From the NCBI RefSeq assembly GCF_005924265.1, contig NZ_VCLB01000008.1, positions 1 to 64,000 on the forward strand: 64,000 nucleotides of DNA, read 5' to 3'. This document shows, in pieces, positions 1 to 64,000 of the stretch. This DNA comes from Martelella lutilitoris (GTDB taxonomy: Bacteria; Pseudomonadota; Alphaproteobacteria; Rhizobiales; Rhizobiaceae). Every line of letters begins with the position of its first letter. The first letter of the stretch is position 1. A model generated the notes under the pieces. The model was not told the DNA's origin. It was given only the letters and a program-made list of their open reading frames with translations, and ran no database searches. The position numbers and the translations under genes were made by a program.

Positions 1-26
1 TCGTCCTCTGTCATCTTCGTGCTCAT
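1..26 (-). CDS. 5' end of an unidentified gene running off the left edge
   Basis: An ATG at 24-26 on the minus strand is preceded by a strong ribosome binding site (GGAGGT, about 5 bases upstream). Only eight to nine codons (reading MSTKMTED) are inside the window, so the product cannot be identified. The start call rests on the Shine-Dalgarno match alone. Confidence 0.45.
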
Positions 27-380
27 GTCGACCTCCAATCAGTCGACATCCCATGAATCAGACAACGCTCAGCCGGGGAATCCCATTTCTTCAAACTGCG
101 GCAATCCGTCCACACCGCCTAGGTTTGGCGACTGATGCCCGTCGTTTGCAGCCTTGCGGGCTGCAGGCCGCCCGGGACCCGGGCAGAGAAAAAGGCCGGT
201 GAAGTGTTCGCTTCACCGGCCTAATCAATTTCTAAAAACTGAATTGCATTGCTGCGCCATGACGTAAATCGCTACAACTGGATGCGGCCCTATGCGCCCC
301 TACAAGCGAAGCTTGCATAGCCGTAGCAAAAGGCGGAATCAATCAATGACCGCCGCCAGCCGCTCAAACAAAAGCAGCAT
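27..380. other. intergenic stretch downstream of the dCTP deaminase-like pair
   Basis: No convincing gene is visible. It holds the terminator at 189-221 and, on the minus strand, the upstream region of the partial gene at 1-26. I saw no tRNA and no duplicate of the tRNA-Arg 3' end that would mark a prophage attachment site. Confidence 0.5.
189..221 (-). terminator. rho-independent terminator
   Basis: A 10-bp stem (194-203 with 212-221, GGCCGGTGAA/TTCACCGGCC) with an 8-base loop is followed on the minus strand by five T residues (189-193). It lies downstream of the minus-strand gene ending at 381 and would end that operon's transcript. Confidence 0.8.
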
Positions 381-917
381 CTATTGACTTGCAGAAAAAG
401 GGCGTGGAAGTGTTGGAATATCGCTGTCACGGTACTTTCCACTGTACGGTGGGAAGTTCTCAGTGCTGACTCTTGAAACAAAAAGTTGAGCTACCGGTGA
501 CCCCACCGGTAAGACTATTTCGAATGGCGATAGATTGACGATTTCAAACGTTATTTTGCCATTAAACCCAGAGTCAATTTGAGGGTCTGTGCAATGGGTT
601 ATTACGAATAGCCTAGCGAGAGTCCCTTTTGTTTGTATGAATCCCATGTACCCGGCAGGCATATGAATTCGGTCCGTTGAGCACGCAAGTACACATTCAC
701 TTGGTCTGAGCAAGAGTTCTCCTTCTTCAAGTTTTTTTTCTTTATAGAAATCATCAACCTCGTGTAGCCCGTAACGAATGACTCGCCCCTCTTGTTTTGA
801 GGGAACGAAAACAGTACCACCTAACTTGAGTAATATTGATGAACCATCGTACAATTCCAAAGGGCACATTGTATTTCCGAGTATAAGCGCCCTGAGATTC
901 TCTCCCACAATAATCAC
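381..917 (-). CDS. dCTP deaminase/dUTPase-superfamily protein
   Basis: This 178-residue protein has the trimeric dCTP deaminase/dUTPase fold. Compared from memory with E. coli Dcd, residues 96-102 (TKGTLAR) match the RSSLAR motif including its arginine (R102), 108-118 match the motif around the IDPGW aspartate, E125 falls on the catalytic glutamate, and the C-terminal tail (YSGKYRDS, 158-165) matches the YxGKYxGQ lid. It could deaminate dCTP or hydrolyse dUTP. The GTG start at 917 overlaps the TGA of the upstream gene as GTGA, so the two are translationally coupled. The DNA is clearly AT-richer than the adjacent prophage, suggesting separate acquisition. Phage-encoded dUTPases and antiphage dCTP deaminases are both known, so its role as cargo, moron or defence gene is inference. 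Confidence 0.75.
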   Translation of the reverse strand: MIIVGENLRALILGNTMCPLELYDGSSILLKLGGTVFVPSKQEGRVIRYGLHEVDDFYKEKKLEEGELLLRPSECVLACSTDRIHMPAGYMGFIQTKGTLARLFVITHCTDPQIDSGFNGKITFEIVNLSPFEIVLPVGSPVAQLFVSRVSTENFPPYSGKYRDSDIPTLPRPFSASQ

Positions 918-1603
918 TTTGACGAACCTTCCGCGTCTATCTCAGTCTTAATATCAACTCTATCGTTTAATATTGGAGTTCTGTTTGCAAAATAAATAGT
1001 AGCGACAGCGACAACTCCAGATGTCAATATAGTTATGATTAAATTTAATGTATACTTTGGGTCTCTACTAAAGAATCGAATAATCCTCGAAAATCTCCCA
1101 CGTTCTTTGAACTTCGCTGACTGTTGATGTTGAAATAAAGATGCTTTTATAGTGCTGTCTGTTCGAATAAACATTAGGTTTGCAAGTTCCTCTCCCTGCT
1201 TTATTTTTTTAGTTAACCTAGTTGAATTGAAAATGAGGAGCTGAAGATGACCTGAGAAACTCGGATCGACTTTGCCCGCTGCAACTATAAGGCCGTCCTC
1301 CAAAAATGCAGAACCTTTTTGGCTTATTATCCCGACCACGTTGTATGGAACATGAATTTTCTCCTGAACTTCAACCACCACTGACGTTTGCGGCTGAATT
1401 GAAATTTCACCAGATTCTATCATAAACATCGCAGGATCAGATCGAGAGACATTGCTCGCCCATTGATCGCCCAGAGTAAGAATAATATTGAATTGCTCTA
1501 TTTTTTCGGCTTGGCAGTAAATTTTACTCGAGTCCGATGATTTCAGCGCTTCAAACTCTGATAAATCCGTTGTTATCCGGTTCTGCAATGATACGATAGT
1601 CAT
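914..1603 (-). CDS. membrane-anchored dUTPase-fold pseudoenzyme (predicted)
   Basis: I chose the ATG at 1603 (229 aa) because AGAGG lies 5 bases upstream; a longer reading frame to 1777 has no such site. Residues 60-147 carry the same fold as the downstream partner: a strand-rich core with QKGSAF at 95-100, VDPSFSG at 112-118 and a GEELANLMF segment near 137-145. The arginine of the TLAR motif is replaced (L101 by alignment) and the catalytic glutamate is replaced by L123. A basic linker (165-184) leads to one transmembrane helix at about 185-206 and a short acidic tail. The predicted product is a catalytically dead, membrane-tethered subunit or sensor. It is the first gene of a two-gene operon with the active-looking protein at 381-917. 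Confidence 0.65.
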   Translation of the reverse strand: MTIVSLQNRITTDLSEFEALKSSDSSKIYCQAEKIEQFNIILTLGDQWASNVSRSDPAMFMIESGEISIQPQTSVVVEVQEKIHVPYNVVGIISQKGSAFLEDGLIVAAGKVDPSFSGHLQLLIFNSTRLTKKIKQGEELANLMFIRTDSTIKASLFQHQQSAKFKERGRFSRIIRFFSRDPKYTLNLIITILTSGVVAVATIYFANRTPILNDRVDIKTEIDAEGSSK

Positions 1604-2030
1604 TTTACCTCTTTTTGAAATACTCGATGATAGCCAAATCGCCGGAACGATACGAGTCCAGTGTATATCACACCTATTGTCGATGCGTTGATGGTCATTT
1701 TCAGTGTCAGCGGTGGTGATTTGCCTCGAATTAGAAAACCTAAAACGGACGTTCATGCACCCTGCAGCGTTGGTCACAATGGGCTCGAAGTTGACGTTCG
1801 GCTAGGTCAGATCGACTGCTTAGCGAAAGTCGGTTGTCCTGTACCTAGTCCCCGACGCCAACACTCCGCTTGCCGCCCAAAGCTACTGGTCTTGCGTTTA
1901 CTACATGCGTGAAAGCTTCCGGAGAAGCTATAATCAACTGAACGACCTAAAGGGAGGCCTAATGCTGTCATTCATATTGCCACCCGAAACAGCGTAGCGC
2001 CTTTGCCCCCAATATGCCTCGACCAAATCT
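1604..2030. other. intergenic region between cargo operon and prophage late operon
   Basis: No supported gene. It should contain the promoter of the minus-strand pair ending at 381. On the plus strand there is an inverted repeat AGCTTC/GAAGCT (about 1914-1929), a TATAAT at 1929-1934, a strong AGGGAGG at 1951-1957 and an ATG at 1962 that opens only an 11-codon frame ending at 1997. This could be the remnant of a gene interrupted at an element boundary, but nothing confirms it. Confidence 0.4.
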
Positions 2031-2354
2031 TCACCCACCCTTCAACGCCTTAAGCACCTGCATCAACCCATCGGAGAGCCACACCCCGAACCCGGTCCCG
2101 GCCATGGCGGCGCCGAGGATATAGCCTCGGCCGATCTGCTTGATCTTCTGGTATTCGGCGACGAACTCCTCGGTTTCGCCGATGCGCTGTGACAGGGCCC
2201 TGTTCTGCTCGAGCAGACGTTCGTTCTGGTGCTCGACCGTGTTCAGCCGGTCGTGGATTTCATCATTACCGCTGCGGTTTTCGTCCACCTTGCGGATCAG
2301 GGCATCGAGCTTGCCCTGAACCTCTCCCAGATGACGCGCGAGATCGACCGTCAT
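2031..2354 (-). CDS. small coiled-coil membrane protein, last gene of the phage late operon
   Basis: The 107-residue product begins with a charged alpha-helical, coiled-coil-like region (about 1-70) and ends with one hydrophobic segment (about 75-98, containing GYILGAAMAGTGFGVWL). This layout resembles the rhizobial phage family DUF1515, but I assign that only tentatively. It sits just downstream of the holin-like gene in the lysis module, so a role as spanin-like or accessory lysis protein is possible but unproven. GAGGG-rich sequence precedes the ATG at 2354. Confidence 0.6.
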   Translation of the reverse strand: MTVDLARHLGEVQGKLDALIRKVDENRSGNDEIHDRLNTVEHQNERLLEQNRALSQRIGETEEFVAEYQKIKQIGRGYILGAAMAGTGFGVWLSDGLMQVLKALKGG

Positions 2355-2366
2355 GCCCTGCCCTCG

Positions 2367-2789
2367 TTATTTGATGATTGCGCGCAGCCCGGCAACGCCC
2401 GAGCCGACATAGAAGACCCACTGGATCATGTTGCCCGCCCAGGCATCGAGCGGGGCGGGAAAGGCTGCGATCGTCCAGGGCTGCGCATAGATGCAGTCCG
2501 GGCACCAGAGCATGTTGTAAAGGCAGATCGCCGCCCACCAGACGGCAAGCGGCACCAGAAAGAAACCGGCGAACAGCCAGAACCACGGCACGGCAAACTT
2601 CGCCTTGTTGAGCGCCGCCATCTCGCGGGTTTCGGCAACCACCTGCCGAAGATATTCCGCCGTCAGTTCGGCCTCTATCTTCTCCCGGTCTTTTGCCTGT
2701 TCGGCCCGCTGTTCGATCAGGGCTGCGGCGCGGTCGAGAAGACCGCCCGCCCCCAGCTTCGCAAGCCATGTCAGGATCGTGCCGATCAT
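2367..2789 (-). CDS. holin-like three-helix membrane protein
   Basis: The 140-residue protein has three hydrophobic stretches: near the N-terminus (2-18), a strong one around residues 67-95 rich in Trp and Phe, and one near the C-terminus (about 120-138). A charged helix (20-60) separates the first two. The layout resembles the 3TM holins of gene transfer agents and rhizobial prophages. I use ATG 2789 rather than GTG 2795 because it has AGG about 7 bases upstream and forms an ATGA overlap with the stop of the endolysin gene. Its position after the endolysin supports a role in timing lysis. Confidence 0.65.
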   Translation of the reverse strand: MIGTILTWLAKLGAGGLLDRAAALIEQRAEQAKDREKIEAELTAEYLRQVVAETREMAALNKAKFAVPWFWLFAGFFLVPLAVWWAAICLYNMLWCPDCIYAQPWTIAAFPAPLDAWAGNMIQWVFYVGSGVAGLRAIIK

Positions 2790-3736
2790 ACCCACACCTC
2801 ATGACCGGTCAGCGTGTTGATCCGGCGCGCGATCAAATCGCGGTAGCGCCAGGCGAACCACAACGCGGCAGCAACCGCAACGCCCCCGGCGATCCAGCCG
2901 ACCGGCAGGCCGGAGGCCCAGGCGAGCGCGCCGGTGGCGGCGGCCGAGGCCCCGGACTTTTGCGCGGCATCCTTCACGGCCTTCATGTCCCGGCGAAGCT
3001 GGGCAATGGTCGCCGGGCCGATGATACCGTCGTTCTTCAGATGCGGATGCGCCATCTGATAGGCCAGCACCGCCGCCTTTGTCTTGTCGCCGAACCAGCC
3101 ATCGATCGCGCCCGGATCGAAGCCGCGTTTCGTCAGCATGGTCTGGACATCGCGCACGACGGGATCGCCGGTTTCCGGTTCAGTGCCCGTAGCCTTTCGC
3201 GGAACGCCTTCGGGCGCGGCGGCATCCACACCGGTATAGATGCCCTGTTCGAACAGCAGCGCCTCTTCCCTGCGCCGGCGGACAAGGCCGGGCAGTCGCT
3301 TGCCCTTGGAAGTGTTGTAATGCGTGGCGAGATAATCGGCCGCCGCCTTCAGCTTGCCGGCGCGCCAGAGCTTGCCGAAGCGCCATTTGCTGACCACGCG
3401 GCCGCCAAGATTATAAGCAGCGCTGGTTGCGGCATCGAGCTGATACTGCGTGCGATCCGCCGGCGAGTTGGCGACAACTTCTTTCGCGTAGCCCTGATTG
3501 AGCACGGCGCGGAAGATGCGGTCGCCGTCCTCAACCGAGATTGTCGTCTTGCCGGGGACGATCCGCGTGATCCCGATCTTTGCCAGTTCCAGCCGGCAAT
3601 AGGGCGAGTTCATGGTGAAGCCGGCAAAGAGCGTCGGCGTGCCGGTCGGATCGAGATAGGCAACGGTGGGCGCGCCCTCGTGCCCGCGCACGAAGGCTGC
3701 CCCCGGTTCGGAGACCGTGGTGATTTCCATTTTCAT
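2786..3736 (-). CDS. phage endolysin: GH24 lysozyme with peptidoglycan-binding domain and C-terminal membrane anchor
   Basis: This protein would cleave the glycan strands of peptidoglycan during lysis. The N-terminal domain has the GH24 triad spacing E-8-D-5-T at E20, D29 and T35 (HEG, YLDPTG, TPT). A PG_binding_1 domain lies at about 188-246 (DVQTMLTKRGF, DGWFGDKT, GIIGPAT). A hydrophobic stretch at about 272-292 followed by an arginine-rich tail predicts a membrane anchor. I place the start at ATG 3736, 316 aa. The frame is open to 3775 but without a good ribosome site. The gene overlaps the holin-like gene by 4 bases. Confidence 0.85.
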   Translation of the reverse strand: MKMEITTVSEPGAAFVRGHEGAPTVAYLDPTGTPTLFAGFTMNSPYCRLELAKIGITRIVPGKTTISVEDGDRIFRAVLNQGYAKEVVANSPADRTQYQLDAATSAAYNLGGRVVSKWRFGKLWRAGKLKAAADYLATHYNTSKGKRLPGLVRRRREEALLFEQGIYTGVDAAAPEGVPRKATGTEPETGDPVVRDVQTMLTKRGFDPGAIDGWFGDKTKAAVLAYQMAHPHLKNDGIIGPATIAQLRRDMKAVKDAAQKSGASAAATGALAWASGLPVGWIAGGVAVAAALWFAWRYRDLIARRINTLTGHEVWV

Positions 3737-3790
3737 TTTCCCGTGGATTGTTCGCCGGTCAGTCCGGCATTGCATCAGGCCGGCAATCGA

Positions 3791-4123
3791 TCAGGCAAAG
3801 CGTTCGGCCGGCGTTGCCGGCTCCGGCGCGACCTGGAAGGCCGCCAGTTCCGCCGGCAGCGCCACGCCATCGGCCAGACGGAGATTGACGTGATAGCCGG
3901 CGACAGCCGCCATCTCCGGATAGGCGATGCCATCGCCGTCGGTCACGGTCTCGCCGGTCGGGGCATAGACGAGACCGTCGCAGGCCGCGCCCACGGGCTT
4001 GAGCGCCAGCATGCCCGTGGGCAGGCCGGTATCGCGGTAGCCGAGCGGCTCCATCACCCCGGCTGCATTGAGAGCGGCCAAAGCCTCGGCATGGTCTTCG
4101 AACTTCAAAAACACATCACGCAT
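3791..4123 (-). CDS. hypothetical phage protein, fibre-associated
   Basis: This 110-residue protein has no motif I recognise. It lies between the fibre-domain gene and the endolysin, and its start overlaps the end of the upstream fibre gene by 8 bases, so it is co-translated with the distal tail genes. Small proteins here are often fibre chaperones or tail accessory proteins, but nothing in this sequence shows that. Confidence 0.6.
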   Translation of the reverse strand: MRDVFLKFEDHAEALAALNAAGVMEPLGYRDTGLPTGMLALKPVGAACDGLVYAPTGETVTDGDGIAYPEMAAVAGYHVNLRLADGVALPAELAAFQVAPEPATPAERFA

Positions 4124-5201
4124 GGGCCATCGCCTTTCCTTCTAGCGCCGCATCGGTCATCCGGAACGGCCAGATCACCAGTTGATCGTACCAGCCGGCG
4201 GCAAAGCGGTCGGCCGTCGTCGCGTTCTCGTCGCGGCCGAGATAGATCCTGGCCGTGTCGCACAGAAGCTCCCGGCTTGCCGTCACCACGGCATTGCCAT
4301 TGTAGGAGCCGCCGATCGTGTCGTTCTCCCTGTCGAACGCGAAGGCAGCGCCGGCACGCGGCGATGGCTGGGAGAGGCCGGAGGCGAGAACAGCGGTCTG
4401 GTCGACCTCGAGATCGGTTCCGGAATAGCCAAGCAGGGGATAGTAGCTTGCCCCGCCGACGATGCGGCCGACAAAGCCGGTCAGAGCTTCGAACCGGACC
4501 AGAATGGAGGCCTTGTCGCGCTGCAGGAGTGCTGCAACGGCATCGCTCAGCCGCGCCTTGTCGGCCGGCCGGGTTACGGCGCTGCCGCCGTTTGTGACGA
4601 TGGGAGAGCTTGTCACCGCGGACTGCTCGAACTGGGGCAGGATGAAGTAGACCACCGCGCCGGGATCCGCCCGGACGCTGAAGGTCGCATTGGCAACGGC
4701 CGGATGTCCGTCCAGGGTAATCCTCTCATAGGCCGTGTTGGAGACCCTCGTGCCGTTGGCCACTTCGCTGATCCGCAGATAGGCTTCTCCGGCATCCACG
4801 CGCAGATAAGCCGAGATCGAGTGGACGGCGGTGTTGTCCGCGCTTCCCGCCGCCACAGCAAAGGCAACCTCGGTTCCGGCGGAATTGTCGAGCTTGTAGA
4901 CTTTGCCGGTGGCGCAGACCTCGGAAAGCCCTGCGGCGGAAAGGGCAGCGGTATCGTCAACGACCGAAAGCACAGCCGGTGCGGCCGACCCTCCGATCCC
5001 GGTCAGATCGGTCGGGTTGGCGTTATTGCACAGCACCTTGTTGGTCGCCGGACCTTCGAGCAGCAATTGCCGCCGCCCGTTGGTGTGGTCAAAGCGCGGC
5101 ACGTTCGCCGCCGCGATCCTGATTACGCCGTCGGCATCGACATAGGTCGCCGAGCCGGGTCGGGTAAAGTCGATCATCTCCGCAAAGCCTGCATTCCGCA
5201 T
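4116..5201 (-). CDS. phage fibre/spike protein with head-spike-fibre type domain
   Basis: The 361-residue protein opens with FTRPGSATYVDADG (about 12-25) and NVPRFDH, followed by LLLEGPATN. This pattern recurs in phage fibre and spike proteins with carbohydrate-binding-like beta-sandwich domains. The central part (about 75-205) looks like such a sandwich and the C-terminus (about 230-350) like a second, LamG-like one. A good site (GAGGTGAG) precedes ATG 5201. It is likely part of the adhesion apparatus at the tail tip. Confidence 0.7.
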   Translation of the reverse strand: MRNAGFAEMIDFTRPGSATYVDADGVIRIAAANVPRFDHTNGRRQLLLEGPATNKVLCNNANPTDLTGIGGSAAPAVLSVVDDTAALSAAGLSEVCATGKVYKLDNSAGTEVAFAVAAGSADNTAVHSISAYLRVDAGEAYLRISEVANGTRVSNTAYERITLDGHPAVANATFSVRADPGAVVYFILPQFEQSAVTSSPIVTNGGSAVTRPADKARLSDAVAALLQRDKASILVRFEALTGFVGRIVGGASYYPLLGYSGTDLEVDQTAVLASGLSQPSPRAGAAFAFDRENDTIGGSYNGNAVVTASRELLCDTARIYLGRDENATTADRFAAGWYDQLVIWPFRMTDAALEGKAMAHA

Positions 5202-5204
5202 GGC

Positions 5205-5471
5205 TCACCTCGCATATCTGTCAGTGGAAAAATCAAGAATGGCGGCCGGCGGCAGGCCGATCCCGTCGGCATCACCCGCTGCATGGGCCGGCACTTCCCA
5301 CCAGCCTTCGATCGTCGCATAGCGATTGCCGCCAAAATCCAGAATGGCGGCCGGGCCGAGCGTCAGGCCCGTCTCTCTATCCGTTGCCGGAAAGGCGGCG
5401 GACGCCCACCAGCGCCCGCGCCCCGGCGGCGGCGTGGCCGCGAGGCTTGTTCCAATTGTCAGTGACGGCAT
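5205..5471 (-). CDS. small phage protein with repeated AAILDF motif
   Basis: I start this gene at ATG 5471 (88 aa) because GGAG, overlapping the stop of the upstream gene, lies about 7 bases before it. The protein carries two near-identical short repeats (PAAILDFGGNRYAT and PPAAILDFSTDRYAR) at about 38-52 and 73-88. I do not recognise the family. It sits between two tail-fibre genes and is probably a fibre accessory protein. Confidence 0.6.
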   Translation of the reverse strand: MPSLTIGTSLAATPPPGRGRWWASAAFPATDRETGLTLGPAAILDFGGNRYATIEGWWEVPAHAAGDADGIGLPPAAILDFSTDRYAR

Positions 5472-5475
5472 AGTG

Positions 5476-6120
5476 CTACTCCGGCCAGTGGATGTCGGCG
5501 GCAAAGTCAGCCGGGATCGGCGACAGATCCTTCAGCGTCCGGGCGGCAAAGATATGCGCCTGTTTGTGGGCAAGGGCCGCCTGGCCAAGCGCATAGAGGG
5601 TCACGGCATCCATTTTGTGCGTGCTGTTGTCGGCGGCGATCCAGACAAAGTCGCTGTCGCCACCATGCCAGCGATAGTCGCCGGCCTCAGCACCATCGAT
5701 CATGGCGCCGAGAGCGGCCGTTGCCGCGCCGGCAATGTTCTCCCGGTCTTCCGCCCGGGATTGATAGACAACGCCGTTGAACACGAAGCCCGCCGCAATC
5801 CGGCGATCCCGTTCGGCATCGACGGCGTGGCGCAGGCCATGGGCTTTGCGCTCATCGACAAAGGCATCAACTTCATCGCGATGCGCATCGAGTATGGCGT
5901 GGAGATCATTCGGCGTCGGAAAGGGTGCCTCGACCTGCCAGTCGAGGATCACGGCCGAACCAACGCGCTCGCCGGTGTCGTCATCGACAATATGACCGGT
6001 CCGGAAGACTTTTCCCGGTTCAGAGCCGGGATAGGCCAGCGACAGAAGAAAGCCGAGCGTATCGTGATCGAGATCCGGGTTAAGCGCATTGGCGCTGTCG
6101 GGCGTGAGTATCGTCGCCAT
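5476..6120 (-). CDS. DUF4376-like phage tail accessory protein
   Basis: The 214-residue protein ends in a helical domain (about 95-205) resembling the DUF4376 domain common in tail-fibre-associated phage proteins: a start with DAERDRRIAAGFVFNGVVYQSRAEDRENI, interrupted here only for description, and a later WIAADNSTHKMDAVTLYALGQ region. The start codon overlaps the stop of the upstream fibre gene by one base. Function is not known; it may help fibre assembly. Confidence 0.65.
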   Translation of the reverse strand: MATILTPDSANALNPDLDHDTLGFLLSLAYPGSEPGKVFRTGHIVDDDTGERVGSAVILDWQVEAPFPTPNDLHAILDAHRDEVDAFVDERKAHGLRHAVDAERDRRIAAGFVFNGVVYQSRAEDRENIAGAATAALGAMIDGAEAGDYRWHGGDSDFVWIAADNSTHKMDAVTLYALGQAALAHKQAHIFAARTLKDLSPIPADFAADIHWPE

Positions 6121-6974
6121 TACTGGTTCCTCGCATATTTGGCCCGGACATAGATCTCGCGCACAGCCCAGTCATAGTTCTGGCAACGCAGGCCGGTGAT
6201 GAACATGCCATCCGGGCAGTCGACCGTGTTGCCGGTCGTCTGCACCGTGCCGATCTCGTATGTGCCGCTGTCATGCTGGACGCGGGCGCCGGCGGCGGCC
6301 CGGCTGTTGGCATAGGCCGATGCCCGGCTCTCGATCCGGTTGGAGATGGCGGTAAAGGCATCGTTGCTGCCCCAATTGCCCCATACAGAGCCCCCGATAT
6401 TGCCGTCGGTGTAGATGTTCCAGCTTCCGTTCGAGAACCGGCCGTCACTGCCGAAGCTATATTCCCGTCCCCGCGACCAGATGAAGCCATCGCCATTGCT
6501 ACGCTGGCCGACCTCGACATAGCTGTTTGTGCCATTGTTGGAGCGGAATTCGATCCGGGCATCGTTCTGGCCGCTTGCCTGGAACGAGGCCAGCGTCGCG
6601 CCATCGAAGAGCACCCGGACAAAGCCGGTGAGCGTGCCTCCGTTTCTGGCATAGGCGCCCAGCTTGTTCCTCGCATCCGCCGCATCGCCCGCTGTCATCA
6701 GGTCATTGGTGAAGCCGGTACCGCCGGCGCTCAAAAACCCGTGCCCGTCCGGATCCACCTCCCCGATCGCGACATCGGCCGCCCCGTCGAAGACAAAGAG
6801 CTTCCACGGCTTGGAGGCGGTGCTGATCCACATCGTGCCGCCTGTGGCATAGGCCGGGCGTTCGACGCCGCTATGCATGGTAAGGCTTGCCGCCCGAAAG
6901 CTGTTGATATTGGCCGCAAGCTGCGAGCCATTGGTGACGGTCGGATCGATCGTCACGTTGTTATACTGCGTCAT
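6120..6974 (-). CDS. phage tail fibre protein
   Basis: The 284-residue protein is rich in Gly, Asn and Ser and has the low-complexity, repeat-like strand pattern of tail fibres. ADARNKLGAYARNGGT (about 102-117) is typical of the collar or shaft repeats of many tail fibres. The C-terminal part carries two cysteines in a conserved-looking receptor-binding-like segment. The start forms an ATGA overlap with the stop of the tail-tip protein J gene, as expected for a fibre mounted on that protein. Confidence 0.75.
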   Translation of the reverse strand: MTQYNNVTIDPTVTNGSQLAANINSFRAASLTMHSGVERPAYATGGTMWISTASKPWKLFVFDGAADVAIGEVDPDGHGFLSAGGTGFTNDLMTAGDAADARNKLGAYARNGGTLTGFVRVLFDGATLASFQASGQNDARIEFRSNNGTNSYVEVGQRSNGDGFIWSRGREYSFGSDGRFSNGSWNIYTDGNIGGSVWGNWGSNDAFTAISNRIESRASAYANSRAAAGARVQHDSGTYEIGTVQTTGNTVDCPDGMFITGLRCQNYDWAVREIYVRAKYARNQ

Positions 6975-9900
6975 GCATGCACCTTTCCGTAGCCGGCGGC
7001 CACATAGTCGAAACTGCGTTCGACCGGCGTGCCGGACTGGTCCTTGAACACGATGTCAAAGCCGCTCTCATCCTTGTTTGCGATCTCGTAGAAGTCGCCG
7101 AAGCGAAGCCCCTGAGCCGAGACCGAAAGCCCGGTCAGGCCGAAGTAAGGCGGGGCAAAGCCGATCCGTCTTCCCTGCGCAGGCACGGCAAGATTGTTGC
7201 CGCTCAGGATCCTGTCGGGCATATCGACCGTCAGTTCGGCCCGTGCGACGATCGGCGTGATGTTGTCATCGACCGAAGAGAGCAAAAGCCGCATCTGATA
7301 GGCCCGCGCCGCCACATCGCCGGTTGCCGCTTCCCGCCAGTCCGACCAGCGGGCGCCGGCATCATCCGGATCGTCATCCGTGGTGCGCATCTCCATGACC
7401 GCATTCCACTTCGACGCATCCGCCCCGACAATGCCGTCGAGCGCACTGAGCACCGGCCATTTGACCATGGTGTCATCGACATCCTGCCCATAGACCGACA
7501 GAAGCGGCGTCACCCGGGAGGTATAGACCGAGCCAAGATCGATCGTGCGCGCCGAGACGTAAGAGCCGGAGGGCAACAGCCCACCGTCTTGCCGCTCTGC
7601 AAGCCGCAAGCCCGGCTCCCCCGCCCGGCAGCCGTCAAAACGTCCCGACCAGTCCGGCTGTTCGACAAAGCGCTCGACCGCATTCATCGGCGTGGCGCCA
7701 ACCGTGGTCTGGATCATGGTCGCAAGCGGGCTTTCCACCCCCTGCCGGGTCACCGCCTTGATCAGATAGGTGCCCGGCCGCGTCGGGATCTGCACGCTGG
7801 TCGCATCGACATGATCGAGCTGGGCGCCGGATGAGCGCCAGGACACGCCCGTCAGCTCCGGCGAATAGCGGATCACGTAATGCGACAGATTGAGCGCCTG
7901 AACCGGCGCCCAGGTGAGCGTGGCGACATCGCCAATCACTGCAATGTTGAAGCGCTCGACATTGGCCGGCGGCGACAACACGCTTGCGAGATAGACCGCA
8001 TCCAGCGTTGCCCAGGGCGAGCGTTGATTGAGCGCCGCGAAGACCGAGCGAACCCTAAAACTGTAGATCCCCGGATCGAGATCCTGCAGGTCGATCGAGA
8101 CGCTTTCCGTGGCCCCGACCGCAAGCCATATCCCGCCCTGCCCCTGATACTGGACCTCATAGAGCGTGGCCCTCGTATCATTCGGCGCGCTCCAGCCGAT
8201 GGTAACGGCGCCACGGGCGGACACGCCGCCGGCAAGATAGAGATATTCCGCGACCGTCACGTCCGAAGGCGCCAGAAGCGGCCCGGTCGGATAGGTCGAG
8301 AAGGATGGCGGTTCGAGCTCTAGCCCCTTCTCGACGCGATCCCATTTGGTCGCGTCGTAGATCAGCGCCGAGACATCGAACTGATGCTTGTCGTTTTCCG
8401 TGATCGACAGCACCCGGAACGGACGCGGCGCTGCATCGGAACCGGTCAGGATCCACATCGCGCCCGCAACCGGGCGATCCGGCAGGGCCGAGGACAGGGC
8501 AAGCGTTTCTACTTCCCCTGCCCCGGACGTTACCGCCCGATCGGCAAGCGTGCCATCCGGCATGACCACGGTCAGCGTATAGGCATCACCGTCTGTCAAT
8601 GTCACCGGCGCATCGAGCTTGACCGAGGCCAGATCATCGGACGTCGCCTTCACACGCCCGCCATAGCGCACGCCGGCATAGGAGGGATCGGCGACCAGCA
8701 CCACGTCGCCCGGGGCGACATCGGCATGATCGAGCCCGGCCCGATAGGTCACGACCTCGGTCGAATTCTGTTCTGTATCGAGCAGCCATGCCCCGTAACG
8801 ATGCGCCTGCCCGCGCGAGCAGCATCCGATCGCCTGGATCTCGGTCTGACGCGAGCCATACCGCGCCACCGCATCGGCATCCTCGACAATTTCGATGGCC
8901 GGCATATAGTTGTTGGCCGGATCAAACCAGCGGACCAGCACTTGCGTGTGGCGGGCCGAGAGCGCCGATCCCTGATAGCTGAACGTGCCGTCGACCACAT
9001 TGGCGGGCGTTACCAGCTTGACGGGATCGGCAGGCTTGTCACAGACCGCCGTGACAGCACCCGTCCCCCAATAGACCATGCCTCGGAAGACGCCGGCAAA
9101 GGCCGTCAGCACATTGATCGCCTCATCGCGCGAGGTGATGGCGCCATTGAAGGTATAGCGCGGTTCGGTGCCCCCGAACCCATCATCGACCAATTCGTCG
9201 CAGTATTGCGCAATCTCGTAGAGCGCCCATTTGGACACCTGCCCAACATCAACATACTGGCCGAGGCCATAGCGGTCATTGACCACAAGGTCGTGAAAGA
9301 TCCAGGCCGGGTTATCCGTGACAGCGCGTTTGAATGTCCCGTCCCAGACGCCAGCATAGGACCGCGCCTCCGGATCATAGTTCGACGGCACGGCAATCTC
9401 GATCCCGGCCCAATCGACCGAGACCGTCGGAATGGCGCCGCCGCCGAACTCAGCCGCATCGAGCGTCACGCCCATCACGGCGCTATCGGGATAGGTCAGC
9501 CGGTAGTCTTCGATCACCGTATAGGACGACCAGTAGGTCTGGTTGTTCGAGGTCGTGCCATTGGCATCGTCGGAGAGCCGCCGCACGCGGATATACCAGG
9601 GCCCGGCCCCCTCAAGCGGGATCCGGTAGGCCCGGACATAGGGCGAGGTGCATTTGCCCGAGATCGTATCGCTGCGGACTTGGCTCCATGTGCCGTCTTC
9701 GGTGCGGCGATCGATGGCGATATCGACGGCATTCTCCTTGACATTGCCATTGTCGGGATCGGTGAAGATCAGTTGCGGCACCTGGATGGAGACGCGCACG
9801 GCCGTTGCCGCAAGATTGGTGATCGCCCGCGTTGCCGACAGATCCTTTTTGATCTCGACGCCGACGCCCTGTTCGTTCTCGACGGCCGGAAAGCCGGACA

Positions 9901-10168
9901 AGGCCGCCTGGTCGGGAAAGCCATTGCGGGTTTCGAACGAACCGCCTTCGAAGTTGAACGTGCCGTCGCTATTCTGAACCGGCACGTCATCGAAGAAGAT
10001 CGACTTCGCCCCGTCCTTCAGTCCGCCGGTGACGCCTTCGCTCACCAGGAACAGAAGCCGCAGCGTCTGTTTGGAGCGCAGCGTGTTCGCCGCCTCGCTG
10101 TAACCGCCCGAGCCGCCGCTCTTGCCGCCCTTGCCGCCGCCACGGCCGGAGATGCGCATATCGTGCAT
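6971..10168 (-). CDS. tail tip / host specificity protein J
   Basis: The 1065-residue protein corresponds in size and position to lambda gpJ, the central tail-tip protein that contacts the host receptor and passes DNA. It has the J-family N-terminus (glycine-rich start, then TLRLLFLVSEGVTGGL near 35-50), the central hub region including NPAWIFHDLVVNDRYG (about 292-307), and fibronectin type III-like domains around 640-830. A C-terminal variable region probably sets host range. It follows the tail assembly protein I gene, which in turn follows K and L. Confidence 0.9.
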   Translation of the reverse strand: MHDMRISGRGGGKGGKSGGSGGYSEAANTLRSKQTLRLLFLVSEGVTGGLKDGAKSIFFDDVPVQNSDGTFNFEGGSFETRNGFPDQAALSGFPAVENEQGVGVEIKKDLSATRAITNLAATAVRVSIQVPQLIFTDPDNGNVKENAVDIAIDRRTEDGTWSQVRSDTISGKCTSPYVRAYRIPLEGAGPWYIRVRRLSDDANGTTSNNQTYWSSYTVIEDYRLTYPDSAVMGVTLDAAEFGGGAIPTVSVDWAGIEIAVPSNYDPEARSYAGVWDGTFKRAVTDNPAWIFHDLVVNDRYGLGQYVDVGQVSKWALYEIAQYCDELVDDGFGGTEPRYTFNGAITSRDEAINVLTAFAGVFRGMVYWGTGAVTAVCDKPADPVKLVTPANVVDGTFSYQGSALSARHTQVLVRWFDPANNYMPAIEIVEDADAVARYGSRQTEIQAIGCCSRGQAHRYGAWLLDTEQNSTEVVTYRAGLDHADVAPGDVVLVADPSYAGVRYGGRVKATSDDLASVKLDAPVTLTDGDAYTLTVVMPDGTLADRAVTSGAGEVETLALSSALPDRPVAGAMWILTGSDAAPRPFRVLSITENDKHQFDVSALIYDATKWDRVEKGLELEPPSFSTYPTGPLLAPSDVTVAEYLYLAGGVSARGAVTIGWSAPNDTRATLYEVQYQGQGGIWLAVGATESVSIDLQDLDPGIYSFRVRSVFAALNQRSPWATLDAVYLASVLSPPANVERFNIAVIGDVATLTWAPVQALNLSHYVIRYSPELTGVSWRSSGAQLDHVDATSVQIPTRPGTYLIKAVTRQGVESPLATMIQTTVGATPMNAVERFVEQPDWSGRFDGCRAGEPGLRLAERQDGGLLPSGSYVSARTIDLGSVYTSRVTPLLSVYGQDVDDTMVKWPVLSALDGIVGADASKWNAVMEMRTTDDDPDDAGARWSDWREAATGDVAARAYQMRLLLSSVDDNITPIVARAELTVDMPDRILSGNNLAVPAQGRRIGFAPPYFGLTGLSVSAQGLRFGDFYEIANKDESGFDIVFKDQSGTPVERSFDYVAAGYGKVHA

Positions 10169-10186
10169 GAGATTGTATCCGGTAAC

Positions 10187-10783
10187 TCAGATGGCCACGT
10201 CTTCGGTGGAAAGCCCGGCGGCGATCAGCACCGGCTTGACGCGGAATTTTTGACCATAAACCAGCGGCACGGGACCGCCTTCGGTCGTGACATTGGCGCC
10301 GCCGCTGAAGAGATAGGAGGACTGATCCTCGCCGCTATCCGAACTGATCTTCGGCGCCGGCGACAGCATCTGACCAAGCCCGCCCATGGCAAGCGCCACG
10401 CCCAGCCCCTTCATCGCCCCGCCGATGGTCGAGCCGCCAATGCCGATGCCGGTGATCGCGCCCGGGAACATGAAGGCCGCCCCGATCAGGAAGACCCCGG
10501 CGATGATCTTGCCAAGCCCGCGATTGCCCGCACCGGCGATGACCGGAACGATATGCAGATCCGCATGCCCGAGATGAAAGTCGAGATCATCCGGCCCGAG
10601 CGCCATGCCGGTCTCCGGATCACCCCGCAGAACGCGAAAGTTCCGATCCACCGCATATTGCCGGAAGCCTGGCACGACGGCGGCGAGCGCCTGCCCCGCC
10701 TCGCCCGCACTCGCGACATCGAGTTGGTAGACTGGCGCGAACTGCCGTGCGAGATCGCCGTGCAGGTGGATATTTCGTCGCAT
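10187..10783 (-). CDS. tail assembly protein I
   Basis: This 198-residue protein matches lambda gpI in order and layout: a ubiquitin-like N-terminal domain (about 1-80), a glycine- and alanine-rich hydrophobic middle (about 88-145), and a C-terminal motif (GPVPLVYGQKFRV, about 170-182) typical of the family. It helps tail-tip initiation complex assembly. In lambda its gene overlaps K; here a 464-bp gap holding an opposed lipoprotein gene separates them, and no clear ribosome site precedes ATG 10783. Confidence 0.85.
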   Translation of the reverse strand: MRRNIHLHGDLARQFAPVYQLDVASAGEAGQALAAVVPGFRQYAVDRNFRVLRGDPETGMALGPDDLDFHLGHADLHIVPVIAGAGNRGLGKIIAGVFLIGAAFMFPGAITGIGIGGSTIGGAMKGLGVALAMGGLGQMLSPAPKISSDSGEDQSSYLFSGGANVTTEGGPVPLVYGQKFRVKPVLIAAGLSTEDVAI

Positions 10784-10802
10784 GTGCTGGAAGCTCTGGA
10801 TA

Positions 10803-10831
10803 TTGACAAGTTGCTACGTAAACGCGAAATT
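10803..10831 (+). promoter_or_regulatory. putative promoter of the lipoprotein moron
   Basis: A perfect -35 box TTGACA (10803-10808) is followed after 17 bases by GAAATT (10826-10831), a weak -10 match. It points at the lipoprotein gene starting at 10860, which otherwise has no plus-strand transcript to join. An independent promoter is a usual property of phage morons. Confidence 0.5.
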
Positions 10832-10859
10832 GATAGCGCTTACTTTTGGAGAGGTTCTG

Positions 10860-11276
10860 TTGAAAAAGACCGTTATAATTCTAGCCGCACTCGCTGTGGG
10901 GGCATCTTCGTGCGCTAAAAACCCAAACCAAATCTCTGCTGCATACGTCTCTGAGACGCCCTACATGCAGTACTCATGTTCACAACTCAAAGAAGAAGCC
11001 GCAAGAGTTTCAGAGCGATCGGCAGAAGCGATAGGGATTCAGAACGACAAAGCTACAAAGGATGCCGTCGCGATGACTGTAGGCATGGTAGTTTTCTGGC
11101 CAGCCATATTCTTCGTAGGAGGAGATGGAGAATCGGCCGCCAATGTCTCAAGGCTGAAGGGTGAAATGGAGGCAATCCAATCCGCCTCGAACAAAAAAGG
11201 CTGCGACATTAAGTTCGAAGAAATCGATGTCGAAAAAGAAGAAAAGTCTAGTAAGACCAAGAAAGCCAATGCGTAA
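10860..11276 (+). CDS. small lipoprotein, phage moron
   Basis: The gene lies on the strand opposite to the whole tail operon. I start it at TTG 10860 (138 aa) because GGAGAGG sits 5 bases upstream and the product then begins with a lipoprotein signal peptide (LLKKTVIILAALAVG) ending in an ASSC lipobox, C18. The mature part has a predicted hydrophobic stretch (TVGMVVFWPAIFFVGG) and lysine/glutamate-rich tail, with one further cysteine pair candidate. The DNA is AT-richer than the neighbours and the last 29 bases overlap the 3' end of the K gene. Lysogenic conversion or superinfection exclusion is a plausible role by analogy with other phage lipoproteins, not shown here. Confidence 0.75.
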   Translation: MKKTVIILAALAVGASSCAKNPNQISAAYVSETPYMQYSCSQLKEEAARVSERSAEAIGIQNDKATKDAVAMTVGMVVFWPAIFFVGGDGESAANVSRLKGEMEAIQSASNKKGCDIKFEEIDVEKEEKSSKTKKANA

Positions 11277-11943
11277 CTCGCTTCAACCACGGACCGATCG
11301 GTTCACGCCGTGACAGCCGTCCATCGAGATGATGCAGGCAAAGGCCATCTTCCAGCAGAATGCCGGAATGGCACGGCACCTTCGACACAAGCCGCATGAA
11401 GAACACATCGCCGGGTCGGACTTCCGAAGCATCGATCGCCCGGAAGCCCGCCTGTTCGAAATGGTCGGCAAGCAGGTTCTCGCCTTCATCCCACCAGCTC
11501 TTCGAGCGGGCGAAGTCCGGAAGACGAATGCCGCGTTCCTGCCAGTACCAGCTCCGCACCAGCCCGTAGCAGTCGAACACGCCCGGTACGAAGGACCGCC
11601 CGGTCAGCGGCGCATCCAGACAATGATCACCCCACCAGAGAATGGGCGTCGTCACCTCGCCGTCGCAGGTCACTATCCCGAAGGGAATATGCGCCGCGAT
11701 CTGACTGTCCATATCGGCTTTTGACGGCCAGTGCGGATGGACTTTGGCATTGTGACTGTGAATGACCGCTTCCGGCTCGAACTTCAGCCAGGTCTCGGCC
11801 GGCATCTCGAAGCCGTTTTCGCGATCTGCCGCGATGTTTTCGACGCGAATATAGCGACCACCGGATACCACGCCGCAAACCTCTTCCGGCCACGCCGCAA
11901 GCGCATGCGCCCGGGCCTCCCGGGCGACATCATCACCAAACAT
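11248..11943 (-). CDS. tail assembly protein K: JAMM peptidase plus NlpC/P60 domain
   Basis: The 231-residue protein has the lambda gpK architecture. The N-terminal half carries a JAB/MPN+ metalloprotease signature (HSHN about 62-65, HPHWPSKADMDSQ about 69-81). The C-terminal half is an NlpC/P60 peptidase with the catalytic cysteine in FDCYGLV (about 123-129) and histidines in CHSGILL and HHLDG. In lambda K is needed for tail-tip assembly. It follows the L gene with a 14-base gap. Confidence 0.88.
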   Translation of the reverse strand: MFGDDVAREARAHALAAWPEEVCGVVSGGRYIRVENIAADRENGFEMPAETWLKFEPEAVIHSHNAKVHPHWPSKADMDSQIAAHIPFGIVTCDGEVTTPILWWGDHCLDAPLTGRSFVPGVFDCYGLVRSWYWQERGIRLPDFARSKSWWDEGENLLADHFEQAGFRAIDASEVRPGDVFFMRLVSKVPCHSGILLEDGLCLHHLDGRLSRREPIGPWLKRVTHWLSWSY

Positions 11944-11957
11944 GATTGTGCTTCTTT

Positions 11958-12713
11958 CTATGTGTTTGCCCGGCCAACGCCGGGAAAGGCTCGGGTCGGC
12001 AGATCGCCGTGGTCGAAGCGCTTGACGCAGCCCGATTGCAAAAGCTTGCTGCAGCGATCCTCAGACGCCGAAACCCCATTGCCCTTCGCGTCAAAACAGG
12101 CAGAGCCCGCATAAGGGCATGTTGCGCTCGAATAGTCGAACGAACCGGTTTCCGGATCGAAGCGGCGATAGGTATGCGTACAGGCGCTCTGGATCACCTG
12201 CCGGCCGGGCAGCTTTCTGCCCTGTTGATCGATGGCGGCGGCCAAAACCCACTCAATATAGACCCGGTTCTGGTTGGTCTTCTGCTCGATCCGGTAGACA
12301 TCGATCGGAAAATGCGCGTCCGGATCCGCATCCTCCATGCCGTCGAGAAACCGCCGGAAGGTGCGGATGCGCCGGAAGGTCGCCCCGACCAGATCGCCAA
12401 ACTCGTTGACCACCGCCGACAACACGCCCGAGACATTGGCGACCTTCAGCGTCGGACGCGGCATGGTGCCTTGCGAGGACATCTCCCAGCCATCGGTCTC
12501 GATCGGCGTCGGCGCATAGATATTGCCGCCGAAAGACGCCGGGGCTTCTTCGAAGGCCGATGACGTAAAGCGATAAATGCCGCCGCCGATGACGGAGGCA
12601 TCAAGTTCATAGAGGTGGATGATATCATCGCTCACCAGCCCCTGCGCTGTCTGCGACAGGCCGTTTCCCGCCTGCTCGACAACCAGCATCGTGCCATAAT
12701 GCGATCCCGTCAT
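11958..12713 (-). CDS. minor tail protein L (Fe-S tail-tip protein)
   Basis: The 251-residue protein matches lambda gpL: IYAPTPIETDGWEMSSQG near 64-81, PRPTLKVANV, a FRRFLDG motif, and four C-terminal cysteines (in TCPYAGSACF, DRCSKLL and SGC) at the positions where the lambda family coordinates an iron-sulfur cluster. It forms part of the tail-tip cone between M and K. The ATG overlaps the preceding stop as ATGA. Confidence 0.88.
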   Translation of the reverse strand: MTGSHYGTMLVVEQAGNGLSQTAQGLVSDDIIHLYELDASVIGGGIYRFTSSAFEEAPASFGGNIYAPTPIETDGWEMSSQGTMPRPTLKVANVSGVLSAVVNEFGDLVGATFRRIRTFRRFLDGMEDADPDAHFPIDVYRIEQKTNQNRVYIEWVLAAAIDQQGRKLPGRQVIQSACTHTYRRFDPETGSFDYSSATCPYAGSACFDAKGNGVSASEDRCSKLLQSGCVKRFDHGDLPTRAFPGVGRANT

Positions 12714-13078
12714 TTGACCAGCGCCACGATCTCGGAGGCCGTCGTGCCCGTCGCCAGCACCTTGTGAGCGGCAACCGGCAGAAGCGTGCCGCTCTGGCAG
12801 TGATAGATCACGGTGACGCCACTCAGCTCAACCGCGACAGCCCCGCCAAACCCGACATAGAGCGATTGCACGCCGACCAGGGCATTGTCGTCGGAGGGCG
12901 TGACAGCGGCATGCTGCCGGGCCGGCGTGATGATCTCGGCAGCCGTCCGAATGGCCTCGATCAGCGCCGTGGCTTCGTCCGACAGACCATGACGCGGACT
13001 AAGCGCGCCATCGCCATTGGTTTCTGCCGAGATCGGTCGCTGGACGCCGGTGGCATCATAGACTTTGAGCGTGCTCAT
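12710..13078 (-). CDS. hypothetical phage tail-region protein
   Basis: The 122-residue product lies between minor tail proteins M and L with ATGA overlaps at both ends, so it is a genuine member of the tail operon. It is alanine- and threonine-rich, with a C-terminal strand-rich region (about 70-115). I do not recognise the family. Lambda has no gene at this position. Confidence 0.7.
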   Translation of the reverse strand: MSTLKVYDATGVQRPISAETNGDGALSPRHGLSDEATALIEAIRTAAEIITPARQHAAVTPSDDNALVGVQSLYVGFGGAVAVELSGVTVIYHCQSGTLLPVAAHKVLATGTTASEIVALVK

Positions 13079-13422
13079 AGGTCATACACCCTTTCGATCT
13101 TGGCTGTGATCGTGTCACGGCCGCTACCGAGGAAGCCTCGCGTCCAGCTCTTGCAGCGATAAAGCCGGGCCGCTTTGTCGCGCGGCGCTTTCCATTCAAA
13201 GGCATGGAAGCCGCGCAGGCCACGAAAGAAGGCCTCGATCTGATCGGCCTGCGAGATCGAGAGCGACGACCAGACCGCGTTGAATGTCAGCCCTTCCGCA
13301 TTGAGGCCTGCCCCCGATCTTTGGCTATAGCCCTCACCGAAACTGCTTTCGAGCACGCGGAATTCCGTTTCCCGCGTGCTTTGGACCGAGGGGCATTTCG
13401 GCGGTTCGAACCTGTCTGCCAT
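13075..13422 (-). CDS. minor tail protein M
   Basis: This 115-residue protein has the lambda gpM/distal tail protein pattern, with FRVLESSFGEGYSQRS near 22-37, a central FFRGLRGFHAFEWKAP region (about 65-80) and a C-terminal strand motif. It follows the tape measure gene with a one-base overlap. The role is distal tail assembly around the tape measure end. Confidence 0.85.
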   Translation of the reverse strand: MADRFEPPKCPSVQSTRETEFRVLESSFGEGYSQRSGAGLNAEGLTFNAVWSSLSISQADQIEAFFRGLRGFHAFEWKAPRDKAARLYRCKSWTRGFLGSGRDTITAKIERVYDL

Positions 13423-16400
13423 CAGAATGGCCCTCCAGCCAGCATGCCGCGTCCGCGACGGTTCTCCTGTATCCGCGCGTCAATGGCCGCATCGATCTGC
13501 TTGCGGAACTCCCGGCCCATGGCCGCAGCATCCTTCGGATCGGTGGTATCCGGGACGGTCACGTTGATATCGCCGATGCTCACCGAGCTTGTATCAGCAC
13601 CGCGCGACTGAACAGACCGCAGCGCCTTCATCGGCAGGCGTGGCAAAGCCGCATGGCGGACAATGCCGCCATCGGCAAGTTTCAGGCCGTCGCCATTGTT
13701 GATCGCCTCAAGCAGGGGCGCGTATTTTCCCGCGGCCCTGGCATTGATCACATACTCACCATCGGAGAGCCATGCCGGGATCTTGTCACCGCGCGTTCCG
13801 CCGGGGCCGGAAAGGCGCCCGCCGCCGGTGGCATCGATGCGTCCGCCGGTCGCCGCATGAACAGCGCCGCCATCCGCCTTTCCGATGCCGCCGAGAATAG
13901 CGGTGAAGAAACTGCCAAGCCCCGGCTCGCCTGTATTGAAGAGGTCGTTCAGCGCAAGATCCAGAAGCTTGTCGCCAACGCGACCGAGGGCATTGGCGAG
14001 GGCATCGGCGGCATTCACGCCGCTCACGAGATCCGAGACAAAGCCGCCGGTCACGTCCTTGGCAGTGGCCTTGAAGTCATCGACCGACTGGCGAAGATCC
14101 TCGTTCTTGCGTGCCGCCTTCTCGGCTTCGGCCGCCGCTTCCGCATAACCCTTCGCTAGATCCTCGATCGTTTGCCGAAGATCCGCATCGACGCTCAAGC
14201 CCGCCGTTTCGGCGGCCGTCAGCAGATCCTGCGTAGCCCGTGCCTTCTCAAGGGCAAAGCCATAATCCTCGACCAGCGGGTTCAGCGCGGTTTGGGCATT
14301 CCTCTCGGCCATCAGCGCGGCGGTGCGCTCCCGGATCGACTGAACAGCATTGTCAAAGCCGTTGTCGCCGCCTCCGCCTCCGCCGCCGCTACTGCTTCGG
14401 CGGGCATTGGCTGCCAGCGAGCTTTGCGCCAGGCGGGCAATCTCGTTGTCCGGCAGAAAGCCGCCCTCGCCCTCAATCCCTTTCCGGATCCGCGCCTTCT
14501 CGCGTTCAAGCGCAAGCTGGTCTTTGGACAGCCCGTTCTGTCGTTCGATTTCGTCGGCATAGTCTTTGCCGATCTGCAACATCGCTTCGCCTTCGCGGCG
14601 GGCGTCACCGCCTTGTTCATACGCCGACACCTGGCTGTCGCTCAGCCCCCCTGAGGTGCTGACATTGACGGCATCGAGCATCGTCATGAACTCGCGCGAT
14701 TTATCGACAAGCTTCTGCAGCATGCCGAAGATCGGCGCCAGCTTGGCTACATAGCCAGCCGCATCGGGATTGGCATCGGCCATGGTTTCGAGCGCTCTTC
14801 GCGCCTCGGCCGCTCCTTCCTTCGTTCCGTCGAAATCATCAATGATGTCAGCAATCGCCTCGCGCTGATCGAGCGAGATCGGCATCGCCTGACTGAAGTC
14901 GAGCAGACTGTCGCGGGCTTCTTCAAGCTCGCGCTTCAGCTCATTCACCTCGCTGGCGGCCTTTGCCCCATCAACATGCTGGAGCTTCTGTGCCGTCTTT
15001 TCGACCTGATAGGCCAGATCCGCAACCGGCTGAGAAACCTCGGTTGCCCGGATCTCCCGCATCTTGTTGATGACGTCCTGGAACCCGACGCGACCGCGCT
15101 CAAGATCGCGCGCCATGTCATGAATACCGAAGACGGCATTCAGATCGACCGAGCCGCGTTCAAACTGGTGCGTCAGTGCCTTTGCCTTGTCGACAATACC
15201 GCCAAGGGCGTCATCGTCGCGGAACCAGCCGAGAAAGCCCTCGCCCATATTGCTGAGGCGGTCATATTCGTCGGCGAGCATCTTCACCTTGCGATAAATC
15301 TCGCCATCGGTGAGCCCTTCAGCCGCTTCCGTCACGCCCTCAAGCTTCGGCGCGGCTTCCTCGGCAACAAGGCCCAGCCGCTCCAGTTCGGCATTGACGG
15401 CTTCCGTCCGGGCTTCGGCTTCCTGCGAATGCCGGGAATAAAGCGCCAGCGCCCCGACCAGCGTTCCGCCGATCAGCAGGCCAAGCGGCCCGGCCGCCGC
15501 ACTCATGCCGCCAAGGGCGGTGGACAGACTGCCGGCGGCCATGGCCGAGCGCATGGCAGCGGCAAACTTCGTAAGCGCCGTGCCGGCAAGGCCGAGCTTG
15601 ACCAGCATGCCCGCAATCGAACGGCCGACCAGCGCGCCGGCAATCACGCCTGCAAGTGCCAGAACCGTGTCCGCCGTCTGGTCGAAATTGTCAGCCAGGG
15701 CATTGAGCCCGGAGATCAGCCGCTGGGATGCGCCAAGGCTACTATCCGTCTCGCCGATATATTTGGTGAGCGCGTTGTTCACCTTCGTAACGCCCTGCGC
15801 GATCGTCTGCGTGGCGTTATCGGCCATCGTCTCGATGGTCGGAAAGCCCTTCATGAAGGCGTCGAAGAATTCCCTGCCCGAGACCTTGCCGTCATTGACC
15901 AGCTGCTTCAGCTTGGAAACCGAGCCGCCAGCTTCATCGAGACCATTGGCGACCGCGATCAGAATAGGCCGTGCGCCCTCGTTGATCGAATTGAATTCCT
16001 CGGCCTGGACACGGGCCGAGCCGAGCAACTGCCCGAGCTGCGTCAGGGCGCCGGAGGCTTCGGCCGCTGACTTGCCCTCGACCTTCAGCGCGGTGGCAAT
16101 CCCGTCGGTGAACTTGAGCAGCCGTTCCTGCGACTGCTGAAGATTGTCATTGGCCTGTGCGGCCTTGCCGAACAGATCGGCAAGCGCCGTGATCGGCGCG
16201 GCATTCTTCTGAGCGCTCTGATAGAGCGTATCAAGCGTTCGAACCTGATCCTGGCCGACAACGCCGGCAACAGCGAGGGCGTTCTTCGCTTCCGTCCAGG
16301 CATCGGCATAGCGGGCCACTTCACGCACCGACAGCGCCGAGGTGAGAGCCGTCGTGGAATAGAGCAGCCCCTTAAACGCGTTCGCCCCAAAGCCCTCAAG

Positions 16401-16544
16401 ACGGCGATCCATGGCAACCGCCTTCTTCTGGATCGCATTCAGGTGTTTGTTGGTGATGCCGTTGGCCTTGGCGAGGCGCTTTTCGTATTTGTTGAAGTCA
16501 GCGGAAAGCTGCACGACAAGCTGTTCAAGGTCCGTGGCGGCCAT
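13422..16544 (-). CDS. tape measure protein
   Basis: The 1040-residue protein is the largest in the tail module after J. It begins with a coiled-coil region, contains the family's conserved tape-measure domain (about 70-260, with SARVQAEEFNSINEGAR and a phage-type FMKGFPTIETMADN segment), hydrophobic segments around 290-370, and long helical stretches to about 850. It sets tail length and enters the host during DNA injection. The start codon directly abuts the stop of the chaperone-like gene (TAAATG). Confidence 0.92.
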   Translation of the reverse strand: MAATDLEQLVVQLSADFNKYEKRLAKANGITNKHLNAIQKKAVAMDRRLEGFGANAFKGLLYSTTALTSALSVREVARYADAWTEAKNALAVAGVVGQDQVRTLDTLYQSAQKNAAPITALADLFGKAAQANDNLQQSQERLLKFTDGIATALKVEGKSAAEASGALTQLGQLLGSARVQAEEFNSINEGARPILIAVANGLDEAGGSVSKLKQLVNDGKVSGREFFDAFMKGFPTIETMADNATQTIAQGVTKVNNALTKYIGETDSSLGASQRLISGLNALADNFDQTADTVLALAGVIAGALVGRSIAGMLVKLGLAGTALTKFAAAMRSAMAAGSLSTALGGMSAAAGPLGLLIGGTLVGALALYSRHSQEAEARTEAVNAELERLGLVAEEAAPKLEGVTEAAEGLTDGEIYRKVKMLADEYDRLSNMGEGFLGWFRDDDALGGIVDKAKALTHQFERGSVDLNAVFGIHDMARDLERGRVGFQDVINKMREIRATEVSQPVADLAYQVEKTAQKLQHVDGAKAASEVNELKRELEEARDSLLDFSQAMPISLDQREAIADIIDDFDGTKEGAAEARRALETMADANPDAAGYVAKLAPIFGMLQKLVDKSREFMTMLDAVNVSTSGGLSDSQVSAYEQGGDARREGEAMLQIGKDYADEIERQNGLSKDQLALEREKARIRKGIEGEGGFLPDNEIARLAQSSLAANARRSSSGGGGGGGDNGFDNAVQSIRERTAALMAERNAQTALNPLVEDYGFALEKARATQDLLTAAETAGLSVDADLRQTIEDLAKGYAEAAAEAEKAARKNEDLRQSVDDFKATAKDVTGGFVSDLVSGVNAADALANALGRVGDKLLDLALNDLFNTGEPGLGSFFTAILGGIGKADGGAVHAATGGRIDATGGGRLSGPGGTRGDKIPAWLSDGEYVINARAAGKYAPLLEAINNGDGLKLADGGIVRHAALPRLPMKALRSVQSRGADTSSVSIGDINVTVPDTTDPKDAAAMGREFRKQIDAAIDARIQENRRGRGMLAGGPF

Positions 16545-16793
16545 TTATTTCTGCTCCTGAAGCCAGGCCCATATCTCTTCGGCCTGTCCGTCCGACAGCT
16601 TTGTCTGATCGTTCTCTTCTGCCGAATTGGCCTTGATGTAGCCGTCGAGCGCTGCCGAGAACTGCCAGACGCTCATGGCGTCGACCTGTTGCGGGGAAAA
16701 GCCCATAGCCGCGCCAGCACCGTAGATTTTCGCCATGCGGATCTTGCCGTTCGGAAGATCGTCAAGACGTCCTTCAGCGCCAGCGCTTTTCAC
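16545..16793 (-). CDS. putative tail assembly chaperone, second gene
   Basis: This 82-residue product lies directly before the tape measure gene, the position of lambda G-T. The text MSVWQFSAALDGYIKAN (about 40-56) occurs in rhizobial prophage tail chaperone proteins as I recall them. GTG 16793 overlaps the upstream stop as GTGA; an internal ATG at 16736 is an alternative start. A programmed frameshift as in lambda cannot be excluded but the separate overlapping start makes it unnecessary. Confidence 0.65.
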   Translation of the reverse strand: MKSAGAEGRLDDLPNGKIRMAKIYGAGAAMGFSPQQVDAMSVWQFSAALDGYIKANSAEENDQTKLSDGQAEEIWAWLQEQK

Positions 16794-17116
16794 TCCCCCA
16801 CGGTTTCATCCGGGGCGCCGGCCAGACCGGCGAACACGATTGCCAGGGCGAGCGGGTGATTTTCGAGCGGCGGCCGATCCTTCACATACCGGCCGGCAAG
16901 TTTCAGCGCCTCTTTCGGCTCCATCCCGCCGCCGATCAGACCGATGCGCACGGTCTCGAAGACGTCCTCGATCTTCCATTCGCCGGACTGCAAGCGCGAA
17001 AGCAGCCGCATCGGGCCGCAATCGCACTTTTCCTGCAGTTCGGTGATCTGTCCGTAGCCAAGGCGGAAGGGATAGATCCCATCGCCAAAGGGCTGTTCGA
17101 TCCGGGCATCACGCAT
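16790..17116 (-). CDS. tail assembly chaperone, gene-transfer-agent type
   Basis: The frame is open to 17314, but I start at ATG 17116 (108 aa), which overlaps the stop of the tail tube gene as TGATG. The sequence beginning MRDARIEQPFGDG, with YGQITELQEKCDCGP and a following helical part, matches the GTA family tail chaperone (Phage_TAC_11 type). It probably binds the tape measure protein before tail tube polymerisation. Confidence 0.8.
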   Translation of the reverse strand: MRDARIEQPFGDGIYPFRLGYGQITELQEKCDCGPMRLLSRLQSGEWKIEDVFETVRIGLIGGGMEPKEALKLAGRYVKDRPPLENHPLALAIVFAGLAGAPDETVGE

Positions 17117-17565
17117 CAGGCCGCGACCCACTCGTTTTCGATGGCGCCGGCCGAATCCATCTGAATGGCCGACTTTACCTTCGGATCCCCGCTCTTCTCG
17201 CCGCTGATCTCGAAGCTGGTCAGATGGAAGGGCCCTGTCCATTTCATGGTGCCGGTCGAGTACTGGATGGAAAGCTCGCAGTTGATCGCCTCGGTACTGG
17301 CGAACGCCTCCCACCAGGGCTGGATCGACGTTGCAGCCAGAACGCCGTCGCCGGAGACCGAGGCCGAGAGGCTTTCGGCGTTGCGCTCCAGCCAGGTCAC
17401 CTGATCTTCATCGTCACAGTCGACCACCAGCGTTTCGCCGGTATTCTTCGAAAAGGTCAGCGACTTCGACGTCATCCCGCAAGGCTGGGCGAAGACTTCC
17501 GGATCGGCGCCGTCACCCAGCTTGATCAGAAGTTTGCCGAAGGTCGTGGTTTTTGCTTCTGCCAT
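17116..17565 (-). CDS. major tail tube protein
   Basis: The 149-residue protein has the strand-rich layout of siphoviral tail tube proteins and the C-terminal ISGEKSGDPKVKSAIQMDSAG segment typical of TP901-1/GTA-type tubes. It lies in the standard place, between the tail completion genes and the chaperone. It would polymerise as hexamer rings around the tape measure. Confidence 0.82.
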   Translation of the reverse strand: MAEAKTTTFGKLLIKLGDGADPEVFAQPCGMTSKSLTFSKNTGETLVVDCDDEDQVTWLERNAESLSASVSGDGVLAATSIQPWWEAFASTEAINCELSIQYSTGTMKWTGPFHLTSFEISGEKSGDPKVKSAIQMDSAGAIENEWVAA

Positions 17566-17638
17566 TTTCCATAGCTCCAGTGTTCCGCCACCGCAGACGA
17601 CGGATGGCGATTGCAGATTTCAGATTGTCGGGGTGGGT

Positions 17639-18166
17639 TCAGTCGATCTCGACAAAGGCCGTGAACGACAGGGCGGCATGGTTGGTTATGCCGTTCGGCT
17701 CGCGGAGGATCCGGGTGATGCGATGGTCGATCGTCACGTTTCCCGTTTCAATAGGGCTGAGAGAAAGGCCGGAACAGAAGTCCATCACCACCGAGGGATA
17801 GAGCCTTATGCCCGAAGCGCTGTCTTCCGCGCGGTAGCGCTCAAACGGTTCTCGATCGATGACCGTGACTTCAGCACCGTGCAGACAACGCTTCACGGCG
17901 CCGGCGAGCTTTTTCACCTCGGCCGATCCATAGGCTTCACCGTCACCTTCCGACCAGCAGTCGATCTGGAAGCTGATTTCCTCTCCCATGATGCACTCGG
18001 CATCGTCCTGCAGGCTGTCGCTCGGTCCCATGGAGATATAGGGAAAGGCCGGCTTTGGCTCCGCAGGCACGCGATCGAAGACGCGCGCAGCAACGAAACC
18101 GGAAACCGAAACGTCGCGCTTCAACCTGTTGATGACCACCCTGGTCAGTTCATAGTTTGGATCCAT
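17639..18166 (-). CDS. tail completion protein (DUF3168)
   Basis: I begin at ATG 18166 (MDPNYELTRVV, 175 aa), one base overlapping the upstream stop. The protein shows the DUF3168 features: an N-terminal helix (LTRVVINRLKRD), PAFPYISMGPS near 37-47, and a C-terminal EIDLSV-like strand set. Members join the tail tube to the head-tail connector. Confidence 0.8.
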   Translation of the reverse strand: MDPNYELTRVVINRLKRDVSVSGFVAARVFDRVPAEPKPAFPYISMGPSDSLQDDAECIMGEEISFQIDCWSEGDGEAYGSAEVKKLAGAVKRCLHGAEVTVIDREPFERYRAEDSASGIRLYPSVVMDFCSGLSLSPIETGNVTIDHRITRILREPNGITNHAALSFTAFVEID

Positions 18167-18597
18167 CAGCCACCTGCCGCGACCTGTTTTGCCGCCTTTG
18201 TGAGCGAGCGGGATATCCGTGATTTCACGCGGCGACGCTTGGCCCGATAGGACACATAGAAATAGGGTTGAGCCGGCATGTCCTGTCGGCCGAATTCGAC
18301 CCACCGCGCCCAGAACGCTTCATCATCGCCGGCATAGATCGTGATGGTCAGTTCGGAGCCGAGCGAGGATTTCACCGTGGCCGCAATGATCGAGCCGGAT
18401 GGCGCACGCCCCCAAGTCCAGCCGATGCTATCGCGAAGCGCGCCGCTGTCGACCGGCGCAAGACTTCTCATCAAGGCGACGATTTCGTCGGCCGACTGCT
18501 CCATCGCGCGCCGGATCAGTTTTTTGGCAACAACCGGCATCCGCTTCAATTTCCGCTCAAGGGCGGCGCGGCCGAGAATGGTCGAGCGTCGAGCCAT
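18166..18597 (-). CDS. HK97 gp10-like tail completion protein
   Basis: The start is ATG 18597 (143 aa), which overlaps the upstream gene's stop as TGATG; the longer frame to 18636 would run into that gene. The sequence has the HK97-gp10 layout: helical N-terminus, LAPVDSGALRDSIGW (about 48-62), then RWVEFGR and PAQPYFYVSYR near the C-terminus. Confidence 0.85.
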   Translation of the reverse strand: MARRSTILGRAALERKLKRMPVVAKKLIRRAMEQSADEIVALMRSLAPVDSGALRDSIGWTWGRAPSGSIIAATVKSSLGSELTITIYAGDDEAFWARWVEFGRQDMPAQPYFYVSYRAKRRRVKSRISRSLTKAAKQVAAGG

Positions 18598-18959
18598 CAG
18601 CTCGGCTCGCCTTCCGAAACCATCATCTCGATCCACCTGTTTTCGTCATCGACATTGACCGGCGGCGCCGTGATCGCGAACACCCTGCCCGGCTTGCGGG
18701 CATCCATGATGCGCCAGTCTGCCGTGACCGCCGCCGCTTCGGCACTGTATCGGATGCGCACCGTGTAGGGCTGGACGCCCTGGAGGCGTGCGGCCATCAC
18801 GGTTTCGGTGCCATTGCGCGCGATCATCTGCGCACGGCGGGTAAACACGGTCTCGAAAGGTCCGGCGACTTCGTTGCCATAGCCGTCATCGGCGACGATC
18901 CGCTTCTGGAAATGCAGCCTGGACCGCAATTGTCCGCCGCTAGTCGCCGGTCGTGCCAT
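18597..18959 (-). CDS. head-tail joining / head closure protein
   Basis: The 120-residue protein matches the SPP1 gp16-like head closure family: LRSRLHFQKR (about 11-20) at the start, GPFETVFTRRAQMI, a TVRIRYS strand and a C-terminal WIEMMVSE. It sits between the connector gene group and gp10, as in HK97-like phages. Confidence 0.8.
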   Translation of the reverse strand: MARPATSGGQLRSRLHFQKRIVADDGYGNEVAGPFETVFTRRAQMIARNGTETVMAARLQGVQPYTVRIRYSAEAAAVTADWRIMDARKPGRVFAITAPPVNVDDENRWIEMMVSEGEPS

Positions 18960-19122
18960 GTTCGGCCTCCGCGTCTCTTCGCCGGGCAGCGCCAGCGCTC
19001 ACTGCATCATCGGCGCAAGCAGCCCGGACGTTGTATTCGCCGCCCGCGCGATAGGCGATCGTGATCTTTGGCCTTTCCGGCGGCGACCAGCGAAACGGCT
19101 TGTCGAAAACAATCCGAACCAT
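18940..19122 (-). CDS. small hypothetical phage head-region protein
   Basis: This 60-residue product overlaps the following gene by 20 bases and starts 3 bases after the upstream stop. The N-terminal half (VRIVFDKPFRWSPPERPKIT) is plausible protein and recurs in rhizobial prophages in this position as far as I recall; the C-terminal half is charged and featureless. Function unknown. Confidence 0.6.
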   Translation of the reverse strand: MVRIVFDKPFRWSPPERPKITIAYRAGGEYNVRAACADDAVSAGAARRRDAEAEHGTTGD

Positions 19123-19125
19123 CGA

Positions 19126-19398
19126 TCAATCCTCGATCGTCGCGACGGTCGCGGACGTACCCGAAGCTATTACCAACCCCGGAACATGCGGGGGGATGAA
19201 GCCGGCCGCCATGCCGACAAACGGAATCACACCCTCTTCCTCGCCGGCCGGGCGATAGGCAACATCACCCGCCGACAGAAGGACGATCGCTTTCACCTCG
19301 GATCCGAGCGGCACATCGCCCGCGTTGAGATCGAGCACCCTGCCCTTGAAGCCGAACGTGCCAAGGTTGCCTTCGAACGTTTCGCGCTCAAAGCTCAT
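19126..19398 (-). CDS. small hypothetical phage protein
   Basis: A 90-residue, glycine-rich, beta-type product in the head-tail connector cluster. It starts 11 bases after the connector gene. No motif recognised. The position between connector and head-closure genes makes a virion or assembly role likely. Confidence 0.6.
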   Translation of the reverse strand: MSFERETFEGNLGTFGFKGRVLDLNAGDVPLGSEVKAIVLLSAGDVAYRPAGEEEGVIPFVGMAAGFIPPHVPGLVIASGTSATVATIED

Positions 19399-19409
19399 AG
19401 CGTTTCCTT

Positions 19410-19988
19410 TCAGGCATTGAGCCGGTAGTTGCTGAGCAAAGACCAGAAGCCGGAGCTATCCGGCAGCTCGGCCGTGATCGTGCCGGTGATCACCTGTTCG
19501 CGATTGCGGTACCAGGTCCCGATCAGAAGCAGCATGGCCTGACAGACGGCGGCCGGCGCTTCGTCAAAGCCGACGACAAGATCCACCGCGATGCGTGATC
19601 CCGGCATGATGGCAGGCCACCCTCTTCTAGGCGCTGCGACAATGGAAGCGCGAAGCCCATCGAGCCGCGTTTCATAGGCGGCGGCGTCAAGGGTGGTTTC
19701 ACCGCCAGCCGGATCAATGTAACGCACGGCTTTGACCTCTTTGACCGGCCCGACCGGCAAGCGGGCGAAGTCTTCGAAGCCATGACAGTGAAGCGTGACG
19801 GTTTTCCGCACAACAACCAGTCCGGCGACCTGTTCGACATGATCGCGGGCGGCAGCGATCAACCGACTGATAGAACCGTCATCGTCGTCAAAATCGACCG
19901 TAAGCTGCTCTTTCGCAGCCTCCAGGGTGATCGCCTCATCTTCCGCTGGCGCAATGACAACCGGCTCGGTCCAACCCAACCGGCTCAT
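19410..19988 (-). CDS. head-tail connector protein (HK97 gp6-like)
   Basis: The 192-residue protein begins with ITLEAAKEQL (about 20-29), followed by DGSISRLIAAARDHVEQVAG (about 38-57, shown in part), the hallmark of gp6-like connectors, and ends with helices including AVCQAMLLLIGTWYRNRE. It would form the ring between the portal and head closure proteins. Its ATG overlaps the stop of the 59-codon gene upstream as ATGA. Confidence 0.85.
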   Translation of the reverse strand: MSRLGWTEPVVIAPAEDEAITLEAAKEQLTVDFDDDDGSISRLIAAARDHVEQVAGLVVVRKTVTLHCHGFEDFARLPVGPVKEVKAVRYIDPAGGETTLDAAAYETRLDGLRASIVAAPRRGWPAIMPGSRIAVDLVVGFDEAPAAVCQAMLLLIGTWYRNREQVITGTITAELPDSSGFWSLLSNYRLNA

Positions 19989-20164
19989 TGGCGGATCTCC
20001 GGCGCCGGGCCTTTGACGGCCTTGCTCGGGTTCGCCTCGGTCACCGGAACCGCCAATCCGGCATCGATCAGCCTTACGGCCTGATCTTTGGGGAAACGCC
20101 GACGCTCTCCGGGCGCAAGGATATAGTCAGGCCCGGCATAGCCGGCCAGCATCTTGATTTCCAT
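19985..20164 (-). CDS. 59-residue phage head protein
   Basis: A short frame starting at ATG 20164 reads MEIKMLAGYAGPDYILAPGE at its N-terminus, then a basic KDQAVRLIDAGLAVPV helix. It ends with a TGA overlapping the next ATG (ATGA). Codon use fits the operon. Similar short proteins with a PGE...DLVDAGYA pattern occur after capsid genes of many phages. The exact role is not known. Confidence 0.7.
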   Translation of the reverse strand: MEIKMLAGYAGPDYILAPGERRRFPKDQAVRLIDAGLAVPVTEANPSKAVKGPAPEIRQ

Positions 20165-20188
20165 GGATGGTCTCCCTCGGAGAAAATG

Positions 20189-20212
20189 GGCAGGCGCTTC
20201 GCTGCGCCTGCC
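20189..20212 (-). terminator. hairpin between capsid gene and connector genes
   Basis: A perfect 9-bp stem (20189-20197 with 20204-20212, GGCAGGCGC/GCGCCTGCC) with a 6-base loop follows the capsid stop codon. On the minus strand it is followed by CATTTTCT, a short T-run. It may act as an attenuator that lets capsid mRNA exceed connector mRNA. Confidence 0.55.
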
Positions 20213-20227
20213 GTTTCAGCCTCGCGA

Positions 20228-21499
20228 TCAGGAAGCCTTCATTTTCAGGTGCTTCACGGCATTGACGTCACCCAGCTCGCCGTCGAAGCGGATCAGGCCC
20301 GCAATGCCCATGTCGGGCCAGAAGCGCTCGCGCATCACGCCGACGACAGGCGCACCGACCTTGCGGACGAAATACCGGGAGAAGTCGCCGAACAGCATGG
20401 GTTTCGCGCCGGCGCCGATATCCGGCATCGCCTGATTGATCGAGTATTTGCGGCCGTTAAAGTTGGCCGGGATCCCTGCCTGGACATCGCCCTTCTGCCA
20501 GAGATAGTTGCCGTCACCATCCTTCAGCTTGCGAATGGCCAAAAGCGTGTTGTCGTTGAACATGTAGCGGACTTTCGGACTGGTCCGGTAGGCAGGATCA
20601 ACCGAATGCTCCAGCTCCATGATCTCATCGAATTTCAGACTACCGGCGGCCGCTGCAATCAGTCCCTGCCCGGATGCCGTCAGAATGCCGTTCGGGGCAT
20701 TTGTCCCCGTGCCGATGGTCAGCTGGCGGTTGGCGATACGGCCGAGGCGTTCGCCGATCAGAAAGCCGAGGAAGGATTCCATGTTGGCGATGCCGTCCGT
20801 GTCGAGCTCGAAAGACCAGCGGACGAAAGGCGTGTTGTAGACATAGGCATTCAGAAGCTTCTGCCCGAACTCGACATCGCCGCTGCCATCGTCGGGCAGC
20901 TCTTCACCCTCGGTATGCGGATCCGCTTCGTTGTCGGTATCATCGACGGTCGGCACCTGGATCGGATTGCCGCTTGCCGTGTTCATGACCGTGGCCACGT
21001 CTTCATCGTACATCGGCCCCCACATCTTCATCACCTTGATGATCTCGCCGTGGAGTTCGGTCGGAACCGTATAGCCGCCGGCGGCATTGCTGCCGGTGGT
21101 CTGGGCGCGGTTTTCGAACCGCGCGGCGCCGGTCTTCAGGACGTTGCGTTCCTCGGGCGTCAGATCCACGATCGCCGTGCCGCAGATCACACGGGAGAAC
21201 ACCTCGCGGTATTCCGGCGTCGGATCATCGCCGCCTGCACCGCGCGTCTCGGTGTCATCTCCGGTCGGGCGGTTGCGGGCGCGGCGCTCTTCCGCGCTTT
21301 TCTCGATTTCGAGCTGGCGTTCCTCGCGCTGGATCTGCTTTTCGAGCCTGTCATATTCGGCCATAGCCGTATCGTGCGCGGTTTCCAGTTCCGCCGCTCG
21401 GGCTTCATCGGTGTTGTCGTTGATCTGGTTGAGACGTTCGCGGGCCTCTTCGGCAATGGTTTCCTGCCGCTGCCGCAGCTCTTTGATCCGCTGGATCAT
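20228..21499 (-). CDS. HK97-fold major capsid protein
   Basis: The 423-residue protein starts with a coiled-coil delta/scaffold domain (about 1-85), then the shell domain from about 95. Typical stretches include AAGGYTVPTELHGEII (about 139-154), the P-domain region FVRWSFELD, and the C-terminal A-domain with DMGIAGLIRFDGE. The preceding protease gene implies removal of the delta domain at maturation. Confidence 0.93.
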   Translation of the reverse strand: MIQRIKELRQRQETIAEEARERLNQINDNTDEARAAELETAHDTAMAEYDRLEKQIQREERQLEIEKSAEERRARNRPTGDDTETRGAGGDDPTPEYREVFSRVICGTAIVDLTPEERNVLKTGAARFENRAQTTGSNAAGGYTVPTELHGEIIKVMKMWGPMYDEDVATVMNTASGNPIQVPTVDDTDNEADPHTEGEELPDDGSGDVEFGQKLLNAYVYNTPFVRWSFELDTDGIANMESFLGFLIGERLGRIANRQLTIGTGTNAPNGILTASGQGLIAAAAGSLKFDEIMELEHSVDPAYRTSPKVRYMFNDNTLLAIRKLKDGDGNYLWQKGDVQAGIPANFNGRKYSINQAMPDIGAGAKPMLFGDFSRYFVRKVGAPVVGVMRERFWPDMGIAGLIRFDGELGDVNAVKHLKMKAS

Positions 21500-21554
21500 G
21501 TCTGTGCTCCATTCCTGATTTTCAGAGAGGTTATTCGGCGCTTGGCGGCCCGCC

Positions 21555-22148
21555 TTACGCCTTACTCCGCGATCTGAGATCGAGGGTGGCTTTCATCCGC
21601 AACCGTCGCGCGGCCGCATGAAAATTGGTTCGGGCGCGATCTCGTTTCGCTGCTTCGAGATCGCGCATTGCAAGCTGGGTGTCGTCGTAAGCGGGAAAAG
21701 CCACGGCGCTCACTTCCATGAGATCGGCCGCAATGATCGTCCGTTTCCACGGCTCGACCGTTTCGTCCCATTCCTGTTTGACGACATAAAAGCCGAACGA
21801 CATGCCGGAGATATCGCCGCGCTCCAGCAGGACCGCGAGGTCGCGCCCGTCCGTCGTGTCCGGCAGATCGATTTCGACGCGAAGCCCCTTGTCATCCTCG
21901 GTGAGGCGCAGCGTGTTCGCCGAACTCCGGCCGATGACGCGACCGGGATCATGGTCGATCAGCGCCCGCACATCGGATTTCCTCAGGGTTTCGGCAAAGG
22001 CTCCCGGGGCGATGCGCTCGACAAATAGGCCGCCGATATCGGCGTCACTGTTAAACAGCGCCGCATAACCGACAGCCGTCTTCGTGTCGCCGTCCGCCCG
22101 GATCTCGGGACGGCGGGCGACCGCTCGCTTAAGCAGCGTCATGGTCAT
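21555..22148 (-). CDS. HK97-family prohead protease
   Basis: The 197-residue serine protease has ALFNSDADIGG..FVERIAPGAF at 30-51, catalytic histidine H66 in DHDPGRVIG, and the serine motif SGMSFGF at 114-120. It processes the capsid delta domain in the procapsid. The start overlaps the portal stop as ATGA. A basic tail follows residue 165. Confidence 0.92.
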   Translation of the reverse strand: MTMTLLKRAVARRPEIRADGDTKTAVGYAALFNSDADIGGLFVERIAPGAFAETLRKSDVRALIDHDPGRVIGRSSANTLRLTEDDKGLRVEIDLPDTTDGRDLAVLLERGDISGMSFGFYVVKQEWDETVEPWKRTIIAADLMEVSAVAFPAYDDTQLAMRDLEAAKRDRARTNFHAAARRLRMKATLDLRSRSKA

Positions 22149-23371
22149 TCTCCGGTGGTTGGTTCGCCCGGCGCCGGGCTCCTGGAGACCGTGCCGAGCG
22201 GGACGGTCGCACCCTGAATATAGAGCGTGTCCCCGTTCGGCTTGTTCGGCCGGTTTTCCTTCTCGCGCGCTTCGTTCGGCGTCAGGATGCCCGACTGGAC
22301 ACCGCGCGCCAGACCTTCGATGCGGCTCTTGAAATCGCCGCGCATCAGCGCATCGAGATTATGTTCCGCATAGCGCGTGGTCCGCCTCGGGCCGAACAGT
22401 TTGAGATTGATTTCCTGTTCGAAGTTGCGCGCCCATTGGGCAATCACATGCTTCACCAGGTGCAGGTCCTGCTGCTCGGAATTGTTCAGCGTGGCATGGG
22501 TCAGATCCTGCAAAAAGAGAGGCGGCAGGTTGAACAGCCGGGCGATTTCCTCAATCTGGAACCGGCGCGCTTCGGTCATCTGCCCCTTGGCCGGATCGAA
22601 ACCGACCTGTTTGAGCTCATATCCCGGCGGAATGGAAAAGAAGCTGTCGCCGAACTCGCGCGCATAATCGATGGCACGGTCGATGTCCTCTTTCGCCCGT
22701 TTCATGGCCGCCGCGCCAGTCGGCATCGGTCCTGTCAGAGCAAGCGGCGGAATGCCGCCATTGGCAAAGAAGTTCGAACCGTATTCGTTCATCGCGAGCG
22801 CGAGCTGGATCGCGTTCCGTCCTGTGGCGACCGGCGCATAAGACGAGATCATGTCCGCTTTTCTCAAGAAGGCGATGTCGATCACGTCCTGCGCATCATA
22901 GCTTTTGCCCTCATAGGAATAGCTGATACGCCCGCCGGTTCTCCGGATGGTCACCTTGCCCGGCTCCATCGGCCAGATGGCAACCACCGAGCGCCCGGCC
23001 CGTTCGATCCACGAGAGCGAACGCCCGGAGGTGAACACCTGAGACCAGCAATATTCCCGCCAGCTGTAGCTGGTCCATTGCGGGTTCGGCGCTTCGTTCA
23101 GAAGCGTCTGAATGCCACCCTGCATCTGCGTCGCGCCGTCCTTGCCGGATCGGAACGCATGCAGCGGCAGGTTCGCAAGACTGCCCGACAGGAAGGTGAC
23201 GGCCGCCGAAAAGGCGGGCACCCGCATCGCGCTTTCGACAGACACCGAAGGCAGGTTCCCCGACTTGATGCCGAAGAACTCAAGGAAGTTTGCAGCGCTG
23301 ACCTTGACGGTCGGGTCTTCGATATTCGCCGCGCGAACGTCATGTCTGGCCTTTCGACCGAATAGTCTCAT
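22145..23371 (-). CDS. HK97-family portal protein
   Basis: The 408-residue protein shows the phage portal family: VSVESAMRVPAFSAAVTFLSGSLA (partly shown, about 44-60), a NPQWTSYSWREYCWSQ region, YAPVATGRNAIQLALAMNEY (about 187-206 in part), and the C-terminal EEIARLFNLPPLFL. It forms the dodecameric DNA channel at one capsid vertex. Its start overlaps the terminase stop as ATGA. Confidence 0.93.
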   Translation of the reverse strand: MRLFGRKARHDVRAANIEDPTVKVSAANFLEFFGIKSGNLPSVSVESAMRVPAFSAAVTFLSGSLANLPLHAFRSGKDGATQMQGGIQTLLNEAPNPQWTSYSWREYCWSQVFTSGRSLSWIERAGRSVVAIWPMEPGKVTIRRTGGRISYSYEGKSYDAQDVIDIAFLRKADMISSYAPVATGRNAIQLALAMNEYGSNFFANGGIPPLALTGPMPTGAAAMKRAKEDIDRAIDYAREFGDSFFSIPPGYELKQVGFDPAKGQMTEARRFQIEEIARLFNLPPLFLQDLTHATLNNSEQQDLHLVKHVIAQWARNFEQEINLKLFGPRRTTRYAEHNLDALMRGDFKSRIEGLARGVQSGILTPNEAREKENRPNKPNGDTLYIQGATVPLGTVSRSPAPGEPTTGE

Positions 23372-25134
23372 GATTGCTTCACCAGCGTGTAGTCCGGATC
23401 ATCCCAGGGGGAAGCCGGCTCCGGTTCTTCATCCGTCATCGCAAGCCCGATCCCCATGACCGTGGCGACAACACCGTCGATTTTGTCGAGTGAGTGCTTC
23501 TTGTCCGGCACGTAGTTGAGGTTCACGTCGAAGCGTACCGAACAATGCCCTGCCATCCAGCCGAGAACCGGATGGCCGCCGTGCTCGATATCCTGGGCAA
23601 ACACGAGCCGCTCGAATTCCTTTGTCGGAGCACTGAGGTTGGCCGTCGTCTGGCGCATATCCACCAGCAGCTCGGCATCGAGCCCCTCGTGCTGAAGATC
23701 CCCGATCAGCTTGCTCGTGCCCCACGGGTCGTAGCCGATCCGCTCGACCGCAAAATGAGCGCCGGCATCGAATATCGCCCGCATCAGGAAATTGAGATCG
23801 ACAAAATCACCCGGCGTCGTCTCCAGTGCGCCCGACTTCACCCAGGCATTCCAGTTGACGCGCTTGTCTTCCTGCGCACGCCGCTCAAGAGTTTCTTCCG
23901 GCACCCAGAACCGAGGAATGACAACCCATTTGTCGTTGTCGGCATCGGGCGGCAGGATCGCAACAAGCGCGGTCAGGTCGTTCACCGACGACACGTCGAA
24001 GGCCAGGAACGCGCGACGGCCCTTGTTTTCTTCCCAAAGACGCGGCCAGGACTTGGCGTCAGCCGTGCACGCCTGCCATTTCGAACGCGGCAGCCAGCCG
24101 CCGATCTGATCGACCCAGCGGTTGAGGTGGTAGCACTGAAAGATTGCTTCCTGCGCCGGCCGGCCTTTGGCTTTGCGAAACTCGGTGCGCAGATAATCGA
24201 GCGTTGGCGTCAGGCCAAGGCTGGGATTGGCCTTTCGCCAGATCGTCTCCTCGGTCCAGTCGTCTTCATCGTCGATCCCGAAATAGACAACCAGCGTGGA
24301 CGGATCATCGATCTCGCCGCGCATGATCGACAGGGATTCCTGAAACCACTCATAGCCGACGCGGTTCTCGCGCCGCCCTGCCGTCGAGGCAAAAAGCTCG
24401 ATCGGCTGAAGCCGGGCGCCAGTACCCTGCCGAAGCGTGTCGGCAATCTCGGTCGATTTCCACTCGTGGATTTCGTCCCCGACCGTCACTGTGGGCGATT
24501 TGCCGTGTTTGCCCTTTGTCGACCCCGTCAGAAGCTGGCAGAGAGACGACGTTTCCCGAAGATAGATGCTCCGGGCGTTGATGGTGATCCGCTCGTTGCC
24601 GTGCCTGTCTTCCTTCAGCCCATCCGCCGCTTCGATGATCTGCACCATCTTGTTGAACGGGATGAGCGCCTGGTCCTCATCACGGGCAAACACGTAAGCC
24701 TGCGCACCCTGGATCTTCTCAAGTACGAAGAACAGCACCGCCAGCGCGGCGAGAAATTCCGACTTGCCGTTCTTACGCGGGATCCAGAGATCGAGCCGGC
24801 GGAAGATCCTGACATAGGCGATCGTCTGCGAATGCGTTTCCGGATCGATGATCTCGACCGGCTTTTTCCAGCCGACCAGCAGTCGAACTGTAATTTCCTG
24901 CCAGGGCAAAAGCTTGAACGCGATGCCGGCGAACCGGTCATCGGTCAGCCTGAAGATGCGCGGCCAGCGCTCGACAATGCGATCGGCCTTGTCGGCATCG
25001 AACCATGCACCCGGAATGGTGGCGGCGCGCTGCCATCCGGAGCGCGCCCATTCATAGGTTTCGTCATCGGCGTGGCAGGTGATCCAGTCTGGCAGCGGTT
25101 CAGTTGGGCTTGATACCGGGAGGGAGGCGTCCAT
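23368..25134 (-). CDS. terL: terminase large subunit
   Basis: The 588-residue DNA packaging motor has an ATPase domain with Walker A PRKNGKS at 119-125 and Walker B VTVGDE followed by IHEW near 217-226, and a C-terminal RNase H-like nuclease domain beginning FDVSSVNDLTAL, with a further acidic residue in LDKIDG. It belongs to the HK97/terminase_1 type. Its start lies 35 bases inside the small subunit gene. Confidence 0.94.
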   Translation of the reverse strand: MDASLPVSSPTEPLPDWITCHADDETYEWARSGWQRAATIPGAWFDADKADRIVERWPRIFRLTDDRFAGIAFKLLPWQEITVRLLVGWKKPVEIIDPETHSQTIAYVRIFRRLDLWIPRKNGKSEFLAALAVLFFVLEKIQGAQAYVFARDEDQALIPFNKMVQIIEAADGLKEDRHGNERITINARSIYLRETSSLCQLLTGSTKGKHGKSPTVTVGDEIHEWKSTEIADTLRQGTGARLQPIELFASTAGRRENRVGYEWFQESLSIMRGEIDDPSTLVVYFGIDDEDDWTEETIWRKANPSLGLTPTLDYLRTEFRKAKGRPAQEAIFQCYHLNRWVDQIGGWLPRSKWQACTADAKSWPRLWEENKGRRAFLAFDVSSVNDLTALVAILPPDADNDKWVVIPRFWVPEETLERRAQEDKRVNWNAWVKSGALETTPGDFVDLNFLMRAIFDAGAHFAVERIGYDPWGTSKLIGDLQHEGLDAELLVDMRQTTANLSAPTKEFERLVFAQDIEHGGHPVLGWMAGHCSVRFDVNLNYVPDKKHSLDKIDGVVATVMGIGLAMTDEEPEPASPWDDPDYTLVKQS

Positions 25135-25732
25135 CGTCGTTCATAATCCCCATGGGATCCGGGTCGGCCGCGTCGTCGCCACGTTCCCGACCGCCGCCGG
25201 ACGGCTGATCGAACGGCAACCTGCCCTGCCCTGCATTGAAGGTTTCGAGTTTCATCAAGTCCTGATCGCGCATCGGCGTCAGGCCGAACTCGCTGTCGAG
25301 CAACCGAAGCTGCGTTTCGGCTTTCGCCATGAACTCAAGCCCCGGATGCGTGCGATAGACCTCGTTGCCATCGCCTTTCTTGACCTTCACCGTCGTGCCG
25401 CCGCGCGGCAGATCGCGCCGCAGTTGTTCGGCCGTGGTCATGTAAAGCTGGGTCCAGATGCAATAGCGCGTGAGTGCTGCCCGATAGGCGGGCTTGCGTC
25501 GCCCGGTCGCCGCGAGAACCACCGAAAGCTCACGCCAGAGCCCGATGGCATGCTTCCAATAGGCCGGCTGTTTCCGAAACAGCGCCGGCAAGGGAAACGG
25601 GTCGCCGCTTCGCGCGGCATCATCATCGACCGATGTCACAACCGCCTCGATCTCTTTCTCGACTTTGCCCTTGCGGCGACCAGGAAACCCCTTCGCCGCC
25701 TGCTCGAGCGGATTGTCTTTGCGCCTGCCCAT
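25100..25732 (-). CDS. terS: terminase small subunit, P27 family
   Basis: The 210-residue protein has a basic N-terminus and a helical core containing ALTRYCIWTQLYMTTAEQL (part of about 85-103) and HPGLEFMAKAETQLRLLDSEFGLTP (partly cited), the pattern of P27-type small terminases. It recognises the packaging site and recruits TerL. The pac or cos site is expected nearby, perhaps within this gene or the HNH-TerS gap; I could not identify it. Confidence 0.87.
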   Translation of the reverse strand: MGRRKDNPLEQAAKGFPGRRKGKVEKEIEAVVTSVDDDAARSGDPFPLPALFRKQPAYWKHAIGLWRELSVVLAATGRRKPAYRAALTRYCIWTQLYMTTAEQLRRDLPRGGTTVKVKKGDGNEVYRTHPGLEFMAKAETQLRLLDSEFGLTPMRDQDLMKLETFNAGQGRLPFDQPSGGGRERGDDAADPDPMGIMNDDGRLPPGIKPN

Positions 25733-25870
25733 GGTGAGATCGCCATCCTTCAGACATGCACGGGCGAAGGCCGGAAAGCCCGGCCCTCACCGGTACAGAA
25801 AAAAAAGTTATCGCCAAAAATATCGCGCCGGAATTTTCCTCATTAGGCCGCCGGTCCACGCCATCAGCCT

Positions 25871-26305
25871 TCAAGAACCAGACCCACCCCCTGCCTCTTC
25901 GGCAAGCCCAGCCATCAGGCCCAGGGTGATCGCCCTGGCGCGATCGCTGTTCAGCCAGAGGCTTTCGATGCCGATCTGACCGCGCTCGTACATGACCTCG
26001 AGCCGCTGCTTCACATGGTCGTGGTGCCATTTGCAGCACGGTTGCCACATGGCCGTGTTCCAGAACTTCTCCGGATCGCCGTGGTGCGGATCGACGTGAT
26101 CGACAACGCGGGCGGCCGTCACCTTGCCCACCGCTTCGCATCCGAGACACAAGGGACGATGCGCCAGAAACGTATCGCGCGCCTTCGACCACCGCCGGTT
26201 ATAGCCGCGATTGGCAGCGCTTCCGCGCCGGTCATCGGCCCGTTGCCGCTGTTGCTGTCGCGTCGGCGCACCGGCAGGCCTGAAGGATTTCGGGGATTTG
26301 ACCAT
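25871..26305 (-). CDS. HNH endonuclease
   Basis: The protein (144 aa from ATG 26305) has two cysteine pairs and the HNH core: CLGCEAVGK, then VVDHVDPHHGD, then CCKWHHDHVKQ. In HK97-type phages an HNH enzyme encoded beside terminase is required for packaging. It is the first gene after the late promoter/terminator leader (26319-26415). Confidence 0.85.
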   Translation of the reverse strand: MVKSPKSFRPAGAPTRQQQRQRADDRRGSAANRGYNRRWSKARDTFLAHRPLCLGCEAVGKVTAARVVDHVDPHHGDPEKFWNTAMWQPCCKWHHDHVKQRLEVMYERGQIGIESLWLNSDRARAITLGLMAGLAEEAGGGSGS

Positions 26306-26318
26306 CTGCCCTAAACAC

Positions 26319-26347
26319 AAAAAGGCGGATCGCTTTCACGATCCGCC
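26319..26347 (-). terminator. strong terminator in the late leader, upstream of all packaging genes
   Basis: A perfect 9-bp stem (26324-26332 with 26339-26347, GGCGGATCG/CGATCCGCC) with a 6-base loop is followed on the minus strand by TTTTTGTG. It lies only about 14 bases before the HNH start codon, so it would block expression of the whole head-tail operon unless it is read through. Confidence 0.85.
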
Positions 26348-26385
26348 CTTCATGAGGATGCAACACACCCGTCCGCTTTTCATCC

Positions 26386-26415
26386 ATAATACCGCATCGC
26401 GTGCATACAAGTAAA
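26386..26415 (-). promoter_or_regulatory. putative late promoter
   Basis: On the minus strand TTTACT (26410-26415) and TATTAT (26386-26391) are separated by 18 bases. The predicted transcript would start near 26379 and meet the terminator about 30 bases later. The arrangement resembles lambda pR' followed by tR'. Confidence 0.5.
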
Positions 26416-26488
26416 TATGCAACTAAAGTATACGCCTATGCGTACCAAACTCTCTGTTCGAATGGGGAGAAGACATAGCTTACGCACT

Positions 26489-26528
26489 AGCCCTCAATCG
26501 CATCTGCCGATCGGCTATCGTGAGGGCT
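26489..26528. other. nested inverted repeat between NusG-like gene and late promoter
   Basis: Outer arms AGCCCTCA (26489-26496) and TGAGGGCT (26521-26528) pair perfectly, and inside them lies the palindrome GCCGATCGGC (about 26507-26516). In RNA from the upstream gene this would form a stable stem with an apical hairpin. It is not followed by a T-run, so it looks more like a protein or polymerase recognition structure than a terminator. Confidence 0.5.
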
Positions 26529-26589
26529 GGTAACCGGGCGCGCTAGCAATGCCGCACTGAGAACCGGTCATCCGTTGTCCAGATTAGAA

Positions 26590-27225
26590 TCACAACTTTT
26601 CGAGAATGGCAAGAGGTAAATTTGTCGGCGTCTTCTGACCGAACATATCGACCTCGACCACCACGTCGCCCTTGCCCTTGCTGTTCGGGGTCATGACCTC
26701 GGCAACCAGCCCTGCAAACAAACCTTCCGCAATCCGAACCTTGTCGCCCGCAGCAACCTTCACCTGAGAAACGCGTTCATAATCAAAGCGGCCATCATGC
26801 GCTTTCTGCATGATATCCCTGACTTTTTCGTGGTTGACCATGAACGGTCTCTCCCACCCGCCGAGCACGTCAATCACATGCTCGAAGCTCAAGAGACCGC
26901 TGATCGCCTCGACCGAATACCGGCAGCGCAGCAGCACATAGCCGGTCATCAACACCTCATCGCGCGGTGGAATAACCCGGTTGCGACGCCGCCTTTCCTT
27001 GCCCTTGCGCACCGGCACGATCGCCTCGATATCCGCTTCCGTCAGCGCTTTTTCCACATCGATTTCCCGACCGGTATGCACACGAGCAACAATCCAGGGC
27101 GCGTCCGCCCCGGCCTTCACCGCCAATGCCGGACGATGCGCAATCCGGATCCGGCGCATGCGCTGGTCAAAGGCCTCGGGCAAATGCCCCTTGAAGCGAT
27201 CTCCGATATGCCAAGCCTCAGTCAT
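26590..27225 (-). CDS. NusG-like phage transcription factor (probable late antiterminator)
   Basis: The start is ATG 27225 (211 aa), overlapping the upstream stop as ATGA. An NGN domain begins with WIVARVHTGREIDVEKAL (about 44-61) and includes GYVLLRCR (about 93-100). A KOW-type domain follows at about 155-211 (GDKVRIAEGLFAGLVAEV). NusG paralogues of the RfaH, LoaP and UpxY types modify RNA polymerase to suppress termination. The gene occupies the position of lambda Q: last of the early operon and just upstream of the late promoter/terminator leader. Antitermination is therefore the likely function; this is inference from position and family. Confidence 0.82.
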   Translation of the reverse strand: MTEAWHIGDRFKGHLPEAFDQRMRRIRIAHRPALAVKAGADAPWIVARVHTGREIDVEKALTEADIEAIVPVRKGKERRRRNRVIPPRDEVLMTGYVLLRCRYSVEAISGLLSFEHVIDVLGGWERPFMVNHEKVRDIMQKAHDGRFDYERVSQVKVAAGDKVRIAEGLFAGLVAEVMTPNSKGKGDVVVEVDMFGQKTPTNLPLAILEKL

Positions 27226-27953
27226 TGCGCCGCCTCCAGCTGTTTCGCCCTGTCCAGTTTGCCGAAAAACGTCTCCAGCGCTTCGCCCGGCGTTCCGGCC
27301 CCAAGAGGCGGGAAATAGACCCATTCCACCCGCCCCATCTCCGGCAGAAACGGCCAGCCGCGCGCCGCATGCTCAGCCTCCCATGCCGCCCACTGATCGC
27401 CGCCGACCCGCACTGCCTCGAAGTCAGCGCCAAGCAGCGCGATCTCGCCGGAAACCCGCATGCCTTTGCCGGGAAAGCGGACGGCCTGATCGTTCATGGC
27501 GTTGACAGACGTCCAGCCCATCTTGGCCATCCGCTCACGCCACAACGCCTTGCGGTCTGCCCGGCCTTCGGCGATCTCCAGTTCCTGAAACCGCGTCAGC
27601 GCCGGCAGCCGGGCGCACGGTTCGCCAAGCCGGGCAAAGCGTTCCGCCATCCAGGCCTTGCCGAAGGTCGCGGCAATCACCGAACCGCCCGCGCCCTCCA
27701 TGCCCTCCGGAACAGCCGTCCAGCGCTTTTCGCGCAGATAGGTGCTGGCAGCGAACTTTACCGTGCGGCCGTTCATCGCTTCGAACGCCAGAAACCCCGG
27801 CAGCATGGCATCGGCAGCCTGCCGCTCTTCCGGCTGCAGCGCCTGCCATTCGGCAAACGCCCGTTCGTCGCTATCGTCGCCGAAGGTGGGCCATTGCCGG
27901 TAGAACTTCAGGAAGGCGCGGCGCACGGCCTTGCGGTTCTCAGCCTCAGTCAT
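27222..27953 (-). CDS. phage early protein of unknown function
   Basis: The 243-residue protein is coupled to the NusG-like gene (ATGA overlap) and to the gene before it (8-base overlap). The N-terminal FLKFYRQWPTFGDDSDERAF pattern and a tryptophan-rich C-terminal region (QWAAWEAEHAARGWPF) recur in rhizobial prophage proteins next to replication genes. It contains no obvious Walker motif. A role in replication or regulation cannot be decided. Confidence 0.65.
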   Translation of the reverse strand: MTEAENRKAVRRAFLKFYRQWPTFGDDSDERAFAEWQALQPEERQAADAMLPGFLAFEAMNGRTVKFAASTYLREKRWTAVPEGMEGAGGSVIAATFGKAWMAERFARLGEPCARLPALTRFQELEIAEGRADRKALWRERMAKMGWTSVNAMNDQAVRFPGKGMRVSGEIALLGADFEAVRVGGDQWAAWEAEHAARGWPFLPEMGRVEWVYFPPLGAGTPGEALETFFGKLDRAKQLEAAQ

Positions 27954-28443
27954 CCTCGCTTTCCTCCACCTTCCGCGCTTCGGTCGCAGTGCCGATCATC
28001 TCCCGCACGGCTCTTGCCCTGCGTCGGCGGCGCTCGCGCTCTTCCGGGGTCAGGTACCGCCGCGCCCGTTCCGCCTCCCGCTCTTTCGCCGCTTCCGCCT
28101 GTTCGTGCTCGATCCTGAGCAGGTCCCGGTCATGCTTCGCCGCCGCATCGACAAGCGCCGAAAGCTCGGCAGGCTTGGGCAGAAACGACTGGAATTTCGG
28201 ATATCGGCCGAGCCGCAGGTTCTCGAACACCCGGCGAAGCGCGCCGATTGGCTTGCCCCGCATCGCCTCGGCATAGAACTGCCCGGCTTTGTCGGCGTTG
28301 ACGCTGTCGGGGATCGCAAAGCCACGGTCCATCAGCGCATCGAGCATGATATCCGACTGCCGTTCGTTCGCCGGCTCAAGAGCCTTGCGCAACCTTCCAA
28401 TCTCCCCGGCTGATGTCGATAATTTTACGATCTTCGCTGCCAT
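27946..28443 (-). CDS. phage early protein, helical, highly charged
   Basis: The 165-residue product has an N-terminal folded part (about 1-95, with FENLRLGRYPKFQSFLPKP near 72-90) and a long charged helix rich in Glu, Arg and Ala (about 105-150). It starts inside the end of the DUF1376 gene with AGGAC before ATG 28443. The position after a replication initiator-like gene suggests a helicase loader or partner, but no ATPase motif is present. Confidence 0.65.
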   Translation of the reverse strand: MAAKIVKLSTSAGEIGRLRKALEPANERQSDIMLDALMDRGFAIPDSVNADKAGQFYAEAMRGKPIGALRRVFENLRLGRYPKFQSFLPKPAELSALVDAAAKHDRDLLRIEHEQAEAAKEREAERARRYLTPEERERRRRRARAVREMIGTATEARKVEESEDD

Positions 28444-29209
28444 CGTCCTGTCCCATCCGTTTGCGCAAACTGTCCCGAGCGCGCTGATTGTGATCCCTGA
28501 TTTCGTCGCCGCGTGTCGGCTTGGAGGGCGATGCCCGGGGCGCGCCCTGCTGCCGCTCCTGCATCCAGCCCGGCTCGAAGCCCTGCCAGCCGCGGCCGAT
28601 CATGGTTTCGGCCGCAGCGTCCGGATCCGGCATCAGCGCAAACCGGCGTGCGAGCAGTTCGGCTGCCCGGACGGTCAGGTTTTTCCGCAGTGCCTTGCGA
28701 TGTTCGATGACGGCATCGGCAACCTCCGGCGAAAGCACGTCGCAGAGAACCGATTTGGGCGATTTCTTTTGTGTTCCTTTAGGAACACTTTCTTTCTTAA
28801 CTCTGGCTTCTGGCTTTAGCATTGCAGCTGCATTGCAGGTGCTATGCGCCTGCATGCTCGCCTCATTGTTTTCGTTGCCTTTTTCCCAGCGTTTTTTCGC
28901 AGCCTGTTTTTTGTCTTCCGAACTTTTTTCGCGAAATTGAAATTCTTTTTCTACGCGGCGGTTCCAGAGACCGCTCTCCGACCGGATGATTTTGCCGTCA
29001 TCCAGGAACACATCGAGGTACTGGGAAAACACCTTTTTCGTGCAGCCGCACTGCCGCGCCAGCCGCTCGTGGTTCTCGGTCAGCGGTTCGCCGCGCTCAT
29101 ACATCAGCGCCAGCAGCGTGAAGTATACGCCCATCTCAGCCGCCTTCATGCCGCGTGTGGCAGAAAGCCAGTCAGACATATAGAAGCGGACATACGGCAT
29201 CTCGCTCAT
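28376..29209 (-). CDS. DUF1376 phage replication-type protein
   Basis: The start is ATG 29209 (277 aa); the upstream extension is an artefact. The N-terminal domain (YVRFYMSDWLSATRGMKAAE near 6-25, then GVYFTLLALMYERGEPL) is DUF1376, a winged-helix domain found in YdaU-like and phage O-like replication proteins. A basic, lysine-rich linker (about 85-150) and a C-terminal domain (about 155-275) follow. It probably initiates phage DNA replication. Confidence 0.8.
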   Translation of the reverse strand: MSEMPYVRFYMSDWLSATRGMKAAEMGVYFTLLALMYERGEPLTENHERLARQCGCTKKVFSQYLDVFLDDGKIIRSESGLWNRRVEKEFQFREKSSEDKKQAAKKRWEKGNENNEASMQAHSTCNAAAMLKPEARVKKESVPKGTQKKSPKSVLCDVLSPEVADAVIEHRKALRKNLTVRAAELLARRFALMPDPDAAAETMIGRGWQGFEPGWMQERQQGAPRASPSKPTRGDEIRDHNQRARDSLRKRMGQDDGSEDRKIIDISRGDWKVAQGS

Positions 29210-29234
29210 GGCAAAGCCTCCCTCATGCGTGTGG

Positions 29235-29516
29235 TCATCCCGTTGCCCTCCTGTGCGCGCGCCAGGGCGGCAGTTCCTGCAGCAGCTCATAGATGCCCTC
29301 GGCAATCGCCGCGCATTTCCGCTTCTGTGGCCAGGACAGTTCGCCGGTGCCATTGGCGTCCGACATGCGCCGTTGCGCGATGGCATAGGCACGGGCATCG
29401 TCGGCCGAGATCCGTTCATTGCCGCAGCACACCGGGCAACGACGACGATCGCCGGCCAGATAGCCCTGCCCCGCACAATGCGGGCAACGAATCCGGGTAA
29501 TCCTCACCGCGCTCAC
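29235..29516 (-). CDS. small zinc-ribbon phage protein
   Basis: I start at GTG 29516, which overlaps the upstream stop as GTGA (93 aa). Two CxxC pairs (CPHCAGQGYL, CPVCCGN) form a DnaJ-like zinc-ribbon near residues 10-32. A basic helical region follows, ending YELLQELPPW. It lies between regulators and the replication gene. Function unknown, possibly nucleic-acid binding. Confidence 0.65.
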   Translation of the reverse strand: MSAVRITRIRCPHCAGQGYLAGDRRRCPVCCGNERISADDARAYAIAQRRMSDANGTGELSWPQKRKCAAIAEGIYELLQELPPWRAHRRATG

Positions 29517-30082
29517 AGCTTGCACTCCCGAACGATCCGGTTCTGCTGAACGCCGATTTCCTCGGCACGGCGCTGCAGATCGAGCGCCGTGTTATGGAGC
29601 CGCTTGCTTTCCGCCTTTTGGGCCGCCAGCTCGGAGCGGAGTTTTTCGTAGTCAGCCTTCCATTCGGAGTGGACGCGCCGGTATTCGGCGAGCTGCGGGT
29701 TTTCGTTGGCAGGCCCGAACATGAAATCACGGACCTCCGCGACCCATGCGCGCGGCACGCCAAGATCCTGCGCCACGCGTTCATCCGTCCACGGCGCGAT
29801 ATAGCCCTCGTCGTCATAGACATCGGCAATCTTGTCGGCGACGATGCGTCGGTCCTCGCGCTGCATCTGCGGCGGCGGTTCCGCCCGCTTGGCCGCCGTC
29901 GTTGCCGTTTTCGTCTTTCGTGTCGCCATCGCTTCAGAGCCTTCCGTCGTTGTCAGGTCGACGCAGGCAAAGGGCCTGTCGTCGTAATCATTGCCGCCGC
30001 AGCGGCTGCAAAAGGAAAAGCCGCACACCGAAGTGATCCGGCAGCGGCTGGCGTATCGCGTGTTTTGCGTTTCGTTGGTCAT
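29513..30082 (-). CDS. phage early protein with cysteine-rich N-terminus and coiled coil
   Basis: The start at ATG 30082 lies one base after the upstream stop; an internal ATG at 29929 is an alternative. The first 45 residues hold a cysteine set (CGFSFCSRCGG) that may bind zinc. The middle (about 70-115) looks like a small winged helix (DERVAQDLGVPRAWVAEVRDF, partly cited) and the C-terminus is a coiled coil (about 130-185). Likely DNA binding; family not recognised. Confidence 0.65.
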   Translation of the reverse strand: MTNETQNTRYASRCRITSVCGFSFCSRCGGNDYDDRPFACVDLTTTEGSEAMATRKTKTATTAAKRAEPPPQMQREDRRIVADKIADVYDDEGYIAPWTDERVAQDLGVPRAWVAEVRDFMFGPANENPQLAEYRRVHSEWKADYEKLRSELAAQKAESKRLHNTALDLQRRAEEIGVQQNRIVRECKL

Positions 30083-30083
30083 G

Positions 30084-30566
30084 TCAGACCTCGCCTTCGC
30101 AGCCATGCGTCTTGCTCTCCACGGCGTGGGCAACCCGCATGAAGTTCGCGTATTTTTCGAGGATGTCCGCCGCTTCGCGCGGATCGACCTTGCCGTCGGC
30201 AACGGCCTGGATCATGGACTGCGACAGCGCGTGAAAAGCATCCTGAAACGCGCCGATATCGGCTATGCCCAGCCCGCCGCCGGCGCTGTCGGCCCCGTCA
30301 TCGCGCACGAGCCGATAACCGAGAATCCGTGCCATCTCGCCGACGATCACCGGCGCGCCGGCCTCCATGTCGGCCTCGACGGCAATGTCGATCGCCATCA
30401 CATGCTGGGTCTTCCGGCTGGGGTCATGGGTCCAGCATTTGGAAAGCTGCCCCTGCGTCACCCGCGTCACATATTGAAATCGCTCCGGCCCGCCGCCCTG
30501 CACGACCGAACGGCGGGAAGCCTCGCGCAGGCCATCGACAGCCTTCTGCGCCAGCAAACGCTGCAT
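30084..30566 (-). CDS. CII-like phage regulatory protein
   Basis: The 160-residue protein (ATG 30566, with GAGGTG 6 bases before) contains TRVTQGQLSKCWTHDPSRK (about 34-52), followed by AIDIAVEADMEAGAPVIVGEMARILGY. This resembles rhizobial phage regulators with a helix-turn-helix of the CII/CP76 kind, where the protein reads DNA as a lytic/lysogenic switch. It follows the Cro-like gene in the leftward early operon. The assignment is by pattern and position. Confidence 0.6.
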   Translation of the reverse strand: MQRLLAQKAVDGLREASRRSVVQGGGPERFQYVTRVTQGQLSKCWTHDPSRKTQHVMAIDIAVEADMEAGAPVIVGEMARILGYRLVRDDGADSAGGGLGIADIGAFQDAFHALSQSMIQAVADGKVDPREAADILEKYANFMRVAHAVESKTHGCEGEV

Positions 30567-30735
30567 CACTGCACCTCGTTGTGAGAATTATATTGGGGGA
30601 AGCATTCACGGCGGCCGACCGATCGTGGTGCTATCAAAAAGGCACCGTCGTTGTGTCGGAGCGCATGAAATTCAAAGACTGGCGAGGGGATGCATGAATG
30701 CCGGTGGCCGGCCAGAGGAAAGGCAAAGAAACTGC

Positions 30736-30987
30736 TCATCGCGCAGCATCTCCCTGCGGCTTTTCAGGCCTTGCTGTCCCGTTCGGCCACTCTGCACGGT
30801 CAGGCCAATGCTCCGAGAGCCAAGCGACGGCGCGCGCGAGGCGCAAAACGCCGATGTCTCTGCCGCTTCTGAGTGCAGCAATTCGCTTCCCGTCATTGAA
30901 GAGTCTTGACGAAAGCGTCGCCTCTGCGATCCGCTCCGCTTCACAAAACCGCTCTACCAAAGAAAAGAAGCTCGCCATCGTATCCAT
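30736..30987 (-). CDS. Cro-like small phage regulator
   Basis: The product from ATG 30987 (83 aa) has a helical layout with ALRSGRDIGVLRLARAVAWL near 38-57, matching small prophage HTH-type proteins that read DLRAGRSPSLRTADRV in other phages. It is transcribed divergently from the repressor. The predicted transcription start from the promoter at 30995-31023 falls at about the ATG itself, so the mRNA would be leaderless. A longer frame to 31023 overlaps the -35 box and is unlikely. Confidence 0.65.
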   Translation of the reverse strand: MDTMASFFSLVERFCEAERIAEATLSSRLFNDGKRIAALRSGRDIGVLRLARAVAWLSEHWPDRAEWPNGTARPEKPQGDAAR

Positions 30988-30994
30988 GGCGCGA

Positions 30995-31023
30995 AATATG
31001 CGGGGCATGTACCTCATTGTCAA
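30995..31023 (-). promoter_or_regulatory. leftward early promoter (PR-like)
   Basis: On the minus strand a perfect TTGACA (31018-31023) and CATATT (30995-31000) are 17 bases apart. The spacer contains an operator half-site (31000-31013). It should drive the Cro-like gene and the early operon, and be shut off by the repressor. Confidence 0.75.
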
Positions 31024-31037
31024 GTTACATGTCCCGC
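31000..31037. promoter_or_regulatory. repressor operators O1 and O2 in the divergent control region
   Basis: O1 on the minus strand (31013-31000) reads GGTACATGCCCCGC. O2 on the plus strand (31024-31037) reads GTTACATGTCCCGC. They match each other at 12 of 14 positions and face away from each other around the shared -35 region. O1 covers the leftward promoter's spacer. O2 lies just before TATGAC, the likely -10 of the repressor's own promoter (TTGTCA at 31017-31022, spacer 15). Confidence 0.7.
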
Positions 31038-31072
31038 TATGACATTCCTCAAGTGTGTGGGATATTTACCGC

Positions 31073-31693
31073 ATGCCAGATTTGACAGATCAGATTTTGA
31101 AACGCATCAGACAGATCGCCGAAAAGCGCGGGACATCGATGCGCGCCATCTCCCTGGAAAGCGGCAACGGCCCTGATCTGATCAGACAGTGGGGAGGCAA
31201 GAAAGCCGCCCTACCCAGACTGGATTCCCTTCAGGCTGTAGCCAACGCACTAGGCGTCAGCCCCGGCTGGCTCGCTTACGGAAACGGCGAGCCCGAGCAG
31301 AATATAACGATGGTGCCGCTATTATCATTTGTCAGCGCCGGGCAATTGGCCGAACCAAACGGAAACACAAGCTACGACGAATGTGAGCATATTCCCGCCC
31401 AGGGACTGCAGGGCGGGGACTGGATTGCCCTTCGTGTAGAAGGCGACTCCATGGACGACTACTCCCCACCCGGCTCGATCATCTTCGTCAACCGCTCAGA
31501 CAAGAACATTATAGACGGTGGCTTTTATGTTGTTTGCACAGAGGATGGCGAAGCAACGTACAAGCGGTACCGGAAGGATCCAGACCGACTGGAACCGCAG
31601 TCAAGCAACAAGTCTCACGAGATCATCTTCCCGCGCGGACCACTGAATGTCATCGGGCGCGTGAAGCGCACGGTATTTGATTTTCCTGCGTAG
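31073..31693 (+). CDS. CI/LexA-type prophage repressor
   Basis: The 206-residue protein (ATG 31073) has an N-terminal helix-turn-helix domain (about 5-68) and a C-terminal S24 peptidase domain. The self-cleavage site is A89-G90 in FVSAGQ, the catalytic serine S126 in VEGDSM and the lysine K164 in ATYKRY. RecA-stimulated self-cleavage would make the prophage SOS-inducible. It is transcribed divergently from the Cro-like gene and followed by a short terminator. A GTG at 31055 is a less likely start. Confidence 0.9.
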   Translation: MPDLTDQILKRIRQIAEKRGTSMRAISLESGNGPDLIRQWGGKKAALPRLDSLQAVANALGVSPGWLAYGNGEPEQNITMVPLLSFVSAGQLAEPNGNTSYDECEHIPAQGLQGGDWIALRVEGDSMDDYSPPGSIIFVNRSDKNIIDGGFYVVCTEDGEATYKRYRKDPDRLEPQSSNKSHEIIFPRGPLNVIGRVKRTVFDFPA

Positions 31694-31755
31694 AGCAGAA
31701 TGATGACATCCCAGCGTTAGAAGCCCCGCGCCCTTCAAATCACAACACACAACGC

Positions 31756-31779
31756 CCCGCCCAGAGCGGGTTTTATTTT
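31756..31779 (+). terminator. terminator of the repressor gene
   Basis: A 5-bp GC stem (CCCGC 31756-31760 with GCGGG 31766-31770) is followed by TTTTATTTT. It lies 60 bases after the repressor stop codon and would insulate the next operon. Confidence 0.65.
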
Positions 31780-31801
31780 GCCTACCCGCCCGACGAACGG
31801 C

Positions 31802-31876
31802 CGGCCATGTCCCGCACGGCAAAACATAATGCGGTACATTCCCCGCCCTTTTTATTGACAGCGGTACATTCCCCGC
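31802..31876 (+). promoter_or_regulatory. three further repressor operators, about 30 bp apart
   Basis: O3 (31833-31846) and O4 (31863-31876) are identical, GGTACATTCCCCGC, each inside an exact 16-base repeat GCGGTACATTCCCCGC. O5 (31802-31815) keeps CATGTCCCGC. Their starts are 31 and 30 bases apart, close to three helical turns, so bound repressors would lie on one face of the DNA. Confidence 0.7.
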
Positions 31877-31884
31877 ACTATTCT
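31855..31884 (+). promoter_or_regulatory. rightward promoter of the integrase operon
   Basis: A perfect TTGACA (31855-31860) and TATTCT (31879-31884) are 18 bases apart. Operator O4 occupies almost the whole spacer, so repressor binding would exclude RNA polymerase. It should drive the genes from 31976 to the integrase. Confidence 0.7.
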
Positions 31885-31975
31885 TCCGACCAAAGGGGGC
31901 GCTCTCGAACCATGAGCACTGCAACACCGCTCATCATTTCCGGGAGCAGCGCTCAGACGGCGGAAGGAGAGTAGC

Positions 31976-32167
31976 GTGGAAAACGGCAGAGTGATCGAGC
32001 ACCGGCTCATCGTTCAGAAAGGGCACCCAATGACCAGCACGGATTGTGCGTACTTGCGGCGTTCAGGAATCATCGCCGTTGCGGTGTTGAGCATACTCCT
32101 ACTCGCATTCGCCGCTAGGCAGCTTTCTGCTTATGAAGCTGCGCTGGCCGCAACCGCCGGCATCTAG
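31976..32167 (+). CDS. small single-pass membrane protein
   Basis: GTG 31976 has AGGAGAG 5 bases upstream; ATG 32030 is an alternative start. The 63-residue product has a basic N-terminus and one transmembrane helix (about 31-47). It is the first gene of the operator-controlled rightward operon. Function unknown. Confidence 0.55.
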   Translation: MENGRVIEHRLIVQKGHPMTSTDCAYLRRSGIIAVAVLSILLLAFAARQLSAYEAALAATAGI

Positions 32168-32176
32168 GCAATAGAG

Positions 32177-32719
32177 ATGAACCGACCACCAGCTCAACTA
32201 CGCCTCGCTCGCATCCGAGAGCTTGTCACTAGCGCCACGCCGATACGGCAGATCGCCACTGACAGAGAAGGTCTTCACATCGAAATTGACGGCATGGATG
32301 CCTCTGACGCGGAGAGTATCAGCACCGTTTTCCAGGCCTGCCCAGCGTCCAACCGTGAATTGCTGCTCAAGCATGTCGAGATACCGGCCGACCTGATCCG
32401 CATGATTGACGCAGCGGCCAAGCTCGATCGAAGGCGTCGGACTGAAATCGAACGCTTGCAGATGGAGCTGGAGGCACGAGGAGGCAGGCCGGCAAAGAAC
32501 TATGCCGCCGAATGCGCCATGAAATGCAGCGAACCGGCCTTCAAGGCGTTCATGGAAGCCCGACACGCCCTCGCCCGCCCGCTGACAGATGATCGCGTCG
32601 CCGCGCGCGTGCGCTCGGTCCTCGCCATTTCAAGCCGAACCGAGCTGAACACAAGCAACGAAGCCGCCGCGCGCTGGCGCGAGATGGTCAAAGACTTTGA
32701 CGCATGGAGGAAAAGATAG
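32177..32719 (+). CDS. phage hypothetical protein in the integrase operon
   Basis: The 180-residue, largely helical protein has no motif I recognise. It contains a predicted coiled coil around 65-100 (LDRRRRTEIERLQMELEARG). It is followed by a small gene two bases after its stop. Codon use matches the phage operon. A role in recombination or excision is possible from position only. Confidence 0.65.
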   Translation: MNRPPAQLRLARIRELVTSATPIRQIATDREGLHIEIDGMDASDAESISTVFQACPASNRELLLKHVEIPADLIRMIDAAAKLDRRRRTEIERLQMELEARGGRPAKNYAAECAMKCSEPAFKAFMEARHALARPLTDDRVAARVRSVLAISSRTELNTSNEAAARWREMVKDFDAWRKR

Positions 32720-32721
32720 CC

Positions 32722-32964
32722 ATGGGACGCCGAACCATTCCATTCACACTGGACGCCGTTAAGCGCGCCATCATGGCCGTCAAAGCCGCCGGCATTGATG
32801 TCCGCACCGTCAGCGTTCGCCCCGATGGCACGGTTGTCATCAACGGAGATAACGGGAATAATTCGGAAGACGATCTGGTCGACCGGTCTCAGCCGGAAAA
32901 TCTGAATAGTCTGGATGACTATTTCGCGTGGAGGGAGAAGGATGCACGTCGTGACAGAGCTTAA
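32722..32964 (+). CDS. small phage protein upstream of the integrase
   Basis: I use ATG 32722 (80 aa), two bases after the preceding stop and with GGAGG 11 bases upstream, rather than ATG 32704. The N-terminal segment (TIPFTLDAVKRAIMAVKAAG, then VRTVSVRPDGTVVING) is common next to rhizobial prophage integrases as I recall. The C-terminus is acidic. It overlaps the integrase start by 23 bases. An excisionase-like function is possible but there is no clear HTH. Confidence 0.65.
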   Translation: MGRRTIPFTLDAVKRAIMAVKAAGIDVRTVSVRPDGTVVINGDNGNNSEDDLVDRSQPENLNSLDDYFAWREKDARRDRA

Positions 32965-34021
32965 AGGCGTGCACAAGGTCAGGAAGAAACTGGCCAGAGG
33001 AAAGATCGTTTATTATTACTACGCATGGCGCGGCGGCCCGCGCATCCACGCGGATCCAAAAACAGAAAAGGACGCCTTCATCGCCGAATATCGGCAGCAC
33101 ATGCTGACCGCATCGACCGATGGCGTCCTGACACTCGAAGGCCTGATCGACCTGTTCACCGGCTCGGAGAAGAAGCCGAATCCCGACTTTCTTGCGCTGT
33201 CCGCGTCAACCCAGCGCGATTACCTGTATGCGTTCCGACTCATTCGGCAGCGCTGGCCCCGCCTGCCCGCGCGCCTCACCCAGCAGCGCGGCATGAAACG
33301 CGATATCAGGGACTGGCACCGATCATTTGCGAAAAACCCTCGGAAGGCGGACAAGCTCCTGTTCGCGCTCTCCAAGGTTTTTTCCTATGCGATCAAGCAC
33401 GAGTACATCGAAAAGAACCCCTGCACCGGCATAGACCGGCTCTATCGCGGCTCAAGACGGGAATTCATCTGGACCGACGCCATGATCGACAAGGTTCGCA
33501 AAGAGGGAAAGCCGCACATCGTCGCGGCCATGGAGGTAGCCGTCTACACCGGCCAGCGCCAGGGCGATATCCTCGCGCTGAAATGGCCGCAATACGACGG
33601 CACCCACCTGTCGCTGAGACAGGGCAAAACCGGCAAACGCGTCAAGGTCAGACTGCACAGGGACCTGAAAGCCCTGATCGACCAGCTCAAACAAGCCGCT
33701 GAAGATCGCAAGGTCCGCTCAGCCAGCATCCTGACAAACAGTCGCGGCCGTCCCTGGACGCAAGACGGCTTCCAAACCTCATGGCGAAAGGAAATGGCCC
33801 GCCTCGGCATCGAGGGCGTCACCTTCCACGACCTGCGCGGCACCTTCATCACCGCCCGCCGCCGGGAAGGCTCCACCGTCGAACAAATCGCCAGCATTTC
33901 CGGCCACACAATCTCGGAGGTCCGGTCGGTGCTCGAGAAGCACTATCTTGCCGATGACCAACAGGCGAGCGATGCGGTAATACTAAGGATGGAGAAAAAT
34001 AGCACGGCTCTCATCAAGTAG
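32942..34021 (+). CDS. int: tyrosine-family phage integrase
   Basis: The start is ATG 32942 (359 aa) with GGAGAAGG directly upstream. The catalytic set is complete: R206 in TGQRQGD, K229, H296 and R299 in HDLR, H322 in SGH and the nucleophile Y335 in KHYL. An arm-binding N-terminal region (1-60) and SAM-like core-binding domain (about 65-165) precede it. It would recombine attP with the chromosomal site, probably the tRNA-Arg gene 4.4 kb to the right. Confidence 0.93.
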   Translation: MHVVTELKGVHKVRKKLARGKIVYYYYAWRGGPRIHADPKTEKDAFIAEYRQHMLTASTDGVLTLEGLIDLFTGSEKKPNPDFLALSASTQRDYLYAFRLIRQRWPRLPARLTQQRGMKRDIRDWHRSFAKNPRKADKLLFALSKVFSYAIKHEYIEKNPCTGIDRLYRGSRREFIWTDAMIDKVRKEGKPHIVAAMEVAVYTGQRQGDILALKWPQYDGTHLSLRQGKTGKRVKVRLHRDLKALIDQLKQAAEDRKVRSASILTNSRGRPWTQDGFQTSWRKEMARLGIEGVTFHDLRGTFITARRREGSTVEQIASISGHTISEVRSVLEKHYLADDQQASDAVILRMEKNSTALIK

Positions 34022-34202
34022 AACTTGTTAACACCTCGTGACCTACACTTTCAGGCAATGGCCAGTTCGGCAGCAAAGGCGGGCTGCGTGCGATAGTGTT
34101 TTTGGGAAGAGCGCACCCGCCGGCTGCGCCGCTTCAAGGGCGAACTGAGATTTAGAGAAGACGCGCAGAAAACACATTCGCGAAAGCCAAACAGCGCCTG
34201 TG

Positions 34203-34227
34203 AGGGTTGTAAAATGTGGGCAACCCT
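34203..34227 (+). terminator. hairpin downstream of the integrase
   Basis: AGGGTTG (34203-34209) pairs with CAACCCT (34221-34227). There is no T-run, so it may be only a weak terminator. The 34022-34289 gap holds nothing else except the promoter candidate below. Confidence 0.35.
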
Positions 34228-34245
34228 TCGATAACAGGCTAAAAT
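34217..34245 (+). promoter_or_regulatory. putative promoter of the ABC-3C operon
   Basis: TGGGCA (34217-34222) and TAAAAT (34240-34245) are 17 bases apart, about 45 bases before the first ABC-3C start codon. The -35 match is moderate. Confidence 0.4.
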
Positions 34246-34289
34246 TGACCTCGACCATTTCGAACGAGGCGTGAAGGGCCGCCCGAAAA

Positions 34290-35267
34290 ATGACTCTGTT
34301 GCCAAGAAGCTACCGTCTACATGAACTGTCGTATTCAGAGTTTGAAGAGCTCTGTGGCCGTATATGCATTTCCTGGCTTGGTGAAGGTTTCACAACGTTC
34401 GCGCCTGGCAGGGACGGCGGGAGAGACGGAAAATTCTTCGGAACAGCGAATACCTTTCCAAGCGAATCCGAACCACTTGTAGGGCATGTTGTCGCGCAGG
34501 CGAAACATACTTCAGTCGACGGTCGGTCTTGCTCAGACAAAGAGTTCGAACGGTTACTGAAGGATGAACACTCTAAAATATCCAAGCTGATCGAAGAAGG
34601 CCTTTGCGATCATTATGTCGTTTTCACAAACCGGCGTCTAACTGGAGGGACCGAGAAAAAGTTCATCGCCGAACTCGAGAGGCTTGGACTGACCTCAGCC
34701 CACATCGTCGGGACCGAGCGGCTAAAGATGGCGTTGGACACCATGCGTGACCTTCGCGAAAGCCTGCCAAACAGATCAGACACGCTGCCCTTTCATTTTG
34801 ATGATGGCGAGATGGCAGCGGTGGTCAAAGCCTTTAACAACTACGTCTCGGACGACCCACAGTCTGCATTCGACAGCGCAACTGATTTTGAAAAAATCCC
34901 TATCAAGAAAAAAAACACGCTGAATGGCCTAAGCGAAGACTACTACACTCAAGTGATCCGCGTAGATTCGATGCCTCACTTTGAGAGACTCGAGGCATTC
35001 TTAAGAAATCCAAGGAACCAATCTTTTGCCGAGCGATACTACGATTCCGCCGATGAGCTTAAACAAAAGATAATAGTAGAACGCGCCAGATTCGATACTT
35101 TTGATCATGTTTTACTCTTCATCATAGAACGTGTTCAAAAATCGAATCCTGCCCTCCGTGGTCGTCGTAAGCTCGTTTCGATCCTTACTCACTACATGTA
35201 CGTAAACTGTGACATTGGAAAAAAGTCGGAGGCTGAAGTCGATGCTGCGGGCAAAAAAGCATATTGA
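34290..35267 (+). CDS. ABC-3C system effector with Mrr-like nuclease domain
   Basis: The 325-residue protein has an N-terminal PD-(D/E)xK/Mrr-like nuclease domain: FEEL at 18-21, an acidic GRDGGRDG at 40-47 and the QAK motif at 70-72. The C-terminal part (about 165-325) is a helical domain in the place of the ABC-3C C-terminal domain, which couples effectors to the ATPase. In the Aravind-group classification of ABC-three-component systems such effectors are released or activated on invader sensing. It is the first gene of a three-gene operon and its DNA is AT-richer than the phage core. The family call is by pattern; activity is inferred. Confidence 0.75.
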   Translation: MTLLPRSYRLHELSYSEFEELCGRICISWLGEGFTTFAPGRDGGRDGKFFGTANTFPSESEPLVGHVVAQAKHTSVDGRSCSDKEFERLLKDEHSKISKLIEEGLCDHYVVFTNRRLTGGTEKKFIAELERLGLTSAHIVGTERLKMALDTMRDLRESLPNRSDTLPFHFDDGEMAAVVKAFNNYVSDDPQSAFDSATDFEKIPIKKKNTLNGLSEDYYTQVIRVDSMPHFERLEAFLRNPRNQSFAERYYDSADELKQKIIVERARFDTFDHVLLFIIERVQKSNPALRGRRKLVSILTHYMYVNCDIGKKSEAEVDAAGKKAY

Positions 35268-35481
35268 TCCTAACACGTGCACATTGCGGGTTATCACGCT
35301 CGTGCTCGGTGAGTTGCTCCGCCGGCGCACAGTGACCTTCGATGAACTACGCAACTTCGTAGTCCGACGTGCCGGCCCCGACGCCGAACTCGCGTTCCTT
35401 CCAGCTATGGAGGTGATTTTCTTGCTAGGACGCGTTGAATACCGTGAGAAAACCGATAGCTTTGAGTATGTAGTTGTTTAG
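35242..35481 (+). CDS. ABC-3C middle component
   Basis: ATG 35242 has GGAGG upstream and overlaps the effector gene by 26 bases; product 79 aa. It is a small winged-helix-like protein with the family's closing pattern AFLPAMEVIFLLGRVEYREK (about 51-70). Middle components link the effector and ATPase in ABC-3C operons. Its size and place between the two larger genes support the call. Confidence 0.75.
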   Translation: MLRAKKHIDPNTCTLRVITLVLGELLRRRTVTFDELRNFVVRRAGPDAELAFLPAMEVIFLLGRVEYREKTDSFEYVVV

Positions 35482-35483
35482 CC

Positions 35484-37292
35484 ATGCAAATTGAGCGCAT
35501 TACCTCCAATCAACCCGACGTCTTTCGGCCCATTGATTTCAATGCAGGCGAACAATCTGATATATTAAATGTTATATTCGGTGATGTTCGACGCCCAAAG
35601 GACAACAGCCGCGACTCGCACAATCTCGGGAAGACTAAGCTAATCGAAGTAATAGATTTCCTCTTCCTATCTAACCCTGGAAAAGGAAGCCTATTTACAA
35701 AACATGTCGATCGCTTCCAGGAATTGGTTTTCCTCATGGAGCTGCGTTTAGCGTCCAATGATTTCGTCGGCATCAGGCGCTCAGTAGCTGAACCAACTAT
35801 TATTGATCTGATTCGGTCAGAAGAGCGGCTCGGGCACGACGTGGATGATCCTCAGCGCTCTTGGTCACATGTCGGGGTTACTCTGGAGCGCGCCCGACAA
35901 ATTCTCGATGGATGGTTCGCCATGACTATTCTCGGCGAGTATTCATATAGGAAAGCAATCACTTATTTTCTTCGTTCTCAGAACGACTGGCAGGACGAGC
36001 TGCAGCTCCAAAAATTCTCCGTAGGCAAGGATCGCGATTGGAAGCCGTTCGTGGGGCAGCTTTTTGGATACGATCACGGCTTGTTGGTCTCAAAGTACAA
36101 TCTCGATACGGAAGTGCAAGAACTCGAAAAGGAACATTCTCGTCTTGAGGTTCGCGTTGACCTCCGCGATGCAGATCTACCGAAAGTGCGCGCGGAGCTG
36201 GCCGCACTGGAAGGTTCGATCACGGAAACCGAAGATCAGCTTGACAGGTTCCAGTTCGACGAGACGGAACAACGATTGATAAAGGAGCTGGTAGAAGGCA
36301 TCGAAGCCCGCATCTCTGAACTCAACCAGATCGCCTACAATGCCCGTTATGACGCCGAGCAGATCAGTAGGGCGTTGGAGCATAGCGACAGGCTCGACCT
36401 TGATCGTATAGACGACGTTTTTGGAGAGGCCGAACTCGTATTCCCGGGGCAACTTAGGCAGAGTTACGAGGCTCTTTTGTCATTCCGGGCTAGAATCACT
36501 AGGGAACGGAAGGCCGCCCTGAAAAAGCGCCTGGAAGAAATCAACACTCAGCTAGAGGAAATTCGTGCGGAGCGTTCCAAACTTGACGAAGAACGCAGAA
36601 ACCGGCTCGTGATTATCGATAGCGATGACACTATAGAGAAGTTTAAGGCTCTGCAGAACAGCCTCGCAAAATTGCGCCGACGCCGTGATCGCCACCAATC
36701 CGACGTCGATATGCTCGAGGAACTCGGCCGTGCTGCACGGAAGCTGCGTGAAAAGAAACGCGAGCGCGATGCAATGGTGGATAAAATCAATGACATGGTT
36801 TCCGCCTCTTCTAGTCGCTTGATGCGTTTCCAGGCGCTGTTCGATAAGTACTGTCGAGCTGTTCTCTCTTTGGAGGGCATATTTTCATTTCGGGTCAATA
36901 CATCTGGAAATCTAGAGTACGAGATTGGCCTTGGCCTAGATGGACGACGCGGGGAGACCTCTGCTCAGGGAGACGGCACCAGCTACAGAAAGCTCCTTTG
37001 TGCGCTCTTCGACCTCGCACTGCTTCGAACAAACAGAGGCGAGCGGTTCTTCCAGTTCACATATCATGATGGCGTTCTTGAAGGTCTGGATACTCGAAAG
37101 AAACGCGCATTCCTTGACCTAGTTCGCCGGGAAATTAGCGAAGGTGGACTTCAGTACATTTTGACGGCTATCTCATCTGACCTACCTACAGATGAGCTGG
37201 GACGGCCAATACCGTTTGACGATGCAGAAATAGTGCTTCGACTTGACGACACAGGAAATGACGGACGACTTTTCCGTGGCCCTGCATTCTAG
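35484..37292 (+). CDS. ABC-3C ATPase (DUF2326, SMC/Rad50-like)
   Basis: The 602-residue protein has a Walker A of the form NLGKT (47-51, in DSHNLGKTKL) in the first ABC half. A long coiled coil follows at about 205-450. The C-terminal DUF2326 half carries a Walker B-like FTYHDGVLEGLD near 515-530. This is the SMC-like ATPase of ABC-3C systems, thought to sense foreign nucleic acid structures or replication intermediates. It starts two bases after the middle component gene. The neighbour on the right is convergent. Confidence 0.82.
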   Translation: MQIERITSNQPDVFRPIDFNAGEQSDILNVIFGDVRRPKDNSRDSHNLGKTKLIEVIDFLFLSNPGKGSLFTKHVDRFQELVFLMELRLASNDFVGIRRSVAEPTIIDLIRSEERLGHDVDDPQRSWSHVGVTLERARQILDGWFAMTILGEYSYRKAITYFLRSQNDWQDELQLQKFSVGKDRDWKPFVGQLFGYDHGLLVSKYNLDTEVQELEKEHSRLEVRVDLRDADLPKVRAELAALEGSITETEDQLDRFQFDETEQRLIKELVEGIEARISELNQIAYNARYDAEQISRALEHSDRLDLDRIDDVFGEAELVFPGQLRQSYEALLSFRARITRERKAALKKRLEEINTQLEEIRAERSKLDEERRNRLVIIDSDDTIEKFKALQNSLAKLRRRRDRHQSDVDMLEELGRAARKLREKKRERDAMVDKINDMVSASSSRLMRFQALFDKYCRAVLSLEGIFSFRVNTSGNLEYEIGLGLDGRRGETSAQGDGTSYRKLLCALFDLALLRTNRGERFFQFTYHDGVLEGLDTRKKRAFLDLVRREISEGGLQYILTAISSDLPTDELGRPIPFDDAEIVLRLDDTGNDGRLFRGPAF

Positions 37293-37314
37293 TTAGGGCC
37301 TTAGCAAGTTAGCT

Positions 37315-38154
37315 CTATACATCGCAGGCGCTGTCATGTGCACGATCGAGGTTCGAGTAAGGTTGATCAGCTAAGGCAATCCTACCTTGAAAGCAGGCAA
37401 CCTCATCGTGCCTGACACCGAACACATCCGCATAGTCGGCCATGATTTTGATTGTTGCTGCGATGAAAACAGCATCATTTATGGTATCGATGACATCGGA
37501 TTTCTCTGAAACGAGCAAACCGTGTGGCCTTGACACCCAGGAAACTCCAGCGGAGATATCCTGCCGCCAATGCGATTTTTCCAAATTCGGCTCAGCACCC
37601 ATTTCAAGGCAAAGCGGCTCTTGGCCCTCGGGTACAATGTTGAGCTTTGCTTGAAACAGCCAACGGACACCTCGTGCGGGAGAAAGCCCAGAATTATGAA
37701 ATCCTACTCGGGTAACCAGATGCCCCTGCTGGTTGAGCTGACATTCAACTGACTGTATCACAACATAGGCACGGGCCTGTGCTTGGCCATTTTCTAAAGT
37801 GATGCGATTCGCTTCAGCTGCCAGCTCGATAGCTCCCCGCCCTTGCAGCCAAACAAAGAGTAGGCCGAATATACTGGCTACACCGACCAACATCGAACCG
37901 AAGGACACCCATAGCGCCCGTTCGGCAGAAACAGCGGCCCTTTCGGTGGCGATCGTCGATCGCAAAGCTATACAATCGGCCGCCAGGCTGCCCTCAGGCA
38001 ACTGCCCGCAAACCTGATGAAAATCACTGCCAGTTAATGGTGTTTGAAGCCAGTTGAGAAACCAAACGCAAATAGCAATCGCAAATCCCAACACGACTAT
38101 CAGCACCACTGGTGCGACCCACGTCGACCTTTTCGAGGCAACCGATTTAGGCAT
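37315..38154 (-). CDS. two-helix membrane protein of unknown function
   Basis: I start at ATG 38154 (279 aa); in-frame starts at 38172 and 38178 are possible. There are two transmembrane helices, at about 13-35 and 82-104, with a loop containing two cysteines between them, and a cytoplasmic beta-rich C-terminal domain (about 125-275). It lies convergent to the ABC-3C operon and next to the tRNA, inside the probable cargo zone. It could be a defence-associated membrane protein, but no domain is recognised. Confidence 0.65.
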   Translation of the reverse strand: MPKSVASKRSTWVAPVVLIVVLGFAIAICVWFLNWLQTPLTGSDFHQVCGQLPEGSLAADCIALRSTIATERAAVSAERALWVSFGSMLVGVASIFGLLFVWLQGRGAIELAAEANRITLENGQAQARAYVVIQSVECQLNQQGHLVTRVGFHNSGLSPARGVRWLFQAKLNIVPEGQEPLCLEMGAEPNLEKSHWRQDISAGVSWVSRPHGLLVSEKSDVIDTINDAVFIAATIKIMADYADVFGVRHDEVACFQGRIALADQPYSNLDRAHDSACDV

Positions 38155-38372
38155 TATCAAATCCCGCAGCATGCCCACCGTTTGCCCTTGCGGGTCTGGT
38201 CATATCGACCCCGATCAAAATGGAAAGGGCTAAACTCAATAAATAGCATATCCTACAAAGTTTCGCCATCTCGCGTCATTTTCGTTTAGCATCATCGGCT
38301 AACTGCACTGTCACGAGAGGCCCCACGTGATCGCGGCTACACCAACAAAAAGAACACAAGCGAAACGAAATC

Positions 38373-38392
38373 TGTAAACCAGCTTGTAAACC
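38373..38392 (+). repeat. tandem TGTAAACC motif beside the tRNA, possible att arm site
   Basis: TGTAAACC occurs at 38373-38380 and again at 38385-38392, 12 bases apart, about 50 bases from the tRNA 3' end. Short direct repeats near the core are typical integrase arm-type sites. Confidence 0.35.
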
Positions 38393-38437
38393 GACTATAT
38401 ATCGCGCTTAAGTTATGCCCTAAACCCTTGAAAAGAT

Positions 38438-38514
38438 TGGCGACCCCTGCAGGATTCGAACCTGCGACCGTCGGCTTAGAAGGCCGGTGCTCTATCCAGC
38501 TGAGCTAAGGGGCC
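38438..38514 (-). tRNA. tRNA-Arg (anticodon TCT)
   Basis: The minus strand folds as a full cloverleaf: acceptor GGCCCCT (38514-38508) with AGGGGTC, a D-arm starting TAGCTCAGCTGG, anticodon loop CTTCTAA with TCT, T-arm GCAGGTTCGAATCCTGC, discriminator G and an encoded CCA (38440-38438). Its 3' end faces the prophage side, so the integrated element would begin here and the tRNA is kept whole. Confidence 0.93.
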
Positions 38515-38694
38515 GTTTGCGGGTCGGCGCGCGGCATGAATGCCTGATCCTGGCGCAAATGACAAGCTGCGGCAGAGCATTCGGCGGGAAGCAGGCCTTG
38601 GCGCGGCTCAGTTCTTCGCGATCAGCATCGCTGACGCAAGAGACGGCGGCGGGCCAGAGGTCCGGCGACGCATGCAGCCTGCCGGGCAGCCGCG

Positions 38695-39000
38695 TCAATG
38701 CGTCCAGGGCTGAACGCGGTCCGGCTTGAAATTGTCGGAATAGGAAACGACCTTCTCCTTGGATTCCTTCGGCTGGATCACGCGATAGGCAATCCCGTGG
38801 CGGCGCGCATAGTCTTCGGCTTCCTGCTGGCTGTCGAAACGCAGCTTGACCTGCTGCAGCATATCGGAGGAGGACGTGTAGCCGAACAGGGGATCGATCG
38901 TGCGCGGCGCCTGCTGGTCGAACTCCAGCACCCACTGGTGGGTCTTGGCCTGGCCCTGCTGCATTGCCGTTCTGGCGGGACGATAGATCTTCGCCGACAT
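38695..39000 (-). CDS. NDUFS4-like NADH-quinone oxidoreductase accessory subunit
   Basis: The product from ATG 39000 (101 aa) begins SAKIYRPARTAMQQG and contains WVLEFDQQAPRTIDPLFGYTSS (partly cited) and a YARRHGIAYRV segment, the alphaproteobacterial 'ETC complex I subunit' family related to mitochondrial NDUFS4. It would bind the peripheral arm of complex I. It is the first chromosomal gene outside the element. Confidence 0.85.
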   Translation of the reverse strand: MSAKIYRPARTAMQQGQAKTHQWVLEFDQQAPRTIDPLFGYTSSSDMLQQVKLRFDSQQEAEDYARRHGIAYRVIQPKESKEKVVSYSDNFKPDRVQPWTH

Positions 39001-39112
39001 CGTAAACTGCTCCGATTGTTCTTGCGCCGCCCGGCGCATCGAATTTGAAAAACCTTCTGACGTAATTTTCGACGCCAGGCAATAAAAATCAAGTCTTGCC
39101 GATCCTGCGTCT

Positions 39113-39661
39113 TCAGAATTCGGCGTTCCAGATGATTATTTCAAGAGGCCATCGGGCGAGCTTGGCAGCGTCCGGCAACGTGCCGTCCGGCCCGTCCCAC
39201 GATCCGCCGAAGACCAAGGCGATCTGCGCGCTGCCCGGCGCAAGGCAGACCGCCTTGCCGGAAAACACCTCCATTCCCGGTTCGCAATAGCGCTCGTCAT
39301 CGCCGGAAAAAACGTCGGAGAAAAGGTCGCCGATGCGCGCGCCGGCCTCGGTCACCGCATCCGGCGCGGCAATATCCGCCCGCACCACCGTCTCCCCGCC
39401 GTAAAGCGTGATGGTATCGACGCCTGCACTGGCGGCAATGAAGACGGAATAGAAACCGCCCTCGCCTTCGTGCTTCTCGGCCCGCACGTCAAAGCCCGGC
39501 AAGGCCAGGCCCACGGCGTCTGCGGCAAAGGGCGTGCGACCATCAATACCGCCAACCCCCGATTCGGTCACGATGATCGGCGCATCGCCCGCATCCGCCA
39601 AGGCTGCGGTCAAGACAAAGACCGCGACCAAAGCCGTCCGGAGGTTTGCTCTGCTCTTCAA
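39113..39661 (-). CDS. DUF1131 family secreted/envelope protein
   Basis: I prefer TTG 39661 (182 aa) because AGAGGG lies 8 bases upstream and the product then starts with a signal peptide (about 1-24); ATG 39691 is an alternative. The mature protein begins with IIVTESGVGGIDGRTPF, the signature of DUF1131, the family of the E. coli RpoE-regulated lipoprotein YfeY. No lipobox is seen here, so it is probably periplasmic. Confidence 0.7.
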   Translation of the reverse strand: MKSRANLRTALVAVFVLTAALADAGDAPIIVTESGVGGIDGRTPFAADAVGLALPGFDVRAEKHEGEGGFYSVFIAASAGVDTITLYGGETVVRADIAAPDAVTEAGARIGDLFSDVFSGDDERYCEPGMEVFSGKAVCLAPGSAQIALVFGGSWDGPDGTLPDAAKLARWPLEIIIWNAEF

Positions 39662-39907
39662 ATATGAATTCCCTCTATTGAAACCGATCATACGCTTCTG
39701 TAATCAATACGGGAATTGTTTTTGCGATGCCTGCATCAAAACGGCGGATGCCGCGCAAGGCCGGCATCACCAGGGGGCGCGCGCCCCTCCCGCTTTGCAG
39801 ATCGGGGAAATCGCTATAGGATCGACGCCTTGACAATTTGACGCGGAAAGCGCCTTGCCTGCGCAGAAGATTGTCTGGTCGCCTGAGAAAGGCCCGATTG
39901 AAAAAGA

Positions 39908-41371
39908 ATGAGCGGAACCTTGGACAATAGTTGTCTCGAAAATGAGATGTTCGAGCTCGCCCCGATTGCCATGTGGGTCGAGGATTTCAGCGCGGTCAAG
40001 GCCCTGTTCGACGCATGGCGCGCCGAGGGCGTTACAGATATCGTCTCGTTTCTGCGCGCCGACATGTCCCGCGTCGCCGAATGCGCCAGTGCGATCCGCG
40101 TGCTGAAGGTGAACCGCAAGACGCTCGAACTTTTCGAAGCGCGCGACACAAGCCACCTTGTCGAGAATATCACCTCGGTCTTTCGCGATGACATGCTGGA
40201 AACCCATATCGATGAACTTGCCCAGCTCTTCGAGGGCAAGAAGACTTTCACCAGCTACACGGTCAACTACACGCTGTCCGGCAAGAGGCTCGACGTCCAG
40301 CTGCGCGGTCAGGTCATGCCCGGCCACGAGGAAACACTCGACTACGTTCTCCTGGCGACCGAGGATGTGACCGAACGCGAGGACGCGCATCGGCGCGAGC
40401 GCCACCAGTCGCTTTACGCCAAGGGCCTGTTCGAGCATTCGCCGGTGTCGCTGTGGGTCGAAGATTTCTCCCGCATCCGGGTCATGCTTGACGATCTGCG
40501 CGCCCGCCATATCGTCGATCTCAGGGTGTTCATGGATGTGCACCCGGAATTCGTGCGCCAGTGCCTGAGCGAAATCCGGGTCATCGACGTCAACCAGGCA
40601 ACGCTCGACATGTTCCGCGCACCGAACCGGCAGGTGCTGCTGCAGAACCAGCACGCAGTGTTCCGCGATGACGTTCAGGACCATTTCCGCGAACAGCTGA
40701 TCGACCTGTGGGAGGGCCGGCTGCTGCACACCCACGAGGTGATGAATTACGCGCTGGACGGTTCCGAACGCTATGTCCTTCTGCAGTTTTCCGTCTTTCC
40801 CGGTCACGAGGAGGACTGGTCGCTGGTCCTCGTCTCGCTGACCGACATCACCGCGCGCAAGAAGGCGGAAGCCTATCTCGAATATCTCGGCCGTCACGAT
40901 GTTCTGACCAAGCTCTACAACCGCTCCTTCTACACCGAGGAGATCAACCGGCTTGAGCGCAAGAACTTCCGTCCCATCGGCGTGCTGATCATCGATCTCA
41001 ACGGGTTGAAGGACGCCAATGACGCGCTGGGCCATGACGCCGGCGACAGCCTGCTGCGCAGGCTTGGCGAGGTGCTCAACGAATCGGTCTGCCAGCCCAA
41101 CTGCGCCGCCCGCATCGGCGGCGACGAATTCGCCGTGCTGATGCCTGGTTCGGATTTCGATGCGGCCGAGGTGGCGCTCGAGGAAATCCACAAGGTGCTG
41201 AAGGTCAACAACCAGTTCTACGCCGATGCGCCGATCAGCATTTCCGCCGGGATTGCGATCTGCGAGACGGGCGAGACGATCGAATCCGCCGTTCGGCGCG
41301 CGGATGCCGAAATGTATCGTCAGAAACGCGAATACTACGCCCTCCAGCGCAAGACCGGCTCCGACGGATAA
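39908..41371 (+). CDS. PAS-PAS-GGDEF diguanylate cyclase
   Basis: The 487-residue protein has two tandem, mutually similar PAS-like modules (about 13-155 and 172-315; each starts ...PxxxWVEDFS). A GGDEF domain follows (about 325-480), with DVLTKLYNRSF, and RIGGDEFAVL placing GGDEF at 404-408. It should synthesise c-di-GMP. The RxxD inhibitory site five residues before GGDEF is absent (CQPN there). No membrane helix, so it is a cytosolic sensor. It lies upstream of the phenol hydroxylase operon but a 420-bp gap with its own promoter separates them. Confidence 0.88.
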   Translation: MSGTLDNSCLENEMFELAPIAMWVEDFSAVKALFDAWRAEGVTDIVSFLRADMSRVAECASAIRVLKVNRKTLELFEARDTSHLVENITSVFRDDMLETHIDELAQLFEGKKTFTSYTVNYTLSGKRLDVQLRGQVMPGHEETLDYVLLATEDVTEREDAHRRERHQSLYAKGLFEHSPVSLWVEDFSRIRVMLDDLRARHIVDLRVFMDVHPEFVRQCLSEIRVIDVNQATLDMFRAPNRQVLLQNQHAVFRDDVQDHFREQLIDLWEGRLLHTHEVMNYALDGSERYVLLQFSVFPGHEEDWSLVLVSLTDITARKKAEAYLEYLGRHDVLTKLYNRSFYTEEINRLERKNFRPIGVLIIDLNGLKDANDALGHDAGDSLLRRLGEVLNESVCQPNCAARIGGDEFAVLMPGSDFDAAEVALEEIHKVLKVNNQFYADAPISISAGIAICETGETIESAVRRADAEMYRQKREYYALQRKTGSDG

Positions 41372-41639
41372 ACCGGCCGGTCTCCGACGGCGGCCGGAGC
41401 GGGTGTCGCATATGCCGGCGCCCGCCTGATCCAATTTTTCCGGATATATCTATTAATCCACTGATATCTATCGTTTTTCGCGATGGAGAACCGTGTCGTC
41501 GCTGCAGGTCGGGCCAGGCCTGAAACAGATGCCGGGCCGGTCATGTTTTCTGGCCGCTTCTCCTCCATTCACACAGTGCTCGTCCGGCAAAACGGTGTCA
41601 TCGAGGCTGCTCCCACCTAGCGACATTCAAAATTAATAG

Positions 41640-41684
41640 CGATATCGATACCTATAAAACGATATAAAAAAATAATAACGATAT
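41640..41684 (+). repeat. three CGATAT repeats, predicted activator or repressor site
   Basis: CGATAT occurs at 41640, 41660 and 41679, spaced 20 and 19 bases (about two helical turns). The first is part of the palindrome CGATATCG. They end 6 bases before the -35 box, a usual place for activator sites. Confidence 0.5.
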
Positions 41685-41689
41685 TTTTG

Positions 41690-41718
41690 TTGACTGATCG
41701 GGCGCGATGCGCTCTTAT
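41690..41718 (+). promoter_or_regulatory. sigma-70-like promoter of dmpKLMNOP
   Basis: TTGACT (41690-41695) and TCTTAT (41713-41718) are 17 bases apart. The predicted start near 41725 gives a leader of about 68 bases before dmpK. Confidence 0.55.
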
Positions 41719-41792
41719 TTTCCTGCGATGCGGGCTTTCGCTTGAGAAGCACAGCCAGCTGTTGAGGACGGCGTCATCGCATGGGAGGAAAC

Positions 41793-42188
41793 ATGACAGA
41801 CACGGATCTTTCATTCGCGGTCGCCGGCGGCGGTTGCACGGGATGCGGCGCCTGCGCGAAAGGGGGCTGCGGCTCGCTTACAGCGCTCGATACCTTCGTC
41901 GTCGCAGAGGGCGAGCGAAGCCTTATCAGCGGATCGGGCCCGCGCCTCGGCAAGGCTTTCGTCCGCGTGCTCGGCCGGCAGCTCGACCGCTTCGTCGAGT
42001 TCGAATTCATCCTGAACGACGAGACGCTGAGCGTGGAACTGGTGATGCCCGACGCGGCCTTTGCCGAGTTCTGCGAGCGTTGCGAGGCGGAAATCCTGCC
42101 GGACGAAAACGGCGAGATCGTTTCGCTCGAAGCCATAAAGGCCCGCACTGCAGGGCTCTACCGAGCCGCGCCCGCTGGCCGCGGCTGA
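41793..42188 (+). CDS. dmpK: phenol hydroxylase assembly subunit (P0/DmpK) with cysteine-rich N-terminus
   Basis: ATG 41793 follows GGAGGAAAC. DmpK-type proteins help iron loading or assembly of the hydroxylase. The family core is visible at about 42-110 (KAFVRVLGRQLDRFVEFEF and LSVELVMPDAAFAEFCE, in part). At 131 residues it is longer than usual (about 70-95). The extra N-terminus carries C15, C18, C21 and C26 (CX2CX2CX4C), a possible metal or Fe-S site. First gene of the operon. Confidence 0.82.
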   Translation: MTDTDLSFAVAGGGCTGCGACAKGGCGSLTALDTFVVAEGERSLISGSGPRLGKAFVRVLGRQLDRFVEFEFILNDETLSVELVMPDAAFAEFCERCEAEILPDENGEIVSLEAIKARTAGLYRAAPAGRG

Positions 42189-42232
42189 GCGCAAACGCAT
42201 TCGAAAAATCAGGCAAACGGGGAGGAGAACCC

Positions 42233-43231
42233 TTGTCCATCGATCTGAAGACATTGAAGCTGACGCCGCGCCGCCAGACCTTCAGCCATATTGCCCGCCG
42301 CTTCGGCGAGGACCGTCCGGCAAGCCGCTACGAAGAAGGCATGCTCGATGTCCAGGCTACGGCGCATTTCCACTACCGGCCCTTCTGGGAGCCGGACATG
42401 GAGCTCTACGATCCGCGTCGCACGGCCATCGTCATGGCCGACTGGTACGCGCTGCGCGATCCGCGCCAGTTCTACTACGCCACCTACAACATCTCCCGCT
42501 CCGGCATGCGCGAGGCGGCCCAGCACAATATCGACTTCGTCGAAAAGCGCCGCCTGCTCGACAGGATCGAGCCGGAATGGCGGCAGAAGGTGGAGGATTA
42601 TCTCCTGCCGCTCAGGCATGTCGCCTGGGGCGCCAATATGAATGCCACGCAAATTTGCGATCGCGGTTACGGCACGGCGGTGACGGCGCCGTCGATGTTT
42701 GCGGCCGGCGACCAGCTCGGCATCGCCCAGCTGATCGGACAGATCGGCATGGACATGGCCGGCGGCACGGGCGAGGCGCTCGACGCGGCCAAGGAGAAAT
42801 GGCTAAGCGCCCCCTACTGGCAGGGCACGCGCCGCCTGGTCGAGGACACGCTGGTGGCCAAGGACTGGTTCGAGCTGTTCGTGGCGCAATATCTCGCCAT
42901 CGACGGCCTCGTCTATCCGCTGGTCTATACTGTGTTCGACGAGGAAGGCCAGAAGCACGGCGGTACCGCCGTCTCGATGGTCACCGAGTTCATGGTCGAG
43001 TGGTTTGCCGATCAAAGCCGCTGGGCCGACGCGGTGATCCGACGGGCCGCCGAGGAGAGCGATGCCAACACGCACCTTCTCGGGGAGTGGTATCGCTTCT
43101 GGCGCGACCGCACCGCCGAGGCGCTGGCACCGCTCGCCGCGCATGTTCTGGGCGACGCCGGAAAGCCGGCGCTTGCCGATCTCGTTTCCGAGCTCGACGG
43201 CCGCGCTGGTCGCCTCGGCCTTGCCGCCTGA
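42233..43231 (+). CDS. dmpL: phenol hydroxylase beta subunit (P1/DmpL)
   Basis: The start is TTG 42233 with GGAGGAG about 6 bases upstream; the frame is open far upstream but that part is a shadow of dmpK. The 332-residue product (usual about 330) starts SIDLKTLKLTPRRQTFSHIA and contains the ferritin-like helices of the non-catalytic beta subunit, including YYATYNISRSGMREAAQ. It forms the alpha-beta-gamma hydroxylase with DmpN and DmpO. Confidence 0.9.
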   Translation: MSIDLKTLKLTPRRQTFSHIARRFGEDRPASRYEEGMLDVQATAHFHYRPFWEPDMELYDPRRTAIVMADWYALRDPRQFYYATYNISRSGMREAAQHNIDFVEKRRLLDRIEPEWRQKVEDYLLPLRHVAWGANMNATQICDRGYGTAVTAPSMFAAGDQLGIAQLIGQIGMDMAGGTGEALDAAKEKWLSAPYWQGTRRLVEDTLVAKDWFELFVAQYLAIDGLVYPLVYTVFDEEGQKHGGTAVSMVTEFMVEWFADQSRWADAVIRRAAEESDANTHLLGEWYRFWRDRTAEALAPLAAHVLGDAGKPALADLVSELDGRAGRLGLAA

Positions 43232-43243
43232 AGGAGACCCCAC

Positions 43244-43516
43244 ATGGCACAGCTCGTATCGATCACGCTTCAGGATACCAATGACGGCCGGATGATCGCG
43301 GACGCAATCCGGCAGGACAATCCGGGCGTGGAAACGCTCTCCATGCCCGGCGCGCTGAAGCTCGACCGCGCCGGCGACCTCATCATCCGCGCCTCCACCG
43401 TTTCTGAAAAGATCGGGCGCGAATGGGATCCGCAGGAAATTCACCTGACCATGATTTCCATGGCCGGCAATCTGGACGAGGACGACGATTATTTCGCCCT
43501 CTCCTGGAACCGTTGA
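43244..43516 (+). CDS. dmpM: phenol hydroxylase effector protein (P2/DmpM)
   Basis: This 90-residue protein is a MmoB/DmpM-family coupling protein (VSITLQDTNDGRMIADAI, then PGALKLDRAGDL, then GREWDPQEIHLTMISMAGN). It carries no cofactor; it binds the hydroxylase and couples electron transfer to oxygen activation. It starts 12 bases after dmpL. Confidence 0.92.
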   Translation: MAQLVSITLQDTNDGRMIADAIRQDNPGVETLSMPGALKLDRAGDLIIRASTVSEKIGREWDPQEIHLTMISMAGNLDEDDDYFALSWNR

Positions 43517-43532
43517 GAAGGGGAACACCACA

Positions 43533-45047
43533 ATGGCAAAGAAACTCGGCCTCAAGCAGCGCTATGCGCTTCTCACCCGCGGCCTCGACTGGCAGACCAC
43601 CTATCAGCCGATGGACAAGGTCTTCCCCGAAGCGACCTTCGAGGGAATCAAGATCCGCGACTGGGACAAGTGGCAGGATCCCTTCCGCCTCACCATGGAC
43701 GCCTACTGGAAATTCCAGTCGGAAAAAGAGCGCAAGCTCTACGCCGTTCTCGACAGCTTCGCTCAGAACAACGGCCAGCTCGGCCTTTCTGAGGCGCGCT
43801 ATCTGAATGCCGTGAAGCTGTTCCTGACCGGCGTCTCGCCGCTCGAATACCAGGCTCATCGCGGCTTCGCCCATGCCGGCCGGCAGCTGCCGGGCGTCGG
43901 CCCGCGCATCGCCGCGCAGATGCAGTCGCTCGACGAGCTGCGCCACGCCCAGACGCAGATCCACACGATCTCGCACTACAACAAGTTCTTCGACGGCCTG
44001 CACGAATTCCCGCACATGCATGACCGGGTCTGGTACCTGTCCGTGCCGAAGTCCTTCTTCGACGATGCCCGCACCGCCGGACCGTTCGAATTCATGATCG
44101 CGATCGGCTTCGCCTTTGAATATGTGCTGACCAATCTTCTCTTCGTCCCCTTCATGTCCGGCGCGGCCTATAATGGCGACATGGCGACGGTGACCTTCGG
44201 CTTTTCCGCCCAGTCGGACGAAAGCCGGCACATGACGCTCGGCATCGAGGTGATCAAGTTCCTGCTGGAACAGCACCCCGACAACCTGCCGATCGTCCAG
44301 CGCTGGGTCGATAAGTGGTTCTGGCGCGGCTACAAGGTGCTGAGCCTCGTCGCCATGATGATGGACTACATGCTGCCCAAGCGCATCATGTCGTGGAAGG
44401 AGGCCTGGGAAATCTATTTCGTCCAGGCAGGCGGCGCGCTGTTCGAGGATCTCGCCCGCTACGGCCTGCGTCCGCCCAAATATCACGAGCAGGCGACCGC
44501 GGAAGCCGATCACCTCTCGCACCAGAACTGGTCGATCTTCTACAACTACACCCAGGCCGCAGCCTTTCACACCTGGCTGCCGGACGCGGAGGAGATGGGC
44601 TGGCTTTCGGAGAAATATCCGGACAGCTTCGACAAGTATTATCGCCCGCGTTACGAGCAGTGGCGGAAGATGGAGGCGGACGGCAAGCGCTTCTACAACA
44701 ATGCCCTGCCGCAGCTCTGCAACTGCTGCCAGATCCCCATGGGCTATACAGAACCAGGCGACCCGAACACGATCTCGTTCCGCGAGAGCACCTACAAGGG
44801 CGAGCGCTACCACTTCTGCTCGGACGGCTGCAAGGACATCTTTGACCATGAGCCGGAGAAATACGCCCAGGCCTGGCTGCCCGTGCACCAGATCTTCCAG
44901 GGCCATTGCGGCGGAGCCGATCTCGGCGATGTGCTGAAGTGGTACAACATCAATGTCGGCGCCGACAACATGGACCAGTCTGTCTCCCCCGACCAGAAGC
45001 TCTGGGAGGAGTGGCAGAACGAACGTGCCAGGGTGGCGGCCGAATAG
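43533..45047 (+). CDS. dmpN: phenol hydroxylase catalytic alpha subunit (P3/DmpN)
   Basis: The 504-residue oxygenase has the full diiron ligand set: E105, E135 and H138 (DELRH), E196, E230 and H233 (DESRH). It converts phenol and related aromatics to catechols with O2 and NADH-derived electrons. The C-terminal region (about 390-440) carries a YHS-like zinc-binding domain with CNCCQIP and HFCSDGCKDIF. AAGG-type site and ATG 43533, 16 bases after dmpM. Substrate (phenol versus toluene or propane) cannot be decided from sequence alone, but the gene order K-L-M-N-O-P is that of phenol hydroxylases. Confidence 0.93.
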   Translation: MAKKLGLKQRYALLTRGLDWQTTYQPMDKVFPEATFEGIKIRDWDKWQDPFRLTMDAYWKFQSEKERKLYAVLDSFAQNNGQLGLSEARYLNAVKLFLTGVSPLEYQAHRGFAHAGRQLPGVGPRIAAQMQSLDELRHAQTQIHTISHYNKFFDGLHEFPHMHDRVWYLSVPKSFFDDARTAGPFEFMIAIGFAFEYVLTNLLFVPFMSGAAYNGDMATVTFGFSAQSDESRHMTLGIEVIKFLLEQHPDNLPIVQRWVDKWFWRGYKVLSLVAMMMDYMLPKRIMSWKEAWEIYFVQAGGALFEDLARYGLRPPKYHEQATAEADHLSHQNWSIFYNYTQAAAFHTWLPDAEEMGWLSEKYPDSFDKYYRPRYEQWRKMEADGKRFYNNALPQLCNCCQIPMGYTEPGDPNTISFRESTYKGERYHFCSDGCKDIFDHEPEKYAQAWLPVHQIFQGHCGGADLGDVLKWYNINVGADNMDQSVSPDQKLWEEWQNERARVAAE

Positions 45048-45121
45048 GCCGGCACGCCGCAACCGCCCGGCACGCCGCACGCGCCGGGCCCGGCTTCATT
45101 TCTTTTTCGATGGAGGAAACC

Positions 45122-45493
45122 ATGGGCGTTGTCGCTCTTGATCCCGATTATGCCGAGAAGGTCGAAATTCGCGACCGGCTGGAGAATTTCCACGGCAACC
45201 AGCTTGTCTATATCCACTGGGAAGAACACCTGATGTTCTGCGCGGCAATCGCCTTCCCGCTGCCGCCTGCCATGCCTTTCGGCGCGATCCTCAGCCAGAT
45301 CCTGCCGACCTATTACGGCATGCATCCCGATTTCGAGAAGATCGACTGGAGCGCGGTGCGCTGGACGATCGACGGCAAGGAGGCCCATCCCGACCCGGAA
45401 AAATCGCTCGCAGACAACGGGATCGGCCACAAGTCGCTGATCCGTTTCTGGACGCCGGGCCTTTCCGGCGTCGGCGGCGTTGCGACCGTCTAG
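45122..45493 (+). CDS. dmpO: phenol hydroxylase gamma subunit (P4/DmpO)
   Basis: ATG 45122 follows GGAGGAAACC. The 123-residue product matches the family (usual about 119): the N-terminal part includes NFHGNQLVYIHWEEHLMFC, and the C-terminus has a conserved GHKSLIRFWTPGL. It is the small structural subunit of the hydroxylase. Confidence 0.9.
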   Translation: MGVVALDPDYAEKVEIRDRLENFHGNQLVYIHWEEHLMFCAAIAFPLPPAMPFGAILSQILPTYYGMHPDFEKIDWSAVRWTIDGKEAHPDPEKSLADNGIGHKSLIRFWTPGLSGVGGVATV

Positions 45494-45578
45494 GACGGTC
45501 GTTCAAAGGCAATCGCGCATGGAGAGCACTTCCGGCGAAACCGGGGTGTTCTCCCGAAGAATTTGAGGGAGGCGCCCC

Positions 45579-46637
45579 ATGGCCTTCAGACTGACCGTCG
45601 AGCCGATCGGCGAAACCATCGAGGTCCGCGAGGACCAGACCATTCTCGATGCCTGTCTCAGGCAGGGCATCTGGTTGCCGCATGCCTGTGGCCACGGGCT
45701 TTGCGGAACCTGCAAGGTCGACGTGCTGGAGGGTGAGGTCGACCATGCCGACGCCTCCTCCTTCGCGCTCATGGATTTCGAGCGCGAGGACGGCAAGACG
45801 CTTGCCTGCTGCGCGCGGCTGACGGAAGACGTGGTGATCGAGGCGGAGATCGACGAGGACGAGGACGCCGAACACATTCCGATCCGCGATTTCAGCGCGA
45901 CGGTGACCAAGATTGCCGATCTCACCCCCGACATCAAGGGCATCTGGCTCACGATCGACGGCGACCCGATCCGCTTCCAGCCTGGCCAGTATATCAATCT
46001 GACCGTGCCGGGGGTGGAAGGACCGCGCGCCTTCTCGATCGCCTCAAGCCCGAAGGACGGCGCGATGATCGAGCTCAACGTGCGCAAGGTGCCGGGCGGA
46101 AAGGCGACGCCGCTTCTGCACGAGTCCCTGAAAGAGGGCGATCACCTTTCCTTTACAGGTCCTTACGGCCAGTTCTTCACGCGTCGATCACGGGGCGGGA
46201 CGCAGATCTTCGTCGGCGGCGGCAGCGGGCTTTCGAGCCCGAAATCCATGGTGCTCGATCTTCTCGAAAATGGGTGGGACGAGCCTGTCTACCTGTTTCA
46301 GGGCGCGCGCGGACTGAAGGATCTTTACTACCGCGACCTGTTCGAACGGCTCGCCGCCGAACACGCCAATTTCCATTACATTCCGGCACTGTCCGAACCC
46401 GACCCCAACGACGGCTGGGCCGGGGAAACCGGCTTTATCCACGAGGCGCTGCAGCGCGCCTTTCCCGACGGTTTTGCCGACATGACCGCATATCTCTGCG
46501 GTCCGCCGCCGATGATCGAGGCGACAATCCGCACGCTCATGCGCGGCTTCCTTTTCGAGGAAGGCATTTTCACCGAGAAGTTCCTGACGGCGGCCGACGA
46601 GGACAAGATCAAAAGCCCGGTCTTCCGCCGCATCTGA
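45579..46637 (+). CDS. dmpP: phenol hydroxylase NADH-dependent reductase (P5/DmpP)
   Basis: The 352-residue flavoprotein has an N-terminal plant-type [2Fe-2S] domain with C37, C42, C45 and C77, an FAD-binding motif RAFSIASSP (about 149-157), and an NAD-binding domain starting with GGGSGLSSP (about 208-216) and ending with AYLCGPPPMIEA. It passes electrons from NADH to the diiron centre. It closes the operon and is convergent with the next gene 23 bases away, with no visible terminator. Confidence 0.93.
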   Translation: MAFRLTVEPIGETIEVREDQTILDACLRQGIWLPHACGHGLCGTCKVDVLEGEVDHADASSFALMDFEREDGKTLACCARLTEDVVIEAEIDEDEDAEHIPIRDFSATVTKIADLTPDIKGIWLTIDGDPIRFQPGQYINLTVPGVEGPRAFSIASSPKDGAMIELNVRKVPGGKATPLLHESLKEGDHLSFTGPYGQFFTRRSRGGTQIFVGGGSGLSSPKSMVLDLLENGWDEPVYLFQGARGLKDLYYRDLFERLAAEHANFHYIPALSEPDPNDGWAGETGFIHEALQRAFPDGFADMTAYLCGPPPMIEATIRTLMRGFLFEEGIFTEKFLTAADEDKIKSPVFRRI

Positions 46638-46660
46638 GAGCGCGAAACGAGAGGCGGAAA

Positions 46661-47287
46661 TCAGAGCGTTGCGGCGATCCAGCTGACCATTTCAGCCTGG
46701 ACATCGGCAAATGCCTTGTCGAGGGCGGCGACGAGAACGCCGCTCGACGCAGACGAGTTGACGCCGACGCTGCTTTCAAACAGGCGCTGCGCCCTGACGA
46801 CGCCGGTGCGGTCATCGAGCAGCTTGACCGAGAGTTCGACATCCGCCGTACCCGGCCCCGCCGCGTCGATCGCGAATTCGCGGATTTCCACGACCACCTG
46901 ATAGTCGATCGCAAGCCCCTGCCCCGGCATGCCAACGCCGCCGAAGAGGCCGGTGTTCTCCAGCCCCGCAACGAGCCGCGCCTGAACCACGGCCGGCAGA
47001 AGATCGCTCCACTGGGCATTTGCCAGATAACGAAGCTCGGAACCGGAAAGCCTGACCACGATGCCGCGATTGTCGAGCACCTGGATGGCCGAGGGCGTTG
47101 GTACCAGAAGCTGGAGCCGGGCCGTGCGCGCACGGTTGCTCGTCACCTCGGTCGCGGCTTTTGCCGTCAGGTCGAAGGTGTCGCTTGGCGGACGAAGCGC
47201 GCAGCCGCTGAGGCCGGCCGCTAGGAGACCAAGCGCGACAAGCGGTCGTATCAGCGCTCCGGCTTTCTCTCTCGCGGCAAAAAACAT
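46661..47287 (-). CDS. ABC-type transport auxiliary lipoprotein (PqiC/MlaC-like role)
   Basis: The 208-residue lipoprotein has a signal peptide ending in LSGC and the fold of the 'ABC-type transport auxiliary lipoprotein' family (DUF330): LLVPTPSAIQVLDNRGIVVR near 60-79 and YLANAQWSDLLPAVVQARLV near 87-106. In Rhizobiales it accompanies MlaEFD and probably shuttles lipid or links the inner-membrane complex to the outer membrane. It follows mlaD after a 149-bp gap. Confidence 0.82.
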   Translation of the reverse strand: MFFAAREKAGALIRPLVALGLLAAGLSGCALRPPSDTFDLTAKAATEVTSNRARTARLQLLVPTPSAIQVLDNRGIVVRLSGSELRYLANAQWSDLLPAVVQARLVAGLENTGLFGGVGMPGQGLAIDYQVVVEIREFAIDAAGPGTADVELSVKLLDDRTGVVRAQRLFESSVGVNSSASSGVLVAALDKAFADVQAEMVSWIAATL

Positions 47288-47436
47288 GCTTGCGTCCTTC
47301 CTGGGACTACTAATCCATTCAATTCAATGAAGTAAGGCATCAGGGCCGGATTGCAAAGGTCCTGCAAGCGACTTTCTCGCGCCTCGCTGCGCTTTCCGCG
47401 CACGTCCTTCAGGTCGCTGCAACCAGGCTTTGAACC

Positions 47437-48807
47437 TCAGTAGCGGTTGCGACCGTCATAGGTCTTCATATTGTCCGAACCAAAGATGAATTGCTGCGGA
47501 TCGTTGCTGATGGAATTGATCGTGCGGTTGAGACTGTCGACCGTCCGGCGGGTATCGGAAACCAACGCGCGGACATCGCGCAGCCCGGAGCCCGAGAAGT
47601 TCTCGAGGTTGGCCGTGATCGGACCGATGCGGGCATTCAGCGTTTCGGCTGCCTCCTGCACTGCTGTCAGGGTCTGGCGGGCCTGATCGGACAGCGATTC
47701 GACATTGTCGGACCCCAGAAGATTATCGACCTTCACCAGCACGTCATTGACGCGCGAAGACGCTTCATTGAGCTTGACGGAAAGCTCGCTGATATTGTCG
47801 ATCGCCGTGTCGATGTTCTGCGTCTTGGAATTGACGCTGTCGGCGACATCGCGGATCGATGCGACCGCCTCCTTGGCGTCGGCCATGACCACGGAAAGGT
47901 CGTCAACCGAAGTTCCGACCTTCTCGGCATCGATCGCCGAAACGATCGTGTCGACCTTCTTGAACACATCAAAGGCCTGATCGCCAAAGGTGCTGTAGCT
48001 TTCCACCGCCTCGGCGAACTTGGCGATCACGTTGTCGAGGTCTTTCGAGGCGACGGCGACATTTGCGGTGATCGTGTTGGCATTGTTGATGATGCTCGCA
48101 ACCTCGTCGGGATTGACAGCCTTGATCACCTTGTCGAGCGAATCGACCGTGGTCTCAAGCCTGCCGGAGAGGCTGTCGACGGTGCGCGACAATTTGCCGA
48201 CGGTCTCGAGGAAATCGCCGATTTCGTCGGAATTGTCGGCAAGCGCGCCGGTGAACGTCTCGACATTGCTCACCGTCTTGGTCAGCGTCGGGGATATGTC
48301 CTCGACCAGGGTCTGAACATCGCTCGCCGTCGAATCGATCCGTTTCATGATCCTGTCGGCGGTCGTCAGCAGGTTGGAAAGGCTCGACTTGTCCGCCGTC
48401 AGTTCGGCAGGCTTGTCGTTCTTCAGCGCCTCCTGAAGGATGTTCGGGCCATCCTGGCCGTTGGCGGCCAGTTCGATATAGCCGGTCCCCGTCAGGCCCT
48501 GCAGTTCGAGCTTGGCCGTGGTGCTGTCGTGAACCGGAGTGTCTGCCTTCACCGTGGTGCGGGCAATGGTGAAGCGCGGGTCCTCCGGGTCAATTTCCAG
48601 GGCCTTGATCGAGCCGACCTGGATACCGTTGAAGCGGACGGCGGAACCGACGGACAGCCCGTTGGCCGAGCCTGGAATGCGCACGATCAGCTCCGCGATC
48701 GGTCCCTGCCGGCCATATTCCTGCAGCCAGAAGACGAAGCCGGCGGCCGAGGCCAGCACCAGCAGTACGAAAAAACCGACAATGGTATAGTTTGCTTTGG
48801 TTTCCAT
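47437..48807 (-). CDS. mlaD: MlaD-like MCE-domain protein
   Basis: The 456-residue protein has one N-terminal transmembrane helix (about 8-28), an MCE domain (about 38-118, with VRFNGIQVGSI near 58-68) and a very long helical region of repeated hydrophobic heptads (about 135-430). It is much longer than E. coli MlaD (about 180 aa). It forms the hexameric lipid-binding ring of the Mla transporter, with the long helices probably making a tube or needle. Confidence 0.9.
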   Translation of the reverse strand: METKANYTIVGFFVLLVLASAAGFVFWLQEYGRQGPIAELIVRIPGSANGLSVGSAVRFNGIQVGSIKALEIDPEDPRFTIARTTVKADTPVHDSTTAKLELQGLTGTGYIELAANGQDGPNILQEALKNDKPAELTADKSSLSNLLTTADRIMKRIDSTASDVQTLVEDISPTLTKTVSNVETFTGALADNSDEIGDFLETVGKLSRTVDSLSGRLETTVDSLDKVIKAVNPDEVASIINNANTITANVAVASKDLDNVIAKFAEAVESYSTFGDQAFDVFKKVDTIVSAIDAEKVGTSVDDLSVVMADAKEAVASIRDVADSVNSKTQNIDTAIDNISELSVKLNEASSRVNDVLVKVDNLLGSDNVESLSDQARQTLTAVQEAAETLNARIGPITANLENFSGSGLRDVRALVSDTRRTVDSLNRTINSISNDPQQFIFGSDNMKTYDGRNRY

Positions 48808-48816
48808 GCCTGCCCG

Positions 48817-49635
48817 TCAACGCTGTTGTTGGCCATCTGCGGCGTTTTCGAAAATAGCGCGGGACCTCTTGCCCCTGAAATAACTCTGGACCCAAGGGTC
48901 ATCGAAGGCGAGCATCTTATCGAGCGTTCCCTCGACCAGCACCTTCTTCTTTCCGAGCACCGCAATCCTGTCACATACGGCGTGCAGGCTGTCGAGGTCG
49001 TGAGTCACCATATAGACCGTAAGACCGAGCGTGTCACGCAGCCGGCCGATCAGTTCGTCGAACTCGGCCGCGCCGATCGGGTCGAGACCCGAGGTCGGCT
49101 CGTCCAGAAACACCAGGTCCGGGTCGAGCGCCAGCGCCCGGGCAAGCGCCGCGCGCTTGATCATGCCGCCGGAAAGCTCCGCCGGATAACGCTCCGCCGC
49201 CTCGGGCCTTAAGCCCACCAGCTCGATCTTCAGCCGGGCGAGATCGTCCATCATAGCCTTGGGCAGATCGAGATACTCGCGCATCGGTACCTGCACGTTT
49301 TCAAGAACGGTGAGGCCGGAAAACAGAGCGCCCTGCTGGAACAGGACGCCGACGCGCATATCGACGGCCAGCCTGTCCTCATAACTCAGATTGTCGAAAT
49401 CCCTGCCGAAGATCGAGATTGTCCCGGCCTGACGCGCGTTCAGTCGCAGCACGGTGCGCATCAGCACCGACTTGCCGGTGCCCGAGCCGCCGACAAAGCC
49501 GAGGATCTCGCCGCGATAGACATCAAGATCCAGGTTTTCGAGCACGGTCGGCCCACCGAAACCCACGGTCAGACCGCGCACGCTCAAAATGGTTTCGCGG
49601 TCTTCCTCGGTTCTGTTATCGATCTCGCCGCTCAC
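48817..49635 (-). CDS. mlaF: MlaF-like ABC transporter ATPase
   Basis: I use GTG 49635 (272 aa), which has GAGGAG 7 bases upstream and begins 10 bases after mlaE; the frame could start at 49686 inside mlaE. It has Walker A GGSGTGKS, signature LSGGMIKRAALARAL, and Walker B LVFLDEPTSGLD. It powers phospholipid transport across the envelope together with MlaE and MlaD. Confidence 0.9.
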   Translation of the reverse strand: MSGEIDNRTEEDRETILSVRGLTVGFGGPTVLENLDLDVYRGEILGFVGGSGTGKSVLMRTVLRLNARQAGTISIFGRDFDNLSYEDRLAVDMRVGVLFQQGALFSGLTVLENVQVPMREYLDLPKAMMDDLARLKIELVGLRPEAAERYPAELSGGMIKRAALARALALDPDLVFLDEPTSGLDPIGAAEFDELIGRLRDTLGLTVYMVTHDLDSLHAVCDRIAVLGKKKVLVEGTLDKMLAFDDPWVQSYFRGKRSRAIFENAADGQQQR

Positions 49636-49645
49636 CGCCCGCTCC

Positions 49646-50812
49646 TCAATAATCGATCGCTGCGTAGAAAATGGCGAAGATGCCATCGGCGAGAATCACC
49701 ACGAAGATCGACTTCACCACCGAGGCCGTGACCTTCTGGCCGAGCGATTCAGCGCTGCCGCCGACCTTCATGCCTTCAAGGGCCGCGATGATGGCGATGA
49801 TCAGTGCCATGACCGGGGCCTTCAGCATGCCCGAGATCACATCCGCCATGTCGACGGCCTCGTGAAAACGCTGCATGAAGGTCTCAAGCGTGATGCCGGA
49901 ATAGAGATCGAGCACCACGACAGCCCCCGAAAGAGCCGCGAAATTGGCGAGAATGGTCAGAAGCGGCAGCGCGATCAGCAGCGCCACCATGCGCGGGAAC
50001 ACCAGCACCGATACCGGATCGAAGCCCATCACCCTCAGCGCGTCGATCTCCTCGCGCATGCGCATGGCCCCGATCTCGGCCGTGATCGCGCTGCCGGAAC
50101 GTCCGGCAATCATGATCGCGGTCAAAAGCACGCCGATTTCGCGCAGCTGCAGGATGCCGACAAGGTCGACGACGAAGAGTTCAGCGCCGAAATAGCTGAG
50201 CTGGAACGCGCCCTGCTGGGCAATGATGGCGCCGACGAGGAACGACATCAACGCGATGATCGGCACGGCCCGCACGCCCATATGGTCGAGCTGCGCCGTG
50301 ATGGCCGCCATGTTGACGCCGCCGCCCTTCGAAAGCAGCGCCTTCAGGCCGAGAAACAGCGCGCCGAAATAGCCCACACCGCGGTAGACGTCACGCGCCC
50401 CCATGGCGGCCGACTTGCCGAGCGGATCGAGAATGATCTCCGGCAGGCTCTGGCGCGGCGTTTCCGTTTTTTCCGGCTCCGGCAAGGTTTCCGGGATCGC
50501 CTCCATAAGGTCGGAAACACGCGCGTCCATTCCGGTGACTTCGGTCTCAAACCCGGCATTGCGGCATTCGGCCTGTACCTCGCGCACCAACCAGGCGCCG
50601 GCAGTGTCAAGCCGCTCCAGCCCCGAGAGGTTGACGACAGCCTTGCCGCCCTGCCCCTTCAGCCGTCCGCGAAGCTGGTCGATCTCGCCGCTCAGCGGGC
50701 GCGCATTGCGAACCGTCCAGAACCCTTCAAGTCGAAGGGTCGTGTCCGCTCCGCCGTCGCCGGGCGTAACCGTCAGGGAGGCTTTCGTTTCGTCCGCGTT
50801 CTGCAAATGCAA
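49646..50812 (-). CDS. mlaE: MlaE-like permease with N-terminal STAS-like domain
   Basis: The 388-residue protein has an N-terminal STAS/anti-sigma-antagonist-like domain (about 15-100), then the MlaE permease (about 135-388) with several transmembrane helices and the family motif LREIGVLLTAIMIAGRSGSA (about 233-252). The fused STAS domain replaces the separate MlaB of E. coli. First gene of the mla operon. Confidence 0.9.
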   Translation of the reverse strand: MHLQNADETKASLTVTPGDGGADTTLRLEGFWTVRNARPLSGEIDQLRGRLKGQGGKAVVNLSGLERLDTAGAWLVREVQAECRNAGFETEVTGMDARVSDLMEAIPETLPEPEKTETPRQSLPEIILDPLGKSAAMGARDVYRGVGYFGALFLGLKALLSKGGGVNMAAITAQLDHMGVRAVPIIALMSFLVGAIIAQQGAFQLSYFGAELFVVDLVGILQLREIGVLLTAIMIAGRSGSAITAEIGAMRMREEIDALRVMGFDPVSVLVFPRMVALLIALPLLTILANFAALSGAVVVLDLYSGITLETFMQRFHEAVDMADVISGMLKAPVMALIIAIIAALEGMKVGGSAESLGQKVTASVVKSIFVVILADGIFAIFYAAIDY

Positions 50813-51180
50813 TTATCCAGTGTTCTGCGCCGGTTCGACGCCGCATCGGTCCGGGCGCAAAATGCCTCGTTCGCCATGATGCCGGGAGATCGGGTCAAAC
50901 CACCACAAACAGGATCACCCGAGATCGTGACGATCGGCCGCGATCATGACCTTTGTTAGGCTTTTCATGACGGGAAAGAGATTGCAAGTCTTTTGAAGGA
51001 CCTAGCGCATCGGCCCGAAAATCGGAATCGATGTTCAGAAAGCACGGTGCGTAGATTTAATAGGTTAGAAGCGCGAACATGCAAAGCCTGCGGATCAAGG
51101 ACACCGGTTGCCCGACACTCCGATTATTCGCCCGCCGCATGCGTTGCGGACCCGGCGAAAACGAGGCGGAGCCCGGTCTG
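50813..51180. other. intergenic region between mlaE and the phosphoesterase gene
   Basis: No supported gene. It must hold the mla promoter on the minus strand and contains one copy of a dispersed repeat (51004-51078). An open frame to 51364 across this stretch is not supported by a ribosome site. Confidence 0.5.
51004..51078 (+). repeat. dispersed Rhizobiales-type intergenic repeat, copy 1
   Basis: About 75 bases beginning AGCGCATCGGCCCGAAAA and including CGGAATCGAT, AGCACGGTGCGTAGATT and AATAGGTTAG. It matches copy 2 at 52973 at most positions. It is internally palindromic (GAAAATCGGAATCGATgTTC). I recall this type of element as frequent in Rhizobium-group intergenic DNA. Confidence 0.65.
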
Positions 51181-52011
51181 TCAGGCCGCGCGACCCTTGG
51201 TTTTGGCGGCCATGATCAGCGGCGCGATGTCCTCGGCATCCGTCTCCTGCGGATCGTCCTCGACCACGCCCTCGATCTTCTGCCAGTTGATCAGCTCGAA
51301 CGTGCCGTCGAAATGCTCGGCAACGGCCGTGCAGCTTTCCACCCAGTCGCCGGTGTTGATGTAGCGGATGCCGTCCATGTCCTCCATCACCGCGTGGTGG
51401 ATATGGCCGCAGATAACCCCGTCGACCTCGTTCCTGCGCGCCTCGTCCACGACCACGCGCTGGAATTCGCCGATGAAGTTGACCGCATGCTTGACCTGCA
51501 GCTTGGCCCAGGCTGAGAACGACCAGTAGGGCATGCCGAGCTTGCGGCGCACGGCCGCCAGTACCTGATTGATGGCGATCGCCGCGTCATAGGCCCAATC
51601 GCCGAGATAGGCGACGATGCGCGCATGGCGAACGACGACATCGAATTCGTCACCGTGGATGACGAGGTATTTCTTGCCGTCGGCGGCCTCGAAAATCATC
51701 CGCTCGGCAACTTCGACGCCGCCGAAATGGGTGCCGGGAAAATCCCGCAGGAACTCGTCGTGATTGCCCGGAATATAGACGATGCGCGTGCCCTTGCGGG
51801 CCTTGCGCAGCATTTTCTGGATCACGTCGTTGAAGGGTTGCGGCCAGTACCAGCTGCGCTTCAGCCGCCAGCCGTCAATGATGTCGCCAACGAGCACGAT
51901 CGTCTCGGCCTCGTGGTGGCGCATGAAATCAAGCAGGAAATCCGCCTTGGCGGCCTTCGACCCCAAATGAAGGTCGGAAATGAAAAGCGTTCTGAACTGT
52001 CTGGGTTCCAT
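51181..52011 (-). CDS. UDP-2,3-diacylglucosamine diphosphatase family phosphoesterase (LpxH-like)
   Basis: From ATG 52011 the product has 276 residues. All calcineurin-type metal motifs are present: SDLHLGS (9-15), GDIIDGW, PGNHDE, HGDEFD and GHIHH. The family removes UMP from UDP-diacylglucosamine in lipid A synthesis, although alphaproteobacteria usually also have LpxI, so a related pyrophosphatase role is possible. Confidence 0.82.
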   Translation of the reverse strand: MEPRQFRTLFISDLHLGSKAAKADFLLDFMRHHEAETIVLVGDIIDGWRLKRSWYWPQPFNDVIQKMLRKARKGTRIVYIPGNHDEFLRDFPGTHFGGVEVAERMIFEAADGKKYLVIHGDEFDVVVRHARIVAYLGDWAYDAAIAINQVLAAVRRKLGMPYWSFSAWAKLQVKHAVNFIGEFQRVVVDEARRNEVDGVICGHIHHAVMEDMDGIRYINTGDWVESCTAVAEHFDGTFELINWQKIEGVVEDDPQETDAEDIAPLIMAAKTKGRAA

Positions 52012-52118
52012 CGCCTCAACCCGCCATAGCCCCCGGCGGCCTCTGTGCATCCATGGATGGCACCCTTAAAACACGAGTCGTATTTCAGCTTGATGACAGG
52101 CCGGCGCGACGCGGCGGT

Positions 52119-52946
52119 TCAGACCGGAAAATAGCGAACATAGGCGAAGGCCTCGCCGTCAGGCGCCCAGTTGGGCGAGTTCATCGTGCCCTGGCCGCCG
52201 AAGAGCGCGAAAAGCGTCGTCAAATTACCGCCATCGGGATCCATCACGCGCACCCGGACATCCTTGTCGCGCGGATGGTCGAAAACATCCGGCTCATAGG
52301 AGATCAGGATCACCCGATCATTCTTCGGCGAGGGATGGGCAAACCAGTTGCCGGCATTGTCCGACGTGACCTGCTGAAGCCCGGTGCCATCGGGATGGAT
52401 GCGCCAGATCTGCATCAACCCGGTGCGCGACGAGTTGAAATAGATCCATTCGCCGTCGAAACTGTAGTCCGGCCCGTCATTGCGGCCTTCACCGTGGGTC
52501 AGGCGCGTCTCCTCGCCGCCATCGGCTGCGATCGTATAGATATCGAAGACGTCATCGCGGATCCCGCAATAGGCAAAGCGCGCGCCGTCGGGCGACCAGC
52601 CGTGCCAGTAGGACGGCAGTTTGGGCGTCACCAGCTTCGGCCTGCCGCCTTCCGCCGGCAGCGTATAGATCGCCGATTTGCCGAATTCGCACTTGTCGGA
52701 GATCGCGATCGTCTTGCCGTCCGGCGAAATGCCGTGGTCATTGTTGCACTGTTCGGCAAAGCCGGTGTCGATTGTCTCGAGGCGCGGCGCGCCTTCCAGA
52801 GGCAGGCGGTACATCAGCCCGTCGCTGTTGACCATCAGAAAGCGCCCGTCCGGCGACCAGTTGGGTGCTTCGATCAGGTCGTCCGACTGGAACACGACGC
52901 GCTGTTCGCCCGTGGCAAAATCATAAATCTCGACTGAGCTTCGCAT
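52119..52946 (-). CDS. TolB-like beta-propeller (WD40-like PD40 repeats)
   Basis: ATG 52946 follows GGGAGGGG. The 275-residue product is a series of PD40 repeats, each with a SPDG-type turn (NWSPDGRFLM, GISPDGKTIAI, GWSPDGARFAY, DYSFDGEWIYF, NWAPDGEAFAY). There is no signal peptide, so it is not the periplasmic TolB itself. Function unknown; such proteins often bind ligands or other proteins. Confidence 0.8.
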   Translation of the reverse strand: MRSSVEIYDFATGEQRVVFQSDDLIEAPNWSPDGRFLMVNSDGLMYRLPLEGAPRLETIDTGFAEQCNNDHGISPDGKTIAISDKCEFGKSAIYTLPAEGGRPKLVTPKLPSYWHGWSPDGARFAYCGIRDDVFDIYTIAADGGEETRLTHGEGRNDGPDYSFDGEWIYFNSSRTGLMQIWRIHPDGTGLQQVTSDNAGNWFAHPSPKNDRVILISYEPDVFDHPRDKDVRVRVMDPDGGNLTTLFALFGGQGTMNSPNWAPDGEAFAYVRYFPV

Positions 52947-52972
52947 ATGCCCCTCCCCGGCCTGGCGCTTCA

Positions 52973-53066
52973 AGCGCATCGACCCGAAAACCGGAAGCGA
53001 TTTTCGGAAGGCACGATGCGCAGATTCGATAGGCTAGCGCGTCCTTTATGCGTCCGAATGGACGCA
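52973..53066 (+). repeat. dispersed Rhizobiales-type intergenic repeat, copy 2, with hairpin
   Basis: The first about 70 bases match copy 1 (AGCGCATCGACCCGAAAA, GATTTTCGGAAGGCACGATGCG, ATTCGATAGGCTAG, given in parts). They are followed by GCGTCC-GAAT-GGACGC (about 53050-53066), a stem that may act as terminator for the TolB-like or nadE genes. Confidence 0.65.
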
Positions 53067-53073
53067 CGGCGCT

Positions 53074-54732
53074 CTAGCGATCGCGAAAACGGTTGGTGAT
53101 CGGATAGCGCCGGTCGCGCCCGAAATTCTTGCGCGTGATCTTCACGCCGGGCGCGGACTGACGTCGCTTGTATTCGGCGATGTAGAGCAGATGCTCGATC
53201 CGGTGCACCGTTTCCGCGTCATGCCCACGGGCAACGATCGCCTCCACCGACATCTCGCGCTCGACGAGGCATTCCAGAATGTCGTCCAGCACCGGATAAG
53301 GCGGCAGCGAATCCTGATCCGTCTGGTTCGGGCGAAGCTCGGCTGACGGCGTCTTGTCGATGATGTTCTGCGGAATGGCATTCTTTTCCGGCCCGTACAT
53401 GCCTTCCGGCCGCTCTGTGTTGCGCCAGGCGGCAACGGCGTAGACCTGCATCTTGTAGAGATCCTTGATCGGATTGAAGCCGCCGTTCATGTCGCCGTAG
53501 AGCGTCGCATAACCGACCGACATTTCCGATTTGTTGCCTGTGGTCACCACCATGGCGCCGAACTTGTTCGAGATCGCCATCAGAATCGTGCCGCGCGTGC
53601 GGCTCTGCAGGTTCTCCTCGGTGATCCCTTCCTCGGTGCCCTCGAACATGGTCTCCAGAGCGGAAAGGAAACCGGTGACCGGCTCCTCGATCGCGACGAC
53701 ATCATAGCGGCAGCCGAGCGCCTTGGCGCAGGCCGCGGCATCGGAGAGCGATTCCTCGGAGGTGTAGCGATAGGGCAGCATCACGCAGTGCACGCGCTCA
53801 GCGCCCAGCGCGTCGACGGCAATCGCGGCACAGATCGCCGAATCGATCCCGCCGGAAAGGCCAAGCACCACGCTCTTGAAGCCGTTCTTGTTCACATAGT
53901 CGGCAAAGCCGAGCACGCAGGCGCGGTAATCGGAGGCCTCGCCGATCGGCAACGCGGCCACCTTGCCGCCGACGATGCGCCAGCCATCCGCGCCGCGCGC
54001 CCATTCGGAAATCGCGACATCCTCGACGAATTGCGGCATCTGGAAGGCGAGTGTCCTGTCGGCGTTGAAGCCGAAACTGCCGCCGTCGAACACCAGTTCG
54101 TCCTGGCCTCCGAGCGTGTTGAGATAGACCAGCGGCAGGCCGGTCTCGATCACCTGTTTCAGCACCACCTGATGGCGGACGTCCACCTTGCCGCGATAAT
54201 AGGGCGAGCCGTTGGGCGAAAGCAGAAGCTCCGCGCCGCTTTCCGCCAGCGTTTCGCACACGCCGAGATCGCCCCAGATATCCTCGCAGATCGGGATGCC
54301 GATCCTGACGCCGCGGAAATTCACCGGCCCCGGCATTTCGCCCGGCACGAAGACGCGCTTCTCGTCAAACTCGCCATAGTTCGGCAGGTCGACCTTGTCG
54401 CGAATGGCGATGATCTCGCCGCCGTCCAGCACGGCGACCGAATTGTGCCGTCCGGCCTCGCCCTTGCGCGGATAGCCGACGATCACGCCCGGTCCGCCGT
54501 CGGCGGTATCGGCGGCAAGCGCCTCGACCGCCTTCTGACAGGCGGCGAGAAAGGCAGGCTTCATCACCAGGTCTTCGGGCTGATAGCCGGAAATGAAGAG
54601 CTCGGTCGAGAGCACCAGATCAGCGCCGGCCTGTGCGGCCTTCTTGCGCGCGGCGCGCAGCTTCTCAAGATTGCCGGCGATATCGCCGACCGTCGGGTTG
54701 AGCTGGGCGAGAGCGATTTTGAGGCTGTCCAT
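53074..54732 (-). CDS. nadE: glutamine-dependent NAD+ synthetase
   Basis: From ATG 54732 the product has 552 residues. The N-terminal glutaminase domain (about 1-260) has the nitrilase triad: E44 in STELFISGY, a lysine in RDKVDLPNYG, and cysteine in IPICEDIWGD. The C-terminal synthetase domain has the PP-loop GLSGGIDS and the GNKSEMSVGYATLYGD motif (in part). It amidates deamido-NAD to NAD using glutamine. Confidence 0.93.
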   Translation of the reverse strand: MDSLKIALAQLNPTVGDIAGNLEKLRAARKKAAQAGADLVLSTELFISGYQPEDLVMKPAFLAACQKAVEALAADTADGGPGVIVGYPRKGEAGRHNSVAVLDGGEIIAIRDKVDLPNYGEFDEKRVFVPGEMPGPVNFRGVRIGIPICEDIWGDLGVCETLAESGAELLLSPNGSPYYRGKVDVRHQVVLKQVIETGLPLVYLNTLGGQDELVFDGGSFGFNADRTLAFQMPQFVEDVAISEWARGADGWRIVGGKVAALPIGEASDYRACVLGFADYVNKNGFKSVVLGLSGGIDSAICAAIAVDALGAERVHCVMLPYRYTSEESLSDAAACAKALGCRYDVVAIEEPVTGFLSALETMFEGTEEGITEENLQSRTRGTILMAISNKFGAMVVTTGNKSEMSVGYATLYGDMNGGFNPIKDLYKMQVYAVAAWRNTERPEGMYGPEKNAIPQNIIDKTPSAELRPNQTDQDSLPPYPVLDDILECLVEREMSVEAIVARGHDAETVHRIEHLLYIAEYKRRQSAPGVKITRKNFGRDRRYPITNRFRDR

Positions 54733-54840
54733 GGCAATTCCACCTTTCAGGTCTGCAGGGATGGACACCATGTTTTGGGGGAAAAATCAAATCGGAAAAA
54801 GGCGGCGGCCTGAATAAGACCCGGAAGATGGCCTCAAACA

Positions 54841-54980
54841 AATCTCTCCCCTTGAGGGAGAGATGCCCCGACAGGGGCAGAGAGGGGGTGAACCCTCTCG
54901 GCAAATCCGGCTGGAGGGCTTACGCCCTTTACCCCTCTCTGTCGCTTCCGCGACATCTCCCCCTCAAGGGGGGAGATTGC
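54841..54980. repeat. 140-bp imperfect inverted repeat (palindromic intergenic element)
   Basis: The left arm (54841-54895, AATCTCTCCCC...GAGGGAGAGATG...CAGAGAGGGG) pairs with the right arm (about 54929-54980, CCCCTCTCTGTCG...CATCTCCCCCTC...GGGGGAGATT). The class resembles the RIME-like palindromic elements of rhizobia. It separates nadE from the DAHP synthase gene. Confidence 0.75.
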
Positions 54981-55013
54981 TTGGTGAACGCTGTCAGCGC
55001 GTTGCGGACGACC

Positions 55014-56393
55014 TTACTCGTTGATCGCGAGCTTCTTTTCCTCATAGGCCGTCTTCATGCGCTCGGCGAGCAGGAAGGCGAGTTCCAGCGCCTGGTCGGC
55101 GTTGAGACGCGGGTCGCAATGGGTGTGGTAGCGGTCGTGCAGGTCTTCGCCCGTCAGCGCCCAGGCGCCGCCGGTGCACTCCGTCACGTTCTTGCCTGTC
55201 ATCTCGACGTGGATACCGCCCGGATAGGAGCCCTCGGCGCGGTGAATCTGGAAGAAGCTTTCGACTTCCGACAGGATCCGTTCGAAGGGCCGCGTCTTGT
55301 AGGAATTGAGCGTGATCGTGTTGCCATGCATCGGATCGCACGACCAGACGACCTTCTTGCCTTCCCGCTCGACGGCGCGGATGAGGCGCGGCAGGTGATC
55401 GGCGACCTTGTCATGGCCGAAACGGCAGATCAGCGTCAGGCGTCCGGCTTCGTTTTCCGGGTTCAGCGTATCGATCAGGCGCAGAAGATCGTCTTCGGCA
55501 AGCGAGGGACCGCATTTGAGGCCGAGCGGGTTCTTGATGCCGCGCACATATTCGATATGGGCATGATCGGCCTGGCGGGTCCTGTCGCCGACCCAGATCA
55601 TGTGGCCGGAGGTTGCGTACCAGTCGCCGGATGTCGAATCGACGCGCGTCAGCGCTTCCTCATAGCCGAGCAGAAGCGCTTCATGGCTGGTGAAGAAATC
55701 GGTCTCGCTCAGCGCATGGTTTTCCGCTGCCGTAATGCCGATGGCGCGCATGAAGGACATGGTTTCGGAAAGCCGGTCGGCGAGCTTCTGGTAGCGTTCG
55801 CCCTGGGGTGAATCCTTGACGAAGCCCAGCATCCACTGATGCACGTTTTCCAGATTGGCGTATCCGCCCATGGAAAAGGCGCGCAGCAGGTTCAGCGTCG
55901 CGGCCGACTGGCGATAGGCCATCAGCTGGCGCTGCGGGTCGGGAACGCGTGCTTCCTCGGTAAAATCGATGCCGTTGATGATGTCGCCGCGATAGCTCGG
56001 CAGGGTCACGCCGTTGATCGTTTCGTTCGGCGAGGAACGCGGCTTGGCGAACTGGCCGGCAATGCGGCCGACCTTGACGACGGGCTGCTGCGCGCCGAAA
56101 GTCAGCACGACGGCCATCTGCAGGAAGGCGCGGAAGAAGTCGCGGATCGTGTCGGCGCCATGCTCGGCAAAGCTTTCGGCGCAGTCGCCGCCCTGCAGCA
56201 GGAAACCACGGCCCTCGGCCACTTCGCCGAGCGCGCGCTTCAGACGCCGCGCCTCGCCGGCAAATACCAGCGGCGGATAGGTCGCGAGCGCTGCTTCAGC
56301 CTCGGCGAGCTTTTCTGCATCAGGATAATCCGGCACCTGAAGAATGGGCTTCTTGCGCCAGCTACCCGGTGTCCAGTTCGTTGCATTATCCAT
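55014..56393 (-). CDS. class II (plant-type) DAHP synthase
   Basis: From ATG 56393 the product has 459 residues, usual for the AroG-II type. It condenses phosphoenolpyruvate and erythrose-4-phosphate, the first step of the shikimate pathway. Recognisable parts are [53 protein letters not shown]-like (here [16 protein letters not shown]), [13 protein letters not shown]-type and [18 protein letters not shown] in the C-terminus. Confidence 0.92.
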
Positions 56394-56497
56394 GTCTTTC
56401 ACCTGTCCTTGCCGTCCGGCTGCGATCAGCCGGACATGCCTCACTCCCGATTTTGGCGCGCTTATAGACGTTTCTCGCTTTTTTGTATACCCGCGCG

Positions 56498-57361
56498 TCA
56501 ACCACCCGTCCGACCGGCAAGCAGCGCGTCGTTTTCCCGGATGAAGGCGGCCAGGCGCTCGATCACGGTCCGCACTTCGGGACGGTGTCGGTCATCGTCA
56601 TTGGCAACGATGAAGAGCGGATGGGTGAGTTCGTCTATGATGCCGCCGACGCGTTCAAGCGCGGGGTTTGCGTCGCCGAGATGAACGGGCAGGACCCCCT
56701 GCCCCGCGCCGGCAACGACAAGCCGGACGAGAAGGTCGCGATCCTCCGTCCAGGTGGTGATCGCCGATTCCCGGTTCTCGAAGACCCATCGGTCCGAGGC
56801 CGAGACGGCAGCCCCGGTTCCCATGGAAACCCAAGGCAGATCATCCCCCGAAAGGTCATTACGGCGATAGACCGCATAGGCCATGGATCCAGCGCGGCGG
56901 ACCGCCAGATTGCCGCTGTCGGGCCGTGCGCCAAGAACCGCGACATCGGCCTCGCGAAAGGCAAGCGCCAGCGACGGCGCGGCCGCGGCAAGGCAGATGC
57001 GAAAGCCATCCTCCGGCCCCTTGATCCGAAGCACATGATCGGCTGCAAAGCCCGCAAGCCAGCTGTCGACGGCAATCGACACCCAGGGCATGGCGAAGGC
57101 CTCGCCATGCCAGTCGGCAATCGCATCGGCCACCGCCTGCATGCCGCTGACGCGCTCGAACAGCACCTCGCCATCATGGGCCAGCCGATAGCCGCGCTGG
57201 GACCTCAGGAACAGCGAACGCCCGAGCGTGCGCTCCAACGCCAGCATGCGCCGGCCAATGGTGGGCGCGGACAGGCCGGTGCGCTGCGCCGCGGCGCTCA
57301 GGCCGCCGAGTTCGGCGACCACATGAAAAAGCTGGAGATCATCCCAGTTCGGATCCGCCAT
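56498..57361 (-). CDS. LysR-family transcriptional regulator
   Basis: The 287-residue protein has a winged HTH at about 8-65 ([23 protein letters not shown] in part; [15 protein letters not shown]). The effector domain follows from about 90. Tryptophan- and proline-containing segments suggest ligand binding, but the ligand is unknown. It is divergent from a 45-codon gene at 57534, a usual target arrangement for LysR proteins. Confidence 0.85.
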
Positions 57362-57533
57362 CGATGTCTGTTCCCGAAATTCGTGAATGCCGGCCCAGTC
57401 TACACCAGCGGCAAAGAGGGTGAACCGTTCACGGCTGAAACAGACAGTTCATCCGCGCTTCTACAGCCGGCGTCCGCAACCGCCTAGGTCTTGGAAGCAC
57501 CGAAATAGGTGCCGAAACGACGGGAGAATCGAT

Positions 57534-57671
57534 ATGATTGACTGGCTTTCCATTGCGCGCCGCACGAAATTCAAGCCGCGCCCCTCGCTTGCCGACCCGC
57601 TGGAGGGCGAGGACTGGCGGGGACACCAGTGGGCGGCCGCGCTGATCAGCCGCCTCATGCGCCGGAGATAA
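57534..57671 (+). CDS. 45-residue small basic protein
   Basis: ATG 57534 has GGGAG about 7 bases before it. The product starts MIDWLSIARRTKFKPRPSLA, is rich in Arg and Trp and ends ISRLMRRR. It has no membrane helix. It is divergent from the LysR gene with a 172-bp gap. Not recognised; the good ribosome site and codon use support a real gene. Confidence 0.5.
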   Translation: MIDWLSIARRTKFKPRPSLADPLEGEDWRGHQWAAALISRLMRRR

Positions 57672-57709
57672 GACGTCCGGCGCCGTCTGAAGCGCCGGGC
57701 TGCCTGCCG

Positions 57710-59098
57710 TCAGACCCGCTCGCCGTTCTTCACCCGGTAGGTCGGGCTGTACATGGTTACGAGTTCTTCGGTCGCTGTCGGATGGACCGCCATGGTCCGG
57801 TCGAAATCATCCTTTGTGCAGCCGCCCTTCAGCGCCACGCCGATAAGCTGCGCCATCTCGCCGGCCTCATGGCCGAGGATATGGGCGCCAACGACCTTTC
57901 GGTCGGCGGCGTTGACGATCAGCTTCATCACCGTCTTCTCGTCGCGGCCGGACAGTGTCGCCTTCATCGGCCGGAACTTCGCCAGATAGACTTCGAGCTC
58001 TTCATAGCGCTCGGCCGCAACGTCTTCCGGAAGACCGACCGTGCCGATTTCCGGCTGCGAGAACACGGCGGTCGCGATCAGGTCATGATCCGGCTTGGTC
58101 GGGTTGTTCTTGTATTCGGTCTCGATGAAGCACATCGCCTCGTGAATGGCGACCGGCGTGAGCTGCACCCGGTCGGTCACATCGCCAAGCGCGTAGACAT
58201 GGTCGACATTGGTGCGCGAATAATCGTCGACGATGATCGCACCCTTGGCGTCGGTCTTGACGCCGATCGTTTCGAGGCCCAGCCCCTTCGTATTTGGCAG
58301 ACGTCCAAGCGCCATCATCACCTTGTCGACATTGAAGACGTGGCCATTGTGGGTCTGGGCTTTGAGCCTTCCGTCAGCCGCCTGAGCGACATCGACAATC
58401 GTGTCGCGGCAGACAACGCGGATCCCTTTCTTTTCCATCGCCTCACGCAGATTGGTGCGCATATCCATATCAAAGCCGCGCAGGATTTCCGGACCGCGAT
58501 AGATCAGCGTCGTTTCCACGCCGAGACCGTTGAAGATATTGGCGAACTCCACGGCGATATAGCCGCCGCCGGTGATCGCGATCGATTTCGGCAGTTCATC
58601 GAGGTGGAAAGCCTCGTTGGAGGAAATACAGAGTTCGGACCCCGGCATCTCCGGATGCGGATTGGGCGCGCCGCCGACGGCGATCAGAATTTTCTCCGCC
58701 GTCACTTCCTGGCCCGACGCACTGAGCCGCAGGCGATGCGGCCCGATGATCTCCGCCCGGCTCTCCAGGATTTCCGCGCCGGCATTTTCAAGTCCCTTGC
58801 GGTAGAGCCCTTCGAGACGCGTGATCTCCTTGTCCTTGGCGGCAATCAGGTCCGGCCAGGAAAAGCGCCGTTCGCCGACATGCCAGCCATAGCCTTCCGC
58901 GTCTTCGAAATGTTCCGGAAACTGCGAGGCATAGACAAAGAGCTTCTTCGGTACGCAGCCGCGAATGACGCAGGTACCGCCGAAGCGGTATTCCTCGGCG
59001 ATCGCGACGCGCTTGCCAAGCCCTGCCGCCAGCCGCGCGGCGCGCACGCCACCCGATCCTCCGCCGATAACAAAAAGTTCAAAATCGTAATCGGACAT
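57710..59098 (-). CDS. gor: glutathione-disulfide reductase
   Basis: From ATG 59098 the product has 462 residues. The FAD motif GGGSGG (12-17) is followed by the redox pair C43 and C48 in GGTCVIRGCVPKK. The NADPH domain motif GGGYIAVEFA and the C-terminal HPTATEELVT with the catalytic histidine are present. It reduces oxidised glutathione with NADPH. Confidence 0.93.
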   Translation of the reverse strand: MSDYDFELFVIGGGSGGVRAARLAAGLGKRVAIAEEYRFGGTCVIRGCVPKKLFVYASQFPEHFEDAEGYGWHVGERRFSWPDLIAAKDKEITRLEGLYRKGLENAGAEILESRAEIIGPHRLRLSASGQEVTAEKILIAVGGAPNPHPEMPGSELCISSNEAFHLDELPKSIAITGGGYIAVEFANIFNGLGVETTLIYRGPEILRGFDMDMRTNLREAMEKKGIRVVCRDTIVDVAQAADGRLKAQTHNGHVFNVDKVMMALGRLPNTKGLGLETIGVKTDAKGAIIVDDYSRTNVDHVYALGDVTDRVQLTPVAIHEAMCFIETEYKNNPTKPDHDLIATAVFSQPEIGTVGLPEDVAAERYEELEVYLAKFRPMKATLSGRDEKTVMKLIVNAADRKVVGAHILGHEAGEMAQLIGVALKGGCTKDDFDRTMAVHPTATEELVTMYSPTYRVKNGERV

Positions 59099-59216
59099 GG
59101 GGAGGCTCCTTGTGGCAGTCAAAGTTTTGGAAGAGGTCGGGCCTGAATATGGCAATTTGCGTCAGAAAAAAAAGGGCGAAGACGAAGCAAGGGCGCACAT
59201 GAGGCGCAAACGCCAA

Positions 59217-59240
59217 GGGGCGCGCCTTCCGGCACGCCCC
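59217..59240. terminator. hairpin between DUF2059 gene and gor
   Basis: GGGGCG (59217-59222) pairs with CGCCCC (59235-59240), with an inner GCC-TTCC-GGC stem. TTTT follows on the plus strand. It probably ends the rpiA-DUF2059 transcript on the minus strand, though the T-run there is poor. Confidence 0.5.
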
Positions 59241-59267
59241 TTTTGACTGAAAGCCAGTCGCTACGCC

Positions 59268-59801
59268 TTACTGGGCGGCCGGAGCCGAGCCCGTCTGTTC
59301 CGCGATACGCGCGTTCAGCTCCTCCTGGGCCTGCTGATTGAGGTCGCGGGCTATGCCGCGTGCCCAGATATCGCCGGCCTGGCTCAGTTCGCGCGCGGCG
59401 ATCGGCCCGTACTGGATGAACTTCTGGCCGAGATCGGAGCTGTAGAACGCTGCCAACTCTTCGAGTTCCTCCTGGGTGAAGATATTGGCGTAGATCTGCG
59501 CGCCCTCGTTTTCGAGATCCGCGCGGCGCGGAGCGAGCGCGATCGCCGTATCCGTGACGACTTCATCAATCAGAGAATGATAGTTCGGATAGACCTGCGT
59601 CATCTGCGACTGAACGAGATCGGCCTGATTCGGCAGAATCTCGTCGAATTGCGAGTTGATGCCGAGCGCGTTGAGCGCGGCCTTGGCAGCCGCGAGGTGT
59701 TCGGGCGATACATCCTGCGCCGCAGCAACGGAAAAGGCGCCAAGTCCCATTACCGTGGCGGCAACGGCCACGGAACGGCCGATCTTGGTGTGAAATCTCA
59801 T
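59268..59801 (-). CDS. DUF2059 secreted protein
   Basis: From ATG 59801 the product has 177 residues with a signal peptide (about 1-28, ending VAAAQD). The DUF2059 domain has IFTQEELEELAAFYSSDLGQKFI near 110-132 (cited in part). The family is periplasmic, function unknown. It follows rpiA by 13 bases and is probably in its operon. Confidence 0.85.
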   Translation of the reverse strand: MRFHTKIGRSVAVAATVMGLGAFSVAAAQDVSPEHLAAAKAALNALGINSQFDEILPNQADLVQSQMTQVYPNYHSLIDEVVTDTAIALAPRRADLENEGAQIYANIFTQEELEELAAFYSSDLGQKFIQYGPIAARELSQAGDIWARGIARDLNQQAQEELNARIAEQTGSAPAAQ

Positions 59802-59814
59802 AAAGGACTCCTGT

Positions 59815-60513
59815 CTACTCGGTTGCTTTGAGTGTACGCACGCCACCGCCGGATGCAACGACGGCAAGCGTCGCTATATCGATAAACAGCCCGTGCTCCA
59901 CAACGCCCGGGATGATATTGAGCGCCACTGAAAGAGCCTCTGCATCGGGAATGCGGCCAAATGATGCATCGAGGATATAATGCCCGCCATCCGTCATGAA
60001 CGGGCCATCGCCCGAGCGGCGCAGATCGAGCGATCCGGAAAGATTGAGGCGCGAAGCCGCCCTTTCGATGGCGATGCGCGTGGCGGCAAGTCCGAAGGGC
60101 ATGACTTCGATCGGCAGCGGAAAGGCGCCGAGCTCATCGACCACCTTGGTCTCGTCGGCAATCACGATCATCGCCTTGGAGGCCGAAGCGACGATCTTTT
60201 CGCGCAGAAGCGCGCCGCCGCCGCCCTTGATCAGGTTCAGCGCCGGGTCGATCTCGTCGGCGCCGTCGATGGTCAGGTCCAGTTCGGGCGATTCGTCGAG
60301 CGACTTCAGCTCGATCCCGAGTTCGAGGCAGTGGCGGGCCGTTGCCTCCGACGTCGGTACGCCGATGACGTTGAAGCCGTTTGCCACTTTCTCGCCGAGC
60401 AACGCGATGAATTCACGCGCGGTACTGCCGGTTCCGATGCCGAGACGCATTCCGTCCTCGACATATTCAAGCGCCGTTTCAGCTGCCTTGATCTTCAATT
60501 GACGCGCGTCCAT
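59815..60513 (-). CDS. rpiA: ribose-5-phosphate isomerase A
   Basis: The 232-residue enzyme interconverts ribose-5-phosphate and ribulose-5-phosphate. The motifs [11 protein letters not shown] (25-35), DGADEIDP and [11 protein letters not shown] (near 95-105) are complete. First gene of a two-gene operon with the DUF2059 gene; divergent from gph. Confidence 0.95.
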
Positions 60514-60738
60514 GCGTCACATGCTCCTTCTGATATACGCTAAGGTGTTTACACGCCACAGGCACTAAACAAAAGTCCTTTTGCAAGATGCCCCGGCTTC
60601 GGCTCAAATGGATAGCATCGCAGCAAAGACACGAATATTGCAAACCACAATCGAGCGCAAACTTCGTGCCGATTGGCGCGCCGCCGACTTTCGCCTCCCG
60701 AACATCGGCAGCAGCGCATCACCGTGGAAGGAAACCGA

Positions 60739-61413
60739 ATGTCATCTCCGCTTGTCATCTTCGATCTGGACGGAACGCTTGTCGACACCGCGCCCGACCT
60801 CATCGAAAGTCTCAACCATGCCATCGCCCCGGAAGAGCTGCCGCCCTTCGACATCTCCCAATTGCACCAGCTCGTCGGCAAGGGCGTGAAGGTGATGATC
60901 GAGCGCGCCTTCGCGTTGCGCGATGTTCCGCTCGACGACGAGACGTTCGAAGCCTGTTTCGACCGCTTCACCACCCATTACCGCGACGGCATGCCCGGCA
61001 AGAGCCGCCCCTATCCCGGCACGCGCGCGGCGCTGGAACGGCTGAAGGGCGAGGGCTTCACGCTTGCCGTCTGCACAAACAAGCGCATGCCGCTGACCAT
61101 GCCGCTTCTGACAAGCCTCGAACTTGCCGACTATTTCGAGGTCATCACCGGCGGCGACAGTTTCGAATACCGAAAGCCCGATCCGCGCCATGTTCTCAGC
61201 ACGATCGAGCGCGCCGGCATGCGCCCGCAAAACGCGGTGTTGGTCGGCGACAGCTCCAATGACATTGACGCCGCCAGAGGCGCTGACGTGGCCTGCGTGG
61301 CCGTTACCTTCGGCTATGCCGACAGACCGGTGGAAACCCTCGGCGCAAACCGCATGATCGGCCATTTCGATGAACTGACGGCGGCCCTCGTCGAAGAGGT
61401 TCTCGGCCGCTGA
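60739..61413 (+). CDS. gph: HAD-family phosphoglycolate phosphatase
   Basis: From ATG 60739 (GGAAGGAAACCG upstream) the product has 224 residues. The HAD motifs are D9 and D11 (FDLDGTLVDTAPDL), the threonine in CTNKR, lysine in YRKPDP and GDSSNDIDAA. It probably removes 2-phosphoglycolate; other phosphosugars are possible. It is divergent from rpiA and followed by a bidirectional terminator. Confidence 0.88.
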   Translation: MSSPLVIFDLDGTLVDTAPDLIESLNHAIAPEELPPFDISQLHQLVGKGVKVMIERAFALRDVPLDDETFEACFDRFTTHYRDGMPGKSRPYPGTRAALERLKGEGFTLAVCTNKRMPLTMPLLTSLELADYFEVITGGDSFEYRKPDPRHVLSTIERAGMRPQNAVLVGDSSNDIDAARGADVACVAVTFGYADRPVETLGANRMIGHFDELTAALVEEVLGR

Positions 61414-61422
61414 GCATTACGT

Positions 61423-61458
61423 AAAAAAGGCGCGCCGGAAGCCCGGGCGCGCCTTTTT
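61423..61458. terminator. bidirectional terminator between gph and the L,D-transpeptidase gene
   Basis: An 8-bp GC stem (GGCGCGCC 61429-61436 with 61446-61453) is flanked by six A on the left and five T on the right, so it ends both converging transcripts. Confidence 0.85.
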
Positions 61459-61483
61459 CGAGTCTGTCGAACTTTGGAACCGG

Positions 61484-63430
61484 TCAGCTATTGGCCTTGC
61501 GGGCCTGGCTTTCCGCCTCGAAGGCGCGGTTCAGGTACATGTCGCGCTCGTAGACGTCATCATAGTACTGGATGTCGCCGGTGGAATCCGGCCAGGCCGT
61601 GAAGTAGCTGACATAGACCGGGAACTTCTCCGGCACGTCGACCGGCATGTTCTCGCCCGTCGCGATATTCGCCTCGATATCCGATTCGGGAACGCCGAGA
61701 ACGGCGGCCGCCATCTTGTTCGGCTCGGCAAGTCGCACGCAGCCATGGCTGAGTGCACGCTGGTCGCGCTCGAAATAGCTCTTCTGCGGCGTGTCGTGCA
61801 TGTAGATCGCATGGTCGTTGGGGAACAGGATCTTCAGCTGGCCAAGCGCGTTGCGCTCGCCCGGCGGCTGGCGCACATCGACCATCGGCGCGGCGGCCCA
61901 GTTAACCGAGGAAGACGAAACGCGGCGGCCGTTATAGCTCACCTCATAGCCGATCTGGTCGAAATAGGAGGGGTTGGCGCGCAGCTTCGGCAGGTACTCG
62001 TTGACGACGATCGAACGCGGGATGCCCCAATAGGGGTTGAACTCGACGGTCTCGATTTCGTCGCGGAAGAAATAGGTCTGGTTGCGCGGATTGCCGACCA
62101 CGACGCGCATGTCAAAGTTTTCGCCGTTGTCGTCGTGATAATAGGCGCGGTAGGCCGGCTGGTTGATGAACACATAGCGCGGGCCGAAATCCTCCGGCAG
62201 CCAGCGCAGGCGTTCCATGGCGGCGACCACCTTCTCGGCCCTGTCGTCATTGGTCTCGACGTCGAAGGCGGCGATCGTTTTCGGACCCACCACGCCGTCG
62301 ACATAAAGGCCCTGGACATCCTGGAAGTCGCGCACCAGTTCGACCAGTTCCGGCGTATATTCGGTTCCGCCGTCATAGGCGTCGAACACGCCGGAATGCT
62401 CCTGGACGAAGGCCTTCGAGCTCTTGCGCTTGATCGCCTTCACCAGGTTTGGCACGTCCTCGTCGGTCTCACCGGGATGAATGTAGTTGCCGCCGCGGAA
62501 CACGATCGGCTCGACATATTCATGGTCGGCGCGCAGCTCTTTCAGCGCCGTTTTCAACTCCTCGAAGCGGTCGCTCTGCGGATTGTAGCTTTCCATCAGC
62601 CCGGCGACGTTCTCGGCCTTGCCAAGCGCATCGATCGCCTCTTCAAGGTCAACGGGATTGCGCTGCAGATCGTGGAATTCCGAAATCCGGTTCGGATCGA
62701 CGCGGCCGCGCTTGGCGTCCTGCATATAGGTCAGCACCTTGGCCGAGAGCGCCAGTTCGAAGCGCATCAGTTCGGCCTCACGGGCGGCCTCGTCCTCGGC
62801 CAGCGCCAGATCGGGGCGATCGACGCTGTAGTCGGACGAATCAAGGCCCCAGGCATCGGCGTCGGCTAGCGTGTCGAGCGCGGTTTCGGCCTTCGGCGTG
62901 ATCGCGTTATCGGAAACCCAGATCAGCTCGCCGCCATTTGCATAATAGTCCTCGATGGCGGCCGCAACGTCGTCCACGGCTTTCACCCGTGCGTCTGTCA
63001 GAAAACGACGCGGATCATTGTCGTCGATCGCGACCATGGTTTCGGCGGAAACCGCATCGCTCATCGTGTCCTGTTCGAGCGAGGCGACTTCGGTATTGGG
63101 TGCGTCACCGGCGGGCGAAGCCGCATCAGCAGACGAGATCGAGCCGGTCACGACCGGGTCGCGAATTTCGCTGATCGCGATGAAGCGCATCGAATCAGGC
63201 TTGTAGGTGTAATATTTCGGAGGCGCGACCTTCGGGGCCGAATAAGTGCGCTGAACCTGCTGTTGCTGCTGCGGCTGCTGTTCGACGACCGGCGGCCTGT
63301 CAGCCTCCTTGTTTCGGCCGCGCAGAATATCCATCAGTGTCAGGGCGTTGGCGGATGACGGCACGAAGGCTGCCGAAACCGCGGCCGCTACGGCCACCGA
63401 TGAGACGCGAACTAGAAGCTTGTTGCGCAA
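61484..63430 (-). CDS. murein L,D-transpeptidase (YcbB/LdtD type)
   Basis: The 648-residue protein has a signal peptide (about 1-29), a glutamine-rich, proline-containing linker (about 45-60), a helical scaffold domain, a peptidoglycan-binding domain (about 360-400, LVDFQDVQGLYVDGVVGPKT-like) and a YkuD domain whose catalytic Cys564 lies in SHGCVR, with HDTPQKSYF upstream. It makes 3-3 cross-links in peptidoglycan. Longer than E. coli YcbB by about 30 residues. Confidence 0.9.
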   Translation of the reverse strand: MRNKLLVRVSSVAVAAAVSAAFVPSSANALTLMDILRGRNKEADRPPVVEQQPQQQQQVQRTYSAPKVAPPKYYTYKPDSMRFIAISEIRDPVVTGSISSADAASPAGDAPNTEVASLEQDTMSDAVSAETMVAIDDNDPRRFLTDARVKAVDDVAAAIEDYYANGGELIWVSDNAITPKAETALDTLADADAWGLDSSDYSVDRPDLALAEDEAAREAELMRFELALSAKVLTYMQDAKRGRVDPNRISEFHDLQRNPVDLEEAIDALGKAENVAGLMESYNPQSDRFEELKTALKELRADHEYVEPIVFRGGNYIHPGETDEDVPNLVKAIKRKSSKAFVQEHSGVFDAYDGGTEYTPELVELVRDFQDVQGLYVDGVVGPKTIAAFDVETNDDRAEKVVAAMERLRWLPEDFGPRYVFINQPAYRAYYHDDNGENFDMRVVVGNPRNQTYFFRDEIETVEFNPYWGIPRSIVVNEYLPKLRANPSYFDQIGYEVSYNGRRVSSSSVNWAAAPMVDVRQPPGERNALGQLKILFPNDHAIYMHDTPQKSYFERDQRALSHGCVRLAEPNKMAAAVLGVPESDIEANIATGENMPVDVPEKFPVYVSYFTAWPDSTGDIQYYDDVYERDMYLNRAFEAESQARKANS

Positions 63431-63816
63431 TTTTTCACCCCGTTTGACATAATACCAAGAATTGAGACCACCTTACCTGCAATGTACAGGCCCCTCCAAT
63501 AACAATTGTGCTATCGGGAAAGACCGGCGCGGCTGTGTTGATGAAAAACAACACAACCCCTCTTAGGGTTCCGGATCGGGGTCGCCTGATTTGAGCATTA
63601 TCAGCACAGGCTTAACAGCGCCTTAAGCGACATCGCTCCCCCGGGAGCCGCCCTACCCCGGGGCCTCGACCGCCGGAAACCGACCTAAATCGAATAAACT
63701 GAAGCGCCTTGTTGACAGATCGGCCTTGACCGCGCGATTGCATAGCCACGCTTTTCCGGCATGACGTCTTTCAAGTGTGCCCCTTCCGCGGGCCGATGCA
63801 CTGAGGTGGAGAAAAC
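63431..63816. other. divergent intergenic region between L,D-transpeptidase and fumC
   Basis: No gene is supported in this 386-bp stretch. It should hold promoters for both neighbours. A TTGACA at 63712-63717 points towards fumC but I see no good -10 box at the right distance. Confidence 0.45.
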
Positions 63817-64000
63817 ATGACTGATACCCGCACCGAAACCGATACATTCGGCCCGATCGAAGTGGCTGCAGACCGCTACTGGGGCGCGCAGGCCCAACGT
63901 TCTCTGGGCAACTTCAAGATCGGCTGGGAAAAGCAGCCGCTTTCCGTCGTCCGCGCGCTCGGCATCGTCAAGCAGGCCGCCGCCAGAGCCAATATGGCGC
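63817..64000 (+). CDS. fumC: class II fumarate hydratase, N-terminal part
   Basis: ATG 63817 follows GAGGTGGAG. The 61 residues in the window ([20 protein letters not shown]-type start, then [15 protein letters not shown]) are those of FumC, which hydrates fumarate to malate in the TCA cycle. The gene runs off the right edge. Confidence 0.9.

What the first reader, a model, noticed from the sequence alone, without database searches (positions are those of the whole stretch)
381..1603. Coupled pair: active-looking dCTP deaminase-fold enzyme plus membrane-anchored dead paralogue
Two adjacent minus-strand genes joined by a GTGA overlap both carry the dCTP deaminase/dUTPase fold. The downstream one keeps the conserved arginine (R102) and catalytic glutamate (E125); the upstream one has replaced both (L101, L123) and ends in a transmembrane helix. 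Trimeric enzymes of this family build active sites between subunits, so a dead tethered subunit could form mixed trimers, place the enzyme at the membrane or act as an infection sensor. Nucleotide-depletion defence by dCTP deaminases is established; a membrane-tethered pseudoenzyme partner is not one I know. The AT-rich DNA and its place at a prophage edge fit a defence or exclusion cargo.
Basis: partly seen in the sequence, partly recalled or inferred. Interest (0 to 1): 0.75.

Follow-up and report, generated by a model that had tools for sequence, protein, structure and literature searches.

The report
Prophage pair with membrane-tethered dead deaminase
A prophage carries two overlapping genes, one a deaminase-like enzyme of DNA building blocks and one a look-alike that has lost its catalytic residues and sits in the membrane; similar tethered look-alikes turn up next to other nucleotide-cutting enzymes on plasmids, in prophages and beside defence genes, which suggests a little-known style of anti-virus defence that still has to be tested.

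Summary
Window 914-1603 (-; P2, 229 aa) and 381-917 (-; P1, 178 aa) overlap by GTGA; both match Pfam DCD. On E. coli numbering P1 keeps R115 (R102) and E138 (E125); P2 has L101/E102 and L123 there and one strong hydrophobic helix (188-206). Corrections: P1 is not a clean enzyme (S111 is G98, A124 is D111; below the TIGR02274 cut-off), and the two are not recent duplicates.

The pair is low-GC cargo (41% against 62%) ending at a terminator, in a variable slot behind the lysis genes of a prophage. In eight same-genus slots the contents differ; one holds a DUF4917 protein (PADLOC PDC-S21), one a GmrSD_N protein.

P2 is not alone: 17 of 17 membrane-anchored or fused DCD proteins compared lack both R115 and E138. 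One group is a conserved operon with a MazG-like enzyme (closest solved structure: dCTP pyrophosphatase 1) and a flavin-oxidoreductase-like protein; in one genome dead DCD and MazG-like parts are fused. The exact P2-P1 pair was seen only in this genome; P2's nearest relatives keep the helix but lack P1.

Best reading: prophage defence or exclusion cassette in which a dead, tethered DCD controls a partner that removes dCTP or dUTP. Untested.

The parts
914..1603 (-). P2: membrane-anchored DCD-fold protein, 229 aa, catalytic Arg and Glu replaced
   Evidence: PF22769 4.6e-10; L101/E102, L123; hydrophobic helix 188-206, mean 2.2
986..1042 (-). predicted transmembrane helix of P2 (residues 188-206)
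   Evidence: Kyte-Doolittle window 19; helix 182-206 in the weak model
381..917 (-). P1: DCD-fold protein, 178 aa, keeps R102 and E125 but has G98 and D111
   Evidence: PF22769 8.2e-20; TIGR02274 80.8 bits, cut-off 92.8
914..917 (-). GTGA start-stop overlap of the two genes
193..222 (-). intrinsic-terminator-like hairpin behind the two-gene unit (12-bp stem, T tail)
   Evidence: 2 terminator-like sites found, 2.1 expected by chance; this one has by far the longer stem
123..222 (-). about 100-bp element, including the hairpin, that recurs at the far side of the cargo slot in same-genus prophages
1..122 (.). end of a multicopy sequence, probably an insertion sequence, at which the contig breaks
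   Evidence: 97-100% identical copies, most of them at ends of contigs C1, C11, C13, C14, C15, C17
2031..2354 (-). small prophage gene of unknown function that borders the cargo slot
   Evidence: (weak PHROG matches): conserved border of the slot
2367..2795 (-). prophage gene next to the endolysin, function unknown
   Evidence: (phrog_12264 7.5e-36)
2786..3775 (-). endolysin
   Evidence: phrog_7 1.2e-41
32915..34021 (+). phage integrase
   Evidence: phrog_1 1.5e-40

Best explanation
The pair is a two-gene defence or superinfection-exclusion cassette carried as cargo by a prophage. P2 is a non-catalytic DCD-fold subunit held at the inner membrane; it probably binds a pyrimidine dNTP (or a phage product that resembles or alters one) and holds or releases its cytosolic partner P1. 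P1 then attacks dCTP or dUTP during infection and starves phage DNA synthesis. Shown by sequence: both genes, overlap, terminator-like hairpin, loss of the two catalytic residues in P2, the hydrophobic helix, the cargo slot and its other contents, the recurrence of dead tethered DCD proteins beside nucleotide-cutting enzymes. Inferred: that P2 and P1 bind each other, that P2 senses, that P1 is active, that phage growth is hindered.
For: R115 and E138 equivalents are both lost in 17 of 17 tethered or fused DCD rows and in 0 of 29 ordinary rows. Recurrent partnership with nucleotide enzymes: 8 of 8 group-A loci opened (L046, L047, L008, L050, L051, L067, L066, L070) carry DCD, MazG-like and Oxidored_FMN-like genes in that order; residues E43, E46, E78, D81 of the MazG-like protein, which I take from recall to be its metal-binding motif, are invariant in 6 of 6 and its closest solved structure is dCTP pyrophosphatase 1, 1.2e-10. 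In L066/L058 the dead DCD is fused to the MazG-like part. Slot: window plus 8 same-genus prophage ends with the same borders; contents differ, and two of the 8 hold defence-type genes (DUF4917/PDC-S21 4.8e-119; GmrSD_N, PADLOC NsnA 1.2e-31). Low GC 0.411 against 0.615. 13 of 13 genus genomes searched have the two DCD matches of an ordinary double-domain enzyme and one weaker dUTPase-type match, so the pair is not needed for housekeeping.
Against: The P2-P1 combination was seen in one genome only; of the 174 class genomes with some match only 29 loci were opened. P2's nearest relatives have no P1 (3 of 3). P1 lacks S111 and A124 and scores below the TIGR02274 cut-off, so it may be inactive or act on something else. 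Group A/B partners are not P1, so the analogy is by architecture. Six of the 8 other slots hold no recognised defence gene (small frames, DUF2165, GGDEF-EAL). PADLOC has no model for either gene nor for the group A and B proteins scanned. No experiment.
Confidence: 0.42

Rival explanations
1. P2 is itself the effector: nucleotide binding to its dead DCD domain gates the membrane helix, and P1 makes or removes the ligand (dUTP/dUMP against dCTP), so the cell is killed or depolarised on infection, much as RexA/RexB is thought to work (recalled).
For: P2 and 15 of the 16 other tethered or fused rows have one or two C-terminal hydrophobic helices. In L046 the operon starts about 45 bp behind a gene with a Peptidase_S24 domain, which looks like a phage repressor, a Rex-like place; L047 looks the same by eye.
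Against: In L066/L058 the dead DCD is fused to the MazG-like part and no hydrophobic helix remains, so the helix is dispensable in at least one member; P2 has a single helix.
Confidence: 0.2
2. Both proteins are non-catalytic or altered: the pair is a nucleotide or protein sensor or decoy (as Stl-dUTPase pairs are) that acts on phage regulation rather than on dNTP pools.
For: P1 has G98 and D111 at S111 and A124; K-G at R110-S111 is shared by P1, P2 and group A.
Against: P1 keeps R115, H121, D128 and E138 equivalents, which a pure decoy would not need.
Confidence: 0.2
3. Ordinary phage metabolic cargo: P1 supplies dUTP/dUMP for the phage, P2 is an unimportant relic.
For: Phages often carry DCD genes.
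Against: The pair sits behind the lysis genes, not with replication genes; P2 is intact with a clear ribosome site and a kept helix; tethered relatives occur on plasmids and chromosomes, several beside genes with PADLOC matches.
Confidence: 0.13
4. Degenerating or chance arrangement without function.
For: The pair was found once.
Against: Two intact overlapping frames, a hairpin terminator, conserved fold, repeated occurrence of dead tethered DCD proteins in at least three sequence groups.
Confidence: 0.05

Closest known systems
dCTP deaminase / bifunctional dCTP deaminase-dUTPase (E. coli Dcd, M. tuberculosis and B. halodurans enzymes; PF22769, TIGR02274)
   Same: Fold; P1 aligns with 4xjc 1.6e-11 and 2qxx 1.9e-11 and keeps R115, H121, D128, E138
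   Different: P1 lacks S111 and A124 and is below the TIGR02274 cut-off; P2 lacks R115 and E138 and adds a membrane helix
Anti-phage dCTP deaminases (AvcID; Tal 2022 and Hsueh 2022, seen only as references in PMC12409349)
   Same: The proposed outcome, loss of dCTP during infection
   Different: Those enzymes belong to the zinc-dependent cytidine deaminase family (recalled) and are held by a small RNA (PMC12409349, passage); here a protein of the DCD fold at the membrane is the proposed control
Predicted defence domains MazG, MazG-C and dUTPase in DefensePredictor (PMC13092281, section 8 and passages)
   Same: Names MazG, MazG-C and dUTPase as predicted, unvalidated defence domains; the group B locus L053 carries MazG_C
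   Different: The text read does not describe dead or membrane-anchored DCD proteins or this pair; Fig. 6F and the supplements were not seen, so overlap with group A or B is possible
Lambda RexA/RexB (recalled)
   Same: Two-gene lysogen-expressed exclusion pair with one membrane partner; group A operon lies behind a repressor-like gene in L046
   Different: No homology tested or claimed

Membership tests
dCTP deaminase (P1) | DCD fold (PF22769 above 27 bits) | tested here: met
   71.9 bits, 8.2e-20
dCTP deaminase (P1) | curated equivalog TIGR02274 above 92.8 bits | tested here: not met
   80.8 bits
dCTP deaminase (P1) | catalytic Arg115 and Glu138 | tested here: met
   R102, E125
dCTP deaminase (P1) | Ser111 and Ala124 of the active site | tested here: not met
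   G98 and D111; S111 is kept in 29 of 29 ordinary rows, A124 is not kept in all of them
dCTP deaminase (P1) | homotrimer and deaminase activity | not testable with these tools
   single chains only; biochemistry needed
dCTP deaminase (P2) | catalytic Arg115 and Glu138 | tested here: not met
   L101/E102 and L123
Known anti-phage systems as held in PADLOC-DB 2.0.0 | match of P1 or P2 to a PADLOC model | tested here: not met
   0 families for P1 and P2 at E up to 10
Dead tethered DCD class described here | DCD fold, R115 and E138 replaced, C-terminal hydrophobic helix | tested here: met
   P2 with 16 other rows, one of which (the fusion L058/L066) lacks the helix
Group A operon (dead DCD + MazG-like + Oxidored_FMN-like) | MazG-like and Oxidored_FMN-like neighbours | tested here: not met
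   none seen beside P2 in the frames of window 1-8000 (by eye; the contig ends at base 1); P1 takes the partner's place

The most novel reading that the evidence does not exclude
A scattered, previously unnamed kind of immunity in which a catalytically dead, membrane-anchored DCD-fold protein is the nucleotide gauge and switch, and interchangeable partners do the damage: a dCTP pyrophosphatase-like MazG enzyme with a flavin-oxidoreductase-like third gene, a MazG-MazG_C plus uracil-DNA glycosylase set, or, in this window, a DCD-family enzyme. The window pair would be the variant in which gauge and effector share one fold and may mix in one trimer.
Probability: 0.3. Interest if true: 0.85.

Novelty: new variant of a known kind. 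Interest (0 to 1): 0.62.

Why it matters
Depletion of dNTPs is an established way to stop phages, but how such enzymes stay quiet in healthy cells is known for few systems. A dead, tethered copy of the enzyme's own fold as control part would be a simple, testable answer, and the recurrence of dead DCD-plus-MazG operons in Pseudomonadota and a Bacillota plasmid would open a family of candidate systems for which the PADLOC-DB 2.0.0 scans made here gave no model.

Tried and rejected
Recent tandem duplication of one DCD gene: not supported; 26% identity over 93 residues and a tree (35 rows, 9 of 32 inner branches well supported, long branches for both) that joins them in 17% of 200 bootstrap trees.

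Empty slot on contig C16 of the own genome: I first read L080 as a related prophage end without the pair (78 bp between the border gene and the element; and notebook entry 3). On rechecking, the fragment of the border gene and the element stand there in the opposite order to the window, so it is a rearranged remnant and is not counted.

tRNA-Arg as the att site: withdrawn. A 58-bp piece of the window's tRNA-Arg (38438-38514) recurs on C16 (96.6%) and in G948 (57 of 57), but the G948 copy is part of a complete tRNA gene and lies inverted to what a direct att repeat would need. The integration site is not settled. No direct repeat of 14 bases or more joins 1-2500 with the rest of the window except 2068/13759.

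P2 as a general housekeeping protein: P2-like proteins do sit between genes that look like coaBC and moeB (by eye) in G653, G943 and G524, but only 2 of 61 genomes searched around G653 and 1 of 59 around G524 have them (the centres are included), so they are sporadic. That dut is often next to coaBC in this class is recalled; whether those genomes have dut elsewhere was not tested.

Helical partner of group B (A7) as a MazG relative: hhalign gave probability 1.2 and the PDB search nothing below 0.13, so no claim.

Structure: AlphaFold models were poor (P2 mean pLDDT 56.5, pTM 0.46; P1 61.1, 0.54; six rows each); used only as weak support of the fold. No heterotrimer could be predicted.

Rfam: no match in 1-2100.

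Full report
What is there. On the minus strand, P2 (914-1603) and P1 (381-917) overlap by GTGA. P2 has a clear ribosome site, P1 a weaker one. A hairpin with a 12-bp stem and a T tail at 222-193 lies about 160 bases behind P1, so the two genes are probably the whole operon. GC is 0.411 for the pair and 0.615 for 2031-34021.

Fold and residues. Pfam DCD matches P1 at 8.2e-20 and P2 at 4.6e-10. With E. coli Dcd (L092) in the alignment, P1 has K97, G98, R102, H108, D111, D115, E125 at R110, S111, R115, H121, A124, D128, E138; P2 has K96, G97, L101/E102 and L123 at R110, S111, R115 and E138. That E138 of E. coli and E145 of M. jannaschii are catalytic is recalled and fits the titles of mutant structures. 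P1 departs at S111 and A124 and misses the TIGR02274 cut-off (80.8 against 92.8 bits). P2 carries a hydrophobic stretch at 188-206, followed by about 23 residues.

The rest of the genome. The own genome has an ordinary double-domain DCD frame (373 codons) and a dUTPase-type frame. All 13 genomes of the genus searched, the own one included, have the two DCD matches of that enzyme and one weaker dUTPase-type match; only the own genome has the pair, and G948 has one further DCD match, which is a group A operon.

Where it sits. The window is the first 64 kb of contig C17. It holds a prophage with integrase (32915-34021), terminase, major head protein and endolysin. Bases 1-122 are a multicopy sequence found at many contig ends, probably an insertion sequence, so the true left end of the prophage is not seen. 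IMG/VR holds the same prophage and starts it at the P2/P1 border (L006).

The slot. The 123-222 element has matches in same-genus genomes. I took all 12 such places (one of them already fetched). In 8 (L081, L082, L083, L085, L086, L088, L090, L091) the element and the border gene 2031-2354 stand in the order and orientation of the window; in L080 the order is reversed; in L084, L087 and L089 the border gene is absent. In 6 of the 8 (not L082, L085) a D12-type methylase frame lies beyond the element (L081, L088, L090 confirmed by Pfam), which puts the slot inside the prophages. Slot contents: window, P2-P1; L081, 404 bp with a 75-aa frame; L082 and L083, about 555 bp, 87% alike; L085, 1192 bp with two small hydrophobic frames; L086, a GmrSD_N protein (PADLOC NsnA 1.2e-31) with a 211-aa neighbour; L088, a DUF4917 protein (PADLOC PDC-S21 4.8e-119); L090, DUF2165 and a GGDEF-EAL protein; L091, DUF2165. 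So 2 of the 8 other slots hold defence-type genes and 6 do not.

Relatives of P2. In 297 genomes of the family 5 had a match, the own one included; only the own one was full-length. Of the four others, L002, L003 and L004 turned out to be tethered dead DCD proteins of other groups and L005 a dUTPase-type frame. In 385 genomes of the class 174 had some match; 29 loci (L015-L043) were opened: L015 (1.1e-16) and L020 (5.9e-8) have a C-terminal helix, the other 27 have none by the same test. The other matches were not opened. L061 came from relatives of G653. L015, L020 and L061 lie between frames that look like coaBC and moeB (by eye), without P1. tblastn of P2 gave 44 phage and 8 plasmid records, none covering 80%. 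IMG/VR gave only the same prophage for P2 and nothing for P1.

A wider class. Group A: dead DCD with two helices, MazG-like gene, Oxidored_FMN-like gene, in prophages L046 and L047, plasmids L008 (Priestia), L050 (Rhizobium beringeri) and L051 (Sinorhizobium meliloti), and genome stretches L067 (of which L002 is a part), L066 and L070; the third gene was confirmed by blastp in 7 of 7 others against L046. In L066 (first seen as L058) DCD and MazG-like parts are one 367-aa frame without a helix. L070 is from the genus of the window and lies directly behind a D12-type methylase gene, the kind of gene that also borders the slot. Neighbours with PADLOC matches: L050 GajB (6.9e-248), L051 and L067 CARF-type proteins, L066 a type II methylase, L008 the first fifth of PDC-S60 (2.3e-27); that is 5 of 8 loci, but methylase and CARF models are broad, and neighbours of L046, L047 and L070 were not scanned with PADLOC. 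Group B: dead DCD with one helix, on plasmids L007 and L052-L056 and in L003/L059 and L062; in L007, L003, L056, L062 and L054 the gene before it is a helical protein (no Pfam match in the three scanned: L003, L007, L062); in L052-L055 the records show uracil-DNA glycosylase and peptidases nearby and, in L052, L053 and L055, a MazG/NTP-pyrophosphohydrolase. I confirmed MazG_C and UDG by Pfam in L053 only, and the ImmA/IrrE peptidase of L052 matches capP (6.7e-19). These are rare: 1 of 299 phylum genomes for group A and 1 of 199 family genomes for group B at E up to 1e-15. In one search, 17 of 17 tethered or fused rows lack R115 and E138; 29 of 29 ordinary rows keep S111, R115 and E138. The ordinary rows were mostly picked as best matches to P2 in one class, so they are not an even sample.

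How it may work. The dead DCD is repeatedly joined, by operon or fusion, to an enzyme of the kind that cuts nucleoside triphosphates; the MazG-like partner keeps its acidic residues and is closest to dCTP pyrophosphatase 1. The simplest common reading is that the dead DCD binds a pyrimidine nucleotide and controls the partner at the membrane, and that in this window the partner is P1. The fusion without helix speaks for direct coupling and against the helix being the killing part in every member. None of this is tested.

Literature. Ten searches were made. No paper held joined dCTP deaminase, transmembrane, MazG and defense, nor dCTP deaminase, uracil-DNA glycosylase and phage defense. DefensePredictor (PMC13092281; section 8 and passages) lists MazG, MazG-C and dUTPase as predicted, unvalidated defence domains and cites Burroughs 2015, which is not held and may describe related systems. 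PMC12409349 and PMC11084316 (passages) state that dCTP deaminases deplete nucleotides in defence. PMC10511110: start of the abstract in the listing and a word search without hits. That AvcD-type enzymes have another fold is recalled. Any claim of novelty is limited to these searches.

Verdict. The pair being seen once and the odd active site of P1 keep the score moderate.

Noticed in passing
L046:5031-7110, L047, L008, L050, L051, L066, L067, L070: Conserved three-gene operon: dead DCD with two helices, MazG-like enzyme, Oxidored_FMN-like protein; DCD and MazG-like parts fused in L066/L058.
   Followed up: partly
L052-L056, L007, L003, L062: Plasmid and genome loci with a dead DCD-helix protein beside MazG/MazG_C, uracil-DNA glycosylase and peptidase genes, or beside an unassigned helical protein.
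   Followed up: partly
L015/L049, L020, L061: Orphan P2-like tethered dead DCD proteins in the same chromosomal place (between coaBC-like and moeB-like frames) in three genomes of two families.
   Followed up: partly
window 123-2031 and same-genus loci L081-L083, L085, L086, L088, L090, L091: Variable cargo slot behind the lysis genes of a prophage family; contents include DUF4917 (PDC-S21) and GmrSD_N genes; a D12-type methylase lies beyond it in 6 of 8.
   Followed up: partly
own genome C16:366337-370331 (L080): Two partial copies of the tRNA-Arg found at window 38438-38514 and a rearranged remnant of a related prophage end.
   Followed up: partly
window 1-122: Multicopy sequence at many contig ends of this assembly, probably an insertion sequence next to the pair.
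   Followed up: partly
L044:2788-3360 (Helicobacter prophage): DCD-fold protein that keeps S111 and R115 but has Ile for the catalytic Glu, without a membrane helix.
   Followed up: no
window 34290-37292: Frames between integrase and tRNA-Arg (602 aa of phrog_5467, unknown function, and a 325-aa neighbour), without a DNA match in 12 of 12 other genomes of the genus searched.
   Followed up: no
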